From contig JAKLDR010000002.1 of assembly GCA_022703445.1 (NCBI GenBank), forward strand, positions 62,001 through 126,000: a stretch of DNA of 64,000 nt, given 5' to 3'. The notes under the pieces are model-generated. The model saw only the letters and a list, made by a program, of their open reading frames with translations, was not told where the DNA came from and did no database searches. A program made the position numbers and the translations under genes. Source of the stretch: Planctomycetota bacterium. GTDB taxonomy: Bacteria; Planctomycetota; SZUA-567; JAKLDR01. Position 1 is the first letter of the stretch. The number at the start of each line of letters is the position of its first letter. Shown here piece after piece: positions 1 to 64,000 of this stretch.

Positions 1-2283
1 GCCTACGTCAACGGCCAGGAGGTCGGCCGGGCCAACGTCGCCAGGGACGGGGCGCTGGCCGCCGAGGGCTTCGCCGAGGCCTACCCGCCGGAGAACTACC
101 GGCACGATAAGGGCTGGTGGCCGCCGACCTGGCCCTACCACCGCTGGCGCGACGACCTCAAGCCCGACCAACTCGCCCAGATTGACAAGCTCGAGTCCAT
201 CCGGGTCCGGACCCTCAAGGTGGAGGTGCCCAAGAGCGCGCTGCGCGCCGGCGCCAACGTCCTGTCGGTCGAGAACCGGCTAAGCCCGGTGCTGGCCTTC
301 GAGATGGGCGGCCGGATGGAGGTGAGCCAGTGGTCCGGGCGCATCCCGCACATCGGCATAACCGACGTGGCGCTCTCCTCCGACCCGGCCGGCGCGGTCG
401 TCTCGGCCGACGCCCGGCCGGCCGGCGCTCAGGCCTGGGCCCGGGACATCCACCAATGGACGCTCCAGGAAGACTTCCTGGAGCCGGGCGCTCCGCAGTC
501 GCGGGTCCTGCGCATGGCCGCGCCGCGCAACGGCGCCTGCTCGGCGCAGGCGGCCCTCGGCTCGGCCGGGGAGCTCAGTGCTCCCTCGGCAACGGTGACT
601 GAGCTGGCCGGTCCGGGCGGCGCGAAGATCCCGGCGGCGGTCGTCTCGGTCCGCTGGGCCCGGCCGCTGGCCATCAAGCAGGTCAAGCAGATGCACAAGG
701 TGGCCTTCTTCACCTACATGCCCGACCGCTGGCTGATCCGCTACCGCGGCGCGCCGGCCGACACCTGGGTGGCGGAGTGGTGTCCTCACTGGGATGAGGG
801 CCGGGTGCTCGCCGAGCTCTGGGCCAAGGACACCATGCAGGTCTTCGACCAGCTCTCCCCGGCGGCGCCGGCCAAGATTCCCGCCGGTGCGAGCCAGCCG
901 GTCTGGGTTACGGTCGAGGTTCCCAAGGATGCCGCGCCCGGGCTCTACACCGGAGCGCTCTCCGTCAAAGCCGGCGGCATGGACGAGGCCAAGTTCGAGG
1001 TCCGGCTCCAGGTCTTCGACTACCAACTCGCCGCCCCGAAGGACTACACCGCCTACGCGGGCATCGACGAGTCGCCCTGGGCGCTGGCCAAGTGGGCCGG
1101 GGTCAAGCTCTGGAGCGAGGAGCACTGGAAGTTGCTCGAGCAGTCCATCGCCGCCGCCGGCCGGCTCGGCGCGCGCGTCGCCGGCATCCCGGTGATCCAC
1201 GACACCGAGCTCAACAACGGCAAGGACGCGATGATCAAGTGGGTCAAGAAGGCGGACGGCGGCTACGACTTCGATTTCACCCTGGCCGACCGCTACCTCG
1301 AGCTCTGGAGGAAGCACTGCCACAGCCAGTCGGACGTCATTGTGTACCTGGTGCACACCGCCAACGAGTACGGCAAGGGCGGCGGCACCGGCGCGGTGAC
1401 GCTCGTCGACGGCGGCAAGGAATCGGCCTTCACGCCCCCGAAGGCCGACACGCCCGAGGGTGCCAAGCTCTGGCTGGCCTGCGGCAAGGCCATCCGCGAG
1501 CACTTCAGCGCCAAGGGTATCAAGGACGAGAACCTGCACTGGGGGCTCTTCTACGACTACATCGGCGCCTCGAGCTACGCGCTGGCCGAGCCGCTGGCCA
1601 AGGAGTTGCCCGGTGTGGGCTGGGCGCGCTCCTCCCACGAGGGCCGCAAGATTCACGGTTCGGCCGAGATGGGCGGCGGCAACGCCGTCAAGGTCACCTG
1701 GAACGCCGCGGTCCGCGCCGAGCAGAAGCCGCCCTTCTCCAAGGACGGCAAGGTCACGCCGCTCAAGGGCTGGAGCAATCCGACGGCCCGGCTGCTCCTG
1801 CCGCGGGCCGACAGCGATGTCAGCGCCCTCTCCATTCTGCCGCCGCTCTGGCAGATGCGCGAGGTCCAGGAGATGCCCATCACTTCACTGCACCGCGGCT
1901 TCGGACGCATCTGCATGGACGGCTGGGGCCGGGGCGCCTACTTCGGGCCATTCAACCCCTGGCTGGTCTACCCGGCGGAGGGAGGCAGGATCAACGCCAG
2001 CATCCAGTACGAGGTGCTCCGCGAGGGCCTGCAGGAGACCGAGGCGCGCATCTCGCTCGAGAAGAAGGAGCCGCTTTCGGCCGAGGCCAGGAAGGTCCTC
2101 GATCTGCGCACCGAGCGGGTCTGGATGATCCCGCCGCGGCCCGAGGGCCAGCGCATCAGCGAGTACTACGCCGGCTGGCAGGAGTCGAGCTGGGACCTCT
2201 ACGCCGCAGCGGCGGCCGCCGCCGGCGGCAAGGCGCCAGGCGTTGACGAGCGGGCCAAGTTCTTCGGAGCGGCGTCAAAGTAG
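1..2283 (+). CDS. DUF4091-type glycoside-hydrolase-like protein, 5'-truncated by the window
   Basis: The frame is open from base 1 and ends at TAG 2281-2283, giving 760 visible residues. The first residues (AYVNGQEVGRA) align with residues near 145 of the paralogue at 3449-6124 (VWLNGRELGRG), so about 144 N-terminal residues, including any signal peptide, lie outside the window. The order is a galactose-binding-like beta region, a middle beta domain (about residues 280-345), then a TIM-barrel-like region and a C-terminal DUF4091 segment with the family-typical 'LREGLQETEARI' helix. DUF4091 proteins are associated with glycan degradation, but few members have a proven substrate, so an enzymatic role is inferred. 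It ends 141 bp before the next gene and forms a cluster with it and the paralogue. The family assignment is firm; the activity is not. Confidence 0.85.
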   Translation, partial: AYVNGQEVGRANVARDGALAAEGFAEAYPPENYRHDKGWWPPTWPYHRWRDDLKPDQLAQIDKLESIRVRTLKVEVPKSALRAGANVLSVENRLSPVLAFEMGGRMEVSQWSGRIPHIGITDVALSSDPAGAVVSADARPAGAQAWARDIHQWTLQEDFLEPGAPQSRVLRMAAPRNGACSAQAALGSAGELSAPSATVTELAGPGGAKIPAAVVSVRWARPLAIKQVKQMHKVAFFTYMPDRWLIRYRGAPADTWVAEWCPHWDEGRVLAELWAKDTMQVFDQLSPAAPAKIPAGASQPVWVTVEVPKDAAPGLYTGALSVKAGGMDEAKFEVRLQVFDYQLAAPKDYTAYAGIDESPWALAKWAGVKLWSEEHWKLLEQSIAAAGRLGARVAGIPVIHDTELNNGKDAMIKWVKKADGGYDFDFTLADRYLELWRKHCHSQSDVIVYLVHTANEYGKGGGTGAVTLVDGGKESAFTPPKADTPEGAKLWLACGKAIREHFSAKGIKDENLHWGLFYDYIGASSYALAEPLAKELPGVGWARSSHEGRKIHGSAEMGGGNAVKVTWNAAVRAEQKPPFSKDGKVTPLKGWSNPTARLLLPRADSDVSALSILPPLWQMREVQEMPITSLHRGFGRICMDGWGRGAYFGPFNPWLVYPAEGGRINASIQYEVLREGLQETEARISLEKKEPLSAEARKVLDLRTERVWMIPPRPEGQRISEYYAGWQESSWDLYAAAAAAAGGKAPGVDERAKFFGAASK

Positions 2284-2316
2284 GGGTGGAGGGCGAGCTG
2301 CATCATCTTCTCAAGC

Positions 2317-2406
2317 CCCCTCTCCCCCTGCGGGAGAGACCGGGGGTGAGGGGTGGGCCCGAGGGTGAACCCCTCGCCCTTTCCCTCTCCGTCAAGGGGA
2401 GAGGGG
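2317..2406. repeat. Imperfect palindromic intergenic repeat
   Basis: Two 21-base arms, 2317-2337 and 2386-2406, are inverted copies matching at 18 of 21 positions. The block between them is also partly self-complementary (GGGGGTGAGGGG near 2342 against CCCCTCGCCC near 2370). C/G-rich palindromes of this form are common intergenic repeats in bacterial genomes. It sits just upstream of the ribosome-binding site of the next gene and creates a misleading in-frame upstream start at 2353. Confidence 0.7.
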
Positions 2407-2424
2407 ATCTGTGCGGAGGTGACG

Positions 2425-3429
2425 ATGTCGTCTAGGGGAACGCCGCTGCGAAGGATCTGGTGGTCCTGGGACCTGCGCATGCGCTGGGCCTGGGGTTTCT
2501 GCGGCGACGAGAAGTCTTTCCTGGCCAACTACCGCCGGGCGATCGACGCTGCCGCGCGCTACGGCGTGGAGGGCATCGTGGTCTGGGGCTTCCTGCGCGA
2601 CGCCCACGGCGGCGCCGACGCCGCGCGAGGGCTCGTCGACTATGGGCGCTCTCGCGGGGTGAGCATCCTCCCCGGCGTGGGCATCGACGCCTTCGGCGGC
2701 ATCTACTGCTCAGGCGACTCGCCCCACTCGCTCGACCGGCACCTCCGCGAACATCCCGAGCGCCAGGCGCGGCGCGAGGACGGCCGGCCCTCCGTGCACC
2801 GCTGGCCGCCGGCCGACGACGTCGATCACCTGATCGGCTGCCCCTCGGACGGGGCGCTCGCCGGCTTCTACCGCGAGGGCCTGGAGTGGCTCCTTGAGAC
2901 CTTCGACCTGTCCGGGTTCCAGATCGAGCAGGGCGACGTGGGCCTGTGCCACTGCGAGCGCTGCCGCGCGCGGCCGCGCACGGCCGGGCCGAAGTGCCGC
3001 GGCTCGAGCCTCGAGGCGGTGGCCGCGCGGCTGGTTCCGCTCATCCGGCGGGCGCTGGAGCTCCGACCCGGCCTCACCATCCTCGTCGAGAACTACAGCG
3101 GCCTCCTGCCGGAGGAGGTCCGGGCCGTCGCGCCCTTCCTGGCCGGCTTCCCCCCTGAGGTCTTCCACTCCTGGCAGGCCTACGACTGCCCGGGGAAGTT
3201 CCACGTCACGCCCGAGTCGCGCTCCCCGGCGCCGCACGGCTGCATGGCGGTGCGCTCCAACAGCGACTTCACCGGCGGGGAGATCGACGACCGCGCCGAC
3301 ATCCGCCGGGCGGTCGAGCTCGGCCGCGCCGCGGGACTGGACATGACCTACACCTACGGCGAGTATCCCGACGACTGGCCGCTGACCGCCGGCAACTACC
3401 GGGCCTGGGCGGAGGCCGCCGCGGAATGA
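2425..3429 (+). CDS. TIM-barrel-like protein of unknown function, possibly glycoside-hydrolase related
   Basis: A 334-residue protein. I choose ATG 2425 because GGAGGT at 2415-2420 is well placed; an upstream in-frame start at 2353 would translate the palindromic repeat. Alternating beta/alpha texture is visible: VEGIVVWGF (residues near 40), SILPGVGIDAFGG near 75, then FQIEQGDVGLCHCERC near 165, which has a CxCxxC pattern. FQIEQGD looks like a barrel strand ending in acidic residues, as in glycoside hydrolases, but I cannot name a CAZy family. No signal peptide is seen, unlike the following DUF4091 gene, so a cytoplasmic role is likely. It lies between two DUF4091 paralogues with 19 bp to the second, suggesting one transcript. 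Confidence 0.75.
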   Translation: MSSRGTPLRRIWWSWDLRMRWAWGFCGDEKSFLANYRRAIDAAARYGVEGIVVWGFLRDAHGGADAARGLVDYGRSRGVSILPGVGIDAFGGIYCSGDSPHSLDRHLREHPERQARREDGRPSVHRWPPADDVDHLIGCPSDGALAGFYREGLEWLLETFDLSGFQIEQGDVGLCHCERCRARPRTAGPKCRGSSLEAVAARLVPLIRRALELRPGLTILVENYSGLLPEEVRAVAPFLAGFPPEVFHSWQAYDCPGKFHVTPESRSPAPHGCMAVRSNSDFTGGEIDDRADIRRAVELGRAAGLDMTYTYGEYPDDWPLTAGNYRAWAEAAAE

Positions 3430-3448
3430 TCCGCGAGGAGACGCTGCC

Positions 3449-6124
3449 ATGATTAGACGGCTGCTGGCAACCGGAGGCTTGGTCCTGGCGGCCTCGGCCG
3501 CGGCTGTCGCCGGCGAGTCCTCCGCGCCGGCCGTCGACTGGCAGCAGAGCTACTGGCGCTACACGCTCTCCCTGCGCCCGCCGGAGTTCACGCCGCCATT
3601 CAAGGATCACAAGGGCCGGACGGTGCAGTTCCTGAACTACCAGCGCGGCTGGCACATCGGCTTCACCAGCGCGCGGGTCCGCTCCGGCGATGCCCCCGAG
3701 GGCTGGACCGCGCCGGAGTTCAACGACTCCGCCTGGATGTGCCGCAAGGGCGGCTTGGCCGAAGGTGGAACCTGGTACGACCCGGCGGTCCGGGCCGCCT
3801 GCCTGCGCAGCCGCTTCGAGGTCGCCGACCCGGCCAAGGTCACCGGCCTCGAACTGGAGGTGCGCTACATGGGTGGCGTCGCCGTCTGGCTCAATGGCAG
3901 GGAACTCGGCCGCGGGCACCTCGCGGCCGGACCGCTCTCCGGTGAGACCATGGCCGAGCCCTACCCGCCGGAGGCCTATGCCTGGGGCATCCCCATCAAC
4001 AAGCACGGCTATGCGGCGGAGCTCTCCGAGTGGCAGGCGCCGGACGAGAAGTCCGACCGCTTCCGGAGACTGACCGTCAAGGTCGACCCCAAGCTGCTGG
4101 TCAAGGGCGCCAACGTCCTGGCCGTGGCCGTCCACCGCGCCGGCTACGGCGAGCCGGCCGCCAAGTGGAGCTATGAGGCCATGAACGGCTACAAGAACAC
4201 GCCCTGGCCGCACCTGGCGGTGCTGGCGCTCCGGCTCAGGGCCGAGCCGGCCGGGGCGGTCGCCGCGCCGGCGCGTCCGGCGGGAGTGCAGGTCTGGGCC
4301 GAGGACATCCACCGCCGGCTGGTCAACCGCGACTGGGTCGAGCCGGGGCTGCCGCCGCCGGTGATCCGCATCTTGGCCGCCCGCAACGGCGTCGGCTCCG
4401 GCCAGGTCGTCATCGGCACGGCCGCCGCGCTCGGCGGGCTCTCCGCCCGGATGAGCGACCTGGAAGCCGCCGGCGGCGGCAAGATTCCTGCCGCGGCCGC
4501 GGAGGTCCGCTGGGCGGCGGGCCTGCCGCTCGACAGCCAGCTCGAGGCCCGCTTCGGCCGGCACGGGACCTACTACAACTGGAGCGTGGTGCGGCTGCTC
4601 GAGGGCTACGCCTTCGGAACGGGCTTCCGCTTCAAGGACATGGGCGACCGCGCCAATCCTAAGCCCGAAGTCCGGGCCGAGGCCAAGGCCATTGCGCTCT
4701 TCGACCAGCTCGCGGCGCAGCCGCCGCGCGAAGTCCCGGCGGGCAGCTGCCAGCCGGTCTGGCTCACCGTCCGGGTGCCCAAGGACGCGCCGGCCGGGCT
4801 CTATCGCGGGACGCTCACGCTCACGGCCGGAGTCGAGCACAGGATCGAAGTCCGGCTGCAGGTGATGGATTGGGGCCTGCCCGACGCGCGCGACTTCGGC
4901 ACCTACTGCGGGCTGCAGCAGTCGCTCGAGGGACCGGCCGCCCAGTACAAGTGCGCGCTCTGGTCGGACGAGCATTGGAAGCACCTGGAGCGCTCGGCGA
5001 AGCTCCTCGCCGAGCTCGGCAACGACCTGGCCGTCCTGCCGCTGGTGACCGGCGGCGAGGCCGCGGGCAAGGAGTCCATCGTCGCCTGGGTCAGGAAGGG
5101 CGACCCTTCGACAGGCTCAGGGCAGGCGGCCTATGATTACGACTGGAAAAACCTGGACCGCTACCTCGAGATCGTCGCCCGGCACTGGGGCAAGGACGTC
5201 TCGGTGGTCGGCGAACTGGGCTGGACCGACAATGGCAAGGGCTGGGCCTTCACCTATTCCGGCGTAACGCTGCTCGACGGCGGCAAGCGCAGCGAGCTGA
5301 AGCTGCCGGCCGCCGGCTCGGACGAGTGGAAGAGGCTCGTGGTGCCCTACGCCAAGGCCGCCGCGGCTCACGTCCGGGGCCTGGGCTTCAAGAACTTCTA
5401 CTGGGGCTGGTTCTACGACAGCACCAACACGGTCCTGCCGCTGGCCGAGCTGCTGGCCGCGGAGTGCCCTGAGGTGGGCTGGGCCCGGGCCAGCCACGAC
5501 GGCTTCCGCGGCCGGGGCCTGATCAAGGAGTCCAAGGCGCCCAACATGGACATGCACATCCGCGGGTTCCCGGAGCCCTTCACCCGCGATGGCCAGCCGG
5601 TCAGCCAGGGCGGCTGGAAGAACCCCGGCAACGTGCTCTTCCCGCGCTGCGCCTCGCAAATCCAGGCCATCGGCCGGATCGACTCGCCCATGGCCCTGCG
5701 CTGGATGAGCGAGGACTGCATCGTCAACGGGGCGATCGGCTTCGGGCGGCTCGGCGCCGACTACTGGCTGCCCTTCGAGTTCTCCAACTGGTACCACCCG
5801 TTCTCGAACTACGTCCTCTGCCCGGGTCCGGAGGGCGCCGAGGGCTCGGTGCGCTTCGAGGCCCTGCGCGAGGGACTCCAGGAGGCCGAGGCCCGCATCC
5901 AGATCGAGAAGTCCGGCAAGGACGCGGCCGAGCCGGCCAAGACCGTGCTCCTCGACCGCATCCGGACGATCGGCTCGCTGCCCACCGGAGCGGACAACCA
6001 GCCGATGTGCGAGTACTACGGCGGCTGGCAGGAGCGCAGCTGGGACCTCTACGCCGCGGCCGCGGCGGCCTTCGGCGGCAGGGCGCCGTCGGCCGGGGAC
6101 CGTTCGGCCTTCTTCGGGAAATAG
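3449..6124 (+). CDS. Secreted DUF4091-type glycoside-hydrolase-like protein
   Basis: An 891-residue protein preceded by GAGGAG at a suitable distance. The N-terminus is a Sec signal peptide (MIRRLL, a hydrophobic Ala/Val stretch, cleavage near AVAGES). Next come a galactose-binding-like region (about 50-250, VWLNGRELGRG), a beta domain with PAGSCQPVWLTVRVP near 430, a barrel-like region (480-700) and a C-terminal DUF4091 segment (ALREGLQEAEARI). It is a full-length paralogue of the truncated gene at base 1; both share the closing Y-GGWQE-SWDLYAAAAAA block. Residues at about 552-558 (PSTGSGQ) are absent from the paralogue and are encoded by a copy of a dispersed repeat. Export and binding domains point to polysaccharide or glycoprotein breakdown outside the cytoplasm; the substrate is unknown. 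Confidence 0.88.
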   Translation: MIRRLLATGGLVLAASAAAVAGESSAPAVDWQQSYWRYTLSLRPPEFTPPFKDHKGRTVQFLNYQRGWHIGFTSARVRSGDAPEGWTAPEFNDSAWMCRKGGLAEGGTWYDPAVRAACLRSRFEVADPAKVTGLELEVRYMGGVAVWLNGRELGRGHLAAGPLSGETMAEPYPPEAYAWGIPINKHGYAAELSEWQAPDEKSDRFRRLTVKVDPKLLVKGANVLAVAVHRAGYGEPAAKWSYEAMNGYKNTPWPHLAVLALRLRAEPAGAVAAPARPAGVQVWAEDIHRRLVNRDWVEPGLPPPVIRILAARNGVGSGQVVIGTAAALGGLSARMSDLEAAGGGKIPAAAAEVRWAAGLPLDSQLEARFGRHGTYYNWSVVRLLEGYAFGTGFRFKDMGDRANPKPEVRAEAKAIALFDQLAAQPPREVPAGSCQPVWLTVRVPKDAPAGLYRGTLTLTAGVEHRIEVRLQVMDWGLPDARDFGTYCGLQQSLEGPAAQYKCALWSDEHWKHLERSAKLLAELGNDLAVLPLVTGGEAAGKESIVAWVRKGDPSTGSGQAAYDYDWKNLDRYLEIVARHWGKDVSVVGELGWTDNGKGWAFTYSGVTLLDGGKRSELKLPAAGSDEWKRLVVPYAKAAAAHVRGLGFKNFYWGWFYDSTNTVLPLAELLAAECPEVGWARASHDGFRGRGLIKESKAPNMDMHIRGFPEPFTRDGQPVSQGGWKNPGNVLFPRCASQIQAIGRIDSPMALRWMSEDCIVNGAIGFGRLGADYWLPFEFSNWYHPFSNYVLCPGPEGAEGSVRFEALREGLQEAEARIQIEKSGKDAAEPAKTVLLDRIRTIGSLPTGADNQPMCEYYGGWQERSWDLYAAAAAAFGGRAPSAGDRSAFFGK
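5104..5126 (+). repeat. In-frame intragenic copy of a dispersed palindromic repeat
   Basis: The core CCCTTCGACAGGCTCAGGG matches 18 of 19 bases of the reverse complement of 16819-16837 and is closely related to both arms at 54796-54840. It is translated as PSTGSGQ inside the DUF4091 protein. The paralogue reads WVKKADGG-YDFDF where this protein reads WVRKGD-PSTGSGQ-AAYDYDW, so the copy adds 7 residues without shifting frame. Confidence 0.75.
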
Positions 6125-6137
6125 ACGGGGTGAAATC

Positions 6138-7235
6138 ATGACCGATGCGACGCGCGCTGCGCCCATGAGTCCGGCCCTGGCCGCCAAAGTCCGGCGGGTG
6201 GTCGCGCGCAGCCGGCGCTTCTACTCGGCGCCGGAGCCGGGTCACATCCTGGTGAACTGCAAGGTGCCGGCCGAGACGCCGCCGGTCCCGCCGCTCCTGG
6301 AGTTCGACCTGGACCGGCAGCTCGGCGAGTGGCTCGACCTCAACCTCGCCGCCGACCGGCCGCGCTGGGCGGTCAAGGAGGGTCTCGATGACGACGCCCT
6401 GCCGGCGGCCTGCCCGTACTTCGGGATCGCCGAGCACTCCGCGTGGCTGGGCCTGGAGGTCCGGCTCCAGGAGGCGACCTCCCTGCCGGTCCCGGCGGTC
6501 AACGGCCCGGACGACCTCGGGCGGCTGACCCTCGACGAGGGCAACCGCTGGTGCCGCTACATGCGGGAGGGCTACGAGCACCTCCGCCGGCGGCAGGACG
6601 GGAGCTTCCTGCTCGCGGTGCGCGGGACCATGTCGCCCATGGACCTGGCCAACGCGGTGCGCGGCGACGAGCTCTTCGTGGACCTGCTGGCCGAGCCGGA
6701 GTTCGCCCACCGGCTGATGGCCTTCTGCCTCCGGGCGCTGGGCTGGTACTACCCGCGCCTGGTCTCCTGGGCCGACCGGGTCGAGGACGGGCAGGTCTTC
6801 CTCTTCGGCGGCTGGCTGGGGCCGGACTGCATCGGGCACCTCTCCAACGACGCCGCGATGCTCTGCGCCCCGGAGGTGTACGGCGAGTTCGGCCTGCCCT
6901 ACGAGCGCGAGCAGACCGCCGGGCACGGCATGGTGCTCTACCACGCCCACAACCAGAAGCTGCACTTCCTGCCGCAGCTCGCCACCCTGCCGAAGCTCGC
7001 GCTGCTCGAGATCTCCACCGACCCGCAGACCCCGCCGCCCATCGAGGACCTCGCGCGGATCGAGGCGGCCACCGGCTCGGCCAACCTGCGCTTCGCGGCG
7101 ACCAGCGACGCCCTCCGTGCGCACATCGGCGGGCTGACGCGCCGCAACTTCTACCTGGACGTCCGCTGCCGCGACCGGCGTGACGCCGAGGACGTCCTGG
7201 CGCTGGTCCGGGACCGCTCGAAGCCGCTGGAATGA
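6138..7235 (+). CDS. Uroporphyrinogen-decarboxylase-superfamily protein (not HemE)
   Basis: A 365-residue protein starting at ATG 6138, 13 bp after the DUF4091 gene, so probably co-transcribed. The C-terminal half has the URO-D-superfamily layout: GWLGPDCIGHLSNDAA (near 230), APEVYGEFGLPYERE, then the strand MVLYHAHNQKLHFLPQL, where methyltransferases of the MtaA/CmuA group usually carry H-x-C-G. Here the position is H-A-H-N, so the typical cysteine zinc ligand is replaced. True HemE features (N-terminal RQAGR-type motif) are absent. Such proteins are frequent beside glycan genes in metagenomic bacteria. A methyltransferase role is possible but unproven. Confidence 0.75.
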   Translation: MTDATRAAPMSPALAAKVRRVVARSRRFYSAPEPGHILVNCKVPAETPPVPPLLEFDLDRQLGEWLDLNLAADRPRWAVKEGLDDDALPAACPYFGIAEHSAWLGLEVRLQEATSLPVPAVNGPDDLGRLTLDEGNRWCRYMREGYEHLRRRQDGSFLLAVRGTMSPMDLANAVRGDELFVDLLAEPEFAHRLMAFCLRALGWYYPRLVSWADRVEDGQVFLFGGWLGPDCIGHLSNDAAMLCAPEVYGEFGLPYEREQTAGHGMVLYHAHNQKLHFLPQLATLPKLALLEISTDPQTPPPIEDLARIEAATGSANLRFAATSDALRAHIGGLTRRNFYLDVRCRDRRDAEDVLALVRDRSKPLE

Positions 7236-7298
7236 GCGTGCGCTGCGGCTAGAATCGGAGTTGGCAGACCGCACGAACCCACCATAGGAGAAGAGACC

Positions 7299-9344
7299 AT
7301 GAAGCGCCCCGTCTTCCGCCACGTCCTCCCGCTCGTCCTGGCCCTGGCCGCGGCGCTGGGCGCGCTCCAGGCGCTCGGCTTCGTCAACCCCAACTTCACG
7401 CCCAAGAACGTGGAGGCGGCCTCCAAACTGATCTTCACCGTCCGCGTGGAGGCGCTCGACGCCGACGGCAAGGGTGCGACGCTGACCGTCGTCGAGGCGG
7501 TCAAGGGGCAGCTCGCCGCCAAGAAGCTGCGCCTCGACTTCAAGAGCGCCGCGGCCGACGGCAAGCTCGAGGACTTCATCGACCTGCTCAAGGCCGCCGG
7601 AACCCGGCCCGCCCTGATCGCCGCCGGCGAGTTCGAGGGCAAGGCCTGCGCGCTGATGCACGTGGAAGCCTGCTGGGCCCGGCTGGCCAAGGGCGCCGAC
7701 GACGCCACCTGGAGCTTCGACCGCATGGACGCGTCGCTCAACGGCACCTTCAACGGCGGCACGGACATGCTCATCGAGACCATGAAGTTCATCCGCAAGT
7801 TCCCCAGTGCGCCGATCATGCCGGTGGCCGGCGGCGTGCGCTGGAGCGAGCACACCAAGCTCGGCACGCTCCCGGGGAAGGCGGCGAGCCTCCAGGCGGC
7901 CGACGTCGACGCCGACGGGAAGCTCGACCTCTTCGCGGCCTGCCCGGAGGGCGACCGGATCCACCTCCAGAAGGCCGGCGGCAAGTTCGACGAGAAGGCG
8001 CTGGAGCCCGGTTCGAAGAGCCTGGCCGCCGCATGGGCGGACTTCGACGGCGACGGCCGGCCGGACCTGGCCTCGCTTGGGAAGGACGGCCCCGGACTCT
8101 GGCTCCAGAAGGAACCGGGCAAGTTTTCGGCGACGAATCTCCTTCAGGTTGGCGCGAAGCGCGCCCCGGTCGCAGCCGAGAACGCGAGCATCGGCATTGT
8201 TGACCTCGAACCCGACGGCAAGCCCGAGCTTGTGGTTTGCGCCGGAGGCACCCCGGTCATCTTCAAGAACGACGGCAAGGGCGGGTTCAGCGACGCGCTA
8301 CTCCCGGCGGAGGCCAAGCCGGTCGACCGCGGCCTCGCCGGCCCCTGCGTGGTGGCCGACTTCGACGCCGATGGCTTCGCCGACATTGTCCAGGTTTTCC
8401 AGAAGGGCGGCCTGCTCTGGAAGGGGCAGGCTGGCGGCTTCGCCGAACCGGCCGACTGCAACGCGCTCATGGGCAAGCCCAAGAGCCGCAACGCCTACGT
8501 GGCCGATATGGACGGCGACGGCCTGCTCGACATCTTCCTGATCGGCGGGGGCTCCACGCCCTACATGCTCCAGAACCGCGGCGGCGCGAAGTTCGAGGAG
8601 ACCATGCGCCTGACCGGCGAGCCCGGCTACATCATCCAGCCGGGCGCGTCCTGCGCGGCGCCGGGCGACTACAACAACGACACCTTCGCGGACGTCTACG
8701 TCGGCTACGAGGAGGAGCCGTCCCAGTCCTTCTTCAACCGCGGCTTCCGCAGCTTCGCCATCGACGAGACCCTCAAGTTCAAGAACGACGACCTGGCCGA
8801 CAGCGAGAAGGGCCAGGCGGCCATGGCCTGGGCGGACTTCGACGCCTCCGGCTCGCTGGAGCTGGTCACCGCGCTGGCCAACGGCGACCTGTACCTCTCA
8901 CGGACGGACCTCGGCCAGATGGACAAGCCCCTCTTCCTCCCGGTGCCGGTCCGGCCGGACGTCAAGTCCGCCGCGCCGGTCGTGGTCCGCTTCTACCTGG
9001 AGGGCCGCTGCCTGGGCGCGCGGACCGCCTCGCGCTTCGGCCCGCCGGCGCTCCTGGGCGTGCCGGAGCCCGGCGTCTACATCGTGAAGTACCGCGCCGA
9101 GGGCGGCAAGGAGGTCTCGTTCGAAATGGAGCCCGGCGCCAAGCCCGCGGCTCCCCCGAAGGGCCCGGATCCCAAGGCGGCGACGCCGGTTGCTCCGGGC
9201 ACACCAAGCGCCCCGCTCAGCAAGCCGGCGACCGCGGCCTCCTTCCTGAGGCTGTCCTGGGTGTTGGGCGGCACGCTGAGCTTGGCGGTCCTGTTGGTGT
9301 TGCTCGTCCTGTTCCGGAAGAAGAGTCCGCCCGCCGGGCAGTAA
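7299..9344 (+). CDS. FG-GAP/VCBS-repeat surface protein with C-terminal membrane anchor
   Basis: A 681-residue protein with AGGAG before ATG 7299. An N-terminal signal peptide (KRPVFRHVLPLVLALAAA) is followed by a domain of about 150 residues and at least seven FG-GAP/VCBS-type calcium-binding repeats recognisable by their D-x-D-x-D-G loops: DVDADGKLD, DFDGDGRPD, DLEPDGKPE, DFDADGFAD, DMDGDGLLD, DYNNDTFAD and DFDASGSLE. These repeats fold as an integrin-like beta-propeller. A Pro/Ala-rich linker (about 610-645) leads to one transmembrane helix (near 650-672) and a short basic tail (FRKKS), so the propeller is anchored outside the membrane. A weak TAGAAT at 7250-7255 may be its -10 box. Likely adhesion or binding; the partner is unknown. 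Confidence 0.85.
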   Translation: MKRPVFRHVLPLVLALAAALGALQALGFVNPNFTPKNVEAASKLIFTVRVEALDADGKGATLTVVEAVKGQLAAKKLRLDFKSAAADGKLEDFIDLLKAAGTRPALIAAGEFEGKACALMHVEACWARLAKGADDATWSFDRMDASLNGTFNGGTDMLIETMKFIRKFPSAPIMPVAGGVRWSEHTKLGTLPGKAASLQAADVDADGKLDLFAACPEGDRIHLQKAGGKFDEKALEPGSKSLAAAWADFDGDGRPDLASLGKDGPGLWLQKEPGKFSATNLLQVGAKRAPVAAENASIGIVDLEPDGKPELVVCAGGTPVIFKNDGKGGFSDALLPAEAKPVDRGLAGPCVVADFDADGFADIVQVFQKGGLLWKGQAGGFAEPADCNALMGKPKSRNAYVADMDGDGLLDIFLIGGGSTPYMLQNRGGAKFEETMRLTGEPGYIIQPGASCAAPGDYNNDTFADVYVGYEEEPSQSFFNRGFRSFAIDETLKFKNDDLADSEKGQAAMAWADFDASGSLELVTALANGDLYLSRTDLGQMDKPLFLPVPVRPDVKSAAPVVVRFYLEGRCLGARTASRFGPPALLGVPEPGVYIVKYRAEGGKEVSFEMEPGAKPAAPPKGPDPKAATPVAPGTPSAPLSKPATAASFLRLSWVLGGTLSLAVLLVLLVLFRKKSPPAGQ

Positions 9345-9385
9345 TCCGCAATCCTGGACGCCGAGAGGTTGTACGGTCGAGTGGC

Positions 9386-10681
9386 CTACTCTCTGGCGAT
9401 CTCCACCACCCGGCCCTCAAGCATGGCCGTGTCGGCCGCGAAGGCGATGAGGTGGCCGGTGAGCGAGTCCTCGATCCGCGTGGTGCTGATCGATGGCGGC
9501 TCGCCGCGGATCACCTTCACGAAGTCGGCGATCAGCCGCACGTCGCCGCCGCCGTGGCCGGCGCCGTCGCCGCCGACCGCCTCGTTGACGCTGATGACCT
9601 CCTCGGTGCAGTCGTCCGTCGTCGGTCGGAGGTCGGGGTGGCGCAGCCTGATGACCCCGTCCTCCATGTCGCCCTGGATCTCGCCTCTGGTGCCGATCAC
9701 GTGGATCTGGCGGGTGGGGCGGGCGGTGGCGCAGAACATGTCGTGGGTGGCGGTGGCGCCGTTGGCGAACTCCACCAGCACCGACTGGTGGTCGACCACG
9801 TCGTTGTCGCAGCGCCAGACGCAGCGGCCGTAGGGGCTCTCCCGGAGGTGTTCCAGGCGCATGGCGTCGGTGACCTCGCCGCGGCCCTGCAGCGGCTGGA
9901 AGACGTAGCCGCGCCAGCGGGACTTCTCCACGTAGAGCCGCCGGGCGGAGTAGGCGCACTCGCGCTCGATCCGGCAGTCGACCACGCAGCGCGTCCCCGA
10001 GCCGGCCGGGGCGTTCTCGGCGCGGAACTGCTTGAGGCTCCCGAAGCTCGAGACCCTCCTGGCGGGCACCCCGGACATCAGCCAGCCGACCACGTCCAGG
10101 TCGTGGCAGCACTTGGCCAGCAGCATGGGGCTGTTCTTGTCGCGGCGGTTCCAGCGGTCGCGCACGTAGCCGGTGGCCATGTGGTGGTAGCTGACCGCCT
10201 CGAGGGTGTTCATCGAGACGATCCCACCGATCCGGCCGTCGAGGATCAGCTGCTTGATCTTCGCGTAGAAGGGCGCGAAGCGCAGCACGTGGCCGACGAC
10301 CACCTTCCGGCCGTGCTGCTTCGCCGCGCCGATGATCCCGCGGACCTCGGCCTCGGTGTGGGCGATGGGCTTCTCGAGGAGCATGTGGTAGCCGGCGGCG
10401 AGCAGCGGCAGCGCCGACTTGTGGTGCAGCTGGTCGCGGGTGGCGTTGATCACCGCCTCGGCCACCGGCGCGCGCCGGGCCAGGTCCTCGTAGGACTCGA
10501 ACTGCATGTCCGCCGCGATGTCGTGCTTCTCGGAGATGATCCGGCGGTGGACGGGGTTGGGGTCGGCCACGGCCACGACCTTCATGCGCTCGGGGTGGTC
10601 GACGGCGTACTGGGTGTAGGCCTTGGAGCGCTGCCCTGCGCCCACCACCGCGACGGTCACGGGTCCGGAATGGCTGGCCAT
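9386..10681 (-). CDS. Gfo/Idh/MocA-family NAD(P)-dependent oxidoreductase
   Basis: A 431-residue protein. ATG 10681 is chosen because AGGAGGGG lies just upstream; an earlier in-frame ATG lacks such a site. The N-terminus is a Rossmann fold (VTVAVVGAGQRSKAY), followed by the family signature LLEKPIAHTEAEV near residue 115, where the Lys-Pro pair marks the active site region. The C-terminal alpha/beta domain contains HHMATGYVRDRWNRRDK and CCHDLDVVGW. Family members oxidise or reduce sugars, inositols and related polyols; the substrate cannot be read from sequence. It is transcribed towards the FG-GAP gene and away from the iron-sulfur flavoprotein gene. Confidence 0.92.
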   Translation of the reverse strand: MASHSGPVTVAVVGAGQRSKAYTQYAVDHPERMKVVAVADPNPVHRRIISEKHDIAADMQFESYEDLARRAPVAEAVINATRDQLHHKSALPLLAAGYHMLLEKPIAHTEAEVRGIIGAAKQHGRKVVVGHVLRFAPFYAKIKQLILDGRIGGIVSMNTLEAVSYHHMATGYVRDRWNRRDKNSPMLLAKCCHDLDVVGWLMSGVPARRVSSFGSLKQFRAENAPAGSGTRCVVDCRIERECAYSARRLYVEKSRWRGYVFQPLQGRGEVTDAMRLEHLRESPYGRCVWRCDNDVVDHQSVLVEFANGATATHDMFCATARPTRQIHVIGTRGEIQGDMEDGVIRLRHPDLRPTTDDCTEEVISVNEAVGGDGAGHGGGDVRLIADFVKVIRGEPPSISTTRIEDSLTGHLIAFAADTAMLEGRVVEIARE

Positions 10682-10748
10682 GGACGATTCCCCTCCTGTC
10701 GCGCTGGATCCGCCCGGGCCGGAGGGCGGGCAGGCCGGCGACAAACCT

Positions 10749-10777
10749 ATGTTACCGCCGCCCGCCCCGCGGCGCAA
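10749..10777 (-). promoter_or_regulatory. Probable sigma-70 promoter of the Gfo/Idh/MocA gene
   Basis: On the minus strand TTGCGC (10777-10772) and TAACAT (10754-10749) are 17 bp apart, ending 67 bp upstream of ATG 10681. Confidence 0.5.
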
Positions 10778-10789
10778 TTGGGCAAGTGG

Positions 10790-10898
10790 TTGAATCATCC
10801 CCATCATCCGAAGAGCGGCTGTGCGGAAAGGGCCCGGCCCACCCCGTGCGCCGGACCATCCCCGTGCAGCAACCCTTCAGAAAGTGGGGATGATTCAA
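10790..10898. mobile_element. 109-bp MITE-like element with perfect 14-bp terminal inverted repeats
   Basis: The termini TTGAATCATCCCCA (10790-10803) and its exact complement (10885-10898) bound 81 bp with no coding content. The arms extend imperfectly inward (GAAGAGCGGCTG against GAAGGGTTGCTG). A related, larger element lies at 59650-60020, whose left end matches the reverse complement of this one. No target-site duplication is obvious. It forms much of the 308-bp non-coding stretch between two divergent genes; the rest holds their promoters. Confidence 0.65.
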
Positions 10899-10910
10899 GC
10901 CGAGTCCTCG

Positions 10911-10938
10911 TTGACTTCCTCTCTCGCCGCGGTAGGCT
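10911..10938 (+). promoter_or_regulatory. Probable sigma-70 promoter of the iron-sulfur flavoprotein gene
   Basis: TTGACT (10911-10916), 16 bp spacer, TAGGCT (10933-10938), 51 bp before ATG 10990. The box begins 12 bp outside the MITE-like element. Confidence 0.55.
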
Positions 10939-10989
10939 TGGCTGGCGCCGGCCCCGGCGCCGGAGGATGATGAAGGGAGGAGCCCCGCC

Positions 10990-11562
10990 ATGAAAGTCGT
11001 CGCCTTCAACGGCAGCCCCCGTCCGGAGGGCAACACCTTCCGGCTGATCCGCAAGGTCTGCGAGGCCCTCGAGAAGGAGGGCGTGGCCACCGAGGTCGTC
11101 CAGGTCGGGGGCCAGGCCGTCCGCGGCTGCACCTCCTGCTATCGCTGCGGGCAGAACAAGGACGGCCGCTGCGTCCAGACCGGTGACCCCGTCAACGACT
11201 GCATCGCCAAGATGCGCTCGGCCGACGGCATCATCCTGGGCTCGCCGACCTACTTCTCGGACATAACGCCGGAGATGAAGGCCCTGATCGACCGCGCCGG
11301 GTTCGTCTGCCGCGCCAACGGCGGGCTGCTCCGGCGCAAGGTCGGGGCGGGGGTGGTGGCCGTCCGGCGCGGCGGGGAGATCCACGCCTACGACTCCCTC
11401 AACCACTTCTTCCTGATCAGCGAGATGATCGTGCCGGGCTCGATCTACTGGAACATGGGCTTCGGCCGCAACCCCGGCGAGGTGGAGTCCGACGAGGAGG
11501 GCATGCGCACCATGACCGTCCTCGGCGAGAACATGGGCTGGCTGCTGGGGAAGCTGGGCTGA
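10990..11562 (+). CDS. Iron-sulfur flavoprotein (NADPH-dependent FMN reductase fold)
   Basis: A 190-residue protein with GGAGG before ATG 10990. It opens with the flavodoxin-like phosphate loop [11 protein letters not shown], which binds FMN phosphate. Cys47, Cys50, Cys53 and Cys61 form CX2CX2CX7C, the compact motif that holds a 4Fe-4S cluster in archaeal and bacterial iron-sulfur flavoproteins. [21 protein letters not shown] is the usual family block around residues 80-100. Members move electrons between donors such as ferredoxin and acceptors including oxygen or quinones, often in anaerobes. It is a single-gene unit with its own promoter, closed by a palindrome shared with the convergent gene. 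Confidence 0.9.
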
Positions 11563-11588
11563 GTGCTCCAATTCTGAATTGGAGCACT
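11562..11588. terminator. Palindrome between convergent genes, likely bidirectional terminator
   Basis: A 27-base palindrome, AGTGCTCCAATTC and its exact complement around one central base, starts on the last base of the flavoprotein stop codon and ends 5 bp before the stop of the convergent gene. There is no run of T on either side, so intrinsic termination would be atypical. Confidence 0.55.
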
Positions 11589-11593
11589 AAGCC

Positions 11594-12193
11594 TCAGCCC
11601 TCGGCCTCGAGGTTCTTGGCGAAGAGGGCCGAGAAGCGCTTCACCCAGGTGCCCAGGAACCACAGGAAGAGCGCCGGAACGATCAGGCTGGCCACCACCG
11701 CGGCCAGGCCGGCTCCGCACATGATCGTCCTGGCCCCGCCGAGATCTGAGGCCATGCCCAGGATGGCCATGCTGCCGATGGCCGCGTAGAGGACGGCCAT
11801 GGCCATGAGCACGATGGCCGCGATCCGGGCCATCAGGCAGGCGCCGCCGGCCGAGCCGAGCATCTGTGTGACATCGTCCTCGGCCCGGGAGCTCTTCTTC
11901 TTCCTGGCCGCGGGGATGATGTCCGACGGCGGCAGGATGACCGGCTTGTCGATGACGTCCTCGACGGCCACGCCCTTCTCGGCCAACTTGGTCAGGGCCT
12001 TGACCTTGGCGGCGTCGATCTTGGCCTGGGAGACCGCCGTGCGCTTCTCCTCGGCGGCCTTGCGGCGCTTCTCCTCGACCAGCTTCTTGGCCGCCTCGTA
12101 GCACGGCGGACAGACCGGCTTGCCGCCGGCCTGCTTGGCCGCCTCGGACACGATCTTCCTGCCGCAACCGTCGCAAGTCACCAGACCGGCCAT
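11594..12193 (-). CDS. Zinc-ribbon protein with coiled coil and two transmembrane helices
   Basis: A 199-residue protein of unknown function. ATG 12193 gives MAGLVTCDGCGRK and has AGGGA at a reasonable distance; ATG 12199 is also possible. The N-terminus has CDGC (near 7-10) and CPPC (near 27-30), a CxxC pair as in zinc ribbons. A charged, Lys/Ala/Glu-rich helix (about 35-80) looks like a coiled coil. Two hydrophobic helices follow (about 120-145 and 155-185). The ribbon and coil would face the cytoplasm. It is convergent with the flavoprotein and divergent from the next gene. Confidence 0.7.
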   Translation of the reverse strand: MAGLVTCDGCGRKIVSEAAKQAGGKPVCPPCYEAAKKLVEEKRRKAAEEKRTAVSQAKIDAAKVKALTKLAEKGVAVEDVIDKPVILPPSDIIPAARKKKSSRAEDDVTQMLGSAGGACLMARIAAIVLMAMAVLYAAIGSMAILGMASDLGGARTIMCGAGLAAVVASLIVPALFLWFLGTWVKRFSALFAKNLEAEG

Positions 12194-12250
12194 CGTCATC
12201 CCTTTCGTGTTCGCATGGGTTCCGCAACTGCCCAAAGCGCCGCGGAAACT

Positions 12251-12278
12251 ATCTTACCTCTACACCGCCGACCGGCAA
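12251..12278 (-). promoter_or_regulatory. Possible promoter of the zinc-ribbon gene
   Basis: Minus-strand TTGCCG (12278-12273), 16 bp spacer, TAAGAT (12256-12251). The spacing matches other promoters here, but the -35 box is weak. Confidence 0.35.
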
Positions 12279-12393
12279 GCGGCGGAAGAGATTTCGCCCG
12301 AGCCCTGCCGCCCGTCTGAAATTCCGGGGCGGTCCGGAATTCCGGAACCTTCCCCCTCTCCGCGGACTCAAGCTCCGTCGGAGGGGGCGGGAG

Positions 12394-13167
12394 ATGACCG
12401 TGGAGATGCCGGCTCGAGCCCGGGCGCTCATGCTCTTGTCGCTGGCCGTGTTCCTCCTGCCATGCCAGGGGTGCGTGTTCACCTGGCTGGCCTGCACGGC
12501 GGGGTGCCGTGTCGAGGGGCCGGCCGCGACCAAGGACGGACATGCCGCCATCCTGGAGGCCTACGTGAGCCGCGACGGCGCCCGATTGGCCCTGCGCTAT
12601 CGGACCCTCGTGCTGGACCGCTATCCGGGGTGCCCGTTCCTGGCCATGGGACACCCGGGCCCTGACGGGTTCCCGGGCGACCCGGAGGAGGCCTGGGCGC
12701 ATGTGGACACGGACGCCATACGGCGGATCGGGCCGCCCCGCCCGGCCGCCAGGGCGCCTGGGGAGGCCCTGCCGCCGGGCGGGGAGATCGCCGGAGTGCT
12801 GCCGGCCGACTGCGTATCGAGACGTTGCCGCTGGCGGCTGGAGGGGATGCTGCGCATGAGGATGGCCGGTGGCGGGTCCGACTACGGGAGTTCGATCCGG
12901 TCGGGCCCGAGCCTGCGGATATCCACGGTCCCCAGGCGCTCCTGGAATCACGGGCATGCCGCCGATCTGGTCAGCGCCGGCGTGCGGGTCCGCTGGAACA
13001 GGGCCGGAGTCGACTCCGGCGAAGACGAAGAGGTGGTCTTCGACCTGCCGTCGCGGGAGTATCGCGAGCCGGCCGGCTATGCGGCCCTGCTCCTGCTGCC
13101 GGTGAGCGTCCCCGTCGACGCAGTCTGCTGGATCCCGACGCTGGTGGTGTTCGCCGCCGTCAGGTAG
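12394..13167 (+). CDS. Putative exported protein with Cys-rich N-terminus, unknown function
   Basis: A 257-residue protein after a strong GGAGGG. The N-terminus (RARALMLLSLAVFLLPCQGC) is a signal sequence; the Cys in CQGC could be lipidated but the lipobox is poor. C-terminal residues include a hydrophobic stretch ending VPVDAVCWIPTLVV, which resembles the end of YceK/YidQ-type small lipoproteins; this is only a resemblance. The middle is Arg/Gly/Pro-rich with no motif I can name. Confidence 0.6.
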   Translation: MTVEMPARARALMLLSLAVFLLPCQGCVFTWLACTAGCRVEGPAATKDGHAAILEAYVSRDGARLALRYRTLVLDRYPGCPFLAMGHPGPDGFPGDPEEAWAHVDTDAIRRIGPPRPAARAPGEALPPGGEIAGVLPADCVSRRCRWRLEGMLRMRMAGGGSDYGSSIRSGPSLRISTVPRRSWNHGHAADLVSAGVRVRWNRAGVDSGEDEEVVFDLPSREYREPAGYAALLLLPVSVPVDAVCWIPTLVVFAAVR

Positions 13168-13198
13168 CCCGGGGCCGGCTCCGCGCCTGCCGCTGCGG

Positions 13199-13819
13199 CT
13201 ACGGCTTCGGCTTCTCCGCGTCCTTGGCGGCCTCTTTGTCCTTGGCGCGCCTGGCCTCGATCGCCTTGCGGGCCTCTTCGCGGAGCACCTTCTCGGCCTC
13301 GGCGCGCTCCTCGGGCGTGGCCTCCCGGCCGCGCTCCTTGGCGAAGATGGCCAGGATCTGGGGCAGCGTCTGGCGGACGATGGCCTCGATGGCCAGCTTG
13401 TCGGGGTCGGTGGCGTCGAGCGCCGGCTCGGCCCAGCGCTTCCAGAGCTCCGGGTGCTTCTTCTGGAACTCCGCCCGGTTAGGGGCCGAGGACAGCTCGG
13501 CGGCGCCGCCGGTCTTCTGCACGGCCACGGTGAACTCGCGCGTGGTCTCGCGGACCGTCACGGTGAGCTCCGCGGTCTCGAGGATGACCTCCCGCTCGCC
13601 GGGCTCGGTGGGCCGGAGCACCTTGACCCGCACCCGGTTGACGGGCGCCCCGCCGGCGGTGGACGGATCGGTCGGGCCGGGCGTCCCGGCCCCCGGCGGC
13701 TCGGCCGGCCTGATCGGGTTGGCGCCGGGCTCTCCGGCGCAGGCGCCGCCGGCCGGAGGCGGGCACAGCCCTCCGCAGGCCAGCAGGCAGGAGACGGTGA
13801 GCAGGGCGCGGTTGATCAT
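13199..13819 (-). CDS. Putative secreted protein of unknown function
   Basis: A 206-residue protein starting at ATG 13819 behind GGAGGG; longer readings upstream in this frame are an antisense shadow of the STAND gene. It has a signal peptide (INRALLTVSCLLACGG, possible lipidated Cys), a Pro/Gly-rich linker (20-55), a beta-rich stretch VRVKVLRPTEPGEREV with repeated TVTVRETTREF, and a highly charged helical tail (KERGREATPEERAEAEK to KDAEKPKP) likely to form a coiled coil. A TACAAT box lies on the minus strand at 13846-13841. No family recognised. Confidence 0.65.
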   Translation of the reverse strand: MINRALLTVSCLLACGGLCPPPAGGACAGEPGANPIRPAEPPGAGTPGPTDPSTAGGAPVNRVRVKVLRPTEPGEREVILETAELTVTVRETTREFTVAVQKTGGAAELSSAPNRAEFQKKHPELWKRWAEPALDATDPDKLAIEAIVRQTLPQILAIFAKERGREATPEERAEAEKVLREEARKAIEARRAKDKEAAKDAEKPKP

Positions 13820-13875
13820 CGCTGGGACCCTCCGGTCGACATTGTACACGTCCTGGACGCGCGGGAAGGGCCGTT

Positions 13876-13925
13876 GGCCCACGGAAATCCCGGATTGCCG
13901 GCTTCCGATCGGCGATTGCAGAAGT
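13876..13925. repeat. Dispersed 50-bp repeat, intact copy
   Basis: GGCCCACGGAAATCCCGGAT, then ATTGCCGG, then GATCGGCGATTGCAGAAGT. The same left and right halves recur at 16743-16774 and 16851-16870, where they are separated by another sequence. It lies in the divergent gap between two genes, overlapping no coding region. Confidence 0.6.
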
Positions 13926-13949
13926 GCGGAGCTCCCGCCGGTTTCGCTC

Positions 13950-13977
13950 TTGCGGCCCGCCGGCCCGGCCCTACCAT
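13950..13977 (+). promoter_or_regulatory. Probable promoter of the STAND gene
   Basis: TTGCGG (13950-13955), 16 bp spacer, TACCAT (13972-13977), 35 bp before GTG 14013. Confidence 0.45.
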
Positions 13978-14012
13978 GTGCGGCGGAGTCCGACCGCTTC
14001 GGGAGCCTGCCG

Positions 14013-16676
<2,664 letters not shown>

Positions 16677-16742
16677 CGGCGGTCGCCGGGCCCGGGACTT
16701 CTCAGATCGGCGATCTGCAATCGGATATCGTCAATTGCTGTA

Positions 16743-16870
16743 GGCCCACGGGAATTCCAGATTGCCGATTGCCCGTCGACGTAGCTCATGGCCGTGAGTC
16801 CTTCGTCGTTGCCCAGGACCCTGAGCCTGCCGAAGGGCCTGTCGAACGGCAGATCAGCGATTGCAGAAGT
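16743..16870. repeat. Copy of the 50-bp repeat interrupted by a second repeat
   Basis: Left half (16743-16774, GGCCCACGGGAATTCC) and right half (16851-16870, AGATCAGCGATTGCAGAAGT) match the intact copy at 13876-13925. Between them lie about 76 bp that include CCCTGAGCCTGCCGAAGGG (16819-16837), core of the family found inside the DUF4091 gene. The 230-bp gap 16677-16906 holds nothing else recognisable. Confidence 0.6.
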
Positions 16871-16906
16871 ATGGGGCGGCCGCCGCCGGCCCCGCCCGGC
16901 GTGGCC

Positions 16907-19534
16907 TCACAGGCTGCACACCGCCCGCACCTCCTCCATGGTGGTGTGGCCGGCCAGGAACTTCTCGATGCCGTCCTGCCGGAGCGTGCGCATGCCCCGC
17001 CCGATGGCCGCCGTGCGGATCTCCGCGGCGCTGCAGCGCCGGGCGATGAGCGACTTGATCTCCTCCGTGGCGCTGAGCAGTTCGTGCACGGCCATGCGCC
17101 CGCGGAAGCCGGAGCGGCTGCAGTGCGCGCATCCGGAGCGGCGCTGGGCGTGGATCACGTGCTCGGGGCGCCACTCCAGGCCGCCGGAGGCGGCCAGGTC
17201 GCCGTACTCCTGGCGCAGCTCGGCCAGCCGGTCGACGCCGATGGCCTGGGGCACCCGGCACTCGGGGCACAGCCGCCGGACCAGGCGCTGGGCCATCACG
17301 CCCAGCAGGGCGTCGGCGAAGGAGTAGGGGTCGATGCCCATCTCCAGCAGCCGGGCCACGGTCTCGGCGGAGCTGTTGGTGTGCAGCGTGGAGAACACCA
17401 GGTGCCCGGTGAGGCTGGCCTCGATGGCGATGGCCGCGGTCTCGCGGTCGCGCATCTCGCCGATCATGATGACGTCCGGGTCCGAACGCAGGAAGGAGCG
17501 CAGCGCCGAGGCGAAGGTCACGCCCGCCCGGGGGTTGATCTGCACCTGGCGGAGCCCGGGCTGGGTGATCTCCACCGGGTCCTCGATGGTCAGGATCTTG
17601 ATGCTCTGGTCGTTGATGTGCCCCAGGGCGCTGTGCAGCGTGGTGGTCTTGCCGGAGCCGGTCGGGCCCACGCAGAGCACTATGCCGTGGGGCTGGACGA
17701 TCATCTCGCGGAAGCCGGCCAGGTTGTGCTCGGACAGGGCCAGGTCGTCTAGCTGCCGGGCCTGGGCCGCCGAGAGCAGCCGCAGGACGGCGTCCTCCAT
17801 GCCCCCGGCCGTCGGGCAGGTCTCGACGCGGATCTCGACGTCCAGCCCGCCCCAGCGCCGGAAGCGGATCTTGCCGGACTGCGGCTTGCGCCGCTCGGCG
17901 ATGTCCAGGTCGGCCATGATCTTCAGGCGCGAGAGGATCGAGCGCCGGTACTGGCGCGGCAGGGTCATGGCCAGGCGCATGACCCCGTCGATCCGGTAGC
18001 GGATCTGGACCTCGCTGCGGGCCACCGGCTCGATGTGGATGTCGGAGGCGCCCTTGACGTGCGCGTCCTCGACGATCTGCCCGACGATCCGGGCCAGGGT
18101 GCTCTCGTCGTCCCCGCCGAGCGGTAGGTCGCTGTCGTCGTCGGCCCCGCCCCCGTCCATGAGCATCGGCCCGGTGCTGGCGGCGGCCAGGCCCTCGGCG
18201 GCGGCGGCCACCGCGGCGGCCGCCGCCGGAGCCGCGGTCTCGGGCTGGTCGGCCAGCCGCCGGAACCGCGAGGCGCCCCGCGACAGGCAGATCCGGCTCC
18301 AGGCCTCGCTGTTGCCGGACAGGTACTCGGTGATGCGGCAGGTCATCAGGTGCTCGCCGCTGTACTCGGCCTCGCGGATGCCCAGGACCTGGCAGTGCAG
18401 GCGCAGGGGGCCGAAGACCTCCGGGACCTCCACCAGCACCTCGGCGTCCAGCTGGGCCCCGGACAGCTTCTCCGCGGGGAAATCCGCGGGCAGCGGCCCG
18501 GCTATGGTCATGCCGGTCCCGGAGACCTCCCGGGTGAGGCCCACGCTGGCCCGGGCCGGGCGGGCGGCGCCGCGCTGGCGCTCGAAGATCCGGTACTCGA
18601 CCCGCAGCTGCACCGGGAAGCGCAGGGTCGAGCCGCGGGGGGACTCCAGGTGGTAGACCTGCTTGAGCCAGGCGCACAGGTCGCTCTCCGGGGCGATGCC
18701 CACCCGGATGCGGCGGCCCACGCCGGCCTTGAGGTCCTCGAAGACCGAGAGCATCGGCGGGGTGCTCATGGCCACCAGGATCGCCCCGCCCTCGCTGCCC
18801 ATCGGCACGCAGCGGTACTTGATGAAGATGTCCCGGGGCAGCGAGGCCACCAGCTTCAGATCCGGCTCGGCGGTCTTGATGTCCAGGAAGGGCAGGCGGG
18901 ACTGCTCGGCCAGGCCCTTGGCCACGGCCCGGTCGTCGACCAGCCCGTGCTCGACCAGTTCCTGGCCGATCAGGCGCTGGCCGCTGTAGCCGTGGGCCAG
19001 GAAGTCCTCGAGCTTGACTGGATCGAGCAGCTTCTGGTTGACGAGGATCTCGCCGAGGAACAGCCGGCGCCGGCGGGAGGCGCCTCCGGGCGCGGCCTCG
19101 CCGGAGCCTCCGGCGCGTTCCTGGCCGCCCCCGGACTGCCAGGTGCGCAGCCTGGTCACGGCCATGTGCAGGAGGATCTTCTTGAGGCTCTCCCGCACGC
19201 CGGGCTCCAGGCCGGTGAACTCCACCCCCGCGGTGACCGTGCCCTCGGTGGCGTTGGTCCGGACGTGCCGGATCACCCCCAGAAGCTCGAAGGCCGGCTG
19301 CCCCTCGTCGACCCGCAGGGCGAAGCCCAGGGCGTCCCCGGAGCGAAGCGGAAACGCCTCGGTGACCGGCCAGGCGAACAGCAGGCGGACGCCGCCCTCG
19401 CTGACGTCGGCCACGGTGGCGCTGTCCGGCAGGATGCCGGTGCGCTCGCCGCGGAAGGCGCTGGCCCGTCCGCTGCGGGCGGCCATCCGGGCGCTCTGGC
19501 GGCTCTCGGAAGTCGAGGAAGTCCTCTCGGGCAT
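16907..19534 (-). CDS. GspE/PilB-type secretion ATPase with two PilZ-like modules
   Basis: An 875-residue protein starting at ATG 19534 behind GGGGATGG. Order: PilZ-like beta domain (about 20-125: ATVADVSEGGVRLLF, later VTAGVEFTGL), Gly-rich linker, MshEN/T2SSE_N domain (about 155-300: LFLGEILVNQKLLD, LIGQELVEHGLVD), second PilZ-like domain (about 312-430, TREVSGTGMTIAGPLP), Ala-rich linker, and the secretion ATPase (about 490-870). The ATPase has Walker A GPTGSGKTTTL near 622-632, Walker B region DPDVIMIGEMRD, His box STLHTNSSAET and a zinc CxxC pair (LCPEC, CAHC). It would power a type II secretion or type IV pilus machine; MshEN and PilZ domains both can bind c-di-GMP. Usual family length is 500-600 residues. 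No other pilus gene is adjacent. Confidence 0.9.
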   Translation of the reverse strand: MPERTSSTSESRQSARMAARSGRASAFRGERTGILPDSATVADVSEGGVRLLFAWPVTEAFPLRSGDALGFALRVDEGQPAFELLGVIRHVRTNATEGTVTAGVEFTGLEPGVRESLKKILLHMAVTRLRTWQSGGGQERAGGSGEAAPGGASRRRRLFLGEILVNQKLLDPVKLEDFLAHGYSGQRLIGQELVEHGLVDDRAVAKGLAEQSRLPFLDIKTAEPDLKLVASLPRDIFIKYRCVPMGSEGGAILVAMSTPPMLSVFEDLKAGVGRRIRVGIAPESDLCAWLKQVYHLESPRGSTLRFPVQLRVEYRIFERQRGAARPARASVGLTREVSGTGMTIAGPLPADFPAEKLSGAQLDAEVLVEVPEVFGPLRLHCQVLGIREAEYSGEHLMTCRITEYLSGNSEAWSRICLSRGASRFRRLADQPETAAPAAAAAVAAAAEGLAAASTGPMLMDGGGADDDSDLPLGGDDESTLARIVGQIVEDAHVKGASDIHIEPVARSEVQIRYRIDGVMRLAMTLPRQYRRSILSRLKIMADLDIAERRKPQSGKIRFRRWGGLDVEIRVETCPTAGGMEDAVLRLLSAAQARQLDDLALSEHNLAGFREMIVQPHGIVLCVGPTGSGKTTTLHSALGHINDQSIKILTIEDPVEITQPGLRQVQINPRAGVTFASALRSFLRSDPDVIMIGEMRDRETAAIAIEASLTGHLVFSTLHTNSSAETVARLLEMGIDPYSFADALLGVMAQRLVRRLCPECRVPQAIGVDRLAELRQEYGDLAASGGLEWRPEHVIHAQRRSGCAHCSRSGFRGRMAVHELLSATEEIKSLIARRCSAAEIRTAAIGRGMRTLRQDGIEKFLAGHTTMEEVRAVCSL

Positions 19535-19598
19535 GATTCCATCCCCCGCCGCGCCCCGGGGACCCGGGGGCCGCCGGGGGTCCTCCCCGGCCGCCGGA

Positions 19599-19627
19599 AT
19601 CATAAGCCTGCCGTGCCGCGCCGTCAA
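19599..19627 (-). promoter_or_regulatory. Probable sigma-70 promoter of the GspE-like gene
   Basis: Minus-strand TTGACG (19627-19622), 17 bp spacer, TATGAT (19604-19599), 64 bp upstream of ATG 19534. It is back-to-back with the promoter of the next gene. Confidence 0.6.
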
Positions 19628-19645
19628 ACGGCGCCAGTCAGGGAC

Positions 19646-19673
19646 TTGCGCGACATGGGTGGCGGGCTATAAT
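19646..19673 (+). promoter_or_regulatory. Sigma-70 promoter giving a nearly leaderless mRNA
   Basis: TTGCGC (19646-19651), 16 bp spacer, perfect TATAAT (19668-19673). The start codon is at 19683, only 9 bp after the -10 box, so transcription should begin within a few bases of the ATG and no Shine-Dalgarno site fits. Confidence 0.65.
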
Positions 19674-19682
19674 CCCGCCCCC

Positions 19683-20525
19683 ATGCACGAGGATACTGAA
19701 CTAGCCTGCGACGTTTCCCCCTGGGGGGCGGCCGGCTTCGTCAACGCGCTGACCGATGTCCGCAACGCCGGTTTTGCCGGCATTGAGGCCGGCATCGAGC
19801 TGGTCCCGCTCTTCGAGGACCGGGTTCACGTCCTCAAGGAGATGCTCGAGTCCGAGCACCTCACCCTGGTGACCATCCGCACCGCCCTGCGCACCCTCTC
19901 GGTCGGCTCGGCCGAAGAGGAGGGCGAGCGCTGCCTGAACGTGGCCCGCTTCCTGCACGGCATGGGCTGCAAGCTGCTGGTCATCGTCCCCCCGCCGGCC
20001 GCGCCGGAGTCGGCCGAGGAGGAGTGGCTGCTCTTCACCAACCTGCTGGCCGAGGCCGGCCGCCGGGCCGCGGAGTTCGGCGTGCGCGTCCTGGCCGCCC
20101 CGGCCCAGGGCTCGGTGGTCGGCACCCGCTCGGAGCTCGAGCGGCTGACCAAGGCCTTCCCGGCCAAGAGCCTGCCCCTGGCCGTCGACGCCGGCTTCCT
20201 CGCCAACGCCGGGCTGCCGGTGGCGGGGTTCTTCAAGAAGTACAAGGTCCGGCTGGCCCACCTCTACCTCAGCGACATGGTTCTCAAGCCGGCCAAGCCG
20301 GCTTCCGGCAAGGGGGCCAAGGGCGCCAAGGCCAAGTCCAAGGCCAAGACCGCGTCGGCGCCGAAGGTCGGCATCAACGTTGCCCGCTTCCTGGACGCGG
20401 CCACCGCTGCGCGCTATCAGGGCTGGGTGACCGTGAGGCTGAAGGCCACCGAGGTCCACAAGGACGCCGCCGGCTCGGCCGAACGAGCCTACCGGCTGGC
20501 CGCCGAGGCCCTGGACCTGGTCTGA
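19683..20525 (+). CDS. Sugar-phosphate isomerase/epimerase-like TIM-barrel protein
   Basis: A 280-residue protein starting MHEDTELACDVSPWG. The pattern FAGIEAGIELVPLFEDRVHVLKEML, MGCKLLVIVPPPAAPE, RAAEFGVRVLAAPAQGS and LPLAVDAGFLANAG follows the xylose-isomerase-like barrel (AP endonuclease family 2 fold) of sugar isomerases and epimerases. The usual strand with HLKD metal ligands appears as LAHLYLSD. Directly after it is a low-complexity basic insert, residues about 200-228 (KPAKPASGKGAKGAKAK and on), which is not typical. ATG 19683 follows a strong -10 box at leaderless distance. Its substrate is unknown. Confidence 0.72.
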   Translation: MHEDTELACDVSPWGAAGFVNALTDVRNAGFAGIEAGIELVPLFEDRVHVLKEMLESEHLTLVTIRTALRTLSVGSAEEEGERCLNVARFLHGMGCKLLVIVPPPAAPESAEEEWLLFTNLLAEAGRRAAEFGVRVLAAPAQGSVVGTRSELERLTKAFPAKSLPLAVDAGFLANAGLPVAGFFKKYKVRLAHLYLSDMVLKPAKPASGKGAKGAKAKSKAKTASAPKVGINVARFLDAATAARYQGWVTVRLKATEVHKDAAGSAERAYRLAAEALDLV

Positions 20526-20576
20526 TCAGATATCCTCTCATCACCGTCGCGATAGCCCAGCGCGAGGAGGAGCGCG

Positions 20577-21971
20577 GTGCCTTCCGAAACACCTGTCCTT
20601 GGTTCTCCTCCGACCCCTTCGGCAGTCGCGGTGGGACGGCGCTGGAGTACACGACGAGTCGTTCTCTGTGTCACTGCGGCCTTCCTGCTTGTCCTCGGGG
20701 CCGGGGGGCTGTACCTGTACTTGGGTTGCCAAGCAGCAGCCCGCAGGTTCTCGCAGCACGTCGAGGAGGTTGTCTCCGCGGCCGAGGCAGATGATCGCCT
20801 TGGGAATCCCGACGACGATGCCGGTCCGCTGTATCGCGAGGCGCTTGCGCTCTACGTGCCTTGCCCAGTTAAGCTCAACGAAGCCTCCGATGAGCAGATC
20901 AGTGCCTATATGGCAGCCAATCGTGGATGCCTGGAGAAGCTCCGTGAGGCTGCCGGGCGGCCACGTTGTCTGCTCGGACCGCCGCTCTCGGCCGGCATCA
21001 TCAAGAGCGATCCGGACCGCGTCGACTTGGTGCCGTTGTTGGTCTTCCAGAAGTTCATGATCCTTGAGCGCGCCCAGCAAGGCAGGGCTGAGGGGGCCAT
21101 CGACCTCCTCCCGGTTATCATGGCCTTCGCGCGTCATGCTGCCTGGGATGGCGACGTCATGGAGGACCAGACCCTTGTGGAGAAGATAGCCGCGAAAGCC
21201 TATGCGCAAGTTCTGAGTGGCTCCAAGGTGGACGTTGCGGCTTTGAAGCGTGCTCTGGGGCATTTGGCCAGACACCGCGCCTCGCGTTGCTCACCAGCTG
21301 TTGCCGCGCGGCGCATCGGTGTCAGGCAAATGATTCTTTGGGATGCACTCAATCGGCTGGGCTCGGAGGCTGCAAGCACTCCCGATGGGCCGCGAGGGCT
21401 CCGGCGGCGGGCCGATGATCTTTGGATACGCTACAGCGGCGCGATGCTCAAGGTGGCCCGAGCGAGCGAATCGTTCCATCAAGAGGTGACGGCTGTGCTG
21501 GATAGAGCGGATCCCTATCCGGCCGCGCTGGACGCTATCCCGGAACTCTCCGGCCGGCGTCGGCGCGATCTTCCGGAAGGCGTGGTGCTTGGGTTTGATT
21601 CATCCGTGGCCCCGTACCACAAGATGGCAAAGGCTGACGCCGAAGGATTGGCCTACCTGGAAATGCTCCGGGTCCTCATGCTCTGCCGCCTCTACCGACT
21701 CTCCTGGGGAGACTTCCCCGACAGCTTGGGCGACCTCACCCTCAAGCTTCCCGAGGAAGCCAAGGGAAGGTTCGGCGACCCCTTCACCGGTCGCTCGCTC
21801 GGCTACACCCGAACGGACAAAGGATGTAGAGTCTGGAGCGCCGGCCCTGACCGGACCGACGACGGCGGCACTGTTCCGCAGCAGCAAGCGGGCAAGAGCT
21901 TGACGCCGTCGTCCCCACGGCGTCGGTCTCGCCAGGATCCCAGTGACTTGGTCCTGGAACTTTCCGATTAG
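20577..21971 (+). CDS. Membrane-anchored protein of unknown function, pseudopilin-like C-terminus
   Basis: A 464-residue protein. GTG 20577 follows GAGGAGG. One transmembrane helix (VVLCVTAAFLLVLGAGGLYLYL, about residues 28-49) lies near the N-terminus. The long middle part is helical and has no family I recognise. The C-terminal block, FPDSLGDL, FGDPFTGRSLGYTRT and RVWSAGPDRTDDGG, has the form of C-terminal segments in GspG-like pseudopilins and many planctomycete/verrucomicrobial membrane proteins. Base composition is clearly lower in G+C at third codon positions than in the neighbouring genes, suggesting a different origin or relaxed selection. Confidence 0.7.
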   Translation: MPSETPVLGSPPTPSAVAVGRRWSTRRVVLCVTAAFLLVLGAGGLYLYLGCQAAARRFSQHVEEVVSAAEADDRLGNPDDDAGPLYREALALYVPCPVKLNEASDEQISAYMAANRGCLEKLREAAGRPRCLLGPPLSAGIIKSDPDRVDLVPLLVFQKFMILERAQQGRAEGAIDLLPVIMAFARHAAWDGDVMEDQTLVEKIAAKAYAQVLSGSKVDVAALKRALGHLARHRASRCSPAVAARRIGVRQMILWDALNRLGSEAASTPDGPRGLRRRADDLWIRYSGAMLKVARASESFHQEVTAVLDRADPYPAALDAIPELSGRRRRDLPEGVVLGFDSSVAPYHKMAKADAEGLAYLEMLRVLMLCRLYRLSWGDFPDSLGDLTLKLPEEAKGRFGDPFTGRSLGYTRTDKGCRVWSAGPDRTDDGGTVPQQQAGKSLTPSSPRRRSRQDPSDLVLELSD

Positions 21972-22015
21972 ATGCCACGGCTGATAGGCTGGCAAGGACA
22001 CCTGGAAAGCCCCCC

Positions 22016-22043
22016 TTGCACTTTTCCGTGCCGCACCTAGACT
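22016..22043 (+). promoter_or_regulatory. Probable promoter of the STAS gene
   Basis: TTGCAC (22016-22021), 16 bp spacer, TAGACT (22038-22043), 23 bp before ATG 22067. Confidence 0.5.
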
Positions 22044-22066
22044 TCCGTCCTATCAGGAGGCCGACC

Positions 22067-22429
22067 ATGGAACCCATCCGCGTCAGCCGGGAAGGCGCCA
22101 CCCTCTGCATCTGCCTCGGCGGACGGCTCGCCCAGGACGAGAGCGCGGCGCTGATCGCGCGGACCGGCAAGGAGCTGACCGCCTCCCCCGGGCCCCTGGA
22201 CCTGCTCCTGGACCTGACCGAGGTCGAGTACATGACCAGTTCGGCGGTGGGGGCGGTGGTCCTGCTCTATCAGCAGGTGCGGCTGGGCGGCGGGCATATG
22301 GCCGTGGCCGCGCCCAACGAGCGGGTTCACCTGCTGCTCGAGATCGCGGGCTTGAACCAGCTGCTGGCGCTCTGCCGGACCGCCGCCGAGGCGCGGCAGG
22401 CGCTCTCCCAGGGGAAGGCCGGAAAGTGA
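22067..22429 (+). CDS. STAS-domain protein, anti-sigma factor antagonist type
   Basis: A 120-residue, single-domain protein. ATG 22067 with AGGAGG six bases upstream is preferred over the start at 22016, which falls on the -35 box. The core LLLDLTEVEYMTSSAVGAVVLL (near 45-65) is the STAS signature; the serine in MTSSA is where SpoIIAA/RsbV-type antagonists are phosphorylated by an anti-sigma kinase. Family proteins release a sigma factor or pass signals in a partner switch. No anti-sigma kinase or phosphatase is adjacent. It overlaps the next gene by 4 bases (GTGA), so the two are translationally coupled. Confidence 0.85.
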   Translation: MEPIRVSREGATLCICLGGRLAQDESAALIARTGKELTASPGPLDLLLDLTEVEYMTSSAVGAVVLLYQQVRLGGGHMAVAAPNERVHLLLEIAGLNQLLALCRTAAEARQALSQGKAGK

Positions 22430-23403
22430 TCGGAACCCAGGGCCCGGCCGACCCGGGCCTCTTCCCGGAGCCGGCGACGCCGGCCGGAGGGGGTGGACCG
22501 GGCGGTGCCGCCGGTTCCGCGGCCGGCTTCCGGCGGATGCCCGAGGAGGTTCGCGCCCTGGGCCGCTCCTGGGATACGCTGGTCGGCCAGGTGCCCGGGC
22601 TGACCCCCGAACTGGAGCGCGACTTCCGCTTCGGCCAGACCGTCTTCCCGTTCGCCGGCGGCTTCCGCATCGGCGGTAGCCTCAAGGGCGGATCGAGCAC
22701 CATGTGGCGCCCCGCCACCGAGGGGGACTGCCGTGCCTACACCGCCTGGAAGGAGCGCGAGGGCGTCCCGGGCAGCGTCGACGACCTGGTGGCCTTCGAG
22801 AACCTGGCCGGGCTGCTGGCCGACAGCCGGGTGGATTTCTGGAACCAGGGCCATCAGTCCGGCTCGCGCCGCCCGGCGGAGTACGTCCCCGGACGCGGCT
22901 GGATCTACCGGATGGTCCTGGACATCCTGAACTGCCTGCCCGCGGAGCACCTCGGGCGCCCGCAGTTCTCCGCGCTGCAGCTCGGCGGCTGGGGCCCGGC
23001 CTCGGCCAAGGCCAGCGCCTACGAGAACGGGCGGGTCTTCATCTACGACTTCGCGCTGGGCGGCGCGCGGCGCACGCTGATCGGCCTGTTCCTCCACGAG
23101 ATGGGCCACGCCCACGAGGCCGCGCTCAGTCCCGAGGCGGTCGAGGAGATCTCCGCCCGGCACACGCCGATCTCCGAGCGGGGCGCGCTGCTGGGCCTGG
23201 AGTTCCTGCTCGACGCCGAGAGCCGCAAGGTCTACCAGCAGTTCCTGGTCAGTGAGTTCATCGCCGAGACCTACGTGGCCTACACCGCCGCCGGCCCGAC
23301 CCTGCGCGAGCTGGTCGCCAGCACCGCCGGCGAGGCCGGGAAGGCCTGGCGGGAGGTCTACGACATCTACCGCCGGAGCTTCGGCGGGATCGAGTACGAC
23401 TAA
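22426..23403 (+). CDS. Putative zinc metalloprotease-like protein (HExxH)
   Basis: A 325-residue protein whose GTG 22426 overlaps the STAS stop codon. After a Gly/Pro-rich N-terminal 40 residues comes a compact domain with HEMGHAHE at residues 224-231, a zincin HExxH helix; FIAETYVAY about 55 residues later could supply the third ligand (gluzincin-like). No signal peptide or membrane helix is seen, so it should act in the cytoplasm. The upstream half (GGSLKGGSSTMWRPATEGD and after) matches nothing I recognise. Coupling to a STAS protein suggests control through the partner switch or a shared target; this is inference. Confidence 0.65.
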   Translation: MIGTQGPADPGLFPEPATPAGGGGPGGAAGSAAGFRRMPEEVRALGRSWDTLVGQVPGLTPELERDFRFGQTVFPFAGGFRIGGSLKGGSSTMWRPATEGDCRAYTAWKEREGVPGSVDDLVAFENLAGLLADSRVDFWNQGHQSGSRRPAEYVPGRGWIYRMVLDILNCLPAEHLGRPQFSALQLGGWGPASAKASAYENGRVFIYDFALGGARRTLIGLFLHEMGHAHEAALSPEAVEEISARHTPISERGALLGLEFLLDAESRKVYQQFLVSEFIAETYVAYTAAGPTLRELVASTAGEAGKAWREVYDIYRRSFGGIEYD

Positions 23404-23411
23404 AGGCTCTT

Positions 23412-23988
23412 CTCACGCCAAGGCGCCAAGGCGCAAAGAACAGCAACGGCAATTTCTTAGTTTTGGGCTCAGCACCAGGAACTGGACTATGGGAGAATGG
23501 AGATGACTGAGAATGAGATTGGGAAGGTCGTCGTCGACTGTGCCGTTCGGATGCACCAAGAGCTCGGGCCGGGACTACTCGAGAGCGTCTACGAGGTGGT
23601 GCTGGCCCACGAGTTGGAGCAACGCGGCCTGAGAGTCGAGCGCCAGGTCCCGGTGCCCATCAAGTACCATGGAATCACATTCGATCAGGGGTTCCGCGCC
23701 GACATCATAGCCGAGGGGCTGGTGATCCTGGAGTTGAAGTGCGTGGAATCCACGAGCAAGGCTCACAAGAAGCAGGTCCTGTCCTATCTGCGCCTGACCG
23801 GCCTGAAACTTGGATTCCTCCTGAACTTCGGGGAGTCACTGCTGAAGGACGGTATCTCACGGATCGCCAACGGAGCGCCAGAAGAAGGGCGGGCCGACGA
23901 CAGTCGTCACGCGAAGCCGTCAAGTCATCAATAATGATGATGGCGACGTTGTTGTTGTTGTCTTAGCGGCTTTGCGGCTTGGCGTGAG
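23412..23988. repeat. Inverted-repeat pair enclosing the GxxExxY gene
   Basis: Left arm 23412-23440 (CTCACGCCAAGGCGCCAAGG then CGCAAAGAA) and right arm 23960-23988, whose complement reads CTCACGCCAAGCCGCAAAGC then CGCTAAGAC. The arms lie about 57 bp before and 26 bp after the enclosed gene. A related palindrome without a gene is at 33647-33745. Confidence 0.65.
23497..23934 (+). CDS. GxxExxY protein (PDDEXK_3-like putative nuclease)
   Basis: A 145-residue protein starting at ATG 23497 or ATG 23503. The family signature GLLESVY (Gly26, Glu29, Tyr32) lies in helix MHQELGPGLLESVYEVV. Next come PVPIKYHGITFDQGFRAD and VILELKCVES, which fit the D...ExK catalytic layout of PDDEXK nucleases. GxxExxY proteins are short, sporadically distributed and often found beside repeats; function is unproven. 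Lower G+C than its neighbours and enclosure by inverted repeats suggest a transferred unit. The last 20 residues run into repeat-like sequence and may not be part of the fold. Confidence 0.85.
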   Translation: MEMTENEIGKVVVDCAVRMHQELGPGLLESVYEVVLAHELEQRGLRVERQVPVPIKYHGITFDQGFRADIIAEGLVILELKCVESTSKAHKKQVLSYLRLTGLKLGFLLNFGESLLKDGISRIANGAPEEGRADDSRHAKPSSHQ

Positions 23989-24086
23989 GATGCCGTTGTT
24001 GTTCGCCGGCGCGCCGGCCTGCGGTGACCTTGCATTGCCCGGGTTGGCGATGATGATAGCTCCGCGCGATGAATCGGAGGATCACC

Positions 24087-25586
24087 ATGAAGCCCATCGG
24101 CAATCTCCCCGCCGTCAAGATCGCGGTCGTCGGCGTCTCCCGCGACTGCTTCCCGATCGACCTGACCAAGCGCCGCCTGGCCCGGCTGATGGCCGAGCTC
24201 AAGAAGCTGGGTGTTCCGGCGACCGCGTGTCCGACGGTCATCGAGTCCGAGGCCGACGCACTGAAGGCCCTGGACCAGGCCCGCGCCGCCGGCGCGAACG
24301 CCGCGGTCCTCTTCCTCGGCAACTTCGGCCCGGAGGGGCCGACCACCATCTTCGCCCAGCGCTTTCCCGGGCCGGTCATGTTCTGCGCGGCTGCCGAGGA
24401 GAGCCGCGAGGTCCTCCTGCGCGACCGCGGCGACGCGCTCTGCGGGCTGCTCAACGCCTCCTACAACCTGGGCCTGCGCAAGGTGCGCGCCCACATCCCG
24501 GAGCGCCCGGTGGGGCTGGCCGTCGAGCTCGCCGCGGAGATCGCCCGCTTTGAGGCGATCGCCCGGGTGGTCATCGGCGTCCGGAGCCTCAAGCTATTCG
24601 GCTTCGGCCCGCGGCCCCAGGACTTCCTGGCCTGCAACGCGCCGGTCAAGCCCCTCTACGATCTCGGCGTCGAGGTCATGGAGAACAGCGAGCTCGACCT
24701 GCTCGGGCTCTACCGCGCGGCCGCCGGCCGGAAGGCCGAGATCGCCGCGGTCGTCAGGGACATGAAGAAGGAGCTGGGCACCGGCTGCACCTACCCGGAC
24801 CTGCTGCCCAGGCTCGCCCAGTTCGAGGTGGCGCTCGTCCAATTCATGGAGAAGAATCTGGGAGCGGCGCGCTACGCGGCGTTCGCCGACAAGTGCTGGC
24901 CGGCCTTCGAGAACGAGTTCGGCTTCGTGCCCTGCTACGTGAACTCGCGGCTGGCCGGCCGGGGCATCCCGGTGGCCTGCGAGGTGGACCTCTACGGCGC
25001 GCTCAGCGAGTACATGATCCAGGCTGCCACCGGGCTGCCGGCCACCTTGCTCGACATCAACAACTCTGTGCCGGCCGACATCCTCCCGGAGGGCGCGGAC
25101 CTGGCCGGGGCTGCCCCGCGCGACCTCTTCATGGGCTTCCACTGCGGCAACACGACCAGCTCCTGCATGGCCGGCTGCGCGCTCAACTACCAGGTGATCA
25201 TGAACCGGCTGATGGAGGGCGGCAAGAAGCCCGACATCACCCGCGGCACGCTTGAGGGGCGCCTCCGGCCCGGCGCGGCCACCCTCTTCCGGCTGCAGTC
25301 GACCGCCGACTGCCAGCTCCGCAGCTACGTCGCCGAGGGCCGGATCCTCGACGTGGACCCGTGCTCCTTCGGTTCGATCGGCGTGTTCGCGATCCCTGGC
25401 TTCGCGCGCTTCTACCGGCACGTGCTCATCGGCAAGCGCTACCCGCACCACGGCGCGGTGGGCTTCGCCCCCGCCGGCGGCGTGCTCTTCGACGCGCTCC
25501 GGGTGCTGGGCGTCGAGGACATCGCGACGCCGCCGCTCGCCGGGGAGCGCTATGCCGGGGAGAATCCGTTCGAGGTCGGAAGCTGA
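24087..25586 (+). CDS. L-fucose/L-arabinose isomerase-like protein
   Basis: A 499-residue protein. ATG 24087 has CGGAGG at a good distance; ATG 24069 does not. The layout of sugar ketol-isomerases is visible: an N-terminal Rossmann-like domain (AVVGVSRDCFPIDLTKRRL), a central region with GFGPRPQDFLACN, ACEVDLYGALSEYM near residue 300 (Glu and Asp as metal ligands) and FMGFHCGNTTSSCM with the metal-binding His. Members interconvert aldose and ketose forms of fucose or arabinose, or are relatives with unknown sugars. Located in a carbohydrate-rich region, it probably handles a released deoxysugar. It converges with selO, 16 bp apart. Confidence 0.8.
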   Translation: MKPIGNLPAVKIAVVGVSRDCFPIDLTKRRLARLMAELKKLGVPATACPTVIESEADALKALDQARAAGANAAVLFLGNFGPEGPTTIFAQRFPGPVMFCAAAEESREVLLRDRGDALCGLLNASYNLGLRKVRAHIPERPVGLAVELAAEIARFEAIARVVIGVRSLKLFGFGPRPQDFLACNAPVKPLYDLGVEVMENSELDLLGLYRAAAGRKAEIAAVVRDMKKELGTGCTYPDLLPRLAQFEVALVQFMEKNLGAARYAAFADKCWPAFENEFGFVPCYVNSRLAGRGIPVACEVDLYGALSEYMIQAATGLPATLLDINNSVPADILPEGADLAGAAPRDLFMGFHCGNTTSSCMAGCALNYQVIMNRLMEGGKKPDITRGTLEGRLRPGAATLFRLQSTADCQLRSYVAEGRILDVDPCSFGSIGVFAIPGFARFYRHVLIGKRYPHHGAVGFAPAGGVLFDALRVLGVEDIATPPLAGERYAGENPFEVGS

Positions 25587-25602
25587 CCGGGTTGCGGCTC
25601 CC

Positions 25603-27069
25603 TCACGTCCCGCAGAAGGTCCGGTAGCTCCACTGCTCCGGTCCCGGCGGTTCGGCCAGGTCGCTTGCCTCCGGCTGGTCATCGTAGGGGCGCGCCAGCA
25701 CCCGGGACAGGCGCTCGAACGGCCCCATGTCGCCGGCCTCCGCGGCCGCGATGGCCTGCTCCACACGGTGGTTGCGCGGGATGAAGGCCGGGTTGACCCG
25801 GCACATCCGGGCCGCATGCTCCGCGGGGGTGCCGGGCTCCCCGGAGAGCCGGCGGTGCCAGCGCCCCGCCCACTTCCGGAACTGCGCGGGGCTGTGGAAG
25901 AGATCTGCCACCTCGGAGTCGCCGGCTCCGGCCGCCGCGGCGCTCAAGCGGCGGAAACACAGCGTGTAATCGACGCGGTCGGCCGCCATCCGTTCGAGCA
26001 GTTCCCGCGCGAGCTCGAGGGCGCCATCGTCGGGTGAGCCCAGGCCCAGCTTTCTGAGGATTTCCGCCTCGTAGGCCGCCGCTAAGCGGGCCGGAAGCGC
26101 GGCGAGGCGTTCGTTGAGGATCCCGTCCGCCCGGGCCGGATCGGCGTCCACCAGCGCGGCGAGCGCCTCCGCGAAGCGCGCCAGGTTCCACAGCGCCGCG
26201 TCCGGTTGGCGGGCGAAGGCATAGCGCCCGCCGCGGTCGATGGAGCTGAAGGTCCGCAGCGGGTCGTAGGCGTCGAGGAACGCGCAGGGGCCGTAGTCGA
26301 TGGTCTCCCCGGAGACGGCCATGTTGTCGGTGTTCATCACCCCGTGCACGAAGCCCAGCGCCAGCCAGCGGGCGACCAGGTCCGCCTGGGCGCCGGCCAC
26401 CGCGTCGAAGAGGGCCAGGGCGGCTCCCTCGCGCCTCGGGGCATCCGGATAGTGCCGCTCCAGGGCGAAGGCGACGAGCCGCGAGAGCGCCTCGCGGTCG
26501 CCCCGGGCGGCGAAGTACTCGAAGGTCCCCACCCGGATGTGGCTGGAGGCCACACGGGTCAGAACCGCCCCGGGCAGCGGCCCCTGCCGGAAGACCTCCT
26601 CGCCGGTGCGGACTGCGGCCAATGCCCGGGTGGTGGGCACACCCAGGGCGTGCATGGTCTCGCCGACCAGGTACTCCCGGAGCACGGGGCCGACCGCGGC
26701 GCGGCCGTCGCCGTCGCGGGAGAAGGGCGTGCGCCCGGAGCCCTTGAGCTGCACGTCACGCCGCCGCCCGTCGCCCCCGACGATCTCGCCGAGCAGGATG
26801 GCCCGGCCGTCGCCGAGCTGGGGGACGAAGACGCCAAACTGGTGGCCGGCGTAGGCGCAGGCCACCGGCTCGGCTCCCTCGGGGATGCGGTTGCCGGCCA
26901 GGACCGCGACGCCCTCGGGGGAGGTAAGCTGCTCAGCAGGCAGCCCCAGCTCACCGGCCAGGCCGCGGTTCAGGGCCAACAGGGATGGGGCCGCGACGGG
27001 CGTCGGCAACACCCGCGCGCAGAACCGTTCCGGGAGCCGCGCGTAGGTGTTGTCGAACCTGAAAAGCAT
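25603..27069 (-). CDS. selO: Protein adenylyltransferase SelO (YdiU family)
   Basis: A 488-residue protein, the usual bacterial length. Recognisable SelO blocks are FDNTYARLPERF at the start, YAGHQFGVFVPQLGDGRA, LKGSGRTPFSRDGDGRA, GVPTTRALAAVRTGE, and the pseudokinase-fold catalytic region HGVMNTDNM...DYGPCAFLDAYDP. The protein ends in FCGT, with no sign of a selenocysteine codon. SelO transfers AMP to Ser/Thr/Tyr of redox proteins and is linked to oxidative-stress response. GGAGG precedes ATG 27069. It begins 34 bp after the clpB stop on the same strand, so the two probably share a transcript. Confidence 0.95.
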   Translation of the reverse strand: MLFRFDNTYARLPERFCARVLPTPVAAPSLLALNRGLAGELGLPAEQLTSPEGVAVLAGNRIPEGAEPVACAYAGHQFGVFVPQLGDGRAILLGEIVGGDGRRRDVQLKGSGRTPFSRDGDGRAAVGPVLREYLVGETMHALGVPTTRALAAVRTGEEVFRQGPLPGAVLTRVASSHIRVGTFEYFAARGDREALSRLVAFALERHYPDAPRREGAALALFDAVAGAQADLVARWLALGFVHGVMNTDNMAVSGETIDYGPCAFLDAYDPLRTFSSIDRGGRYAFARQPDAALWNLARFAEALAALVDADPARADGILNERLAALPARLAAAYEAEILRKLGLGSPDDGALELARELLERMAADRVDYTLCFRRLSAAAAGAGDSEVADLFHSPAQFRKWAGRWHRRLSGEPGTPAEHAARMCRVNPAFIPRNHRVEQAIAAAEAGDMGPFERLSRVLARPYDDQPEASDLAEPPGPEQWSYRTFCGT

Positions 27070-27103
27070 CGAAGTCCTCCGCGGCCGCTCCGGCGGCCTT
27101 CTT

Positions 27104-29683
<2,580 letters not shown>

Positions 29684-29888
29684 GACAGGACTCCTTAACC
29701 GGTTTCCCGCACTGTGGTCTTAAGCACGCGATGTGCCAGTGCACCAGCTCTGTCGTGCTCCGAAGTAGCCGTATGGCGTGCTATAGGCGCATCTCGTACT
29801 GCCCGGCGTGCCAAAATGGCATGTCGACTCCGCCCAAGGGCTATTACGCCCGCGGTCCGAATCAACTGCTCTGTTCGAGACCGCGGGG

Positions 29889-29916
29889 TTGATTTGCCGC
29901 CGGCGCTGCGTAGAAT
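29889..29916 (+). promoter_or_regulatory. Probable promoter of the FlgC-like lipoprotein gene
   Basis: TTGATT (29889-29894), 16 bp spacer, TAGAAT (29911-29916), 30 bp before GTG 29947. The rest of the 263-bp divergent gap with clpB holds no feature I could support. Confidence 0.5.
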
Positions 29917-29946
29917 CGCCTGTCGCGAGGGGACGGAGGTGCAGCC

Positions 29947-30735
29947 GTGACTCGACTCCCGGGAGTTCCATTCATTGCCGCTCTTGTTGTTGCCGCCGCC
30001 TGCGCCGTCTCTGGCTGCTGGCTGCAGCGCGGGAGTCCTGCCGGCGCCGGTGGGAATGGCGAAGGTCTGGTGGTCGAGGCCGGATCCGCGCATGGCGCCA
30101 TGGCCTGGAAGAGCGGCCGGGGCGTCGTGATCCTCGACCAGCTCGACTGGTCCGGGCGCTACCTCGAAGCCGTTGGTCTGAAACTGGAGCGCCGCGACGG
30201 GGCCGTCCGCCTGCCGCACGAGGACCCCGAGCGCACCGCCGAGGCGCTGGCCGGGGCGGTACTGGCTCTGCGCCGGCGCATGGCGATCATCGCCGAGAAC
30301 GTGGCCAACGCCGAGACCGCCCGGATGCCGGGGGCGGCCGAGGCCGGCGCGCCCCCGCAGCCGTACCGGCGCAAGGTCCTGAACATCGGGGCGCTCGGCG
30401 CCCTGGAGGTGGCCGCCGACGGCTCGGCCTTCCGTCGGGTCTACCGTCCGGCCCACTCCGAAGCCGACAAGGACGGCCGCGTGCAGTTGCCCAACGTCTA
30501 CGTCGAGGTGGAGATGGCCGACTGGCGCTCGAGCGCCCGCGAGTACGAGTCGCTCCGCGGCGCCCTGGGGCTGGTCTCGACGCGCTATGCGGCGCCGCCG
30601 GCGGAACTGCTCCCCGTGCCCGTGCCGCCGCCGGCCTACGAGGAGAAGCCGGCGATCCCGGTGCCGGCCCCCGCGGCCCCCGAGGCCAAGCCGGTGCTGC
30701 CGACCCCGTCGCCGGTGCCGCCCAAGGCGCCTTAG
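29947..30735 (+). CDS. Lipoprotein with a FlgC-like flagellar rod domain
   Basis: A 262-residue protein; GGAGGT precedes GTG 29947. The N-terminus is a lipoprotein signal peptide ending in lipobox VSGC (Cys24). Residues about 100-215 read like the proximal rod proteins FlgC/FlgB: LAGAVLALRRRMAIIAENVA, NAETARM, PYRRKVLNI, VYRPAHSEADKDGRVQLPNV and EVEMADWRSSAREYESLRGA. In FlgC the same blocks are NxxNANT-like, PYRxK, ADxxGYVxxPN and the helix with a Tyr-Glu/Gln. The tail (217-262) is Pro/Ala-rich. Real FlgC is about 135 residues, has no signal peptide and is exported by the flagellar apparatus, so this is an unusual Sec-exported form. No other rod gene is nearby. Confidence 0.72.
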   Translation: MTRLPGVPFIAALVVAAACAVSGCWLQRGSPAGAGGNGEGLVVEAGSAHGAMAWKSGRGVVILDQLDWSGRYLEAVGLKLERRDGAVRLPHEDPERTAEALAGAVLALRRRMAIIAENVANAETARMPGAAEAGAPPQPYRRKVLNIGALGALEVAADGSAFRRVYRPAHSEADKDGRVQLPNVYVEVEMADWRSSAREYESLRGALGLVSTRYAAPPAELLPVPVPPPAYEEKPAIPVPAPAAPEAKPVLPTPSPVPPKAP

Positions 30736-30751
30736 GCTCTCCCGGACTGCG

Positions 30752-32362
30752 ATGCCTGCCAACCGGCTGGTTCCCCAGCTTCTGCTGACCCCCTCCGAGC
30801 GCGAGGCCCTGGCCGGGTTCGCCGCCGCGCACCGCGGCGTCGGGGGCCTGCCGGCTCTGGCCGGCTTCCTCAAGGAGCGCTTCGGGATCACGCTCAACCT
30901 CGAGCCCGAGATCATCGTGGGCTTCGCCGCCGACAGCTCGAACCTCCCCGGCCGCGCCGACGCCCTGGCCCGCCCGGCGTCCGAGCGCGAGTGCGCTGCG
31001 GTGCTGGCCGCGTGCTTCGCCGCCGGCGTGCCCGTGACCCTCTCGGGGGGGCGGTCGAACCTCACGGGGAGCGCCACGCCCTCCGGCGGCGTCCTGCTCT
31101 CGACGGCGAACCTGACCGCCCCGGAGCTTCAGCTCGACGCCGCCGCGCGGACCGTGACCGCTCCGGCCGGCATCCTGCTCGAGGACATGCGCAGGGCCGT
31201 CGAGCGCGCCAGCGGCGGCAAGCTGGTCTTCCCGGTCGACCCGACCAGCCGCGCGGAGGCATCGGTGGGCGGCGCGATCGCCTGCAACGCCTCCGGCTTC
31301 ACGCCCGGCGAGACCGGCGCGATGCGCCCGTGGGTCCAGGCCCTGCGCTTCCTGCTGCCCGACGGCCGGCTGGTCGCCGCGCGGCGCGGGGAGCTGGTCT
31401 CCGAGGGCGGCGTCTTCCTGCTCGACGACGGCGCCGGCCACGCCCGGGAGCTGCCCGTGCCGTCCTACGCGCGCCCCCGGATCAAGAACGCCGGCGGGCC
31501 GTACTCGGCCGAGGACGGCCGGATGGACTTCGTGGACTTCGCCGTCGGCAGCGAGGGGCTCTTCGGCCTGACCACGGGCTGCACCCTGCGGCTGGCCGAG
31601 GCGCCCGCCGACTACCTCGACCTCTTCTTCTCGCTGCCCGACGAGCCCCGGGCGGTGCGCTTCCTCCTGGCCGTCCACGCGAAGCTCAAGGGCGACCTGA
31701 GCGGCCTGGCCGCGCTCGAGTACTTCGGCGTCAACTGCCGGAGGCACATGAAGCACGAATCGCGCTTCTTCCGCGGCGCCGACCAGGTGGGCATCTACAT
31801 CCGCGAGCCGCTCCGGGACAAGGACATGGAGACCGCCGCCGGGGAGTGGCTCGAGCTCATGGCCGAGGCGGAGTGCGGCGTCTCCGACGACGCCGTCATG
31901 GTCCTGGACACCGCGGCGCTGCGCACGCTCTTCATGGAGGCCCGGCACTCCCTGCCGGCCAACGCCCTGGAGGTGGTCCAGCACCGCGGCACCTTCACGA
32001 TCATGACCGACACGGTGGTGCCGCCGCCGATGTTCTCCGCCTTCCTGGAGTTCACCCACGGCCTGCTCTCGGCCGAGGGGCTCGACTACGTGTCCTTCGG
32101 CCACCTCGGCGACTGCCACCTGCACTTCACGGTCCTGCCCGAGAAGGCCCAGCTGGAGCGCGCCGTGGGCGCCTACGACGCCATCGTCGCGAAGTCCGCC
32201 GAGCTCGGCGGGGTCTACTCCGGCGAGCACGGCACGGGCAAGAGGAAACGCCAGGACTTCCTGCGCTGCTACGGTCCGGCCGCCGTCGAGGACGTCCGCC
32301 GGACCAAGCTGGCCCTCGACCCGGAGCTGCTGCTCAACCGGGGGAACGTCTTCGACGTCTGA
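30752..32362 (+). CDS. FAD-linked oxidase (FAD_binding_4/GlcD type)
   Basis: A 536-residue protein starting at ATG 30752, 16 bp after the FlgC-like gene. The PCMH-type FAD-binding domain shows VTLSGGRSNLTGSATPSGG and the later DPTSRAEASVGGAIACNASG, which holds the FAD pyrophosphate. The C-terminal oxidase domain has FGHLGDCHLHFTVLP and YSGEHGTGKRKRQDF, typical of D-lactate, glycolate and 2-hydroxyglutarate dehydrogenases. It would oxidise a 2-hydroxy acid; substrate unknown. No Fe-S subunit is fused or adjacent. A good ribosome-binding site was not seen. Confidence 0.88.
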   Translation: MPANRLVPQLLLTPSEREALAGFAAAHRGVGGLPALAGFLKERFGITLNLEPEIIVGFAADSSNLPGRADALARPASERECAAVLAACFAAGVPVTLSGGRSNLTGSATPSGGVLLSTANLTAPELQLDAAARTVTAPAGILLEDMRRAVERASGGKLVFPVDPTSRAEASVGGAIACNASGFTPGETGAMRPWVQALRFLLPDGRLVAARRGELVSEGGVFLLDDGAGHARELPVPSYARPRIKNAGGPYSAEDGRMDFVDFAVGSEGLFGLTTGCTLRLAEAPADYLDLFFSLPDEPRAVRFLLAVHAKLKGDLSGLAALEYFGVNCRRHMKHESRFFRGADQVGIYIREPLRDKDMETAAGEWLELMAEAECGVSDDAVMVLDTAALRTLFMEARHSLPANALEVVQHRGTFTIMTDTVVPPPMFSAFLEFTHGLLSAEGLDYVSFGHLGDCHLHFTVLPEKAQLERAVGAYDAIVAKSAELGGVYSGEHGTGKRKRQDFLRCYGPAAVEDVRRTKLALDPELLLNRGNVFDV

Positions 32363-32380
32363 GCGAAAGCGAGCGCGATC

Positions 32381-33595
32381 ATGGCTATGACTCCCCGCCA
32401 GCGCGTCCTGGCCGCCCTGGAGCACCGCGAGCCCGACGGGCTGGCCATCGATTTCGCCGGGACCGACTGCTCGAGCCTGCACGCCGCCGCCTACGGCCGG
32501 CTGCGCCGCAAGCTGGGCATCGAGCCGCGCCCCCTGCGCCTGAGTTGCCTCACCCAGCAGGTGGTCGAGCCGGACGCCGAGGTCCAGGACCGCTTCTCCG
32601 GCGACGCGGCCGGACTCTTCTTCGCCCCGCGGAAGTGGCGGCAGTGGGACGGCGGCTACGGCAGCCCGGTGGAGGTCCCGGACCTCTGGCGGCCGGAGCT
32701 GCTCGCCGACGGCTCGGCAGTCATCCGCGGCGCGGACGGCGCGGTCACCTCCCGACGCACCGCCGGGGGCCACTACTTCGACCCGGTCCACTTCCCGCTG
32801 GCCGACGTGACCTCCCCGGCGGAGCTGGCCGCTCGCGCCGCGGTCTTCGAGCGCTGGGACTGGCCGCGGGTCTGCGACGAGTCGGTCGAGGAGTACGCCG
32901 CGCGGGCCAGGGCCAGCTACCAGTCGACCGACCGCGCGGTGGTCGCCTCATGGCGGATGCACTACCTGCAGGCCGGGCAGCTGCTCCGCGGCTACGAGCA
33001 GTTCATGGTCGATCTGCTCGCTGACGAGGCGCTCTCGCGCGCCATCCTCGACCGGCTGCACGCCGTCTACCTCGAGCGCGCCCGGAGGTTCCTGGCGGCC
33101 GCGGCCGACTGGGCCGACATCGTCTTCTTCACCGACGACCTGGGCACGCAGCAGGGGCCGCTGGTCAGCCCCGAGCTCTACCGCCGGCTGATCAAGCCCT
33201 ACTGGGCCGAGCTCATCGGGCTGGTCAAGGCGCGCGGCAAGAAGGTGCTCATGCACGCCTGCGGCGCGGTCGCCGACTTCATCCCCGACCTGATCGAGAT
33301 CGGCGTGGACGCGCTCAACCCGGTGCAGATCACCGCCGCGGGCATGGCCCCGGAGCGCCTCAAGCGGGACTTCGGCCGGGACATCGCCTTCTGGGGCGGC
33401 GGGGTGAGCACCCAGGGCGTCCTGGACGCGGCCGGGCCCCGCGAGATCCGCGACGAGGTCCGGCGCAACGTGGATATCTTCGCGCCCGGCGGCGGATTCG
33501 TCTTCACCCAGGTGCACAACATCCAGGCGGACGTCCCGCCGGAGAACATCATCGCCGCGTACGACGCGGCGGGCGAGTTCGGGGGCAGGCGCTGA
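32381..33595 (+). CDS. Uroporphyrinogen-decarboxylase-superfamily protein, MtaA/CmuA-like
   Basis: A 404-residue protein, 18 bp after the FAD oxidase. It opens with the family's typical MTPRQRVLAALEHREPD, contains FTDDLGTQQGPLVSPELYRR, then KKVLMHACGAVADFIPDLIE, where H-A-C-G supplies two of the three expected zinc ligands of corrinoid methyltransferases, and closes with FTQVHNIQADVPPENI. HemE porphyrin-binding residues are not evident. A methyl-transfer role on a corrinoid or cobamide substrate is plausible; many such proteins in glycan-rich genomes are uncharacterised. Confidence 0.85.
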   Translation: MAMTPRQRVLAALEHREPDGLAIDFAGTDCSSLHAAAYGRLRRKLGIEPRPLRLSCLTQQVVEPDAEVQDRFSGDAAGLFFAPRKWRQWDGGYGSPVEVPDLWRPELLADGSAVIRGADGAVTSRRTAGGHYFDPVHFPLADVTSPAELAARAAVFERWDWPRVCDESVEEYAARARASYQSTDRAVVASWRMHYLQAGQLLRGYEQFMVDLLADEALSRAILDRLHAVYLERARRFLAAAADWADIVFFTDDLGTQQGPLVSPELYRRLIKPYWAELIGLVKARGKKVLMHACGAVADFIPDLIEIGVDALNPVQITAAGMAPERLKRDFGRDIAFWGGGVSTQGVLDAAGPREIRDEVRRNVDIFAPGGGFVFTQVHNIQADVPPENIIAAYDAAGEFGGRR

Positions 33596-33646
33596 GCGTT
33601 CGCCCTCAGCCGCGGGGACGGCTTCGAGAGTTGAGCCGCCGCACTA

Positions 33647-33745
33647 TTGCCGCAAAGAGGCGCAAGAAGCGCAAGGGAGTCGAGACAACAATCCAAGTGC
33701 CTTCGGGCCGACCTCTTTGAGACTCTTGCGCCTTTTTGCGGCCAA
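33647..33745. repeat. Palindromic repeat between convergent genes
   Basis: Arms 33647-33667 (TTGCCGCAAAGAGGCGCAAG, then A) and 33724-33745, whose complement begins TTGGCCGCAAAAAGGCGCAA. It is related to the repeats around the GxxExxY gene but encloses only 56 bp. It fills the 159-bp gap between convergent genes, where it could act as a bidirectional terminator. Confidence 0.6.
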
Positions 33746-33754
33746 ATGCCGTTG

Positions 33755-34663
33755 TCATCTCTTGGAGGCGGAGTGTACGACGGCCCGGGTCGAGGCCAGC
33801 CGGGCTGTCCGGAACCGGCTGGGGCTGTCACCGATGGCCCGGCGGAAGGCCTTGCAGAAATAGGCGGGATCCCGGAAGCCGCAGGCCGCGGCCACCTCGG
33901 CGATGCTCTTGGGCGTGGCCAGCAGAAGGCGGACGGCCTCCTGCAGGCGCAGCGCCGCGATGTACTCGGAGGGCGGCAGGCCCTTCTCGGCCCGGAAGGT
34001 GCGGCAGAAGCTCGAGCGGTTCCAGCCCAGCTCCCGGGCCAGCCACTTGACGCCCAGCTCGGGGTCGGCGAGGTGCCCGGCCACGAGCTTCAGGCTCCTG
34101 GCTACCGCGCCGAAGTCCGGGCCGGCCGGCCGCGCCGGGACGGCGGCGCGCATCACGATCCGGAAGGCGGTGGCGCAGGCCTCGCGCTCGCCGTCGGGCG
34201 TCGGGTCGGCGATCTGGCGGTCGAGCTCGGCGAAGTCGGCCAGCGGGCAGGGGCCCGCGTGCCACGGGGCCCGCCCCCGGCCCAGCGAGGCGGCCAGCGC
34301 CGCGGCCAGGGCGCCGTCCAGGCTCAGCCAGTGGATGCGCCAGGGCTTCGAGCCGGCCCAGTAGCACTGGCGCTCCCCGGGCAGGAAGAGAACCGCGTGC
34401 TCGGGACAGAGCCTGAACTTTCGGCCGGCGATCACAACCGTGCCTGCGCCGGAGACGCCCCAGAACAGGTGGACGATGTTGCGCGGCGGGTGGTCGTAGC
34501 CCTCCCCGGCCGGGTATTCGGCGCGGCCGACGGAGCGGACCCCGAAGGGCAGGTTGGCCGACGGTCGCGGGCTGGACCGGAAGCGGCAGTGCTCGGCGAG
34601 GTTGGGCACCTTGTCCGGCAGGAACCGGCGGCGCTTGGATCTGACAGGCCTGCTCTTGGACAA
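33755..34663 (-). CDS. AraC-family transcriptional regulator
   Basis: About 302 residues if translation starts at TTG 34663, which has a strong GAGGAGG eight bases upstream; a GTG at 34705 would add 14 residues without such a site. The N-terminal half is a cupin-like sensor (HPPRNIVHLFWGVSGAG, FRLCPEHAVLFLPGER), similar to AraC arabinose-binding domains. The C-terminal third has both helix-turn-helix motifs: WLARELGWNRSSFCRTFRAE and IAEVAAACGFRDPAYFCKAF, then GDSPSRFR. It is divergent from the GH20/propeller/hydrolase operon and is its likely regulator, responding to a released sugar. Confidence 0.9.
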   Translation of the reverse strand: MSKSRPVRSKRRRFLPDKVPNLAEHCRFRSSPRPSANLPFGVRSVGRAEYPAGEGYDHPPRNIVHLFWGVSGAGTVVIAGRKFRLCPEHAVLFLPGERQCYWAGSKPWRIHWLSLDGALAAALAASLGRGRAPWHAGPCPLADFAELDRQIADPTPDGEREACATAFRIVMRAAVPARPAGPDFGAVARSLKLVAGHLADPELGVKWLARELGWNRSSFCRTFRAEKGLPPSEYIAALRLQEAVRLLLATPKSIAEVAAACGFRDPAYFCKAFRRAIGDSPSRFRTARLASTRAVVHSASKR

Positions 34664-34718
34664 GGTCGAGGCCTCCTCTAGGAACACTCTAAGCCGGCCC
34701 GTCACATATTTCCAGATC

Positions 34719-34769
34719 AGGCAACCTCATTGCCTCTTGTCGCCCGGCGGCGAAGGCGGCATATTGCCT
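34719..34769. promoter_or_regulatory. Candidate operator in the AraC/glycan-operon divergent region
   Basis: AGGCAA (34719-34724), 5 bp, TTGCCT (34730-34735), then a third half-site TTGCCT (34764-34769) in direct orientation, inside a longer ATTGCCTCT direct repeat 34 bp apart. Spacing of about three helical turns is typical for AraC-type binding. The last half-site adjoins the AGAGGAG ribosome-binding site of the next gene. Confidence 0.45.
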
Positions 34770-34785
34770 CTAGAGGAGAAAGCGC

Positions 34786-35919
34786 ATGATCACGACGAAG
34801 ACCAAGTCGGCACCCGCGTGGACCCGGCGCTCGCCGGCGACCCGCCCCGGGGCCGAGCCGATGGCGATCCGCGGCCACTGGCTGCTCTGCGCAGTCTGCG
34901 CCCGCGGCGGCTGCCGCACGCCGCCGCCGGGCCGGGTGGCCATCGACCGGCTGCTGAAGTTCATGTGGGCCTATCCCTTCGCGCCGCTCCGGGTGCTGGG
35001 CGACGTGGACGTGGCCCGGGCGCACTACCTCCACGCCTACGAGGGCCGCTCGTCCCGGGACCTGCCCGAGGGATTCGCGGCACGCAGCGCCGACCACGCC
35101 TGGCGGCGCAAGGACCTGGAGGTCTGCCGCGTCCTGGGCATCGTCCCGGGCACGGAGATCACCGCCTACCACGCCTACGCGACGCTCTTCGCCCGCCAGC
35201 CGACGCTGGAGGGCATCTGCCGGACAGGCTCGCGGCCCTCAACCGACTGGCCGGAGTGCCCCCACGCCCGGCGCGGCTGCTACGAGAAGATCGCGGGCGA
35301 GCCGCGAGCCAATCTGCACCGGCAGTACGAACTGGGCGAAAAGCTCGCCGGCCGGGGGCTCTGGGCCATGGTCCGACCCCGCTCCCGGCGGGACATGCAC
35401 GGCGCCAAGCGGCGCTCGGCGCGCTTCATCCTCGAGGAGGCCGAGCGGCTCTACATCCGCCCCAGCCATTGCCTCTGCATCCTCTGCAACACGGTCGACG
35501 ATCCCGGGCGCGAGCCGCTGGCCGAGGACAACCTGGTCGAGCTCTTCCGGCGGATGACCCGCGAGCCGGAGGTCCCGGTCACGCTCTCCGAGGGCTGCTG
35601 CATGGTCTGCGACGCGTGCAACGTCTACCACGCCGGCGAGCACCTCTGCTACCACGCCCACATCAAGAGCTCCCTGCGCGACCTGATGGTGCTGGAGCGC
35701 CTGGGGCTGCCGCCCGGCGCGACCCTGCCGGCCCGCGAGCTCTACCGGCGCATCTACGAGCGCATCGGGGGCCTCAAGGAGATCTGCGGCTGGCGCGACG
35801 GCAGCAGCACCGCCCACCTCTGGGCGCCGTGCAACTTCGACCGTCCGGTGCTGGCCGACGCCCGCCGGAAAGGGCTGATCACCGGCCGGCCGGTGCGCCA
35901 CGTCGGGAGCCGCGCGTGA
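34786..35919 (+). CDS. Cysteine-rich protein, possibly DUF1284-like; unknown function
   Basis: A 377-residue protein with AGAGGAG upstream of ATG 34786. Near the N-terminus is IRGHWLLCAVCARGGC, similar to the RGHHLLC opening of DUF1284 proteins. Later cysteine groups include CRTGSRPSTDWPECPHARRG, CLCILCN and CCMVCDACNVYHAGEHLCYH, enough to bind zinc or an Fe-S cluster. No signal peptide. It is the first gene of the run controlled by the divergent AraC regulator and overlaps the GH20 gene by 4 bases (GTGA). Its place suggests a role in handling the products of that operon; I cannot name one. Confidence 0.65.
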   Translation: MITTKTKSAPAWTRRSPATRPGAEPMAIRGHWLLCAVCARGGCRTPPPGRVAIDRLLKFMWAYPFAPLRVLGDVDVARAHYLHAYEGRSSRDLPEGFAARSADHAWRRKDLEVCRVLGIVPGTEITAYHAYATLFARQPTLEGICRTGSRPSTDWPECPHARRGCYEKIAGEPRANLHRQYELGEKLAGRGLWAMVRPRSRRDMHGAKRRSARFILEEAERLYIRPSHCLCILCNTVDDPGREPLAEDNLVELFRRMTREPEVPVTLSEGCCMVCDACNVYHAGEHLCYHAHIKSSLRDLMVLERLGLPPGATLPARELYRRIYERIGGLKEICGWRDGSSTAHLWAPCNFDRPVLADARRKGLITGRPVRHVGSRA

Positions 35920-37550
35920 ACGCCAAGTTCCTGGGTTACCACATCGACCTGAAGCGGCCGATGTGGACGCGGGCCTACCTGGAGACCACCGCCGACCGCC
36001 TCCGCGGCTGGGGCTTCAACGCCGTCCTCTGGGAGATCGAGGACAAGTTCCGCTTCTCGCGCCACCCGGCCATCGGCCACCCGGAGGCGCCGTCGCACGA
36101 GGAGACCGCCGGGCTGGTCGACGCCTTCCGCTCCCGGGGCCTCGAGGTCGTCCCCATGATGCAGTCCCTGGGCCACGCCGAGTGCGTGGTCGGCCGGCCC
36201 GAGTACGCCCACCTCCGGGAGGCCCCCGAGGTCGGCGACCAGTACGACCCGCTCTCGGACGAGGCCCGGGCGATGATCCTCGAGCTCTACGACGAGATCA
36301 TCGCGGTCCTGCGGCCCCGGGAGTTCTTCCACGTGGGCGGCGACGAGACCTTCAGCCTGGGCGTCGGCCCGCGGAGCCGGCCGGTCGTGGAGAAGCTCGG
36401 GATCGGCGGCCTCTACCTCCGGCACATGCTGCCGATCCTCGAGCACGTCCACCGGCGCGGGCTGCGGCCGATCATCTGGGCGGACATCGTGCTCAGCCAC
36501 CCGGAGATCATCCCCGAGATCCCCAAGTACGTCGTGATGATGGACTGGGACTACGGCGTCCGCGCCGAGCGCGGCCCGGGGCTGCACATCCACGGCGGCG
36601 GCGCGGTCGACCCGCGCACCGGCCACCGGGCCACGATCTGGGGGCTCACCTGGGCCGACTACGCGCGCTGCGAGAACCCGGCCTTCCGGAAGCACTTCGA
36701 GCGCTACGCCGTCGACGGGCAGACCCGGCGCGACGGAACCTTCCCGCAGTTCTATGCGACCGACGCGCTGCGGGGTGCCGGCCTCGAGGTCATCACCGCC
36801 TCGGCCAGCAGGAGCTGCGGCGACGCGGTCGGCGTCCCCGACGCCGAGATGCACATGCCCAACTGCTTCCATTCGGCCCGCAAGGGGCTCGGCGCCGGCG
36901 CCGGGCACCTGGTGACCTCCTGGGCGGTGCGGCACAACCACCCGGAGCTGGGCCTGCCCGTGGCCTTCGCCGCCGCCCTGGCCGCATCGACCGGCGGGGA
37001 CTTCGACGAGCGCGGCCTGTACGAGGCCTTCACCCGGGACTTCTACGGGGCGGCCATCCCGGAGTTCGCCGATGCCGTGCGCCTGGCCGCCCGGCCATTC
37101 CCATCCGCGGAGAGCCGCACCCTGCTCGAGGCCCGCGGGCGCCTGGAGCGCGGCGAGGATCCCCTGCCGGGGCTGATCGAGCCGCTGGAGCGCAAGTGCG
37201 GCGGCCGCCGGGCGGCGGCCGAGCGCCTGGGCGAGCTCCGCGCCGGCTACGCCCAGGCGCGCGGGCTGCTCGAAGCCGCTCGGGCCAAGGCCGCCCGCAA
37301 CGCGCACAACCTCGACTTCTGGCTGGAGGGCACCGACCTCCAACTTCTGTACGCCGACTTCGCGCTGGCGGCGCTGGCCGGCCGCCTGGCCGGGGAGGCC
37401 CCGGGGCTGCTCGCCCGCCTGGCCGGCCTCCGCGAGACCACCCGCCGGCTCTTCGCCGAGACCTACGCGCCGCAGGGCCTGGCCGGCGAGCTCGGGCTGC
37501 GCTATGATCCCCTCGAGGCATGCCTGAAACGGCGGGAGGAAGCACCGTGA
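35916..37550 (+). CDS. GH20-like glycoside hydrolase (hexosaminidase-type)
   Basis: A 544-residue protein starting at GTG 35916, overlapping the upstream stop. The barrel begins GYHIDLKRPMW, with the strand WGFNAVLWEIEDKF, PMMQSLGHAEC and the diagnostic FFHVGGDETFSLG near residue 140; in GH20 the Asp-Glu pair acts in substrate-assisted catalysis. IIWADIVLSHPE and WDYG follow as barrel strands. The C-terminal 200 residues are helical. No signal peptide is present, so it should act on imported oligosaccharides such as N-acetyl-hexosaminides. The next gene overlaps by 4 bases. Confidence 0.82.
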   Translation: MNAKFLGYHIDLKRPMWTRAYLETTADRLRGWGFNAVLWEIEDKFRFSRHPAIGHPEAPSHEETAGLVDAFRSRGLEVVPMMQSLGHAECVVGRPEYAHLREAPEVGDQYDPLSDEARAMILELYDEIIAVLRPREFFHVGGDETFSLGVGPRSRPVVEKLGIGGLYLRHMLPILEHVHRRGLRPIIWADIVLSHPEIIPEIPKYVVMMDWDYGVRAERGPGLHIHGGGAVDPRTGHRATIWGLTWADYARCENPAFRKHFERYAVDGQTRRDGTFPQFYATDALRGAGLEVITASASRSCGDAVGVPDAEMHMPNCFHSARKGLGAGAGHLVTSWAVRHNHPELGLPVAFAAALAASTGGDFDERGLYEAFTRDFYGAAIPEFADAVRLAARPFPSAESRTLLEARGRLERGEDPLPGLIEPLERKCGGRRAAAERLGELRAGYAQARGLLEAARAKAARNAHNLDFWLEGTDLQLLYADFALAALAGRLAGEAPGLLARLAGLRETTRRLFAETYAPQGLAGELGLRYDPLEACLKRREEAP

Positions 37551-38692
37551 AAGTCCGCGCGCTCAAGCTCCGCGACGAGTCCTTCGGGAACGAGTGGGCC
37601 GAGGCCGTCGAGAACCGCTGGGTCTACGACGACTTCAAGCGCAACGAGAAGTGGCGCCGGGGCTGGATCAGCTTCGACTGCGCCCTGTGGAACCCGGACG
37701 ACGACCGGGTCTACTGCGGGGTGACCTCCTTCGACAGCGACATCTTCACCGCCTACGACCGCCGCGCCGGGCGGTTCGTGGACCTGGGCGTCCGGCACCT
37801 GTGGGACTCCTTCGACGCCAAGTTCCACCGCGCGCTGCTGCGCGGCAGCGACGGCGCCGTCTATGCGGCCATCGCGCTCCTGCACTGCATCGACAAGTTC
37901 GAGGAGGCCCCCGGCGGCGCCGTGGTCCGCTACGAACCGGCCACCGGGCGCATCGAGAAGCTGGGCATCCCCGTGCCCCACGTCTACATCCAGAGCCTGG
38001 TCATCGACGAGAAGCGCCGCACGGCCTACGGTCTGGGCTTCCACCCGCAGTGTCTGCTGGCCTTCGACCTGGAGCGGCGGACCGGGCGGATGCTCGGCCC
38101 CATCACCAGCGGCGCCGGCGGCGGGATCATGAGCGAGAACCTGGCCATCGACGACGACGGCTGCGTCTGGAGCTGCTGGGGCCTGACCCGGGCCTGGGCC
38201 TACGAGACCGGTCCGGACGCGGTGCGCCTGTGCAAGTACGACCCGCGCGCCGACCGGATCGTCTTCTTCCAGAAGGGCCTGCCCCGGCCCGACGGCCGGC
38301 ACGGCTTCGTGGAGCCGGAGAGCTTCCACAACTTCGGCGACGGCTGGATCTACGCCGGCGGCCGGGACGGCGCGCTCTACCGGATCGATCCGAAGACGGC
38401 CGACGCCGAGCACCTCTGCACGCCGGTCGCCGGCCGGCCGACGCGCCTGGCCTCGCTGGTCAGGGCAGGGGAGGGCACGGCCTACGGGGTGGTCGGCCGC
38501 GACGGGCGCTGCGAACTGGCCCGCTTCGACTACCGCCGGGGCGGCTTCGAGATCATCGGCCCGGTCCGTGAGCCCGGCGGCGCCGCCATGCACCAGTGCC
38601 ACGACATCGTCATGGCCGGCGACGGGACCATCTACGCCTGCGAGAACGACAATGTCGCTCGCAGCGGCTACCTCTGGGAGATCAGCCTGTGA
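37547..38692 (+). CDS. Beta-propeller-like protein, unknown function
   Basis: A 381-residue protein; GTG 37547 overlaps the GH20 stop and GGGAGGA lies upstream. Repeating blade-like blocks occur: DDDRVYCGVTSFDSDIFTAY, DGAVYAAIALLHCIDK, KRRTAYGLGFHPQCLLAF, DDGCVWSCWG, GDGWIYAGGRDGALYRID and DGTIYACEN. They suit a six- or seven-bladed propeller binding or modifying a carbohydrate. No signal peptide is seen. It overlaps the next gene by 4 bases (GTGA), so it is made together with GH20 and the hydrolase. Confidence 0.65.
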   Translation: MKVRALKLRDESFGNEWAEAVENRWVYDDFKRNEKWRRGWISFDCALWNPDDDRVYCGVTSFDSDIFTAYDRRAGRFVDLGVRHLWDSFDAKFHRALLRGSDGAVYAAIALLHCIDKFEEAPGGAVVRYEPATGRIEKLGIPVPHVYIQSLVIDEKRRTAYGLGFHPQCLLAFDLERRTGRMLGPITSGAGGGIMSENLAIDDDGCVWSCWGLTRAWAYETGPDAVRLCKYDPRADRIVFFQKGLPRPDGRHGFVEPESFHNFGDGWIYAGGRDGALYRIDPKTADAEHLCTPVAGRPTRLASLVRAGEGTAYGVVGRDGRCELARFDYRRGGFEIIGPVREPGGAAMHQCHDIVMAGDGTIYACENDNVARSGYLWEISL

Positions 38693-39864
38693 AGACCGCC
38701 GGACCTGCCGCCGTCTGCGCCGCCGTCCTGGCCCTGTCTGCCGCCGCAGGCGAGCCGGCGCCCCCCCAGGGGAACGTCGCCATGGAGGTGCGCACCTATC
38801 AGAGCTCCCAGGACCCGGCGCTCAAGCTCACCGCCGAGTTCCACGTGCCGGCCGAGGCCCGGCCGCTGTGCCTCTTCTTCCACGGCTGGCACCAGACCGC
38901 GGCGGTCTCCCGCAAGGAGGGCTACATCGCCAAGCTCTCCGCGAAGTTCTTCGTGGTCAACGTGGACATGCGCGGCCGGGGCGGCGGCACCGGGACGCCC
39001 GACGCCTCCGGCTTCGAGCTCATCGACGGCCTGGACGCCCTGGACTTCGCCCGGCAGACCTGGCCTGCCAAGGTCGACGGTAAGAGCGGCCCGTACGTGG
39101 TCGGCGGCTCCGGAGGCGGCGGCAACACCCTGGCGCTGGTCGGCAAGGCGCCCGACGTCTTCGCCGCGGCCGCCGAGTGGGCGGGCATGAGCGACTACGC
39201 CCTCTGGCACGGGGACGACAAGGCCGGCCAGTACCGCGACGAGATGGAGGGCAAGGGCTGGATCGGCGGCAGTCCGGAGTCGAACCCGGAGGGCTACCTC
39301 TCGCGCGGCGGACTGCACCTGCTGCCCAACGTGATTTCGCCGCTCCTGGTGGTGCACGGGACCAAGGACACCTCGGTCCCGCCGCACCACGCCGAGAAGT
39401 ACAAACAGCGGGCCGAGGAACTCAGGAAGACCAACATCAGCTTCCACTTCTGGAACGCCGGGCACTCGTCCGAAGACTTCCCGCGCTTCCTCGATTTCCT
39501 TTCGCAGCATGCCGCGCCCCCGAAGCTGCCGGAGAAGGGGACGCTGCTGGTCCACAGCTTCCTGGCTTGCCGGAGCTTCCGGCTGCTCCTCGACCATCCC
39601 TCGCGCGTGGGGAGCGCCGAATATCAGCTCTCGGCCGACGGCGCCCTGCGCTCGTTGGTCTTCGCGCAGCCGGCCAAGAGCGCCCCGGCCAAGGAGTTCG
39701 TCCTGCGCCTGGCCGGCGACGTCAAGGCGATCACCCTCGAAGCGCAGGGCGGCCGGCGGATCGTCGAGCGCGCCAGCCAGGCCGGGGCCTGGAGCGATTT
39801 CCGCTGGGCGGCCGACGGTGCCTGGACGGCCCGGACGCCGGCGGACACGGTCGGGGGGCGCTGA
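38689..39864 (+). CDS. Secreted alpha/beta hydrolase (prolyl-oligopeptidase/esterase-like)
   Basis: A 391-residue protein starting at GTG 38689 with a signal peptide (KTAGPAAVCAAVLALSAAAG). The alpha/beta-hydrolase core has LCLFFHGWHQ (oxyanion region), nucleophile elbow GGSGGGGNT, VVHGTKDTSVPPHH carrying the likely catalytic Asp, and NAGHSSEDF with the His. About 100 C-terminal residues form a beta-rich extra domain. It is the only clearly exported member of this coupled run, and probably acts as an esterase deacetylating or otherwise trimming glycans outside the cytoplasm. Substrate unknown. Confidence 0.82.
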   Translation: MKTAGPAAVCAAVLALSAAAGEPAPPQGNVAMEVRTYQSSQDPALKLTAEFHVPAEARPLCLFFHGWHQTAAVSRKEGYIAKLSAKFFVVNVDMRGRGGGTGTPDASGFELIDGLDALDFARQTWPAKVDGKSGPYVVGGSGGGGNTLALVGKAPDVFAAAAEWAGMSDYALWHGDDKAGQYRDEMEGKGWIGGSPESNPEGYLSRGGLHLLPNVISPLLVVHGTKDTSVPPHHAEKYKQRAEELRKTNISFHFWNAGHSSEDFPRFLDFLSQHAAPPKLPEKGTLLVHSFLACRSFRLLLDHPSRVGSAEYQLSADGALRSLVFAQPAKSAPAKEFVLRLAGDVKAITLEAQGGRRIVERASQAGAWSDFRWAADGAWTARTPADTVGGR

Positions 39865-39868
39865 CGCC

Positions 39869-40219
39869 GTGCGCATGTGGATGGTCGATCCCCGGACCCT
39901 GTGCCGGGCGCACCTGCTCGGCGAGCACGTCGAGTGCCACATGTTCCTGGCCACCTTCCGGCTGGGCCGGAGCCTGGCCGGCTACGTCCGGGACGGCCTG
40001 GTGGAGCTGTCCGCCCTGAAGCGGCGCCACGACGAGCTTGCCAGGGAGATGGGCCGGCGCGGGTACCGGCACCGCTCGCCGCTGGCGCCCGGGCGGCGGC
40101 TGCCGGCGCTTGGCCGGGTCGACCCGGCCGCCAACCGCCGGGAACTGGCCCGCCGCTGCCGGGAGTGCCGCCGGCTTCAGGCGCCGGACAGCGGCGGCCC
40201 GCCCAGGAAGCGGCAGTAG
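39869..40219 (+). CDS. Pyrimidine-dimer DNA glycosylase-like protein (Pyr_excise/endonuclease V type)
   Basis: A 116-residue protein starting at GTG 39869 (or ATG 39875), 4 bp after the hydrolase. RMWMVDPRTLCRAHLLGEHV then ECHMF matches the conserved opening of small proteins related to T4 endonuclease V, where the Glu in GEHVE is catalytic; the middle RRHDELAREMGRRGYRHRS and the C-terminal NRRELARRCRECR are also typical. It would remove UV-induced dimers. Its 3' end overlaps the convergent GT2 gene by 43 bp. The link with the sugar operon is probably only positional. Confidence 0.75.
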   Translation: MRMWMVDPRTLCRAHLLGEHVECHMFLATFRLGRSLAGYVRDGLVELSALKRRHDELAREMGRRGYRHRSPLAPGRRLPALGRVDPAANRRELARRCRECRRLQAPDSGGPPRKRQ

Positions 40220-40914
40220 AGCATCGCGGCCAGGGCCTCCACCGCGTCCCAGGGGCCGATGTTCTTGCCCTCAGCGTAGGTCCGGCCGCGGTAGCTGATG
40301 GGCACCTCGACGACCCGCGCCCGGCACTGGGCCAGGCGCGCGGTGATTTCCGGCTCGATGGTGAAGGCGTTGCTCCGGAGCCGCAGGCGCTTGGCCAGAT
40401 CCGCGCGGATCAGCTTGTAGCAGGTCTCCATGTCCGAGAGCCGCTGGCCGTTGAGCAGGTTGGAGGCGGCGGTCAGCGCCCGGTTGCCGAGCGTATGCCA
40501 CCAGCGCCGCGCGCGGCGGCAGTCGGCGGACGGGGCGAAGCGCGAGCCGTAGACCGCGTCGGCCGCGCCGGCCAGGGCCGGCTCGAGCAGCCGGGCGTAG
40601 TCGGCCGGGTCGTACTCAAGGTCCGCGTCCTGGATGAGCACCCAGTCGCCGGAGGCCAGCTCCAGGCCCTTGCGGACCGCGGCGCCCTTTCCTCGGTTGG
40701 GGTCCTGGCGATGGGAGCGGATGTCGGGGTGGCGCCCGGCCAGTTCGGCGATGATCGCCCGACTGCCGTCGGTCGAGCCGTCGTCGACGATGATCAGCTC
40801 GATGTCGGCGGGGCAGGCCGCGGCCAGGACCCGGTCCACGATCTCCCGGAGCGTCCGCTCCTCGTTGTGGACCGGCATGATCACCGACAGCCGGGGCCGG
40901 GCGGTGGGAGTCAT
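40177..40914 (-). CDS. Family 2 glycosyltransferase (dolichyl-phosphate-mannose synthase-like)
   Basis: A 245-residue protein with AGGA before ATG 40914. The GT-A fold motifs are clear: LSVIMPVHNEERTLREIV, IELIIVDDGSTDGS (DDGS), NRGKGAAVRKGLELA, and IQDADLEYDP (the DxD-like metal site). ETCYKLIRAD and the EPEITARLA block agree with polyprenol-phosphate hexose synthases. No C-terminal membrane helices occur, so it is probably a peripheral enzyme transferring sugar to a lipid carrier. Upstream on the same strand are an epimerase and MscS, suggesting an envelope unit. Confidence 0.92.
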   Translation of the reverse strand: MTPTARPRLSVIMPVHNEERTLREIVDRVLAAACPADIELIIVDDGSTDGSRAIIAELAGRHPDIRSHRQDPNRGKGAAVRKGLELASGDWVLIQDADLEYDPADYARLLEPALAGAADAVYGSRFAPSADCRRARRWWHTLGNRALTAASNLLNGQRLSDMETCYKLIRADLAKRLRLRSNAFTIEPEITARLAQCRARVVEVPISYRGRTYAEGKNIGPWDAVEALAAMLYCRFLGGPPLSGA

Positions 40915-40927
40915 GCGGGGTCCTGGC

Positions 40928-40969
40928 GGATCCGACGGATCGGTCGGATCGGTCGGATCCGTCTGATCG
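40928..40969. repeat. Short tandem repeat of GGATCGGTC-type units
   Basis: Four to five imperfect 9-bp units (GATCGGTCG twice in perfect tandem, flanked by GGATCCGAC and GGATCCGTC) fill the gap between two co-directional genes. The outer units are mutually inverted, so the tract is also palindromic. Confidence 0.6.
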
Positions 40970-40980
40970 CCGGCACGCAG

Positions 40981-41955
40981 TCAGCCCCTGGGCTTCAGCT
41001 CGTCGATCACCGTCTGGAGCATGGCCTCGAGCCTGGTGTCCGGAGCGTAGCCGATGGCCGCGCGCAGCTTGGAGACGTCGGGCTTGCGGCGCTCCATGTC
41101 CACGAAGTTCTCGCCGAAGACCTCCTGGTAGCTCTGGAGCACGACCTCCGAGGGGCTCCCGGTCATGGCCTTGACCTTGCGGGCCAGGTCCATGATGGTG
41201 ATCTCCTGGTCGCTGCCGATGTTGTAGACCTGCCCGACCGTCGCGGGCCGCGCGGCCAGCTCGGCCAGGCAGCGGACCACGTCCTTGACGAAGGTGAAGC
41301 AGCGCCGCTGCCGGCCGTCGCCGTAGACGGTGATCGGCCGGCCGGCCAGGGCCTGGCCCACGAAGGTCGGCACCACCATGCCGTAGTGCCCGACCTGCCG
41401 GGGCCCGATGGTGTTGAAGAGCCGCACCACCGTCACCGGCAGCGAGGTCGAGTAGAAGTAGGCGAAGGCGTGGAACTCGTCCAGGAGCTTGCTGGCCGCG
41501 TAGGACCAGCGCCGGTGCCGGCTGGTGCCGATGATCGAGTCGTCGTCCTCGCGGAAGCTCTCCCGCGGGTTGGCGCCGTAGACCTCGCTGGTGGAGGCCA
41601 CCACCGTGCGCAGGCGGAAGAGGTTGGCCACCTTCAGGACCGTCTCGGTGGTGTGCAGATTCTTCTCGATGGTCTGGATGGCGCTCTCCATGACCTTCTT
41701 CACCCCGACCACCGCGGCCAGGTGGAAGACCACGTGGGCGTCGGCGGCCAGAGCGCGCAGCAGCGCCTCGTCCCCGGCCGAGGACACGTACAGCCGGAAG
41801 CCGGGCCGGCCCTCGACGGACCGGAGGTTGGCGATCGAGCCGGTGGAGAGGTCGTCGACCGCGGTCACCCGCCAGCCCGCGGCCAGCAGGTGCTCGGCCA
41901 GGTGGCTGCCGATGAAGCCGGCGCCGCCGGTGATCAGGGCGTGGTTCTGGCTCAT
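40981..41955 (-). CDS. NAD-dependent epimerase/dehydratase (nucleotide-sugar)
   Basis: A 324-residue extended-SDR protein. HALITGGAGFIGSHLAEHLL binds NAD; VDDLSTGSIANL follows; STSEVYGANP carries the catalytic Thr/Ser and SYAASKLLDE has the YxxxK pair. RLFNTIGPRQ and FTFVKDVVRCL are typical of UDP-glucose 4-epimerase and UDP-glucuronate decarboxylase relatives. The closest reading is UDP-glucuronate decarboxylase or a GalE-like epimerase; I cannot decide. ATG 41955 overlaps the MscS stop by 4 bases (ATGA). It probably supplies activated sugars to the neighbouring glycosyltransferase. Confidence 0.92.
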   Translation of the reverse strand: MSQNHALITGGAGFIGSHLAEHLLAAGWRVTAVDDLSTGSIANLRSVEGRPGFRLYVSSAGDEALLRALAADAHVVFHLAAVVGVKKVMESAIQTIEKNLHTTETVLKVANLFRLRTVVASTSEVYGANPRESFREDDDSIIGTSRHRRWSYAASKLLDEFHAFAYFYSTSLPVTVVRLFNTIGPRQVGHYGMVVPTFVGQALAGRPITVYGDGRQRRCFTFVKDVVRCLAELAARPATVGQVYNIGSDQEITIMDLARKVKAMTGSPSEVVLQSYQEVFGENFVDMERRKPDVSKLRAAIGYAPDTRLEAMLQTVIDELKPRG

Positions 41956-43136
41956 TTCCTTCCGCCTTCCTGTGCCGCCGGGGCCATGGGCGCCGGCGGG
42001 ACGACCCCCTGGATGCTCCGGACGTGGATGTCCCTCTGCGGGAAGGGAATCTCGATGCCCTCCTCCGCGAAGCGCCGGTTGACGGCCATGTTGAGTTCGT
42101 CGACCGTCGGAAAGGCGTCGCGGTAGTCGGCCACGTGGCAGACCAGCTTGAAGACCAGGGCGCTGTCCCCGAAGTCCGTGAAGAAGACGGCCGGCGCCGG
42201 CTCCTTGAGCACCTTGGGGTGCGCGCCGGCGATGGCCGTGAGCACGCGCTTGACCTTGTCCGGGTCCGTGCCGTAGGCCACCGTGAAGTCCCGGCGGATG
42301 GCCAGGCGCGGGTCCGGGTAGCTCAGGTTGACGATGCGCGCGCCCGAGATCTCCTTGTTGGGCAGGATCACCAGGGCGTGGTCGAAGGTCATGATCTTGG
42401 TGCTGCGCAGCCCGATCTCGTGGACGTCGCCGGTCAGGCCGTCGGCCAGCTGGATGCGGTCGCCGATCCGGAAGGGCCGGTCCACGAGTATCGTGAAGCC
42501 GGCGATCATGTTGGCCACGGTCTCCTGGGCGGCCAGGGCCACGGCCAGCGAGGCCACGCCTGCGGCGCCCAGCAGCGCGGCGATCTTGACGTCGAAGTGG
42601 CCCAGGATGACGGTAACCGCTATGAAGAGCACGACGATCTTGGCGACCCTCCGGAAGAGGGGCACCAGCTTGTTGTCCATGGGGGTCGCGGTCCTGGCGG
42701 CGATCTCCACCAGATACCAGTCGGCCACGGCGGCGACGACCGCGTAGGCCACCAGGGCCACCGCCAGGACCACCGCGGAGTAGAGCAGCCCCCCGGCGAT
42801 CTGGCCGGGCACGCTCCGGGCGAACCCCAGCCCCTCGGTGACCCAGTGGAAGAGCGCGTTCATTCCGCCGGCGGCGGCCAGGGCCAGCGCCGGCCTGCGG
42901 GCGTGCTCCAGGACGATGCCGTCGAGCCTGGTGGAGGTGCGCCGGGAGAGCGGCAGCAGGACGCGTCGCCAGACCAGCCCCAGCAGCCACACCCCCAGGG
43001 CCAGCACGGCCAGCCCGGCCAGCGCCCAGAAAAGCCGTTGCTGGTCGAGCGACAGCCCCTGATACCAGCCACCGGGAATCTCGGGGAAGGCCGGCAGGGC
43101 GTTCTGGATCCTGTCAGCGTCTTCGGATGCCGCCAA
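41952..43136 (-). CDS. Small-conductance mechanosensitive channel (MscS family)
   Basis: A 394-residue protein. TTG 43136 has GGGAGG seven bases upstream, the best start. Four hydrophobic helices cover about 35-190, ending in the pore-lining helix LLGAAGVASLAVALAAQETV. The MscS beta domain follows: GFTILVDRPFRIGDRIQL, GDVHEIGLRSTKIMTFD and VILPNKEISGARIVN. The C-terminal domain is standard. It opens under membrane tension and vents solutes on hypo-osmotic shock. Translationally coupled to the downstream epimerase. Confidence 0.95.
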   Translation of the reverse strand: MAASEDADRIQNALPAFPEIPGGWYQGLSLDQQRLFWALAGLAVLALGVWLLGLVWRRVLLPLSRRTSTRLDGIVLEHARRPALALAAAGGMNALFHWVTEGLGFARSVPGQIAGGLLYSAVVLAVALVAYAVVAAVADWYLVEIAARTATPMDNKLVPLFRRVAKIVVLFIAVTVILGHFDVKIAALLGAAGVASLAVALAAQETVANMIAGFTILVDRPFRIGDRIQLADGLTGDVHEIGLRSTKIMTFDHALVILPNKEISGARIVNLSYPDPRLAIRRDFTVAYGTDPDKVKRVLTAIAGAHPKVLKEPAPAVFFTDFGDSALVFKLVCHVADYRDAFPTVDELNMAVNRRFAEEGIEIPFPQRDIHVRSIQGVVPPAPMAPAAQEGGRK

Positions 43137-43222
43137 GCTGCGCCCTCCCTCTGACGATGAACTCCGTGCGACGGCCCCAGTCTAGCCGCCGGCCCCGGGC
43201 TTTCAACCCACCTGGGCGGCTT

Positions 43223-43250
43223 TTGACACCGGCGGCGGCCGACCTATAAT
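43223..43250 (+). promoter_or_regulatory. Consensus sigma-70 promoter of the FHA/metallophosphoesterase pair
   Basis: Perfect TTGACA (43223-43228), 16 bp spacer, perfect TATAAT (43245-43250), 33 bp before ATG 43284. This is the strongest promoter in the window. Confidence 0.85.
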
Positions 43251-43283
43251 TCGCACGGGTTCCGGGGAGGTCCATACCGCGCC

Positions 43284-44042
43284 ATGAGCTGCCTGGTGGT
43301 CACCTCCGGCCGCGCCAAAGGCCGGACTTTCAAGATCACCCCCGACCGCGAGGCGGTGGTGGGGCGGGTCAGCGAGTGCGATGTCTGCATCGCCGACCCG
43401 CACATCAGCCGCCGGCACTGCGTGATCGCCGCCGGTCAGACCGGGTACTTCGTGCGCGACCTGGGCAGCGCCAACGGCGTGGCCATCAACGGCGCCAAGA
43501 TATCCGCCGAGGCCCCCCTCAAGGACGGCGACAAGCTGATGCTCGGCAAGGTGGAGATCGAGTTCCACCAGGAAGAGCGCTTCGAGGACGCCGAGACCAA
43601 GAAGCTCGCCGCCGCGGCCGCCGCGGCCGCCGCCAGCCCGCAGATCCCACCGCGCAAGCGCTCGGCCCGGATCGAAACCCAGGCGGTCGTGGAGTTCTGC
43701 GCGCGCTGCTCCGGGAGCGTCCCGGCGGCGGCGATCAAGTCCGGCAAGGCCCGGCGGGGCCCGGACGGGCTGCTCTGCCCGGAGTGCCTGGCCGGCGACG
43801 CCGCCCGGGCTGACGCCGGTGCCGCCCGCCGCCGGCCGGCCGCCCCGGGCCCGAATGCCGAAGTCACCGAGTTCTCCGCCGGTCCCAAGCGGGGCGCCGC
43901 CGGCCCGGCCCCGGCCATAGACGACGTGATCCCGCTGGACGACGACGATCTGCCGGTCCTTCCGGACGATCCCCCTCCGTCCGCGCCCAAGGCGGCGGCC
44001 GCCGACGCCACCACGCCGATCCCCGGAAAGAGGCCATCCTGA
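43284..44042 (+). CDS. FHA-domain protein with zinc ribbon and disordered tail
   Basis: A 252-residue protein. The FHA domain (about 1-95) has VVGRVSECDVCI, DPHISRRHCVI and LGSANGVAING, with the Arg, Ser-x-x-His and Asn-Gly residues that bind phosphothreonine. Residues about 105-115 are poly-alanine; then CARCSGSVPAAAI and CPEC make a likely zinc ribbon. The remaining 100 residues are Pro/Ala/Asp-rich and probably unstructured, with a DDDDLPVLPDD acidic patch. It would recruit a Ser/Thr-kinase-phosphorylated partner; no such kinase is in this window. The stop overlaps the next start by one base. Confidence 0.88.
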   Translation: MSCLVVTSGRAKGRTFKITPDREAVVGRVSECDVCIADPHISRRHCVIAAGQTGYFVRDLGSANGVAINGAKISAEAPLKDGDKLMLGKVEIEFHQEERFEDAETKKLAAAAAAAAASPQIPPRKRSARIETQAVVEFCARCSGSVPAAAIKSGKARRGPDGLLCPECLAGDAARADAGAARRRPAAPGPNAEVTEFSAGPKRGAAGPAPAIDDVIPLDDDDLPVLPDDPPPSAPKAAAADATTPIPGKRPS

Positions 44043-44773
44043 TGGACGCCCTGGTCAGCGACATCCACGGCAACCTGGCGGCCCTGGAGGCGGTCCTGGA
44101 GGACATCGACAAGCGCAACGTCAAACGCATCATCAGCCTGGGCGACGTCGTCGGCTACGGCCCGCGTCCGGTGGAGTGCCTCAAGCTGGTCATGGAGCGC
44201 TGCGCCTTCAGCCTGCTCGGTAACCACGAGTACGCGGTGCTGCGCGGGCCGGAGGGCTTCAACCCCATCGCCGTGGAGGCCATCAACTGGACCAAGCGGC
44301 AGCTGACCGATCCCGATCTGATCTTCTTCCTGAGCAGCCTGAAGGCCGCCAAGCTCGAGCAGAACATCCTCTACGTGCACGGCTCGGCCGAGGACCCGCT
44401 CATGGAGTACGTCCGGGAGGCCGAGGACCACGCCCAGTTCGTGAAGTTCGTCGCGGACATGCAGCGCGACTTCCAGCGCTTCGACCTGTGCTTCACCGGG
44501 CACAACCACCGCGCCTTCCTGGGCACGCCGGATGCGTTCATCTTCCCGCACCCGGCCTGGTCCAAGTTCCACGTGAAGGACAAGAAGCTCTACATCTGCG
44601 TCGGCTCGGTGGGCCAGCCGCGCGACGACCGGCCGCAGGCCAGCTACGCCACCTTCGACGGCGACGTCGTCGAATTCCACCGGGTGGCCTATGACATCGA
44701 GCGCACCGCCCGGGAGATCAAGGCCGCCGGGCTGCACCCCTTCCTGGCGGAGAGATTGTACCTAGGGCAGTAG
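44042..44773 (+). CDS. Calcineurin-like metallophosphoesterase
   Basis: A 243-residue protein with the five metal-binding blocks of the family: SDIHGNLAAL, LGDVVGYGPRP, GNHEYAV, VHGSAEDP and GHNHRAF. The form with VGYGPRP is shared with small single-domain phosphodiesterases of the YfcE/ApaH-like group; substrates could be cyclic nucleotides, dinucleoside polyphosphates or phosphoproteins. No signal peptide. Coupled one base after the FHA gene, so a role in removing the phosphate that FHA recognises is conceivable but unproven. Confidence 0.88.
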   Translation: MDALVSDIHGNLAALEAVLEDIDKRNVKRIISLGDVVGYGPRPVECLKLVMERCAFSLLGNHEYAVLRGPEGFNPIAVEAINWTKRQLTDPDLIFFLSSLKAAKLEQNILYVHGSAEDPLMEYVREAEDHAQFVKFVADMQRDFQRFDLCFTGHNHRAFLGTPDAFIFPHPAWSKFHVKDKKLYICVGSVGQPRDDRPQASYATFDGDVVEFHRVAYDIERTAREIKAAGLHPFLAERLYLGQ

Positions 44774-44796
44774 CCAGCCAGGACAACAACTGCGAC

Positions 44797-44928
44797 TTCA
44801 ACCACGGAGGACGCGGAGTACGCAGAGGTTGGAGCCCATCCGCGGCGCAAGGACTTTGCAGGAGCACGATATCCGCCGCGAACGAGAACTTCCGTCCTCT
44901 GTGTCCTCCGCGTCCTCCGTGGTGAAGA
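44797..44928. repeat. Palindromic repeat between convergent genes
   Basis: Arm 44797-44828 (CCACGGAGGACGCGGAGTAC, then GCAGAGG) and arm 44896-44928, whose complement reads TTCACCACGGAGGACGCGGA then GGACACAGAGG. Repeats built from ACGGAGGACxCxGAGG units are common in metagenome-derived genomes. It fills most of the 185-bp gap between convergent genes and could terminate both. Confidence 0.65.
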
Positions 44929-44958
44929 CCCTTGCCGTTCTTGGCGGCTCAGACCGTT

Positions 44959-45771
44959 TCAGGGCAGTTCGGATATGAAGTTCTGCGGACCGAGCCCCAG
45001 CCGCCTGGCGTACTCCACCAGCGGCACGATGCAGGACATGTGCCAGAACGCGTGGCAGTCGGTCTCGAAAACCAGCCGGGTTCCGACGCGGGCGGCCAGC
45101 GCGTAGAGCGCGGCGGCGCTCTTCTGGGGCGCCAGGTGCCCGGCGGTGAGCAGCTGCCGGGGAAAGCCGAGCAGCACTCCGCGGTCGCGCATCTCCTCGA
45201 AAAGCCCCGCGGCCCCGCCGCCGTCTCCGGCCAGGACCGCGTGGACGTCGGCCGGTTGCGGCCGGCCCATGGGAATGAGCGGATGGGCCAGCGAGGTGGC
45301 CAGCCCCGAGCGCACCGCGGACAGGGTCTGATCGAGGATGTGCCGGGCGACGGCCCCGGGCTCGTCCGATCCGGGGCCGGGCATGCAGGCCAGCCCGGGG
45401 TGGTTGGCGGAGAAGGCCGCGAAGTCGAGCTCCCGGCGGCCGGCAGCCGAGACGGCGAACAGGCCGGGCCGGAAGACGTCGACTTCGGCGCCGACTCGGA
45501 AGGGCGGCAGTCCGGCGGGGTCCAGCCCGGCCAGCAGCGCGCGCAGCTTCCGGGTGCGCTCCAGCCCCGGACGCCCGCCCATCTCGGCGACCAGTTCGGC
45601 GGACAGCCCGGGCTGGGGCTCCAGGATGTGGTCGGTGAAGCCCACCCCGTCGATGCCCAGCCCGGCGGCGTGGCGCAGGACTTCGCCGGCGCGGTAGCCG
45701 GGCGACTTGTCGGCGCAGCCGGAGAGCTCGCTGTGGACGTGGAGGTCGATGATTCTGAAGCCGTCGATCAT
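44959..45771 (-). CDS. PHP-domain phosphoesterase-like protein
   Basis: A 270-residue protein starting at ATG 45771. DLHVHSELSGCADKSPGY is PHP motif I; GIDGVGFTDHI is motif II; GAEVDVF, FSANHPG, LAHPL and ETDCHAFWH supply further metal ligands. The family includes histidinol-phosphate phosphatase and polymerase-associated phosphoesterases; length and layout are near the former, but hisN-like context is absent. The -10 box ends 7 bp before the ATG, so the mRNA should be leaderless. Confidence 0.85.
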   Translation of the reverse strand: MIDGFRIIDLHVHSELSGCADKSPGYRAGEVLRHAAGLGIDGVGFTDHILEPQPGLSAELVAEMGGRPGLERTRKLRALLAGLDPAGLPPFRVGAEVDVFRPGLFAVSAAGRRELDFAAFSANHPGLACMPGPGSDEPGAVARHILDQTLSAVRSGLATSLAHPLIPMGRPQPADVHAVLAGDGGGAAGLFEEMRDRGVLLGFPRQLLTAGHLAPQKSAAALYALAARVGTRLVFETDCHAFWHMSCIVPLVEYARRLGLGPQNFISELP

Positions 45772-45778
45772 GCCCCGG

Positions 45779-45807
45779 ATTATAGCCGGCAGCCGGGCGC
45801 GCTGCCA
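45779..45807 (-). promoter_or_regulatory. Promoter producing a leaderless mRNA for the PHP gene
   Basis: Minus-strand perfect TATAAT (45784-45779); seven bases separate it from ATG 45771. The -35 is weak (TGGCAG or CTGGCA, 17-18 bp upstream). Confidence 0.55.
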
Positions 45808-45877
45808 GGATCCCGGGACGGTGGTTATCCCGGAACGCCCCGGCCGCGAATCTGCCCGGCGGGGCGGCGCCAGCCGC

Positions 45878-45883
45878 TATAAT
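45878..45883 (+). promoter_or_regulatory. Perfect -10 box upstream of the GH106 gene
   Basis: TATAAT, 30 bp before ATG 45914. No acceptable -35 is found at 15-19 bp, so the promoter may need an activator. Confidence 0.4.
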
Positions 45884-45913
45884 CGGGCCGGCCCCTTTCG
45901 GGAGGAACGACCC

Positions 45914-48900
45914 ATGTCCAGCTGGCTCCGGCAACTCGCCAACCCCCCGTCCGCCTTCCGTGGTGCGCCCTTCTGGGCGTGGAACGCCAAGCTCGACAGC
46001 CGGGAACTCGTCCGGCAGGTGGGCGAGTTCCAGAAGGCCGGCCTGGGCGGCTTCTTCATGCACGTGCGCTACGGACTCGAGACCGACTACATGTCCCCGG
46101 AGTTCATGGGCTGCATCAAGGATGTGGTCGCCGAGGCCAGGAAGCGGAAGATGGAGGCCTGGCTCTACGACGAGGACCGCTGGCCCTCGGGCTTCGGCGG
46201 CGGCATGGTCACCAGGAACCCCGAGTACCGCATCAAGTTCCTCTTCTGGGACGCAGTCCCGGCGGCGGAGTTCACCGCGGCCCCGGCCGACGCCCTGGGC
46301 TGCTTCAGCGCGGACGTGGACGGCCCGGTCGCGCGCGACGTGCGGCCGCTGGCCGCCGGCGAGAGGCCGGGGGCCGGCCGGACCGTGCTGGTCTACCGGA
46401 TGCGCAGCCCGGAGGGCGTGCGCTGGTTCAACCACACCGCCTACGTCGACGCGCTCAACCCCGACGCGATCAAGGCCTTCATCGCCTGCACCCACGAGGA
46501 GTACCGCAAGGCCGTGGGCCGGGAGTTCGGCCGGACCGTCCCGGGCATCTTCACCGACGAGCCCAACTACGGGCACTTCGCGCTCAAGGGGCCGGAGGTC
46601 GATCGCGCCTATCCCTGGACGGGGCGCCTGCCCGAGGAGTTCCGCCGGCGCCGCGGCTACGACCTGATCGCGCGCCTGCCGGAGATCAGCCATCGCGTCG
46701 AGGGAGCGCGCTTCTCGCCGGTCCGCCGCGACTACTACCAGGTGGCCACCGAGCTCTACACCGAGGCCTACAGCCGGCAGATCTTCGAGTGGTGCGAGCG
46801 GCACGGCCTGGAGTCGACCGGCCACCAGCTCTACGAGGGCACGCTCGAGGGCCAGGTGGGCTACGTCGGCGCCTGCATGCCCCACTACGAGTGGTTCCAG
46901 CGCCCGGGGATCGACATCCTCTGCGACCGCGAACCGGAGCTGCTCACCGTCAAGCAGACCGTCTCGGCCGCCGGCCAGTTCGGGCGCAACCGGGTGCTGT
47001 CCGAGCTCTACGGCTGCACCGGCTGGGACGCGACCTTCGAGATGTACAAGCACATCGGCGACTGGCACCAGGTCCTGGGCGTCAACCACTTCTGCCCGCA
47101 CCTCAGCTGGTACTCCATGGCCGGCGGCGCCAAGCGCGACTACCCGGCGAGCATCTTCTACCAGTCGCCCTGGTGGGCCGACCACAAGCTGCTCGGCGAC
47201 TACTTCGCGCGGCTGTCGCTGGCGCTCTCCCAGGGCCAGGCGGTCCGCGAGGTCGCCGTGCTCCACCCCATCGAGACTGCCTGGGGCGCCTACCTGGAGA
47301 ACGACAAGAGCCTGGTCCAGGGCTACAGCCAGAGCCTGGAGCGGCTCTCCGGCCTGCTGCTCGACGCGAACTTCGACTTCGACTTCGTGGACGAGTCGCT
47401 GGCCGCGCGGCACGCGGCGGTGGAGCCGGCCGCCGGCGGAGCCCGGCTGCGGGTCGGAAAGATGAGCTACCGCGCGGTGCTCGTGCCGGAGTGCCTGACC
47501 CTGCGCGGCACTACGCTCGACCTGCTCGAGAGGTTCGCCGCCGGCGGCGGGCGGCTGGTATTCTGCGGGCGGCGCCCGGAGCTGGCCGACGGCCGGCCCT
47601 CGGACCGTGTCGCCGGGCTGGCCGCCGGCGCGGAGTGCATCCCGGTGGCGCCGCGGGCCCTGGCCGCCGCTCTCGGCGAAACCTGCCGCCCGGCGCGCAT
47701 CGAACCCTGCGGCAGCGACTGGAGCTCGGCCGCGCCCCGCACCTGGGTGCACCTGCGGAAGACCGACGCCGGCGAGCTGCTCTTCCTGGTCAACATGGAC
47801 CGCTCGCGGCCGGCGGCGGTGCGCGTGCGCTGGGCCGGCTCCGGGCGGCTGCGGGCCATCGATCCGCTGACCGGCCGGATGAGCGACGTCCCCGGCGTCG
47901 AGGGGCAGGAAGGCCGCCAGGTCTTCCCCGCGGAGCTGCCGCCGACCGGCAGCCGGCTCTTCCTGCGGACGCCGGGCAAGGCCCGGCGCGTGGCGCTGCC
48001 GGCCCCGCGCACCGAGGTCGCGCGCGTCGCGCTGGCCGCCGAGTGGGACTGCGCGCTCGACGAGCCCAACGGCCTGACGCTCGACTTCGCGCGCATGCGC
48101 GTCGCCGGTCCGGACGGGCGCTTCGGCCCCTGGCGCGGGCGCAAGCTGCTCTGGCAGCACGAGGACGACCTGCGCCGCGAGCTGGGCTTCCCCGACAACA
48201 AGCAGCCCAAGGAGCAGCCCTACATCTGGATGAAGGACCTCTCGCCGAAGTCCGCCGCCGTGGAACTGGAGTTCGACGTCGAGGTCGAGGCCCCCCCGAC
48301 CGGGCCGGTCAGCCTGGTCCTGGAGCACCCCGAGCGCTTCGCGGTCTCCGTGAACGGGACCGCCGTGGCCGCCAAGCCGTCCGGCTGGTTCGTCGACCGC
48401 TCCTTCGAAGTCGTGCCGCTCGCCGGGGTGCGGCTGAGGAAGGGCGCCAACCGGCTGCTCCTCCGGACCGAGTACCGCCAGCACCACTGGCTGGAGGACG
48501 TCTACCTGACCGGGCGCTTCGGCGTGCGCGTCGCCGGCGACCGGGCCTTCGTCACCGCGCTCCCGAAGCGGCTCCGGACCGGGGATTGGACGGCGCAGGG
48601 CCTGGCCATGTACTCCGGCGCGGTGACCTACGGCCAGACGGTGCGGGTCGGGAAGCTCGCCCGCGGTCAGCGCGCGGTGCTGCGCCTGGACCGGGTCGCG
48701 GCCACCGTGGCCCGCGTCGCGGTCAACGGCCGCAGCCTCGGGCTGCTCGGCTGGGCGCCGTGGGAGGTCGACATCACCAGGGCGCTGAAGCCCGGGGCCG
48801 CCAATCGCGTCGAGATCACCCTGGTCTCGAGCCGGCGCAACCTGCTCGGGCCGCTCCACCACGTCTGGAAGCGCCCGCCCTGGACCGGGCCGACCGAGTT

Positions 48901-48988
48901 CCGTCCGCGGGAGGACCGCCTGCAGGCCGCCTACAACCTCGTGCCCTACGGGCTGATGGGCGAGGCCTGGGTGGCCCTCGAGGGCTGA
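45914..48988 (+). CDS. GH106-like alpha-L-rhamnosidase
   Basis: A 1024-residue protein with GGGAGGA before ATG 45914. The N-terminal barrel starts APFWAWNAKLD, with GFFMHVRYGLETDYMS and AWLYDEDRWPSGFGGG; IFTDEPNYGHF, STGHQLYEGTLEGQVGYVGA and LSELYGCTGWDATFEMYKH follow, typical for this family. A beta-rich segment (from about 690) and a C-terminal galactose-binding-like domain complete it. GH106 enzymes cleave rhamnose from pectin, flavonoid or cell-wall glycans. No signal peptide is seen, which is unexpected for a polysaccharide hydrolase of this size. Confidence 0.85.
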   Translation: MSSWLRQLANPPSAFRGAPFWAWNAKLDSRELVRQVGEFQKAGLGGFFMHVRYGLETDYMSPEFMGCIKDVVAEARKRKMEAWLYDEDRWPSGFGGGMVTRNPEYRIKFLFWDAVPAAEFTAAPADALGCFSADVDGPVARDVRPLAAGERPGAGRTVLVYRMRSPEGVRWFNHTAYVDALNPDAIKAFIACTHEEYRKAVGREFGRTVPGIFTDEPNYGHFALKGPEVDRAYPWTGRLPEEFRRRRGYDLIARLPEISHRVEGARFSPVRRDYYQVATELYTEAYSRQIFEWCERHGLESTGHQLYEGTLEGQVGYVGACMPHYEWFQRPGIDILCDREPELLTVKQTVSAAGQFGRNRVLSELYGCTGWDATFEMYKHIGDWHQVLGVNHFCPHLSWYSMAGGAKRDYPASIFYQSPWWADHKLLGDYFARLSLALSQGQAVREVAVLHPIETAWGAYLENDKSLVQGYSQSLERLSGLLLDANFDFDFVDESLAARHAAVEPAAGGARLRVGKMSYRAVLVPECLTLRGTTLDLLERFAAGGGRLVFCGRRPELADGRPSDRVAGLAAGAECIPVAPRALAAALGETCRPARIEPCGSDWSSAAPRTWVHLRKTDAGELLFLVNMDRSRPAAVRVRWAGSGRLRAIDPLTGRMSDVPGVEGQEGRQVFPAELPPTGSRLFLRTPGKARRVALPAPRTEVARVALAAEWDCALDEPNGLTLDFARMRVAGPDGRFGPWRGRKLLWQHEDDLRRELGFPDNKQPKEQPYIWMKDLSPKSAAVELEFDVEVEAPPTGPVSLVLEHPERFAVSVNGTAVAAKPSGWFVDRSFEVVPLAGVRLRKGANRLLLRTEYRQHHWLEDVYLTGRFGVRVAGDRAFVTALPKRLRTGDWTAQGLAMYSGAVTYGQTVRVGKLARGQRAVLRLDRVAATVARVAVNGRSLGLLGWAPWEVDITRALKPGAANRVEITLVSSRRNLLGPLHHVWKRPPWTGPTEFRPREDRLQAAYNLVPYGLMGEAWVALEG

Positions 48989-49006
48989 CGCCGCCGCGGT
49001 GGGCGC

Positions 49007-50254
49007 TCAGGCCCAGCGCTCCGCGGCCTCCCTGGCCAGGCGCGTCCAGACGTGCAGACGGTCGGGGTGGCCGGCCAGGGTCTGGAGTTCGCGCAGGACG
49101 ATCTGGTGGGGCCGGCCGCGCAGGCGCCGGCAGCCGTCCTGCAGGTCCCGGCGCAGTCCCGCTTCGTCCTTGGCGAAGACCACGTCCGAGGCCTTCTGTC
49201 TCCACATGATGCAGTACTGCGGCCCGACCTTCTCGAGGACGGCGTTCAGGTCGGTCCAGGCGCTGCACACGAAGACGCGCAGGTTGGGGATGGAGAGAAC
49301 CCCGTCGATCTTGCGCGTCAGGTTCTCGCAGCAGCCGTAGGCGACCAGGCCGAAGCGCGCGAAGAGCGGCCGCTGGTAGGCCAGGCAGAACTCCTCCCAC
49401 ATCTCCGGCGACACCTGGTCGAACTCCTGGCTGTTGGCCGCTCCCCAGCAGTTGGCAAAGGAGATGCGCCCGTCGGGACGGGGCGCGCCGATCGGGTCGC
49501 TCTCGGTCATCGGGCCGGTGTGGTTGGCGGTGACCAGGCCGGCGGCCTCGACCGCGTCGAGGGCCGCGAGCGCCGCGTCGCGCAGGTGGGCCATGAGGCG
49601 ATGGACCAACTCCGGCTCCGCGGCCATGTTGAGCATCATGGCTTCAAGGCCCATCAGGTCGGCGGCGTCGGTGCCCAGCGTGGCAGAGAGAGGCGCGCCG
49701 CAGACCGCGCGGACCGGCAGGATGTCGCCGAGCAACTCCGACGCCCGCTCCAGCCGCCGGCGGGTCTCGTCGGCGTCGTGGACGAAGCGGGGCATGGCCA
49801 GCCGGTCGAAGTCGGCCGCCTCCCGGAGCGGCGGATCGTAGCCCCAGGCGCCGCCCGGGCCGACCGGCCGGTGCTTGCCGGTCTCCAGTCCCCAGAGGTT
49901 CCCGGGCCCGGAGCGCAGCGCGGCGGGGACCTCGAATGCCCCGTCGAGCGGCGTGTCGTCGCCGATGTCGTGCTTGACGAGCGCCTGGCGGAAGCCGCGC
50001 TCCAGCCGGCGGAGCCACGGATCGGTGCAGCTGAGCTCCGAGTCGGGCAGCAGTTCGTCCCAGGCCGCAACCGGCCGGCACCAGACCGGGGCGCGGTCGG
50101 GGCGGCGCAGGGCGTTGACGTCCCGCCAGCGCCGGCGGATGGCGGCCATCCCGGGCGAGGCGGAGATCTCCGCGACCCGGCGGGCGAGGTCCCGGACCAG
50201 GTCGCGCTCGGCGGCGCGGATCCCGGTGGCGGCGGCTGCGGCGGGCTGGCTCAT
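49007..50254 (-). CDS. Uroporphyrinogen-decarboxylase-superfamily protein, divergent
   Basis: A 415-residue protein converging with GH106. It shares the family's general layout (SQEFDQVSPEMWEEFCLAYQ, followed by FARFGLVAYGCCENLTRKID), where G-C-C-E-N replaces the usual H-x-C-G zinc motif. RAVCGAPLSATLGTDAADLM is another conserved block of this subgroup. No HemE signature is visible. It is divergent from an AraC regulator, which may control it. It is the third member of the superfamily in the window. Confidence 0.72.
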   Translation of the reverse strand: MSQPAAAAATGIRAAERDLVRDLARRVAEISASPGMAAIRRRWRDVNALRRPDRAPVWCRPVAAWDELLPDSELSCTDPWLRRLERGFRQALVKHDIGDDTPLDGAFEVPAALRSGPGNLWGLETGKHRPVGPGGAWGYDPPLREAADFDRLAMPRFVHDADETRRRLERASELLGDILPVRAVCGAPLSATLGTDAADLMGLEAMMLNMAAEPELVHRLMAHLRDAALAALDAVEAAGLVTANHTGPMTESDPIGAPRPDGRISFANCWGAANSQEFDQVSPEMWEEFCLAYQRPLFARFGLVAYGCCENLTRKIDGVLSIPNLRVFVCSAWTDLNAVLEKVGPQYCIMWRQKASDVVFAKDEAGLRRDLQDGCRRLRGRPHQIVLRELQTLAGHPDRLHVWTRLAREAAERWA

Positions 50255-50292
50255 GGGCTGTCCTTTGCGAAAGCTTCCTCGTGCTTCGGCCC

Positions 50293-50334
50293 TTGTCTGC
50301 CCACAGTATGCCTCTAGAATGGGGACGCAGTCAA
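50293..50334. promoter_or_regulatory. Overlapping divergent promoters of the URO-D-like and AraC genes
   Basis: Plus strand: TTGTCT (50293-50298), 16 bp, TAGAAT (50315-50320), directed at the AraC gene. Minus strand: TTGACT (50334-50329), 18 bp, CATACT (50310-50305), directed at the URO-D-like gene. The two interlock, so transcription in the two directions should compete. Confidence 0.55.
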
Positions 50335-50370
50335 TGACCGGGGTGATGATAAGGATGGACTAAACGAAAC

Positions 50371-51291
50371 ATGGGCAAGGACAAGCCGGAAGCGCCGACT
50401 CACACCGCCGTGCCGCTGGGGCCGGAGGAGTTCCCGGCCTTCGGGGCGCTCCCCGCCGCCGGCGCGGAGGTAGCGAGGTGGCTCGAGGCGGCGCGGGTCC
50501 GGCCGGTCTCGGCCTTCGAGTGGCGCTGCACGGAGGACTGGGAGCAGCACCCGCGGCGCGTCCCGGACGCCATGTGGTTCTGCATAGCCTCGGGGACGGG
50601 CTGGTGCCGGCTGACGGAGTCCGAGCCGGCGTCCGGCGCGCGGCTCGGGCCCGGCGACATCTTTATTGTCCCGAAGGCCGCCGAGCATCACGTCCGGCCG
50701 GACCGCGGGGTGGCCTTCCGGCTCTTCACCGTGCACTTCTTCGCGGAGGCCTTCGGCGCCGCCGACTTGCTGGCCGCGCTCGGTCTGGGCGGGGCTTTCC
50801 CGGGGGGCGCCCGGTCGCCCTATGTGGAGAGCTCGCGCCGCGCCGCCCGGGACTTCGCGCGGCGACCGCCGGGTTGGGGGCAGGGCATGGCTGCCGAGAT
50901 CTGGCGCGTCCTCCTGCACATCGTCAGGGAGCACGGCGACCGGCTGCGGCCACCCGGCGGCGGGCCGCTCGACCGGCTGCGGCCCGTGCTGGAACTGGCC
51001 GCCGAGCGCCTGGCCGACCCGGCGCTCTCCGTCGGCGAACTGGCCGCTCGCGCCGGCGTGAGCGAGGTCCACCTGCGCTCGCTCTTCCGCCGCGGGACGG
51101 GCCTGGCGCCCATGGCCTGCATCCGGCGGATGCGCGTGGAGCGGGCCTGCCTGCTGCTGCGCACCACCGAGGCGCCGCTCAAGCAGGTGGCCGCCGACTC
51201 GGGCTTCGCCGACGGCCCCTTCTTCTTCCGGACCTTCCGGAGGCTGACCGGCCGGACGCCGGCGGACTACCGGCGGGCGGCGGAGGTGTGA
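50371..51291 (+). CDS. AraC-family transcriptional regulator
   Basis: A 306-residue protein. The N-terminal half is a cupin sensor (MWFCIASGTGWCRL, LGPGDIFIVPKAAEHHVRP). The C-terminal domain has two helix-turn-helix motifs: VGELAARAGVSEVHLRSLFR and LKQVAADSGFADGPFFFRTF, ending RLTGRTPADYRR. It shares little with the regulator at 33755 outside the DNA-binding part. Divergence from the URO-D-like gene and location before GH2 suggest control of one or both. The ribosome-binding site is weak. Confidence 0.9.
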   Translation: MGKDKPEAPTHTAVPLGPEEFPAFGALPAAGAEVARWLEAARVRPVSAFEWRCTEDWEQHPRRVPDAMWFCIASGTGWCRLTESEPASGARLGPGDIFIVPKAAEHHVRPDRGVAFRLFTVHFFAEAFGAADLLAALGLGGAFPGGARSPYVESSRRAARDFARRPPGWGQGMAAEIWRVLLHIVREHGDRLRPPGGGPLDRLRPVLELAAERLADPALSVGELAARAGVSEVHLRSLFRRGTGLAPMACIRRMRVERACLLLRTTEAPLKQVAADSGFADGPFFFRTFRRLTGRTPADYRRAAEV

Positions 51292-51321
51292 CGCCGCGCA
51301 GTGGGGTCAGCCGCCGGGTTG

Positions 51322-51408
51322 AAGGTTGAGGGTTGGAGGCGGGAGGCTGCGCAGGACGCCGGATGCGACCAACAGCTCCGGTCCCGACCGCCTTCAACCC
51401 TCAACCTT
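51322..51408. repeat. Palindromic intergenic repeat
   Basis: Arms 51322-51342 and 51388-51408 are inverted copies matching at 20 of 21 bases (AAGGTTGAGGGTTGGAGGCG). It occupies part of the 275-bp gap between the AraC and GH2 genes. The remaining bases 51409-51488 show no feature. Confidence 0.7.
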
Positions 51409-51488
51409 AGTGCGGCACAGCCGTTCCAGGCGGTTTGGCGTGAGCCTGTGCGGACCGCATCCCTCGTGGGCCCGCCCGGCGGATGAGG

Positions 51489-51516
51489 TTGCACTCGCCG
51501 CCGCCGGGCTTATCCT
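51489..51516 (+). promoter_or_regulatory. Probable promoter of the GH2-like gene
   Basis: TTGCAC (51489-51494), 16 bp spacer, TATCCT (51511-51516), 50 bp before ATG 51567. Confidence 0.45.
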
Positions 51517-51566
51517 AAACGGAACCGCCGCGCCTGCGGCAGTCCTGTTCGTCAAAGGAGCCGGCC

Positions 51567-54065
51567 ATGTCGCCCACCAGCCCTGACACCATCCGCGACC
51601 TCTTCATCCTGCCCGACTTCGACAATTCCCGGATCGAGGCGACCTTCACAGCGCCGCAGGACCTCAAGGCCGGCAACTGGCGTCTCTCGCCGGCCGAAGC
51701 CGGCGGAAAGGTGCTGGCCTCGGGGAAGATAGTCCCCGGCGAGCGCCGCATCCGCTTCGAGGCGGCTCTGAAGGGCTTCACCCCCTGGACGGTCGACGCG
51801 CCCTTCCTCTACCAGCTGGTGATCGAGCTGACCGTCGGCCGCGAGGCCCGGCGCGTCGTCCAGAGCTTCGGGATGCGCAAGTTCCACGTCGAGGGCCTCG
51901 AGCTCTTCATGAACAACCGGCCGCTCTACGTCCGCGGCGTGATCCGCGGGCGCGAGGCCCACGACCACGAGAACCTGGCCGGGCTCTCCGAGACCGAGTT
52001 CTACGCCAAGTACATCCGGAACGCCAAGCGCCTGGGCTTCAACTTCGTCCGCTTCCACTCGCGGGTGCCCTCCGACGCCTGGTTCGACGCCGCCGACCGG
52101 CTGGGCATCCTCACCCACGTCGAGGTCCGCAAGTACTACGGCAAGTACCAGAAGGAGCGCGAGCTGATGGACCACGACCCGGTGCTGGTCCGCTCCGCCG
52201 ACTGGCGGGAGATGGTCCTGCGCATCCGGAACCGCGCGTCGCTCATGGTCTACTGCCTGGGCAACGAAATCAACACGCCCGGACGGAACCCCGAGGTGGC
52301 CGAGCGCGCCGCCGAACTCCGCAAGCTTGACCCGACGCGCCTCTTCATCGACACCTGCGCCCGCGGCGAGTGCGACCGCGGCAACATCGACTTCGACGTC
52401 CAGCACATGGGCTACTTCGCGCCCTTCGGCCGCAACTACGACATGTTCAACACCACCGCCAACTGGGGCATCTTCGGCTCGGTGACCGGCAAGGAGATGA
52501 TCGTCAAGGCGCCGGAAGCCACCACCCGCCGCGAGGTGCCGCTGTCCTTCCCGGTGGTCGCCCATGAGGTCGGCCACTACGTGGCCCTGCGCGACCTCGA
52601 CGCCCTCCGGAAGAAGTTCGCCGCCGGCAACAAGGCCGCCGAACCCTGGTGGGTCGGCGAGCTGCTGAAGCTCCGCGCCGAGAAGGGCCTCGACGCCGAG
52701 TATCCGAAGCTCATGGAGGCCAGCATCCGCTACCAGTACGTCTGGTACAAGCAGGTCTTCGAGAGCATCCGGAAGAGCCCGATCCTGCGCGGCTTCAACT
52801 TCCTGCAGCTGGCCGACACCGAGCGCTACGAGAACGCCAACGGCCTCCTGGACTGCTTCGACGACATCAAGGAGAGCGTCGTCCCCGAGCAGTACCTCAA
52901 ATTCAACAGCGACGCCGTGCTGGTCGCCGACCTGCCCAAGCGGGCCTTCTTCGAGGGCGACAAGGTCTCCGTGCCGGTCTGGCTCTCGAACTTCTCGGCG
53001 ACGCTGACCGGCGAGGGGACCTTCACCTGGGAGCTGCGCTCCAAGAGCGGCAAGGCCGTGAAGCTCGGCGGCCGGCTCGAGAAGATCGAGATCCGCTACG
53101 GCCTGTCGCGGCTGGCCACCGTCGAGGTCCGGCTGCCCAAGACCGCCAAGCCCGAAGCGCTCGAGCTCGAGGTCAAGCTCGTCCCGCCCTCCGGCGCGGC
53201 CATCGCCAACTCCTGGAATCTGTGGCTCTACCCGAACCGGCCTCAGCAGCTCGCCATCCGCAGGGCGACGGTGGCGCTCCGCGACGTGAACCTGGTCAAG
53301 CGCTACCCGCAGATCGCGATGGGCGGCGACCTCAAGCGCCCCGAGAAACTGGTCATCACCGACCGATTCTCGGACGAGGTCTTCAGGCACCTGGACAAGG
53401 GCGGCGACGTGCTCCTGCTCTGGCGGGTACCTGAGACCCGCGACCGACAGGCGCCGCGCGAGAAGTACTACCTGCCCTCCACCTGGGACCGCTTCAAGGC
53501 GGTCATCTGGGACCGCGGCCACAACCTCGGCGGGTTCCTCCGGCCGCACCCGGCCACCAAGGCCTTCCCGACCGACGGCTTCATCGACTTCCAGTTCGCG
53601 GGGCTCATCGACGACTGCGACAAGGCGAGTTTGGACGGCTTCCCGGTCGCGGTCGAGCCGGCGGTACAGGGCGTCGACAAGGCGGTGCGCGACCGCTACG
53701 ACGTATTCACCTTCAAGCTCCGCGAGCTCCAGCCCGACTGGACCATGCGCCGGTTCGCCTACCTCTTCGACCTGCGCGTGGGCAAGGGGCGCCTGATGGT
53801 CTCGGCCTTCAACTTCACGGGCCTGGAGCGCGACGTGCCCGAGGCCTGCGCCATGTTCGAGTCCATCGCGGCGTGCGTGACCAGCGCCGCTTGGAAGCCG
53901 AAGGCGAAGATCGGCGCCGAGGAACTCAGGAAGTGGCTCGCCGAGAAGGGCAAGGCGCCGCGCATCAAGGAGCGGATGATGACCCAGTACTGGCAGCTCG
54001 ACGCCGAGCCGCTGGAGAGCGCGCAGTACTGGAAGGACGCGGAGGCGTGGATACGCAAGAAGTAG
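51567..54065 (+). CDS. GH2-like glycoside hydrolase
   Basis: An 832-residue protein with AAAGGAG before ATG 51567. After an immunoglobulin-like domain come the GH2 barrel hallmarks: FMNNRPLYVRGVIRG, AKRLGFNFVRFHSRVPSDAW, DAADRLGILTHVE, and YCLGNEINTPG, whose Asn-Glu is the acid/base pair. FPVVAHEVGHYV may hold the nucleophile. The last 350 residues are beta-rich and not standard. Beta-galactosidase, mannosidase and glucuronidase activities are all possible. There is no signal peptide and the usual N-terminal sugar-binding domain is short or missing. Confidence 0.8.
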   Translation: MSPTSPDTIRDLFILPDFDNSRIEATFTAPQDLKAGNWRLSPAEAGGKVLASGKIVPGERRIRFEAALKGFTPWTVDAPFLYQLVIELTVGREARRVVQSFGMRKFHVEGLELFMNNRPLYVRGVIRGREAHDHENLAGLSETEFYAKYIRNAKRLGFNFVRFHSRVPSDAWFDAADRLGILTHVEVRKYYGKYQKERELMDHDPVLVRSADWREMVLRIRNRASLMVYCLGNEINTPGRNPEVAERAAELRKLDPTRLFIDTCARGECDRGNIDFDVQHMGYFAPFGRNYDMFNTTANWGIFGSVTGKEMIVKAPEATTRREVPLSFPVVAHEVGHYVALRDLDALRKKFAAGNKAAEPWWVGELLKLRAEKGLDAEYPKLMEASIRYQYVWYKQVFESIRKSPILRGFNFLQLADTERYENANGLLDCFDDIKESVVPEQYLKFNSDAVLVADLPKRAFFEGDKVSVPVWLSNFSATLTGEGTFTWELRSKSGKAVKLGGRLEKIEIRYGLSRLATVEVRLPKTAKPEALELEVKLVPPSGAAIANSWNLWLYPNRPQQLAIRRATVALRDVNLVKRYPQIAMGGDLKRPEKLVITDRFSDEVFRHLDKGGDVLLLWRVPETRDRQAPREKYYLPSTWDRFKAVIWDRGHNLGGFLRPHPATKAFPTDGFIDFQFAGLIDDCDKASLDGFPVAVEPAVQGVDKAVRDRYDVFTFKLRELQPDWTMRRFAYLFDLRVGKGRLMVSAFNFTGLERDVPEACAMFESIAACVTSAAWKPKAKIGAEELRKWLAEKGKAPRIKERMMTQYWQLDAEPLESAQYWKDAEAWIRKK

Positions 54066-54084
54066 GAAGGCTGAAGGCGGAAGG

Positions 54085-54699
54085 ATGAAGGACGAGGGCA
54101 GGCTGCCGGACCCGGGCGAGACGCTAGACGCGCCGGTTTATGAGTCGCCGAAGCCAAGGCGACGGGTGTATGCTTGTGTGATCGTGTCGATCGCGACATT
54201 AGCTGTGCTCGCCGGGGCCGCGGCTCTGGTCTTTTCTCGCAGACACAAGCCATCGGAAGTCCTGGGGACGAGATGCCTTCTCAATGATGCGCGGTTGGCG
54301 TGCGAGAACTTCCGACTGGAGCACGGCCAGTATCCATGGCCCAAGCCGCCAGCGGTCACCCGGGCCTTGGCTGCCGACCCGGTCGCCGACGTCGCAATCA
54401 GAGGCCAGCAAGTCTACGCGGAGGTTCGGGGACATTCGGGAGCCACGATCAATACAGCTCAGGACTATCTGGGCGACGTTCGCAAGACCTTCCTGAAGAA
54501 CGGGGCTTTGGTGGATTCCTGGGGTCGTGAGATCAGATTCCGCGTCAACTTCAGTGGTCTTCAGGCGGTCATCTGGTCCTGCGGCCCGAACGGCATCGAT
54601 GAGACCAACGACGGCGACTCGCCGGATCCGGCCAAGTACCCCAAGGGCTACTACTGGTTCGGGAAGGGCGATACCGGGGACGATATCACGAACCTCTAG
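54085..54699 (+). CDS. Pseudopilin-like membrane protein, unknown function
   Basis: A 204-residue protein. One transmembrane helix, ACVIVSIATLAVLAGAAALV, occupies about residues 30-50. The C-terminal part reads LVDSWGREIRFRV, IWSCGPNGIDETNDGD and GDTGDDITN, the pattern seen in GspG-like pseudopilins and related proteins. It lacks a prepilin peptidase site before the helix. G+C in third positions is visibly lower than in neighbours. The first codons fall in purine-rich, repeat-like sequence (AAGGCTGAAGGCGGAAGG), so the true start is uncertain. Confidence 0.6.
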   Translation: MKDEGRLPDPGETLDAPVYESPKPRRRVYACVIVSIATLAVLAGAAALVFSRRHKPSEVLGTRCLLNDARLACENFRLEHGQYPWPKPPAVTRALAADPVADVAIRGQQVYAEVRGHSGATINTAQDYLGDVRKTFLKNGALVDSWGREIRFRVNFSGLQAVIWSCGPNGIDETNDGDSPDPAKYPKGYYWFGKGDTGDDITNL

Positions 54700-54700
54700 G

Positions 54701-54869
54701 GGCTTTCGGCATTCGGCTTTCGGCGTTCGGAACGACAGCGACAGCGGCAACAGCCAACGCGCAGGCGTTCCGGGCGGCCGTTGTTGTGCCGAAAGCCCTT
54801 CGACCTTGCTCAGGGCCGTGACCCTGAGTCTGCCGAAGGGCCTGTCGAACGGCCGAAAGTCGAAAGCCG
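54701..54869. repeat. Compound repeat: GCTTTCGGC palindrome with a nested second repeat
   Basis: Left arm 54701-54723 (GGCTTTCGGCATTCGGCTTT) and inverted right parts 54788-54797 (GCCGAAAGCC) and 54851-54869 (GGCCGAAAGTCGAAAGCC). Between the two right parts, at about 54796-54850, sits a copy of the repeat family also found at 5104 and 16819; here it is a full palindrome, CCCTTCGACCTTGCTCAGGG against CCCTGAGTCTGCCGAAGGG. Confidence 0.65.
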
Positions 54870-54944
54870 ACCATGGTCGAGAACGAGAACGAGGACGAAC
54901 CCGGGCGATCCGGCTCCGCGTCTCCGCGTGCCGCCGGGCCCTCC

Positions 54945-56807
54945 TCAGCCGCTGGCCGCCCCCGGGAAGAACATGGCCTCGGCGAAGCGCTCCTGGAAAT
55001 CCGGCCGCCCGGAGAGTTCCAGGTACCTGACGCTCCGGGCCAGTTCGGCGGCGCGCTCACGCTGGGCGCGGTCGAGCAGCGCCAGGCGCGCGCCGGCGGC
55101 GCTGGTGTTGCCGCCGAAGGCCACGCGCTCGACGGGCACGGCCGGCAGCAGCCCGATGGCCAGGGCGTTGGCCGGGTCGATGTAGCTGCCGAAGGCCCCG
55201 GCCAGGAGCACGCGCGCCAGATCCCCGGCCGCCAGGCCAGCCTCGGCCAGCAGCGTCTCGGCCCCGGCCCGGACCGCGGCCTTGGCCAGCTGCAGCTCGC
55301 GCAGGTCCCGGCCGGTGAGCGGGATCTCGCGGCCGGCGCCGAGCAGCACCTCGGGGCCGTCCTGGCCCAAGCGCACGCGCCCGGCCAGCGCCGCGGGAGT
55401 GCCCGCCGGCAGCTCGCCGGGCTCGAGCAGCCGCCCGGTCTCGTCGGCCAGGCCGGTGCGGACCAGCTCGGCGGCCGCGTCGATCAGGCCGGTGCCGCAG
55501 ATGCCCAGCGGCGCGGCGCCGTCGATGGTCAGGCAGACCAGGTCGGTCCCGTCGAAGCGGACCTCCTCGACGGCCCCGCTCATGGCCCGGCAGCCGTGCG
55601 AGATGCGCGCGCCCTCGAAGGCCGGCCCAGCTGCGGTCGAGCAGGCCGTGGCCTGTCCGCCTGCGACCAGCACCATCTCGCCGTTGGTGCCGATGTCGAT
55701 GAAGAGCACCGGCCCGGAGGCGTCGTCGGCGCCGTCGAGCAGTCCGGTGGCCAGCAGCCCGGCGACGATGTCCCCGCCGACGTAGCCCGACACCGCCGGC
55801 AGGACCGAAAGCCGCGCGCCCGGGGCCGCCGTGATCAGCACCTCGGCGGCCGGCACCGAGCGGGCCGCGGCGAAGGCCGGCGCGAAGGGGCTCATGGCGA
55901 TGTGCTCGGGAGTCACGCCCAGCAGCAGGTGCTGCATGACGGTGTTCCCGGCCACCACCAGGTCGTGGACGTCGGCCGAGCGGCAGCCCGCGGACCTCAG
56001 GCACTCGGCCAGGATCTCGTCCAGGCAGCCGGCGGCCAGGCGCTGGAGGTCCCTGAGCCCGCCGGGCGAGCCCGCGGCGTGCTCGGCGCGGCTGATCACG
56101 TCGGCGCCGTATTCGCGCTGCGGGTTGGTGCGGCTGGCCACGCCCAGCCGCCGCCCGGAGGCCAGGTCCCAGAGCTCGCCGACGGCCGTGGTCGTGCCGA
56201 GGTCGAAGGCCGCCCCCAGCACCCGCGGCGCGCGCGAGGCCGGGGCGACCGAGATCAGCCGGCCGCAGCCGCCCGACCAGGCCCGCCGGGCGACCACCGC
56301 CGTCCGGCCGCCCTCGGCCCGGAGCGCCCGGGGCAGGTCGCGCAGGAAGCCGAGCTCGGGGGCCAGCCCGGCGAGCCCGGCGCCGCCGGCGGCCAGCAGG
56401 CGCTCCAGGTCGGCGCGCTGGTCCTCGAGCGAGGGCACCCCGGCCTCCACAACGGTTCCGAAGACCAGCGGGTCGAGGCTCCGGCTCTCGGCCGCGCCGG
56501 CGGCCACGATGCGCTCGCCCCGCACCCGCGCGGCGGCCGGCACCTCCACGGTCAGGTCGGCGGTCACCCGCACCTGGCAGGCCAGCCGCCAGCCGGCGGC
56601 GATCTTCCCCGCGTCGAAGGCCTGCCGGCACGCCTCGCTGGGCGCAAGGTCCCCGGCGACGATCCGCACGGTGCACTTGGTGCAGCCGCCGCGGCCGCCG
56701 CAGGGCGTGTCCACGATGACCCCGGCGCGCTCCACGGCGGAGATCAGCGAGTCGCCGGAGGCGACCTGGATGGAGAAGCCATCGGGTTCGATTCTGACGG
56801 TGGGCAT
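54945..56807 (-). CDS. RACE protein: reductive activator of corrinoid enzymes (2Fe-2S + ASKHA)
   Basis: A 620-residue protein starting at ATG 56807. An N-terminal 2Fe-2S ferredoxin domain has DTPCGGRGGCTKC and a later Cys in WRLACQV. From about 200 an ASKHA ATPase fold follows: GAAFDLGTTTAVGELWD, LFIDIGTNGEMVLV and LLAGAFGSYIDP, matching DUF4445/RamA-type activators. Such proteins use ATP to reduce the cobalt of inactive corrinoid proteins back to Co(I). No corrinoid-binding protein is in the window; three URO-D-like candidate methyltransferases are. It lies 76 bp downstream of trpE on the same strand. Confidence 0.9.
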   Translation of the reverse strand: MPTVRIEPDGFSIQVASGDSLISAVERAGVIVDTPCGGRGGCTKCTVRIVAGDLAPSEACRQAFDAGKIAAGWRLACQVRVTADLTVEVPAAARVRGERIVAAGAAESRSLDPLVFGTVVEAGVPSLEDQRADLERLLAAGGAGLAGLAPELGFLRDLPRALRAEGGRTAVVARRAWSGGCGRLISVAPASRAPRVLGAAFDLGTTTAVGELWDLASGRRLGVASRTNPQREYGADVISRAEHAAGSPGGLRDLQRLAAGCLDEILAECLRSAGCRSADVHDLVVAGNTVMQHLLLGVTPEHIAMSPFAPAFAAARSVPAAEVLITAAPGARLSVLPAVSGYVGGDIVAGLLATGLLDGADDASGPVLFIDIGTNGEMVLVAGGQATACSTAAGPAFEGARISHGCRAMSGAVEEVRFDGTDLVCLTIDGAAPLGICGTGLIDAAAELVRTGLADETGRLLEPGELPAGTPAALAGRVRLGQDGPEVLLGAGREIPLTGRDLRELQLAKAAVRAGAETLLAEAGLAAGDLARVLLAGAFGSYIDPANALAIGLLPAVPVERVAFGGNTSAAGARLALLDRAQRERAAELARSVRYLELSGRPDFQERFAEAMFFPGAASG

Positions 56808-56883
56808 GATGGGGCATTCTCGCGCGGGGCGGAGCGCATTCAAGTTGAAGAGCGCGGCCCCGGGATGGGGGGCAGCCTCGTGG

Positions 56884-58380
56884 TCAGCGGCCGCCCAGGT
56901 CCCTTCCCGCCATGGCGATGGCCGCCAGGAGCGCCCGGGCCTTGTTCATGGTCTCCTGGAACTCCGCGGCCGGCTCCGAGTCGTAGACCACCCCGCCGCC
57001 GGCCTGGACGTGGGCCTGGCCGTCCTTGATGACCATGGTGCGGATGGCGATGCAGGTGTCCATGTTGCCGCGGAAGTCGAGGTAGCCGACCGCGCCGGCG
57101 TAGATTGAGCGCTTGACCGGCTCCACCTCGTTGATGATCTCCATGGCCCGGACCTTGGGCGCGCCCGAGACCGTCCCGGCGGGCAGGCCCGCGCGGAGCG
57201 CGTCGAAGGCGGTCAGGCCCTCCCTGAGGCGCCCCGACACGTTGCTGACGATGTGCATGACGTGCGAGTAGTGCTCCACGGTCATGACGTCGTCGAGCCG
57301 GACGGAGCCGTAGGCCGCCACGCGGCCCACGTCGTTGCGGCCGAGGTCGAGCAGCATGGCGTGCTCGGCGCGCTCCTTGGGGTCGGCCAGCAGCTCCGCG
57401 GCGAGCGCCGCGTCCTCGTCGGGGTCCTTGCCGCGCCGGCGCGTCCCCGCGATCGGCCGGATGGTGATCAGGCCGTCCTCGACCCGGACCATGACCTCCG
57501 GCGACGAGCCGACCACGTCCAGGCCGTCGAGCTTCAGATAGAACATGTAGGGCGAGGGGTTGACCGCGCGGAGCACCCGGTAGACGTCGAAGGGCGCCGC
57601 CGGGCACCGGGCGGTCAGGCGCTGGCTGGGCACCACCTGGACGATGTCGCCGGCGCGGATGTACTCCTTGCAGCGCTCCACGACCTTCTCGTACTCCGGC
57701 TGGGTGAAGTTCGAGGTAAACTTCACGCCCTCCGGCGGCACGGCCCCGAGCTCCTGGAGCGGCTCGGCCGGGGTGCGCTCCAGCCGCGCGGCCAGCGCCC
57801 CGAGCCGGCCGACCGCCTCGGCGTAGAGCTGCGAGGGGTTCCGGGCGCCGGCGGTGCGCACGTGGGTGATGAGCTTGACCGTCTTGCGGGCGTTGTCGAA
57901 GGCCACCACCGTCGGGCAGAAGAGGAAGTACAGGTCGCTCACGCCGAGCTGGTCGGCCGGCGCCGGCGGGAGCTTCTCAACCAGGCGGACGGCGTCGTAG
58001 GCGACGTAGCCGACCGCGCCGCCGGCGAAGCGGGGCATGCCGGCCAGTGGGGCGGCCCGGAAGCGCCCGAGCTCCTTCTCGAGCTCGGCCAGCGGGTCGA
58101 CCTTCTCGCGACGCTCGACCGAGCCGTCGGCGCGGGTGAGCTCGACGGAATCGAGCGTCGAACGGAAGACCAGCTCCGGCTCGGCGCCCAGGAAGCTGTA
58201 GCGACCGGTCTTCTCGCCGCCTTCCACGCTCTCCAGCAGGAAGGCGTGCCGGGAGACGTCCGCCCAGCGGCGGAAGGCGCTCACCGGGGTCAGGGCGTCG
58301 GCCAGGAACTCCCGGCAGACCGGGACGTAGTCGAACTTCCCGGCCAGGGCCGCGAAGTCCTTCATGGTCGGGGTTATCAT
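56884..58380 (-). CDS. trpE: Anthranilate synthase component I
   Basis: A 498-residue protein of standard length. HAFLLESVEGGEKTGRYSFL carries the LLES motif linked to tryptophan feedback inhibition. The chorismate-binding domain has VVPSQRL, PSPYMFYL, GSSPEVMVR, RPIAGTRRRGKDPDED, LDLGRNDVGRVA, GAPKVRAMEIINEVE and YAGAVGYLDFRGNMDTCIA. It converts chorismate to anthranilate with a TrpG amidotransferase partner, which is not adjacent. ATG 58380 is favoured by GAGG upstream; ATG 58365 is an alternative. The gene is 34 bp after the NDK gene. Confidence 0.96.
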   Translation of the reverse strand: MITPTMKDFAALAGKFDYVPVCREFLADALTPVSAFRRWADVSRHAFLLESVEGGEKTGRYSFLGAEPELVFRSTLDSVELTRADGSVERREKVDPLAELEKELGRFRAAPLAGMPRFAGGAVGYVAYDAVRLVEKLPPAPADQLGVSDLYFLFCPTVVAFDNARKTVKLITHVRTAGARNPSQLYAEAVGRLGALAARLERTPAEPLQELGAVPPEGVKFTSNFTQPEYEKVVERCKEYIRAGDIVQVVPSQRLTARCPAAPFDVYRVLRAVNPSPYMFYLKLDGLDVVGSSPEVMVRVEDGLITIRPIAGTRRRGKDPDEDAALAAELLADPKERAEHAMLLDLGRNDVGRVAAYGSVRLDDVMTVEHYSHVMHIVSNVSGRLREGLTAFDALRAGLPAGTVSGAPKVRAMEIINEVEPVKRSIYAGAVGYLDFRGNMDTCIAIRTMVIKDGQAHVQAGGGVVYDSEPAAEFQETMNKARALLAAIAMAGRDLGGR

Positions 58381-58414
58381 GCCACCGTCCTCTGCGCCCG
58401 CGCGGCGCGCGGCT

Positions 58415-59581
58415 TCACCTGCCGGCCAGGAACTCGCGGATCATGGCCGCCTCCGCACTCGGTTCGGTGCCGGACAGGCCGATGATCTTGCGCTCGCGGA
58501 CGGCGTTGGCCGCCGAGTCCGAGGCGTGGGCGCCGTTGCGCATCAGGTCCGAGCCGTAGTCCGAGCGGACCGTCCCGCCGGCGGCCTCCTTGGGGTTGGT
58601 GGGCCCGAGCCGCTCGCGGATCTTGTTGACCGCGTCGACGCCGCGGTAGAGCAGCGCCAGGCAGGTCGAGCGCCCCGGGGCCTTCCTGGCCGGCGCGGAG
58701 ACCTCCTTGTAGGGATCGCGGCCGGTCATGAACGACACGATCTGGTTGAACTCCCACTCGGCGTTCTTGTCCTTGAGCGGCTCGGCCATGGCGGCGATGT
58801 CCGCGTCGGTGACCTCGAACTGGAAGGCGCCCTTCAGCCCCTCGCGGAGCTTGCGCTCCACCAGGAACTTCAGGCGGTTGACGAAGATCTGGCGCAGCGG
58901 CCCGTAGAACTCGTTGGCCTGGTCGAGCGACATGTGCACCAGCCTGGCCCCGACCATGTACAGCCCGGTGCGGCTGAACATGTCGATGATGTTGCCGGGC
59001 CGCGAGGAGCGCTTGGCGAAGAGGTCGGGCTTGAGCATCACCAGGGTGGTCTCCGCCTCCGGCGGCAGCTTGACGGCGTGCTCGACCACTCCGCCGCAGC
59101 TCTCGGCCCGCTCGGCCAGCAGCGCCAGCACCGCCCGCTCGGTGGCGGCGTCGGCGGCGCCGAGCACCGCCGGCTCGAAGTACTGGACCTTGCCGTCGAC
59201 CACCACCATGTCGCCGTAGGTCCCGCGGATGTTGTCGCCGCGGAGCTTGAGCTCCAGCGGGCCGAGCACGTTGTGCAGCTTGGCGAAGGCGTTCTCCCCG
59301 CGGAAGAAGAGGGCCAACGTCCGGTTGGAGATGCCCATGCGGTTGGCCGGGCGGAGGTTCTCGTCGAGGTATTTCTCGAGGGGAGCCTTCATGGCCGGAT
59401 CCAGGCTGCTTGCGCCCACCACCTTGAGGTAGGCGTCGACAAAGGCGTCGTCGGGCGCGTAGATTCGCGCGCCGGCCAGCTCCAGCTCGCCCCAGGCGAG
59501 CAGCCGGCCGATGATGCCGCCGGTGCGGCTCTTGAGCAGGCTGTAGGGGGTGATCAGGGTGTGGGCTATCTCTATGGCCAT
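58415..59581 (-). CDS. Tandem nucleoside-diphosphate-kinase protein
   Basis: A 388-residue protein, more than twice the usual NDK length (about 140). ATG 59581 is preceded by GGAG. First module: AHTLITPYSLLKSRTGG, LALFFRGENAFAKLHNVLGP and IRGTYGD; it lacks an NxxHxSDS motif. Second module: TLVMLKPDLFAKRS, MVGARLVHMSLDQANEFYGP, CLALLYRGVDAVNKIRERLG, VRSDYGSD and the active-site motif NGAHASDS with the phospho-accepting His. So only the second module appears catalytic, while the first may regulate or bind. It balances nucleoside triphosphates. First gene of the NDK-trpE-RACE run. Confidence 0.85.
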   Translation of the reverse strand: MAIEIAHTLITPYSLLKSRTGGIIGRLLAWGELELAGARIYAPDDAFVDAYLKVVGASSLDPAMKAPLEKYLDENLRPANRMGISNRTLALFFRGENAFAKLHNVLGPLELKLRGDNIRGTYGDMVVVDGKVQYFEPAVLGAADAATERAVLALLAERAESCGGVVEHAVKLPPEAETTLVMLKPDLFAKRSSRPGNIIDMFSRTGLYMVGARLVHMSLDQANEFYGPLRQIFVNRLKFLVERKLREGLKGAFQFEVTDADIAAMAEPLKDKNAEWEFNQIVSFMTGRDPYKEVSAPARKAPGRSTCLALLYRGVDAVNKIRERLGPTNPKEAAGGTVRSDYGSDLMRNGAHASDSAANAVRERKIIGLSGTEPSAEAAMIREFLAGR

Positions 59582-59649
59582 GGCGGTCTGTCTCCGGGAT
59601 CCGGGCCCAAGCATATCCGCCGGGGAGGAGCGTGCAAGGTCATGCCGGA

Positions 59650-60020
59650 TTGAACCATCCCCACTTCCTGAAGAGGGTTGTACGAGGAGGGGCCGGCGCA
59701 CGGGGCGGGCCGGTCTCTACCGCTTGGAGGGCATCCTGCCCTCCAAGCTGCGACGAAGCTGCCCTGCCGCCATCCCTGGCTCCGGGCATCTTCGACGCCG
59801 AGCCCGGCCCACCCCGTACACCGGACCCACGATGGCCGGACGACGGAGGTCCAGTGCGGGGGGCAGTCCGGGGCGGCGTTGGAAAACGCCGAAGGCAGGA
59901 GGCCGAAGGCGTTTTCCCACGCAGCGAGCGGGCAGGGATGCCCGCGAGCGGTAGCTCCGGGCTGCCCCCTGCGCTGGACCGGGGATCCCTCTCAACGCCA
60001 CTGAAACTTGGGATGACTCA
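59650..60020. other. 371-bp compound palindromic element with several perfect hairpins
   Basis: The left end (TTGAACCATCCCCACTT) matches the reverse complement of the MITE-like element at 10790-10898 over about 65 bp; a diverged inverse end lies at 60008-60020. Inside are 59722-59748 (12-bp stem, 3-nt loop, GGAGGGCA stem core), 59881-59890 with 59908-59917 (10-bp stem GGAAAACGCC), 59928-59945 (7-bp stem GCGGGCA), and the outer pair 59848-59871 with 59957-59980. This fills most of the 564-bp gap between the NDK and YjfB-like genes. Apparent reading frames here follow the palindromes and are not convincing genes. It could be a mobile non-autonomous element or a structured RNA. Confidence 0.55.
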
Positions 60021-60090
60021 CCATGCCGGAGCGGGATCGAAAGCGCTGTGCATAGGGCGTGGCGGTTTCCCGGCGACCGATCGGCTATGC

Positions 60091-60118
60091 TTGCATTGTG
60101 CTGGGCCGGCGCTACCAT
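60091..60118 (+). promoter_or_regulatory. Probable promoter reading antisense through the YjfB-like gene into fliK-like
   Basis: TTGCAT (60091-60096), 16 bp spacer, TACCAT (60113-60118). The first plausible plus-strand gene is at 60409, so its transcript would cross the minus-strand YjfB-like gene. Confidence 0.45.
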
Positions 60119-60145
60119 CCGGCCCGGGGAGATACGGCAATGGCT

Positions 60146-60331
60146 TCAGGCTTGAACGTCTATCTTTCGCCCCAGCCCGGTGGTCGCCGTCTGGAGGGTC
60201 TTGGCGAGCAGCTCCAGCACGGCCTTGTCCTGGTCCAGGGCCATCTTCATGACCTTCACCCCGGCCTCGGTCTTGACGTTCTCGGTGGCCTGCGCCGTGC
60301 TGTAGGCCGCCGCTGCGCTGATGGGATCCAT
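60146..60331 (-). CDS. YjfB-like putative motility protein
   Basis: A 61-residue protein. ATG 60331 has AAGGAGG at good distance. The sequence, MDPISAAAAYSTAQATENV, VKVMKMALDQDKAVLELLAK and TLQTATTG, is a helical small protein of the YjfB type, which occurs in flagellated bacteria, often beside flagellar genes, with no clear function. It is divergent from the FliK-like gene, supporting the motility link. Confidence 0.7.
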   Translation of the reverse strand: MDPISAAAAYSTAQATENVKTEAGVKVMKMALDQDKAVLELLAKTLQTATTGLGRKIDVQA

Positions 60332-60408
60332 CCGGGCACCCTCCTTGCGGGAAGAGCGACTCCCGACCATTGTCATCGGTCGTCTTCCCGGGAGGCATGA
60401 GGCGTAAA

Positions 60409-61788
60409 ATGCCGGAAATCCCGCAGAACCTGCCCTCCGCGCCCGGACCGGCCTTCAGCCTGCCCGAAGGCGCCCTGCCCGCGGGCCTTAAGGCCGGCGA
60501 CAGCCTGTCCGCCCGGGTGCTGGCCCAGGTGGCGGCCGGGCGCTTCGCCTTGTCCATCGGCGGGCGGGAGGTCCTGGCGGACTCCGCCGCGGCGCTCTCT
60601 CCCGGCGACCAGCTCCGCCTGGTCGTCCGCCAGGCTGGCAGCCGGGTGCTCATGGACCTGATCCCCATGGTCCGGGAGGACGCTTCGGGAGCAGCGGCGC
60701 CGGCCTCCGGCCAGGGAGCGGCGCCGCGCGGGCTGCAGGAGGGCCTGCAGAGCTTCCTCGGCGGCCGAGCCGCCGCCGGCGAGCTGCTGGCCGAAGCCTC
60801 CCGGCTGCTGGCCGCAGGCGGGACGGACGACCTGGCCGCCCGCGCCGGCGCCCTGGCCGCCGGGCCTGCCGCCGCCGCGGCGGGGGCCGAACCCAGCGCG
60901 GGCCTGGCCGGGGCCGTCGCGGCGCTGCCCGCGCAGGTCGGCGAGCTCCTGGCGGCGGTCGAGGCCCGCATGGCCGAGGCCGTCCGGGCGCTGCCCCAGG
61001 CCGCGGCCCTCGACGCGCTCGCCAACCTGCTGGCCTCCCTGCCCGCCGCCGAGCGGGGCTCGCCCGGAGGCGCCCCCGACCCCCGGCAGCTCGCCGGGCT
61101 GCTCGACCGGCTGCTGGCGGACCTCCGCGCGCAGGGGGGGCCGGACGCTCCGGCCGCCGGGCTGGCGCCCGGACTCCGCGCGGAGCTCGGGGCGCTCGGC
61201 CCCCGGGAGCTCGCCGACCTCCGGCTGCTGGCCGCCGAGCGCGAGCGCGCGGCGCTGGCCGCCTCGCCCCAGGTGGCGGCGCTCGCCGGCGCGCACCGGG
61301 CACTGACCGCCGCCCAGGATCGCCTCGACGCCGCGCGGCTCTGGAGCCTCTCGGCCTCGGGCCCCGGCGGGGCCTTCTCCTACGTCGAACTGCCCGGGGC
61401 CGGCGGACCGGACGGCGGCACCGCCGCGCTGCGGGTGCTGGTGCGCAGAAGCGGCGATGGCACCGGCTCCGGCGCCGGATCGCCCGGCCGCGGCCGGGGC
61501 TCGGTCCGCGCGGTGCTCGACCTGGACCTGTCCGCGCTGGGCGAGGTCCGGTCGGAGCTGGCGCTCTCCGGGCGCAGCCTGGCGGTGAAGCTGGAGCTCC
61601 CTGACCGCGAGCGCGGCGACCACGTGGCCGCCAGCCTGGGCGAGCTGGAAGACCGGCTGACGGCGCACGGTTTCGAGGCCAGCGTCAGCTCCACGGTCAC
61701 CGCCGGCCGCCGGAGGCGCGGGGGCGCGTCGGATCTTCCCGAGGCCGAAGGGGCCGCCGGGGGCGGAGGGCTGGACCTGTGGGCGTGA
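60409..61788 (+). CDS. FliK/YlqG-like flagellar hook-length control protein
   Basis: A 459-residue protein. ATG 60409 has GAGG six bases upstream; an earlier in-frame TTG at 60370 lies inside the other gene's ribosome-binding region. The N-terminal 330 residues are Ala/Gly/Leu-rich with SLSARVLAQVAAGRFALSIG, a pattern of secreted linker-type hook-length proteins. The C-terminal 110 residues (VLDLDLSALGEVRSELALSG, RSLAVKLELPD, LGELEDRLTAHGFEASV) match the folded FliK C-terminal domain, which switches export specificity. The next gene encodes an FlhB-like fragment, the natural partner; the pair resembles ylqG-ylqH of Bacillus. Confidence 0.75.
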   Translation: MPEIPQNLPSAPGPAFSLPEGALPAGLKAGDSLSARVLAQVAAGRFALSIGGREVLADSAAALSPGDQLRLVVRQAGSRVLMDLIPMVREDASGAAAPASGQGAAPRGLQEGLQSFLGGRAAAGELLAEASRLLAAGGTDDLAARAGALAAGPAAAAAGAEPSAGLAGAVAALPAQVGELLAAVEARMAEAVRALPQAAALDALANLLASLPAAERGSPGGAPDPRQLAGLLDRLLADLRAQGGPDAPAAGLAPGLRAELGALGPRELADLRLLAAERERAALAASPQVAALAGAHRALTAAQDRLDAARLWSLSASGPGGAFSYVELPGAGGPDGGTAALRVLVRRSGDGTGSGAGSPGRGRGSVRAVLDLDLSALGEVRSELALSGRSLAVKLELPDRERGDHVAASLGELEDRLTAHGFEASVSSTVTAGRRRRGGASDLPEAEGAAGGGGLDLWA

Positions 61789-61792
61789 GCAG

Positions 61793-61883
61793 GGTTGCGG
61801 GTCGCGGGTTGCGAATTACGGACCGTGGTCGGCACGACCAGCTGATCCGGCCACCCGCAACCCACAACCCGCAACCCGCAACC
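61793..61883. repeat. Palindromic GGGTTGCGG-type repeat
   Basis: Left arm 61793-61813 (GGTTGCGGGTCGCGGGTTGC, then G) and right arm 61856-61883, whose complement is GGTTGCGGGTTGCGGGTTGT and continues GGGTTGCG. The units are degenerate 7-8 bp tandem repeats in inverted order. It fills the 117-bp gap between the FliK-like and FlhB-like genes. Confidence 0.65.
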
Positions 61884-61905
61884 GTCTTCGGAGGCGCCGC
61901 CTGAC

Positions 61906-62235
61906 ATGGCCGCGATCAACTTCGCCGGCCTCCCCCCGCCGCTCCGCCGGCGGCGAAGGGTTCCGCGCCAGGTGGCCGTGGCCCTCGGCTACGACCCGAC
62001 GGCCGGCCGCGGCGCCCCGGAGGTGCTGGCCAGCGGCGTGGGACTGATGGCCGGGCGGATCCTCGAGCGGGCCCGGGCCAGCGGCGTGCCGGTACACGAG
62101 GACGCGGACCTGGCCGAGGTGCTTGGCAGCCTGCCGGTCGGGGCGGACATACCGCCCGAGCTCTACGAGGCCGTCGCCGAGGTGCTGGCCTTCATCTACC
62201 GGATGAACGGGAGCTATGTCCCCGGCCGCCGCTAG
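61906..62235 (+). CDS. FlhB C-terminal-like protein (FhlB/YlqH type)
   Basis: A 109-residue protein. RQVAVALGYDPTAGRGAPEV, LMAGRILERARASGVPVHED and LPVGADIPPELYEAVAEVLA, FIYRM are the cytoplasmic substrate-specificity-switch domain of FlhB/YscU. The four membrane helices and the NPTH autocleavage site of full FlhB are absent, as in FhlB/YlqH proteins, which can partly substitute for the cleaved FlhB fragment. It would act at the flagellar export gate with the FliK-like protein upstream. No flhA or fliPQR is in the window. Confidence 0.88.
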   Translation: MAAINFAGLPPPLRRRRRVPRQVAVALGYDPTAGRGAPEVLASGVGLMAGRILERARASGVPVHEDADLAEVLGSLPVGADIPPELYEAVAEVLAFIYRMNGSYVPGRR

Positions 62236-62267
62236 AGTCCATCCGGCCGGGCCTGGCGTGGCCTCGT

Positions 62268-62400
62268 CGGTATCGGTATCGCTATCGCCATCGGTATCGA
62301 AGCGCCGGCAAGGTCGTGGTTCCCTTTCGGGAAGAACCGGTCTCTTCGTCCGCCACGGCGGGCGAGCTCCGATTGCGATACCGATATCGATAGCGATGCC
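62268..62400. repeat. Inverted GGTATCG tandem-repeat palindrome
   Basis: Left arm 62268-62299 is degenerate tandem CGGTATCG/GCTATCG; right arm 62371-62400 is its inverse. Between them TTCCCTTTCGGGAA forms a further hairpin. It fills most of the 185-bp gap before comF. Confidence 0.7.
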
Positions 62401-62420
62401 GAGAAGCGGAGGCCTGGGTT

Positions 62421-63266
62421 ATGTCTGATGACGAGAGACGACCGCTAGCGCTCAGTCGACGGCTGCCCGCCAAGGCCCTCCGCGGCGCCCGGCTGGCGCT
62501 GGGCGCGGCGCTGGACCTCTTCTGGCCGCCGGTCTGCCCGGGCTGCGGCGCGGGGCGCGAGCCGGGCGAGCCCGGACTGCTCTGCGAGGGCTGCCGGACG
62601 GAGCTGCCCCTGATCGGCGGGCCGGCCTGCCGGCGCTGCGGGGTGCCGCTCGGGCCGTTCGAGAGCGACCACGACGGACGCTGGTGCGCCGACTGCGGGC
62701 GGATGAACCTGGTCTTCACACGGGCGGCCACGGCCGGAGTCCACGAGGGCCCGCTGGCCGAGGTCATCAAGGCCTGGAAGTACGCGCCGCGGGGCAGCCG
62801 CGCGTATCTCGGCCGGTACCTGGCGGACCTGGTCGCCGAGCGCCTGGCCGCGCCGGACTGTCCGGTCCGGGCCGGCGAGTGCGACGTCATCGTGCCGGCC
62901 CCGTCGCACCCCGCGCGCGTGCGCGAGCGCGGCTTCGACCACACCCTGGAGCTGGCGCGGCACCTCGGCCGGCGGCTGGGGCTTCCCGTGGAGAGGGGCA
63001 GCCTGGTCAAGCTCCGGGCCACACCCCGGCAGGCGGGGCTGTCCCGCGCCGAGCGCCTCGAGAACCTCGCCGGGGCCTTCGCGGTCCGGCGCCCGGAGCG
63101 GCTCGCCGGGCGGCGGGTGCTGCTGGTCGACGACGTGATCACCACCGCGGCCACGACCGAGGAGTGCGCCCGGGCCCTCAAGGCCGCCGGGGTGCGCGAG
63201 GTCTGGGCCGCGGCGGTAGCCCGGGCGACGGCGGGAAGGGTGGTTCGTGGGAAGGGGGCACTCTGA
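62421..63266 (+). CDS. comF: ComF-family phosphoribosyltransferase-like protein
   Basis: A 281-residue protein, usual length about 230-250. GGAGG precedes ATG 62421. The N-terminal zinc-finger-like part has PPVCPGCG, LCEGC, CRRCGVPLG and CADCG. The C-terminal PRTase domain contains IKAWKYAPRGSRAYLGRYL, PAPSHPARVRERGFDHTLEL and the PRPP loop VLLVDDVITTAATTEE. ComF is required for DNA uptake in competent bacteria and is widespread in non-competent ones. The stop codon shares one base with the next start codon. Confidence 0.92.
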   Translation: MSDDERRPLALSRRLPAKALRGARLALGAALDLFWPPVCPGCGAGREPGEPGLLCEGCRTELPLIGGPACRRCGVPLGPFESDHDGRWCADCGRMNLVFTRAATAGVHEGPLAEVIKAWKYAPRGSRAYLGRYLADLVAERLAAPDCPVRAGECDVIVPAPSHPARVRERGFDHTLELARHLGRRLGLPVERGSLVKLRATPRQAGLSRAERLENLAGAFAVRRPERLAGRRVLLVDDVITTAATTEECARALKAAGVREVWAAAVARATAGRVVRGKGAL

Positions 63267-64000
63267 TGCGCGCCGTCTGGTCGCTGCTGCTGGCCGTTCT
63301 GCCAGTTGCTTTCCTGGCCGGCTGCGGGCAGGACGCCGGGGCTCCGAAGCCCGGCGCCCCGAAGAAGCTCACCCTCTGGCACATCCAGACCAAGAGCCCG
63401 ATGAAGGACGTGGTCGCCGCGGCGGTCCGGCGCTTCGAGGCGGCGCATCCGGGCGTCACGGTCGAGGTCCTGGCCTTCGAGAACGACGCCTTCAAGAGCA
63501 AGCTGGCCACCGCCCTGGCCGCAGGCTCCGGGCCCGACGCCTTCCACACCTGGGGCGGCGGGACTCTGGCCGCCGCGGCGCGCGCCGGGCACGTCCTCGA
63601 CCTCTCCGGCCGGGTTCCGGCCGACCGGCTCGGGCAGTACGCCCCGAGGGCGCTGGACATCTGCCGGGCCGACGGGAAGTTGCTCGCCCTGCCGGCGGAC
63701 ATCGCCGTGGTGGTCTTCTGGTACAACCGCGAGGTCTTCGAGAAGCACGGCCTTAAGCCGCCGGCCACCTGGCAGGAGTTCCTGGCGGCCTGCGACAAGC
63801 TCAAGGCCGCCGGGGTCACGCCCATCGCGCTCGGCAACTCCGACTCCTGGCCGGGGGCGTTCTACTTCGCCTACCTGGCCACGCGGCTCGGCGGCAAGGA
63901 GCCCTTCGCCGACGCTCTCGCGCGCCGGGGCCAGGCCGGCTTCGAGCACGAGGCCTTCGTCTCGGCCGGCCGGATGTCCGCCGAGCTCGCCGGCCGCGGG
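63266..64000 (+). CDS. Carbohydrate ABC transporter substrate-binding lipoprotein, 3'-truncated by the window
   Basis: ATG 63266 overlaps the comF stop codon by one base; 245 codons are visible and the frame runs off the right end. The N-terminus is a lipoprotein signal ending in LAGC (Cys20). KLTLWHIQTKSPMKDVV, RRFEAAHPGVTVEVLAF, KLATALAAGSGPDAFHTWGG, LPADIAVVVFWYNREVFEKH and PPATWQEFLAACDKLKAAGV are the typical blocks of family 1 extracellular sugar-binding proteins. It would deliver oligosaccharides to a membrane permease, probably encoded just outside the window. Confidence 0.93.
   Translation, partial: MRAVWSLLLAVLPVAFLAGCGQDAGAPKPGAPKKLTLWHIQTKSPMKDVVAAAVRRFEAAHPGVTVEVLAFENDAFKSKLATALAAGSGPDAFHTWGGGTLAAAARAGHVLDLSGRVPADRLGQYAPRALDICRADGKLLALPADIAVVVFWYNREVFEKHGLKPPATWQEFLAACDKLKAAGVTPIALGNSDSWPGAFYFAYLATRLGGKEPFADALARRGQAGFEHEAFVSAGRMSAELAGRG

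Follow-up and report, generated by a model that had tools for sequence, protein, structure and literature searches.

An exported FlgC-domain lipoprotein family of one Planctomycetota class that appears to work outside the flagellum

FlgC is a proximal rod protein of the flagellum that normally has no signal peptide and exits via the flagellar export gate, and yet the 64,000-nucleotide stretch of Planctomycetota DNA analysed here (hereafter, the window) encodes a protein in which a FlgC-like domain follows what looks like a lipoprotein signal peptide. The locus raises the question of what such a protein would do: an earlier note on this DNA suggested a docking ring component, an alternative rod base or a repurposed periplasmic protein. 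The window comes from contig C112 of a MAG of 6.0 Mb and 81% completeness (the window genome, G000), whose relatives are Planctomycetota MAGs; every genome compared below is a MAG.

A FlgC domain behind a lipoprotein-type signal

The open reading frame at 29947–30735 is a genuine gene of 262 codons with a GTG start. Its features are as follows.

29935..29939 (+): ribosome binding site GGAGG, seven bases 5′ of the GTG start, by sequence
29947..30735 (+): coding region of the exported FlgC-domain lipoprotein (262 amino acids), from the reading frame, the codon GC pattern and nine further genomes with homologues
29947..30018 (+): signal peptide of lipoprotein type, its lipobox VSGC including Cys24 (codon at 30016–30018), from the motif and a modelled helix at residues 9–21; most relatives with a visible N-terminus also have a lipobox
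30103..30216 (+): small beta-beta-alpha-beta-beta unit (residues 53–90) 5′ of the first rod helix, absent from canonical FlgC, from the AF2 model and its conservation among the fusion relatives
30226..30576 (+): FlgC rod domain (residues 94–210), a small beta domain between two core helices with the C-terminal helix shortened, from TIGR01395 at residues 103–202 and Foldseek matches to FlgC
30580..30732 (+): Pro/Ala-rich tail (residues 212–262) specific to the window copy, from sequence and alignment

Read directly, the N-terminus (MTRLPGVPFIAALVVAAACAVSGC) has a positive start, a hydrophobic core and the lipobox VSGC with Cys24. On this call from motif and hydrophobicity, the protein looks like a Sec-type lipoprotein, which would carry its lipid on Cys24 and reside in the periplasm. 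The lipoprotein signal described in the earlier note is borne out by this motif and by similar starts in most relatives, every FlgC sequence block that it quoted is found in the protein, and the Pro/Ala-rich tail is present where the last rod helix has ended.

The match to FlgC is not a chance one. NCBIfam TIGR01395 (FlgC) matches residues 103–202 with E=1.9e-16 and 60.6 bits, short of the curated equivalog cut-off of 102.1 bits; the Pfam Flg_bb_rod match (E=0.0019) falls slightly under its cut-off, and phmmer against Salmonella FlgC in PDB 7bin gives E=6.5e-7. An AF2 model, built from ten sequences, has pLDDT above 90 for most of residues 61–210 (76 at residues 121–140) and places helices at residues 94–120 and 186–210. 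The top Foldseek matches of this model are FlgC chains of 7cg0, 8wlh, 7bin and 8z5s (E 1e-6 to 8e-5; TM 0.66–0.73 by target length), called FlgC from chain lengths and names, with 7bin chain V being FlgC in the phmmer search, and all ten matches with E<0.001 come from flagellar rod structures. The structural comparison proposed in the earlier note therefore leads to FlgC, and its FlgC-like rod domain is upheld by profile, structure and relatives together; we regard this domain identity as nearly certain.

The window protein shares its fold and order of elements with FlgC (TIGR01395; PDB 7cg0, 7bin), as well as the motifs EN.ANA, PYRRK, Y.P...AD..G.V..PNV and EMAD, but differs in its lipoprotein signal, extra small N-terminal unit, shortened C-terminal core helix and Pro/Ala tail. 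The core helix is taken as shortened because TIGR01395 is matched no further than model position 117 of 137 and the second helix stops at residue 210, followed by AAPP. The unit at residues 53–90 is not mentioned in the earlier note. The modelled secondary structure is alike in the two small domains ahead of the rod helices; a reading of the two as one duplicated unit gained no support from hhalign and was dropped.

The surroundings of the gene also differ from those of flgC. ClpB and SelO adjoin it on the opposite strand, an FAD-linked oxidase and a URO-D protein lie downstream, and it has no flagellar neighbours, flgB and fliE included. The flagellar cluster of the window genome is on C304, with canonical flgC, fliG and flhA and, by reading, flgB, fliE and fliF. 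Directly before flgB come genes for a sigma54 regulator and an apparent kinase, and flgB has a near-perfect sigma54 site (TGGCACAAGTCTTGCA) upstream; for the family gene, no sigma54 promoter of its own was found above shuffled expectation. Sigma54-type promoter sites in this genome lie upstream of flgB (L046, 11034) and of flgF/flgG (L123, 8501). The protein does not qualify as FlgC proper, given its score under the cut-off, its export route, its operon setting, its core helix and its co-occurrence, the family being found without any flagellum. Two other window genes sit apart from the main cluster on C304: a FliK-like hook-length protein (60370–61788, +; Flg_hook E=4.6e-5, under cut-off), followed by a 109-residue FlhB C-terminal-domain protein of FlhX type (61906–62235, +; TIGR00789 E=1.5e-24).

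One clade of fused rod domains, often beside a kinase pair

Relatives of the window protein are encoded in nine other genomes of the class, giving ten carriers in all, spread over four families of one Planctomycetota class. Members from the other three families are longer proteins (about 490–680 residues in complete frames) that consist of a signal, a degenerate FlgF/FlgG domain and the FlgC domain; the window copy is the FlgC half only, with the FlgF/G half missing. In G002 the first half matches NCBIfam flgF (4.3e-11) and FlgEFG (1e-7), with weaker NCBIfam FlgG and FlgF matches in G007, G011 and G013. Foldseek also matches the first half to FlgG, at 3e-8, from a model of low overall confidence (pTM 0.37). 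This half resembles the FlgF/FlgG rod proteins (TIGR02490, TIGR02488, TIGR03506) in its G.PLD.A motif, D1-like beta domain and LE.P..D end, but is degenerate and fused ahead of FlgC in one exported chain. The G005 relative has a signal-like start that is missing the Cys. In the G003 copy (L041, about 7990–9727) the lipobox N-terminus is in another frame than the remainder, pointing to a gene broken by a frameshift or to an assembly error. Neither the FlgF/G–FlgC tandem nor the linkage to two-component genes described below is visible from the window sequence.

In a tree, the ten exported FlgC domains form one group (support 100/99), separate from 37 canonical FlgCs. The fusion was not found outside the class in a sample of 392 genomes from the phylum; a degenerate-pattern scan across about 85,000 species genomes, which reaches fairly close relatives only, returned class members and one canonical FlgC. 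No precedent was found in a literature search that covered few subscription papers.

In five genomes (G005, G007, G013, G015 and G019) the family gene is followed directly by genes for a membrane histidine kinase and an NtrC-type regulator; as scanned with Pfam in G013, the kinase has HAMP, HisKA and HATPase domains and the regulator has receiver, sigma54 and HTH_8 domains. In G002 too the pair is near the family gene, separated from it by a gene for a large AAA/GGDEF-type protein and by what reads as a prolyl-tRNA synthetase gene, such that direct linkage spans two families and near-linkage a third. The window genome encodes its kinase orthologue on C302 (38% identity over 2–476), with the pair not adjacent to the lipoprotein gene; there the contig end truncates the regulator (60% identity across 85 residues). 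The kinase periplasmic domain measures about 110–125 residues in the carrier lineages versus about 20 in seven f2 genomes without the lipoprotein, a size correlation confounded with shared descent. No kinase orthologue was detected in the carriers G003, G011 and G017. The association of lipoprotein and kinase pair is real, not obligate and confounded with descent. In G009 (L168, G009:C84, 6803–9749) the pair stands beside lexA with no lipoprotein between, an apparent clean gene loss.

A histidine kinase and an NtrC-type sigma54 regulator are likewise tied genetically to a rod-type protein in FlgSR, FlrBC and FleSR. The activity of those systems requires the flagellar export system, MS ring and rotor (PMC7064773), whereas the family's kinase pair is present in G005, G009, G013, G015 and G019, all without FlhA and FliG, and a different pair adjoins flgB in the window genome.

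We suggest that the window gene encodes a Sec-exported, lipid-anchored envelope protein on a genuine FlgC rod domain, belonging to a family, so far seen only in this class, that would have departed from the flagellum and in most of whose members one signal peptide precedes a fusion of a degenerate FlgF/FlgG domain with a FlgC domain. Such a protein would not require the flagellar export gate and, with its shortened core helix, is probably not built into a rod. Its anchored rod domain in the periplasm may instead act as a sensor or adaptor that governs the activity of the membrane histidine kinase and sigma54 response regulator, through a presumed contact with the kinase and with a putative regulon downstream. 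The carriers with no kinase orthologue detected, the G009 pair without a lipoprotein and the non-adjacent pair of the window genome speak against such a partnership. We put forward this whole explanation tentatively, as the leading candidate; the partner role towards the kinase, taken by itself, is a plausible suggestion that we hold with slightly more reserve.

The main rival to an input into the kinase is a structural one, in which the rod-derived domains of an envelope lipoprotein self-assemble or space the membrane from the wall and the two-component genes are mere operon neighbours. The rod fold is an assembly fold, the protein is kept in the three carriers without a detected kinase, and the other anchored FlgG-like proteins of the phylum (below) have no adjoining kinase, all of which fits a structural role; against it, this protein has a shortened C-terminal core helix, the element that packs the interior of a rod, and linkage to the kinase pair is conserved across two families with near-linkage in the third. 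We consider a purely structural role possible but somewhat doubtful.

Carriers without a flagellum

Whether the family still serves the flagellum can be judged from the genomes that carry it. In this class of 29 genomes, FlhA, FliG and canonical FlgC are all absent from six of the ten carriers (G005, G011, G013, G015, G017 and G019, with completeness of 93, 88, 80, 86, 79 and 61%, respectively), and canonical FlgG was not found in any of the six. With three markers missing in all six at those completeness values, incompleteness is implausible as the cause. Family and flagella occur together in the window genome, G002, G003 and G007; in the relatives examined, the family gene is not part of a flagellar cluster, and the protein is missing from most of the flagellated genomes in the class (families f2 and f6). 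Two f6 genomes (G024 and G025) are missing an FlhA match with FliG present, which completeness of 64 and 73% may explain.

Between G013 and G019, which belong to a flagellum-less genus, the dN/dS of the FlgC half is 0.07 and that of the FlgF/G half 0.26, compared with 0.12 in the kinase and 0.10 in the regulator; these Nei–Gojobori values are rough, as synonymous divergence is about 1 or more. The FlgC half, at about 0.07, is under strong purifying selection in this genus. Since strong selection is kept in relatives that lost the flagellum, the family protein appears to have a second, non-motility job. The six carriers without flagellar markers and the low dN/dS together indicate that a rod protein has found a new use in the envelope and is not a general flagellar docking part or a relic, and we consider it highly probable that the family is independent of the flagellum.

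A flagellar accessory, acting as docking ring or alternative rod base and merely retained by the flagellum-less carriers, is improbable. Flagella in the window genome and three other carriers speak for such a role; the absence of the export gate, FliG and canonical FlgC rules it out as a general one, and the selection in the flagellum-less genus, the scarcity of the protein among f2 and f6 members and the lack of a sigma54 site such as flgB has weigh against it further. Two of the three suggestions in the earlier note, docking ring component and alternative rod base, are accordingly unlikely as general functions, given these six carriers and a gene outside flagellar clusters, leaving the repurposed periplasmic protein as the only one standing. 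That note had also held that a rod-like reading would be in trouble if the fusion occurred in genomes lacking flagellar or export-gate genes and had a different predicted fold: the survey of relatives found the family without an export gate, and the fold stays a rod fold.

A decaying relic of flagellar genes, to which the fast FlgF/G half (missing in the window copy) and the frame mismatch in G003 could point, is already largely refuted and very improbable, ruled out by the dN/dS of the FlgC half and intact frames (full in G002, G005, G007, G011, G013 and G017) in one clade that spans four families with its signal peptides kept.

Other anchored rod proteins and an apparent reuse of the rod

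Anchored rod-type proteins other than the window family occur elsewhere in the phylum. Family f36 has a lipoprotein that combines a coiled-coil-like segment with a FlgG-like domain (flgG profile, 5.5e-42), and family f30 has a transmembrane-anchored FlgG-like protein (1.2e-46 in L122 and L140; degenerate in L141); both kinds come from genomes that also have canonical rod genes, and no kinase pair lies directly beside either.

L134 8900–9976; L135 8698–9876; L137 3–2294: f36 FlgG-like lipoproteins
L122 8076–9737; L140 8617–10410; L141 9246–10577: f30 FlgG-like proteins that have a long linker and are encoded amid housekeeping genes

The window assembly itself contains a second rod-type lipoprotein (L120, G000:C186, 1222–2247) with lipobox VAGC and a nearly complete FlgG domain (1.1e-50), nearest to the window genome's own FlgG (48%). 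The short contig C186 has a GC content of 63.6%, versus about 71% for the genome, and its 118-base repeats were not found on the other contigs of the window genome examined, which makes its membership in this genome uncertain.

Flagellar axial proteins may have been reused as membrane-anchored envelope proteins, sensory or structural and flagellum-independent, with anchoring more than once in Planctomycetota, to give three anchored kinds: the FlgF/G–FlgC lipoprotein clade, the coiled-coil FlgG-like lipoprotein and the transmembrane-anchored FlgG-like protein. We see this broader picture, repeated anchoring and three kinds together, as evenly balanced between right and wrong. FlgP and FlgT-type flagellar lipoproteins are exported, located in the envelope and serve the flagellum; the window protein would be like them in export and envelope location, and we know of no rod domain in FlgP or FlgT-type factors.

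Non-flagellar type III secretion is a known reuse of flagellar parts, in which the export core is reused (PMC3459982). The window family is similar in that flagellar genes were taken over for another job, but here it is the rod genes that are reused and the export core that is absent. Rod proteins can, on this evidence, switch export route from the flagellar gate to apparent Sec export and lipidation and still be strongly selected after motility is lost. flgB, flgC and fliE have served as flagellum-only markers in searches for non-flagellar type III secretion (PMC3459982); a FlgC-domain match in genome surveys is, however, no proof of a flagellum. The tie to a sigma54 two-component pair makes the function of the window family directly testable.
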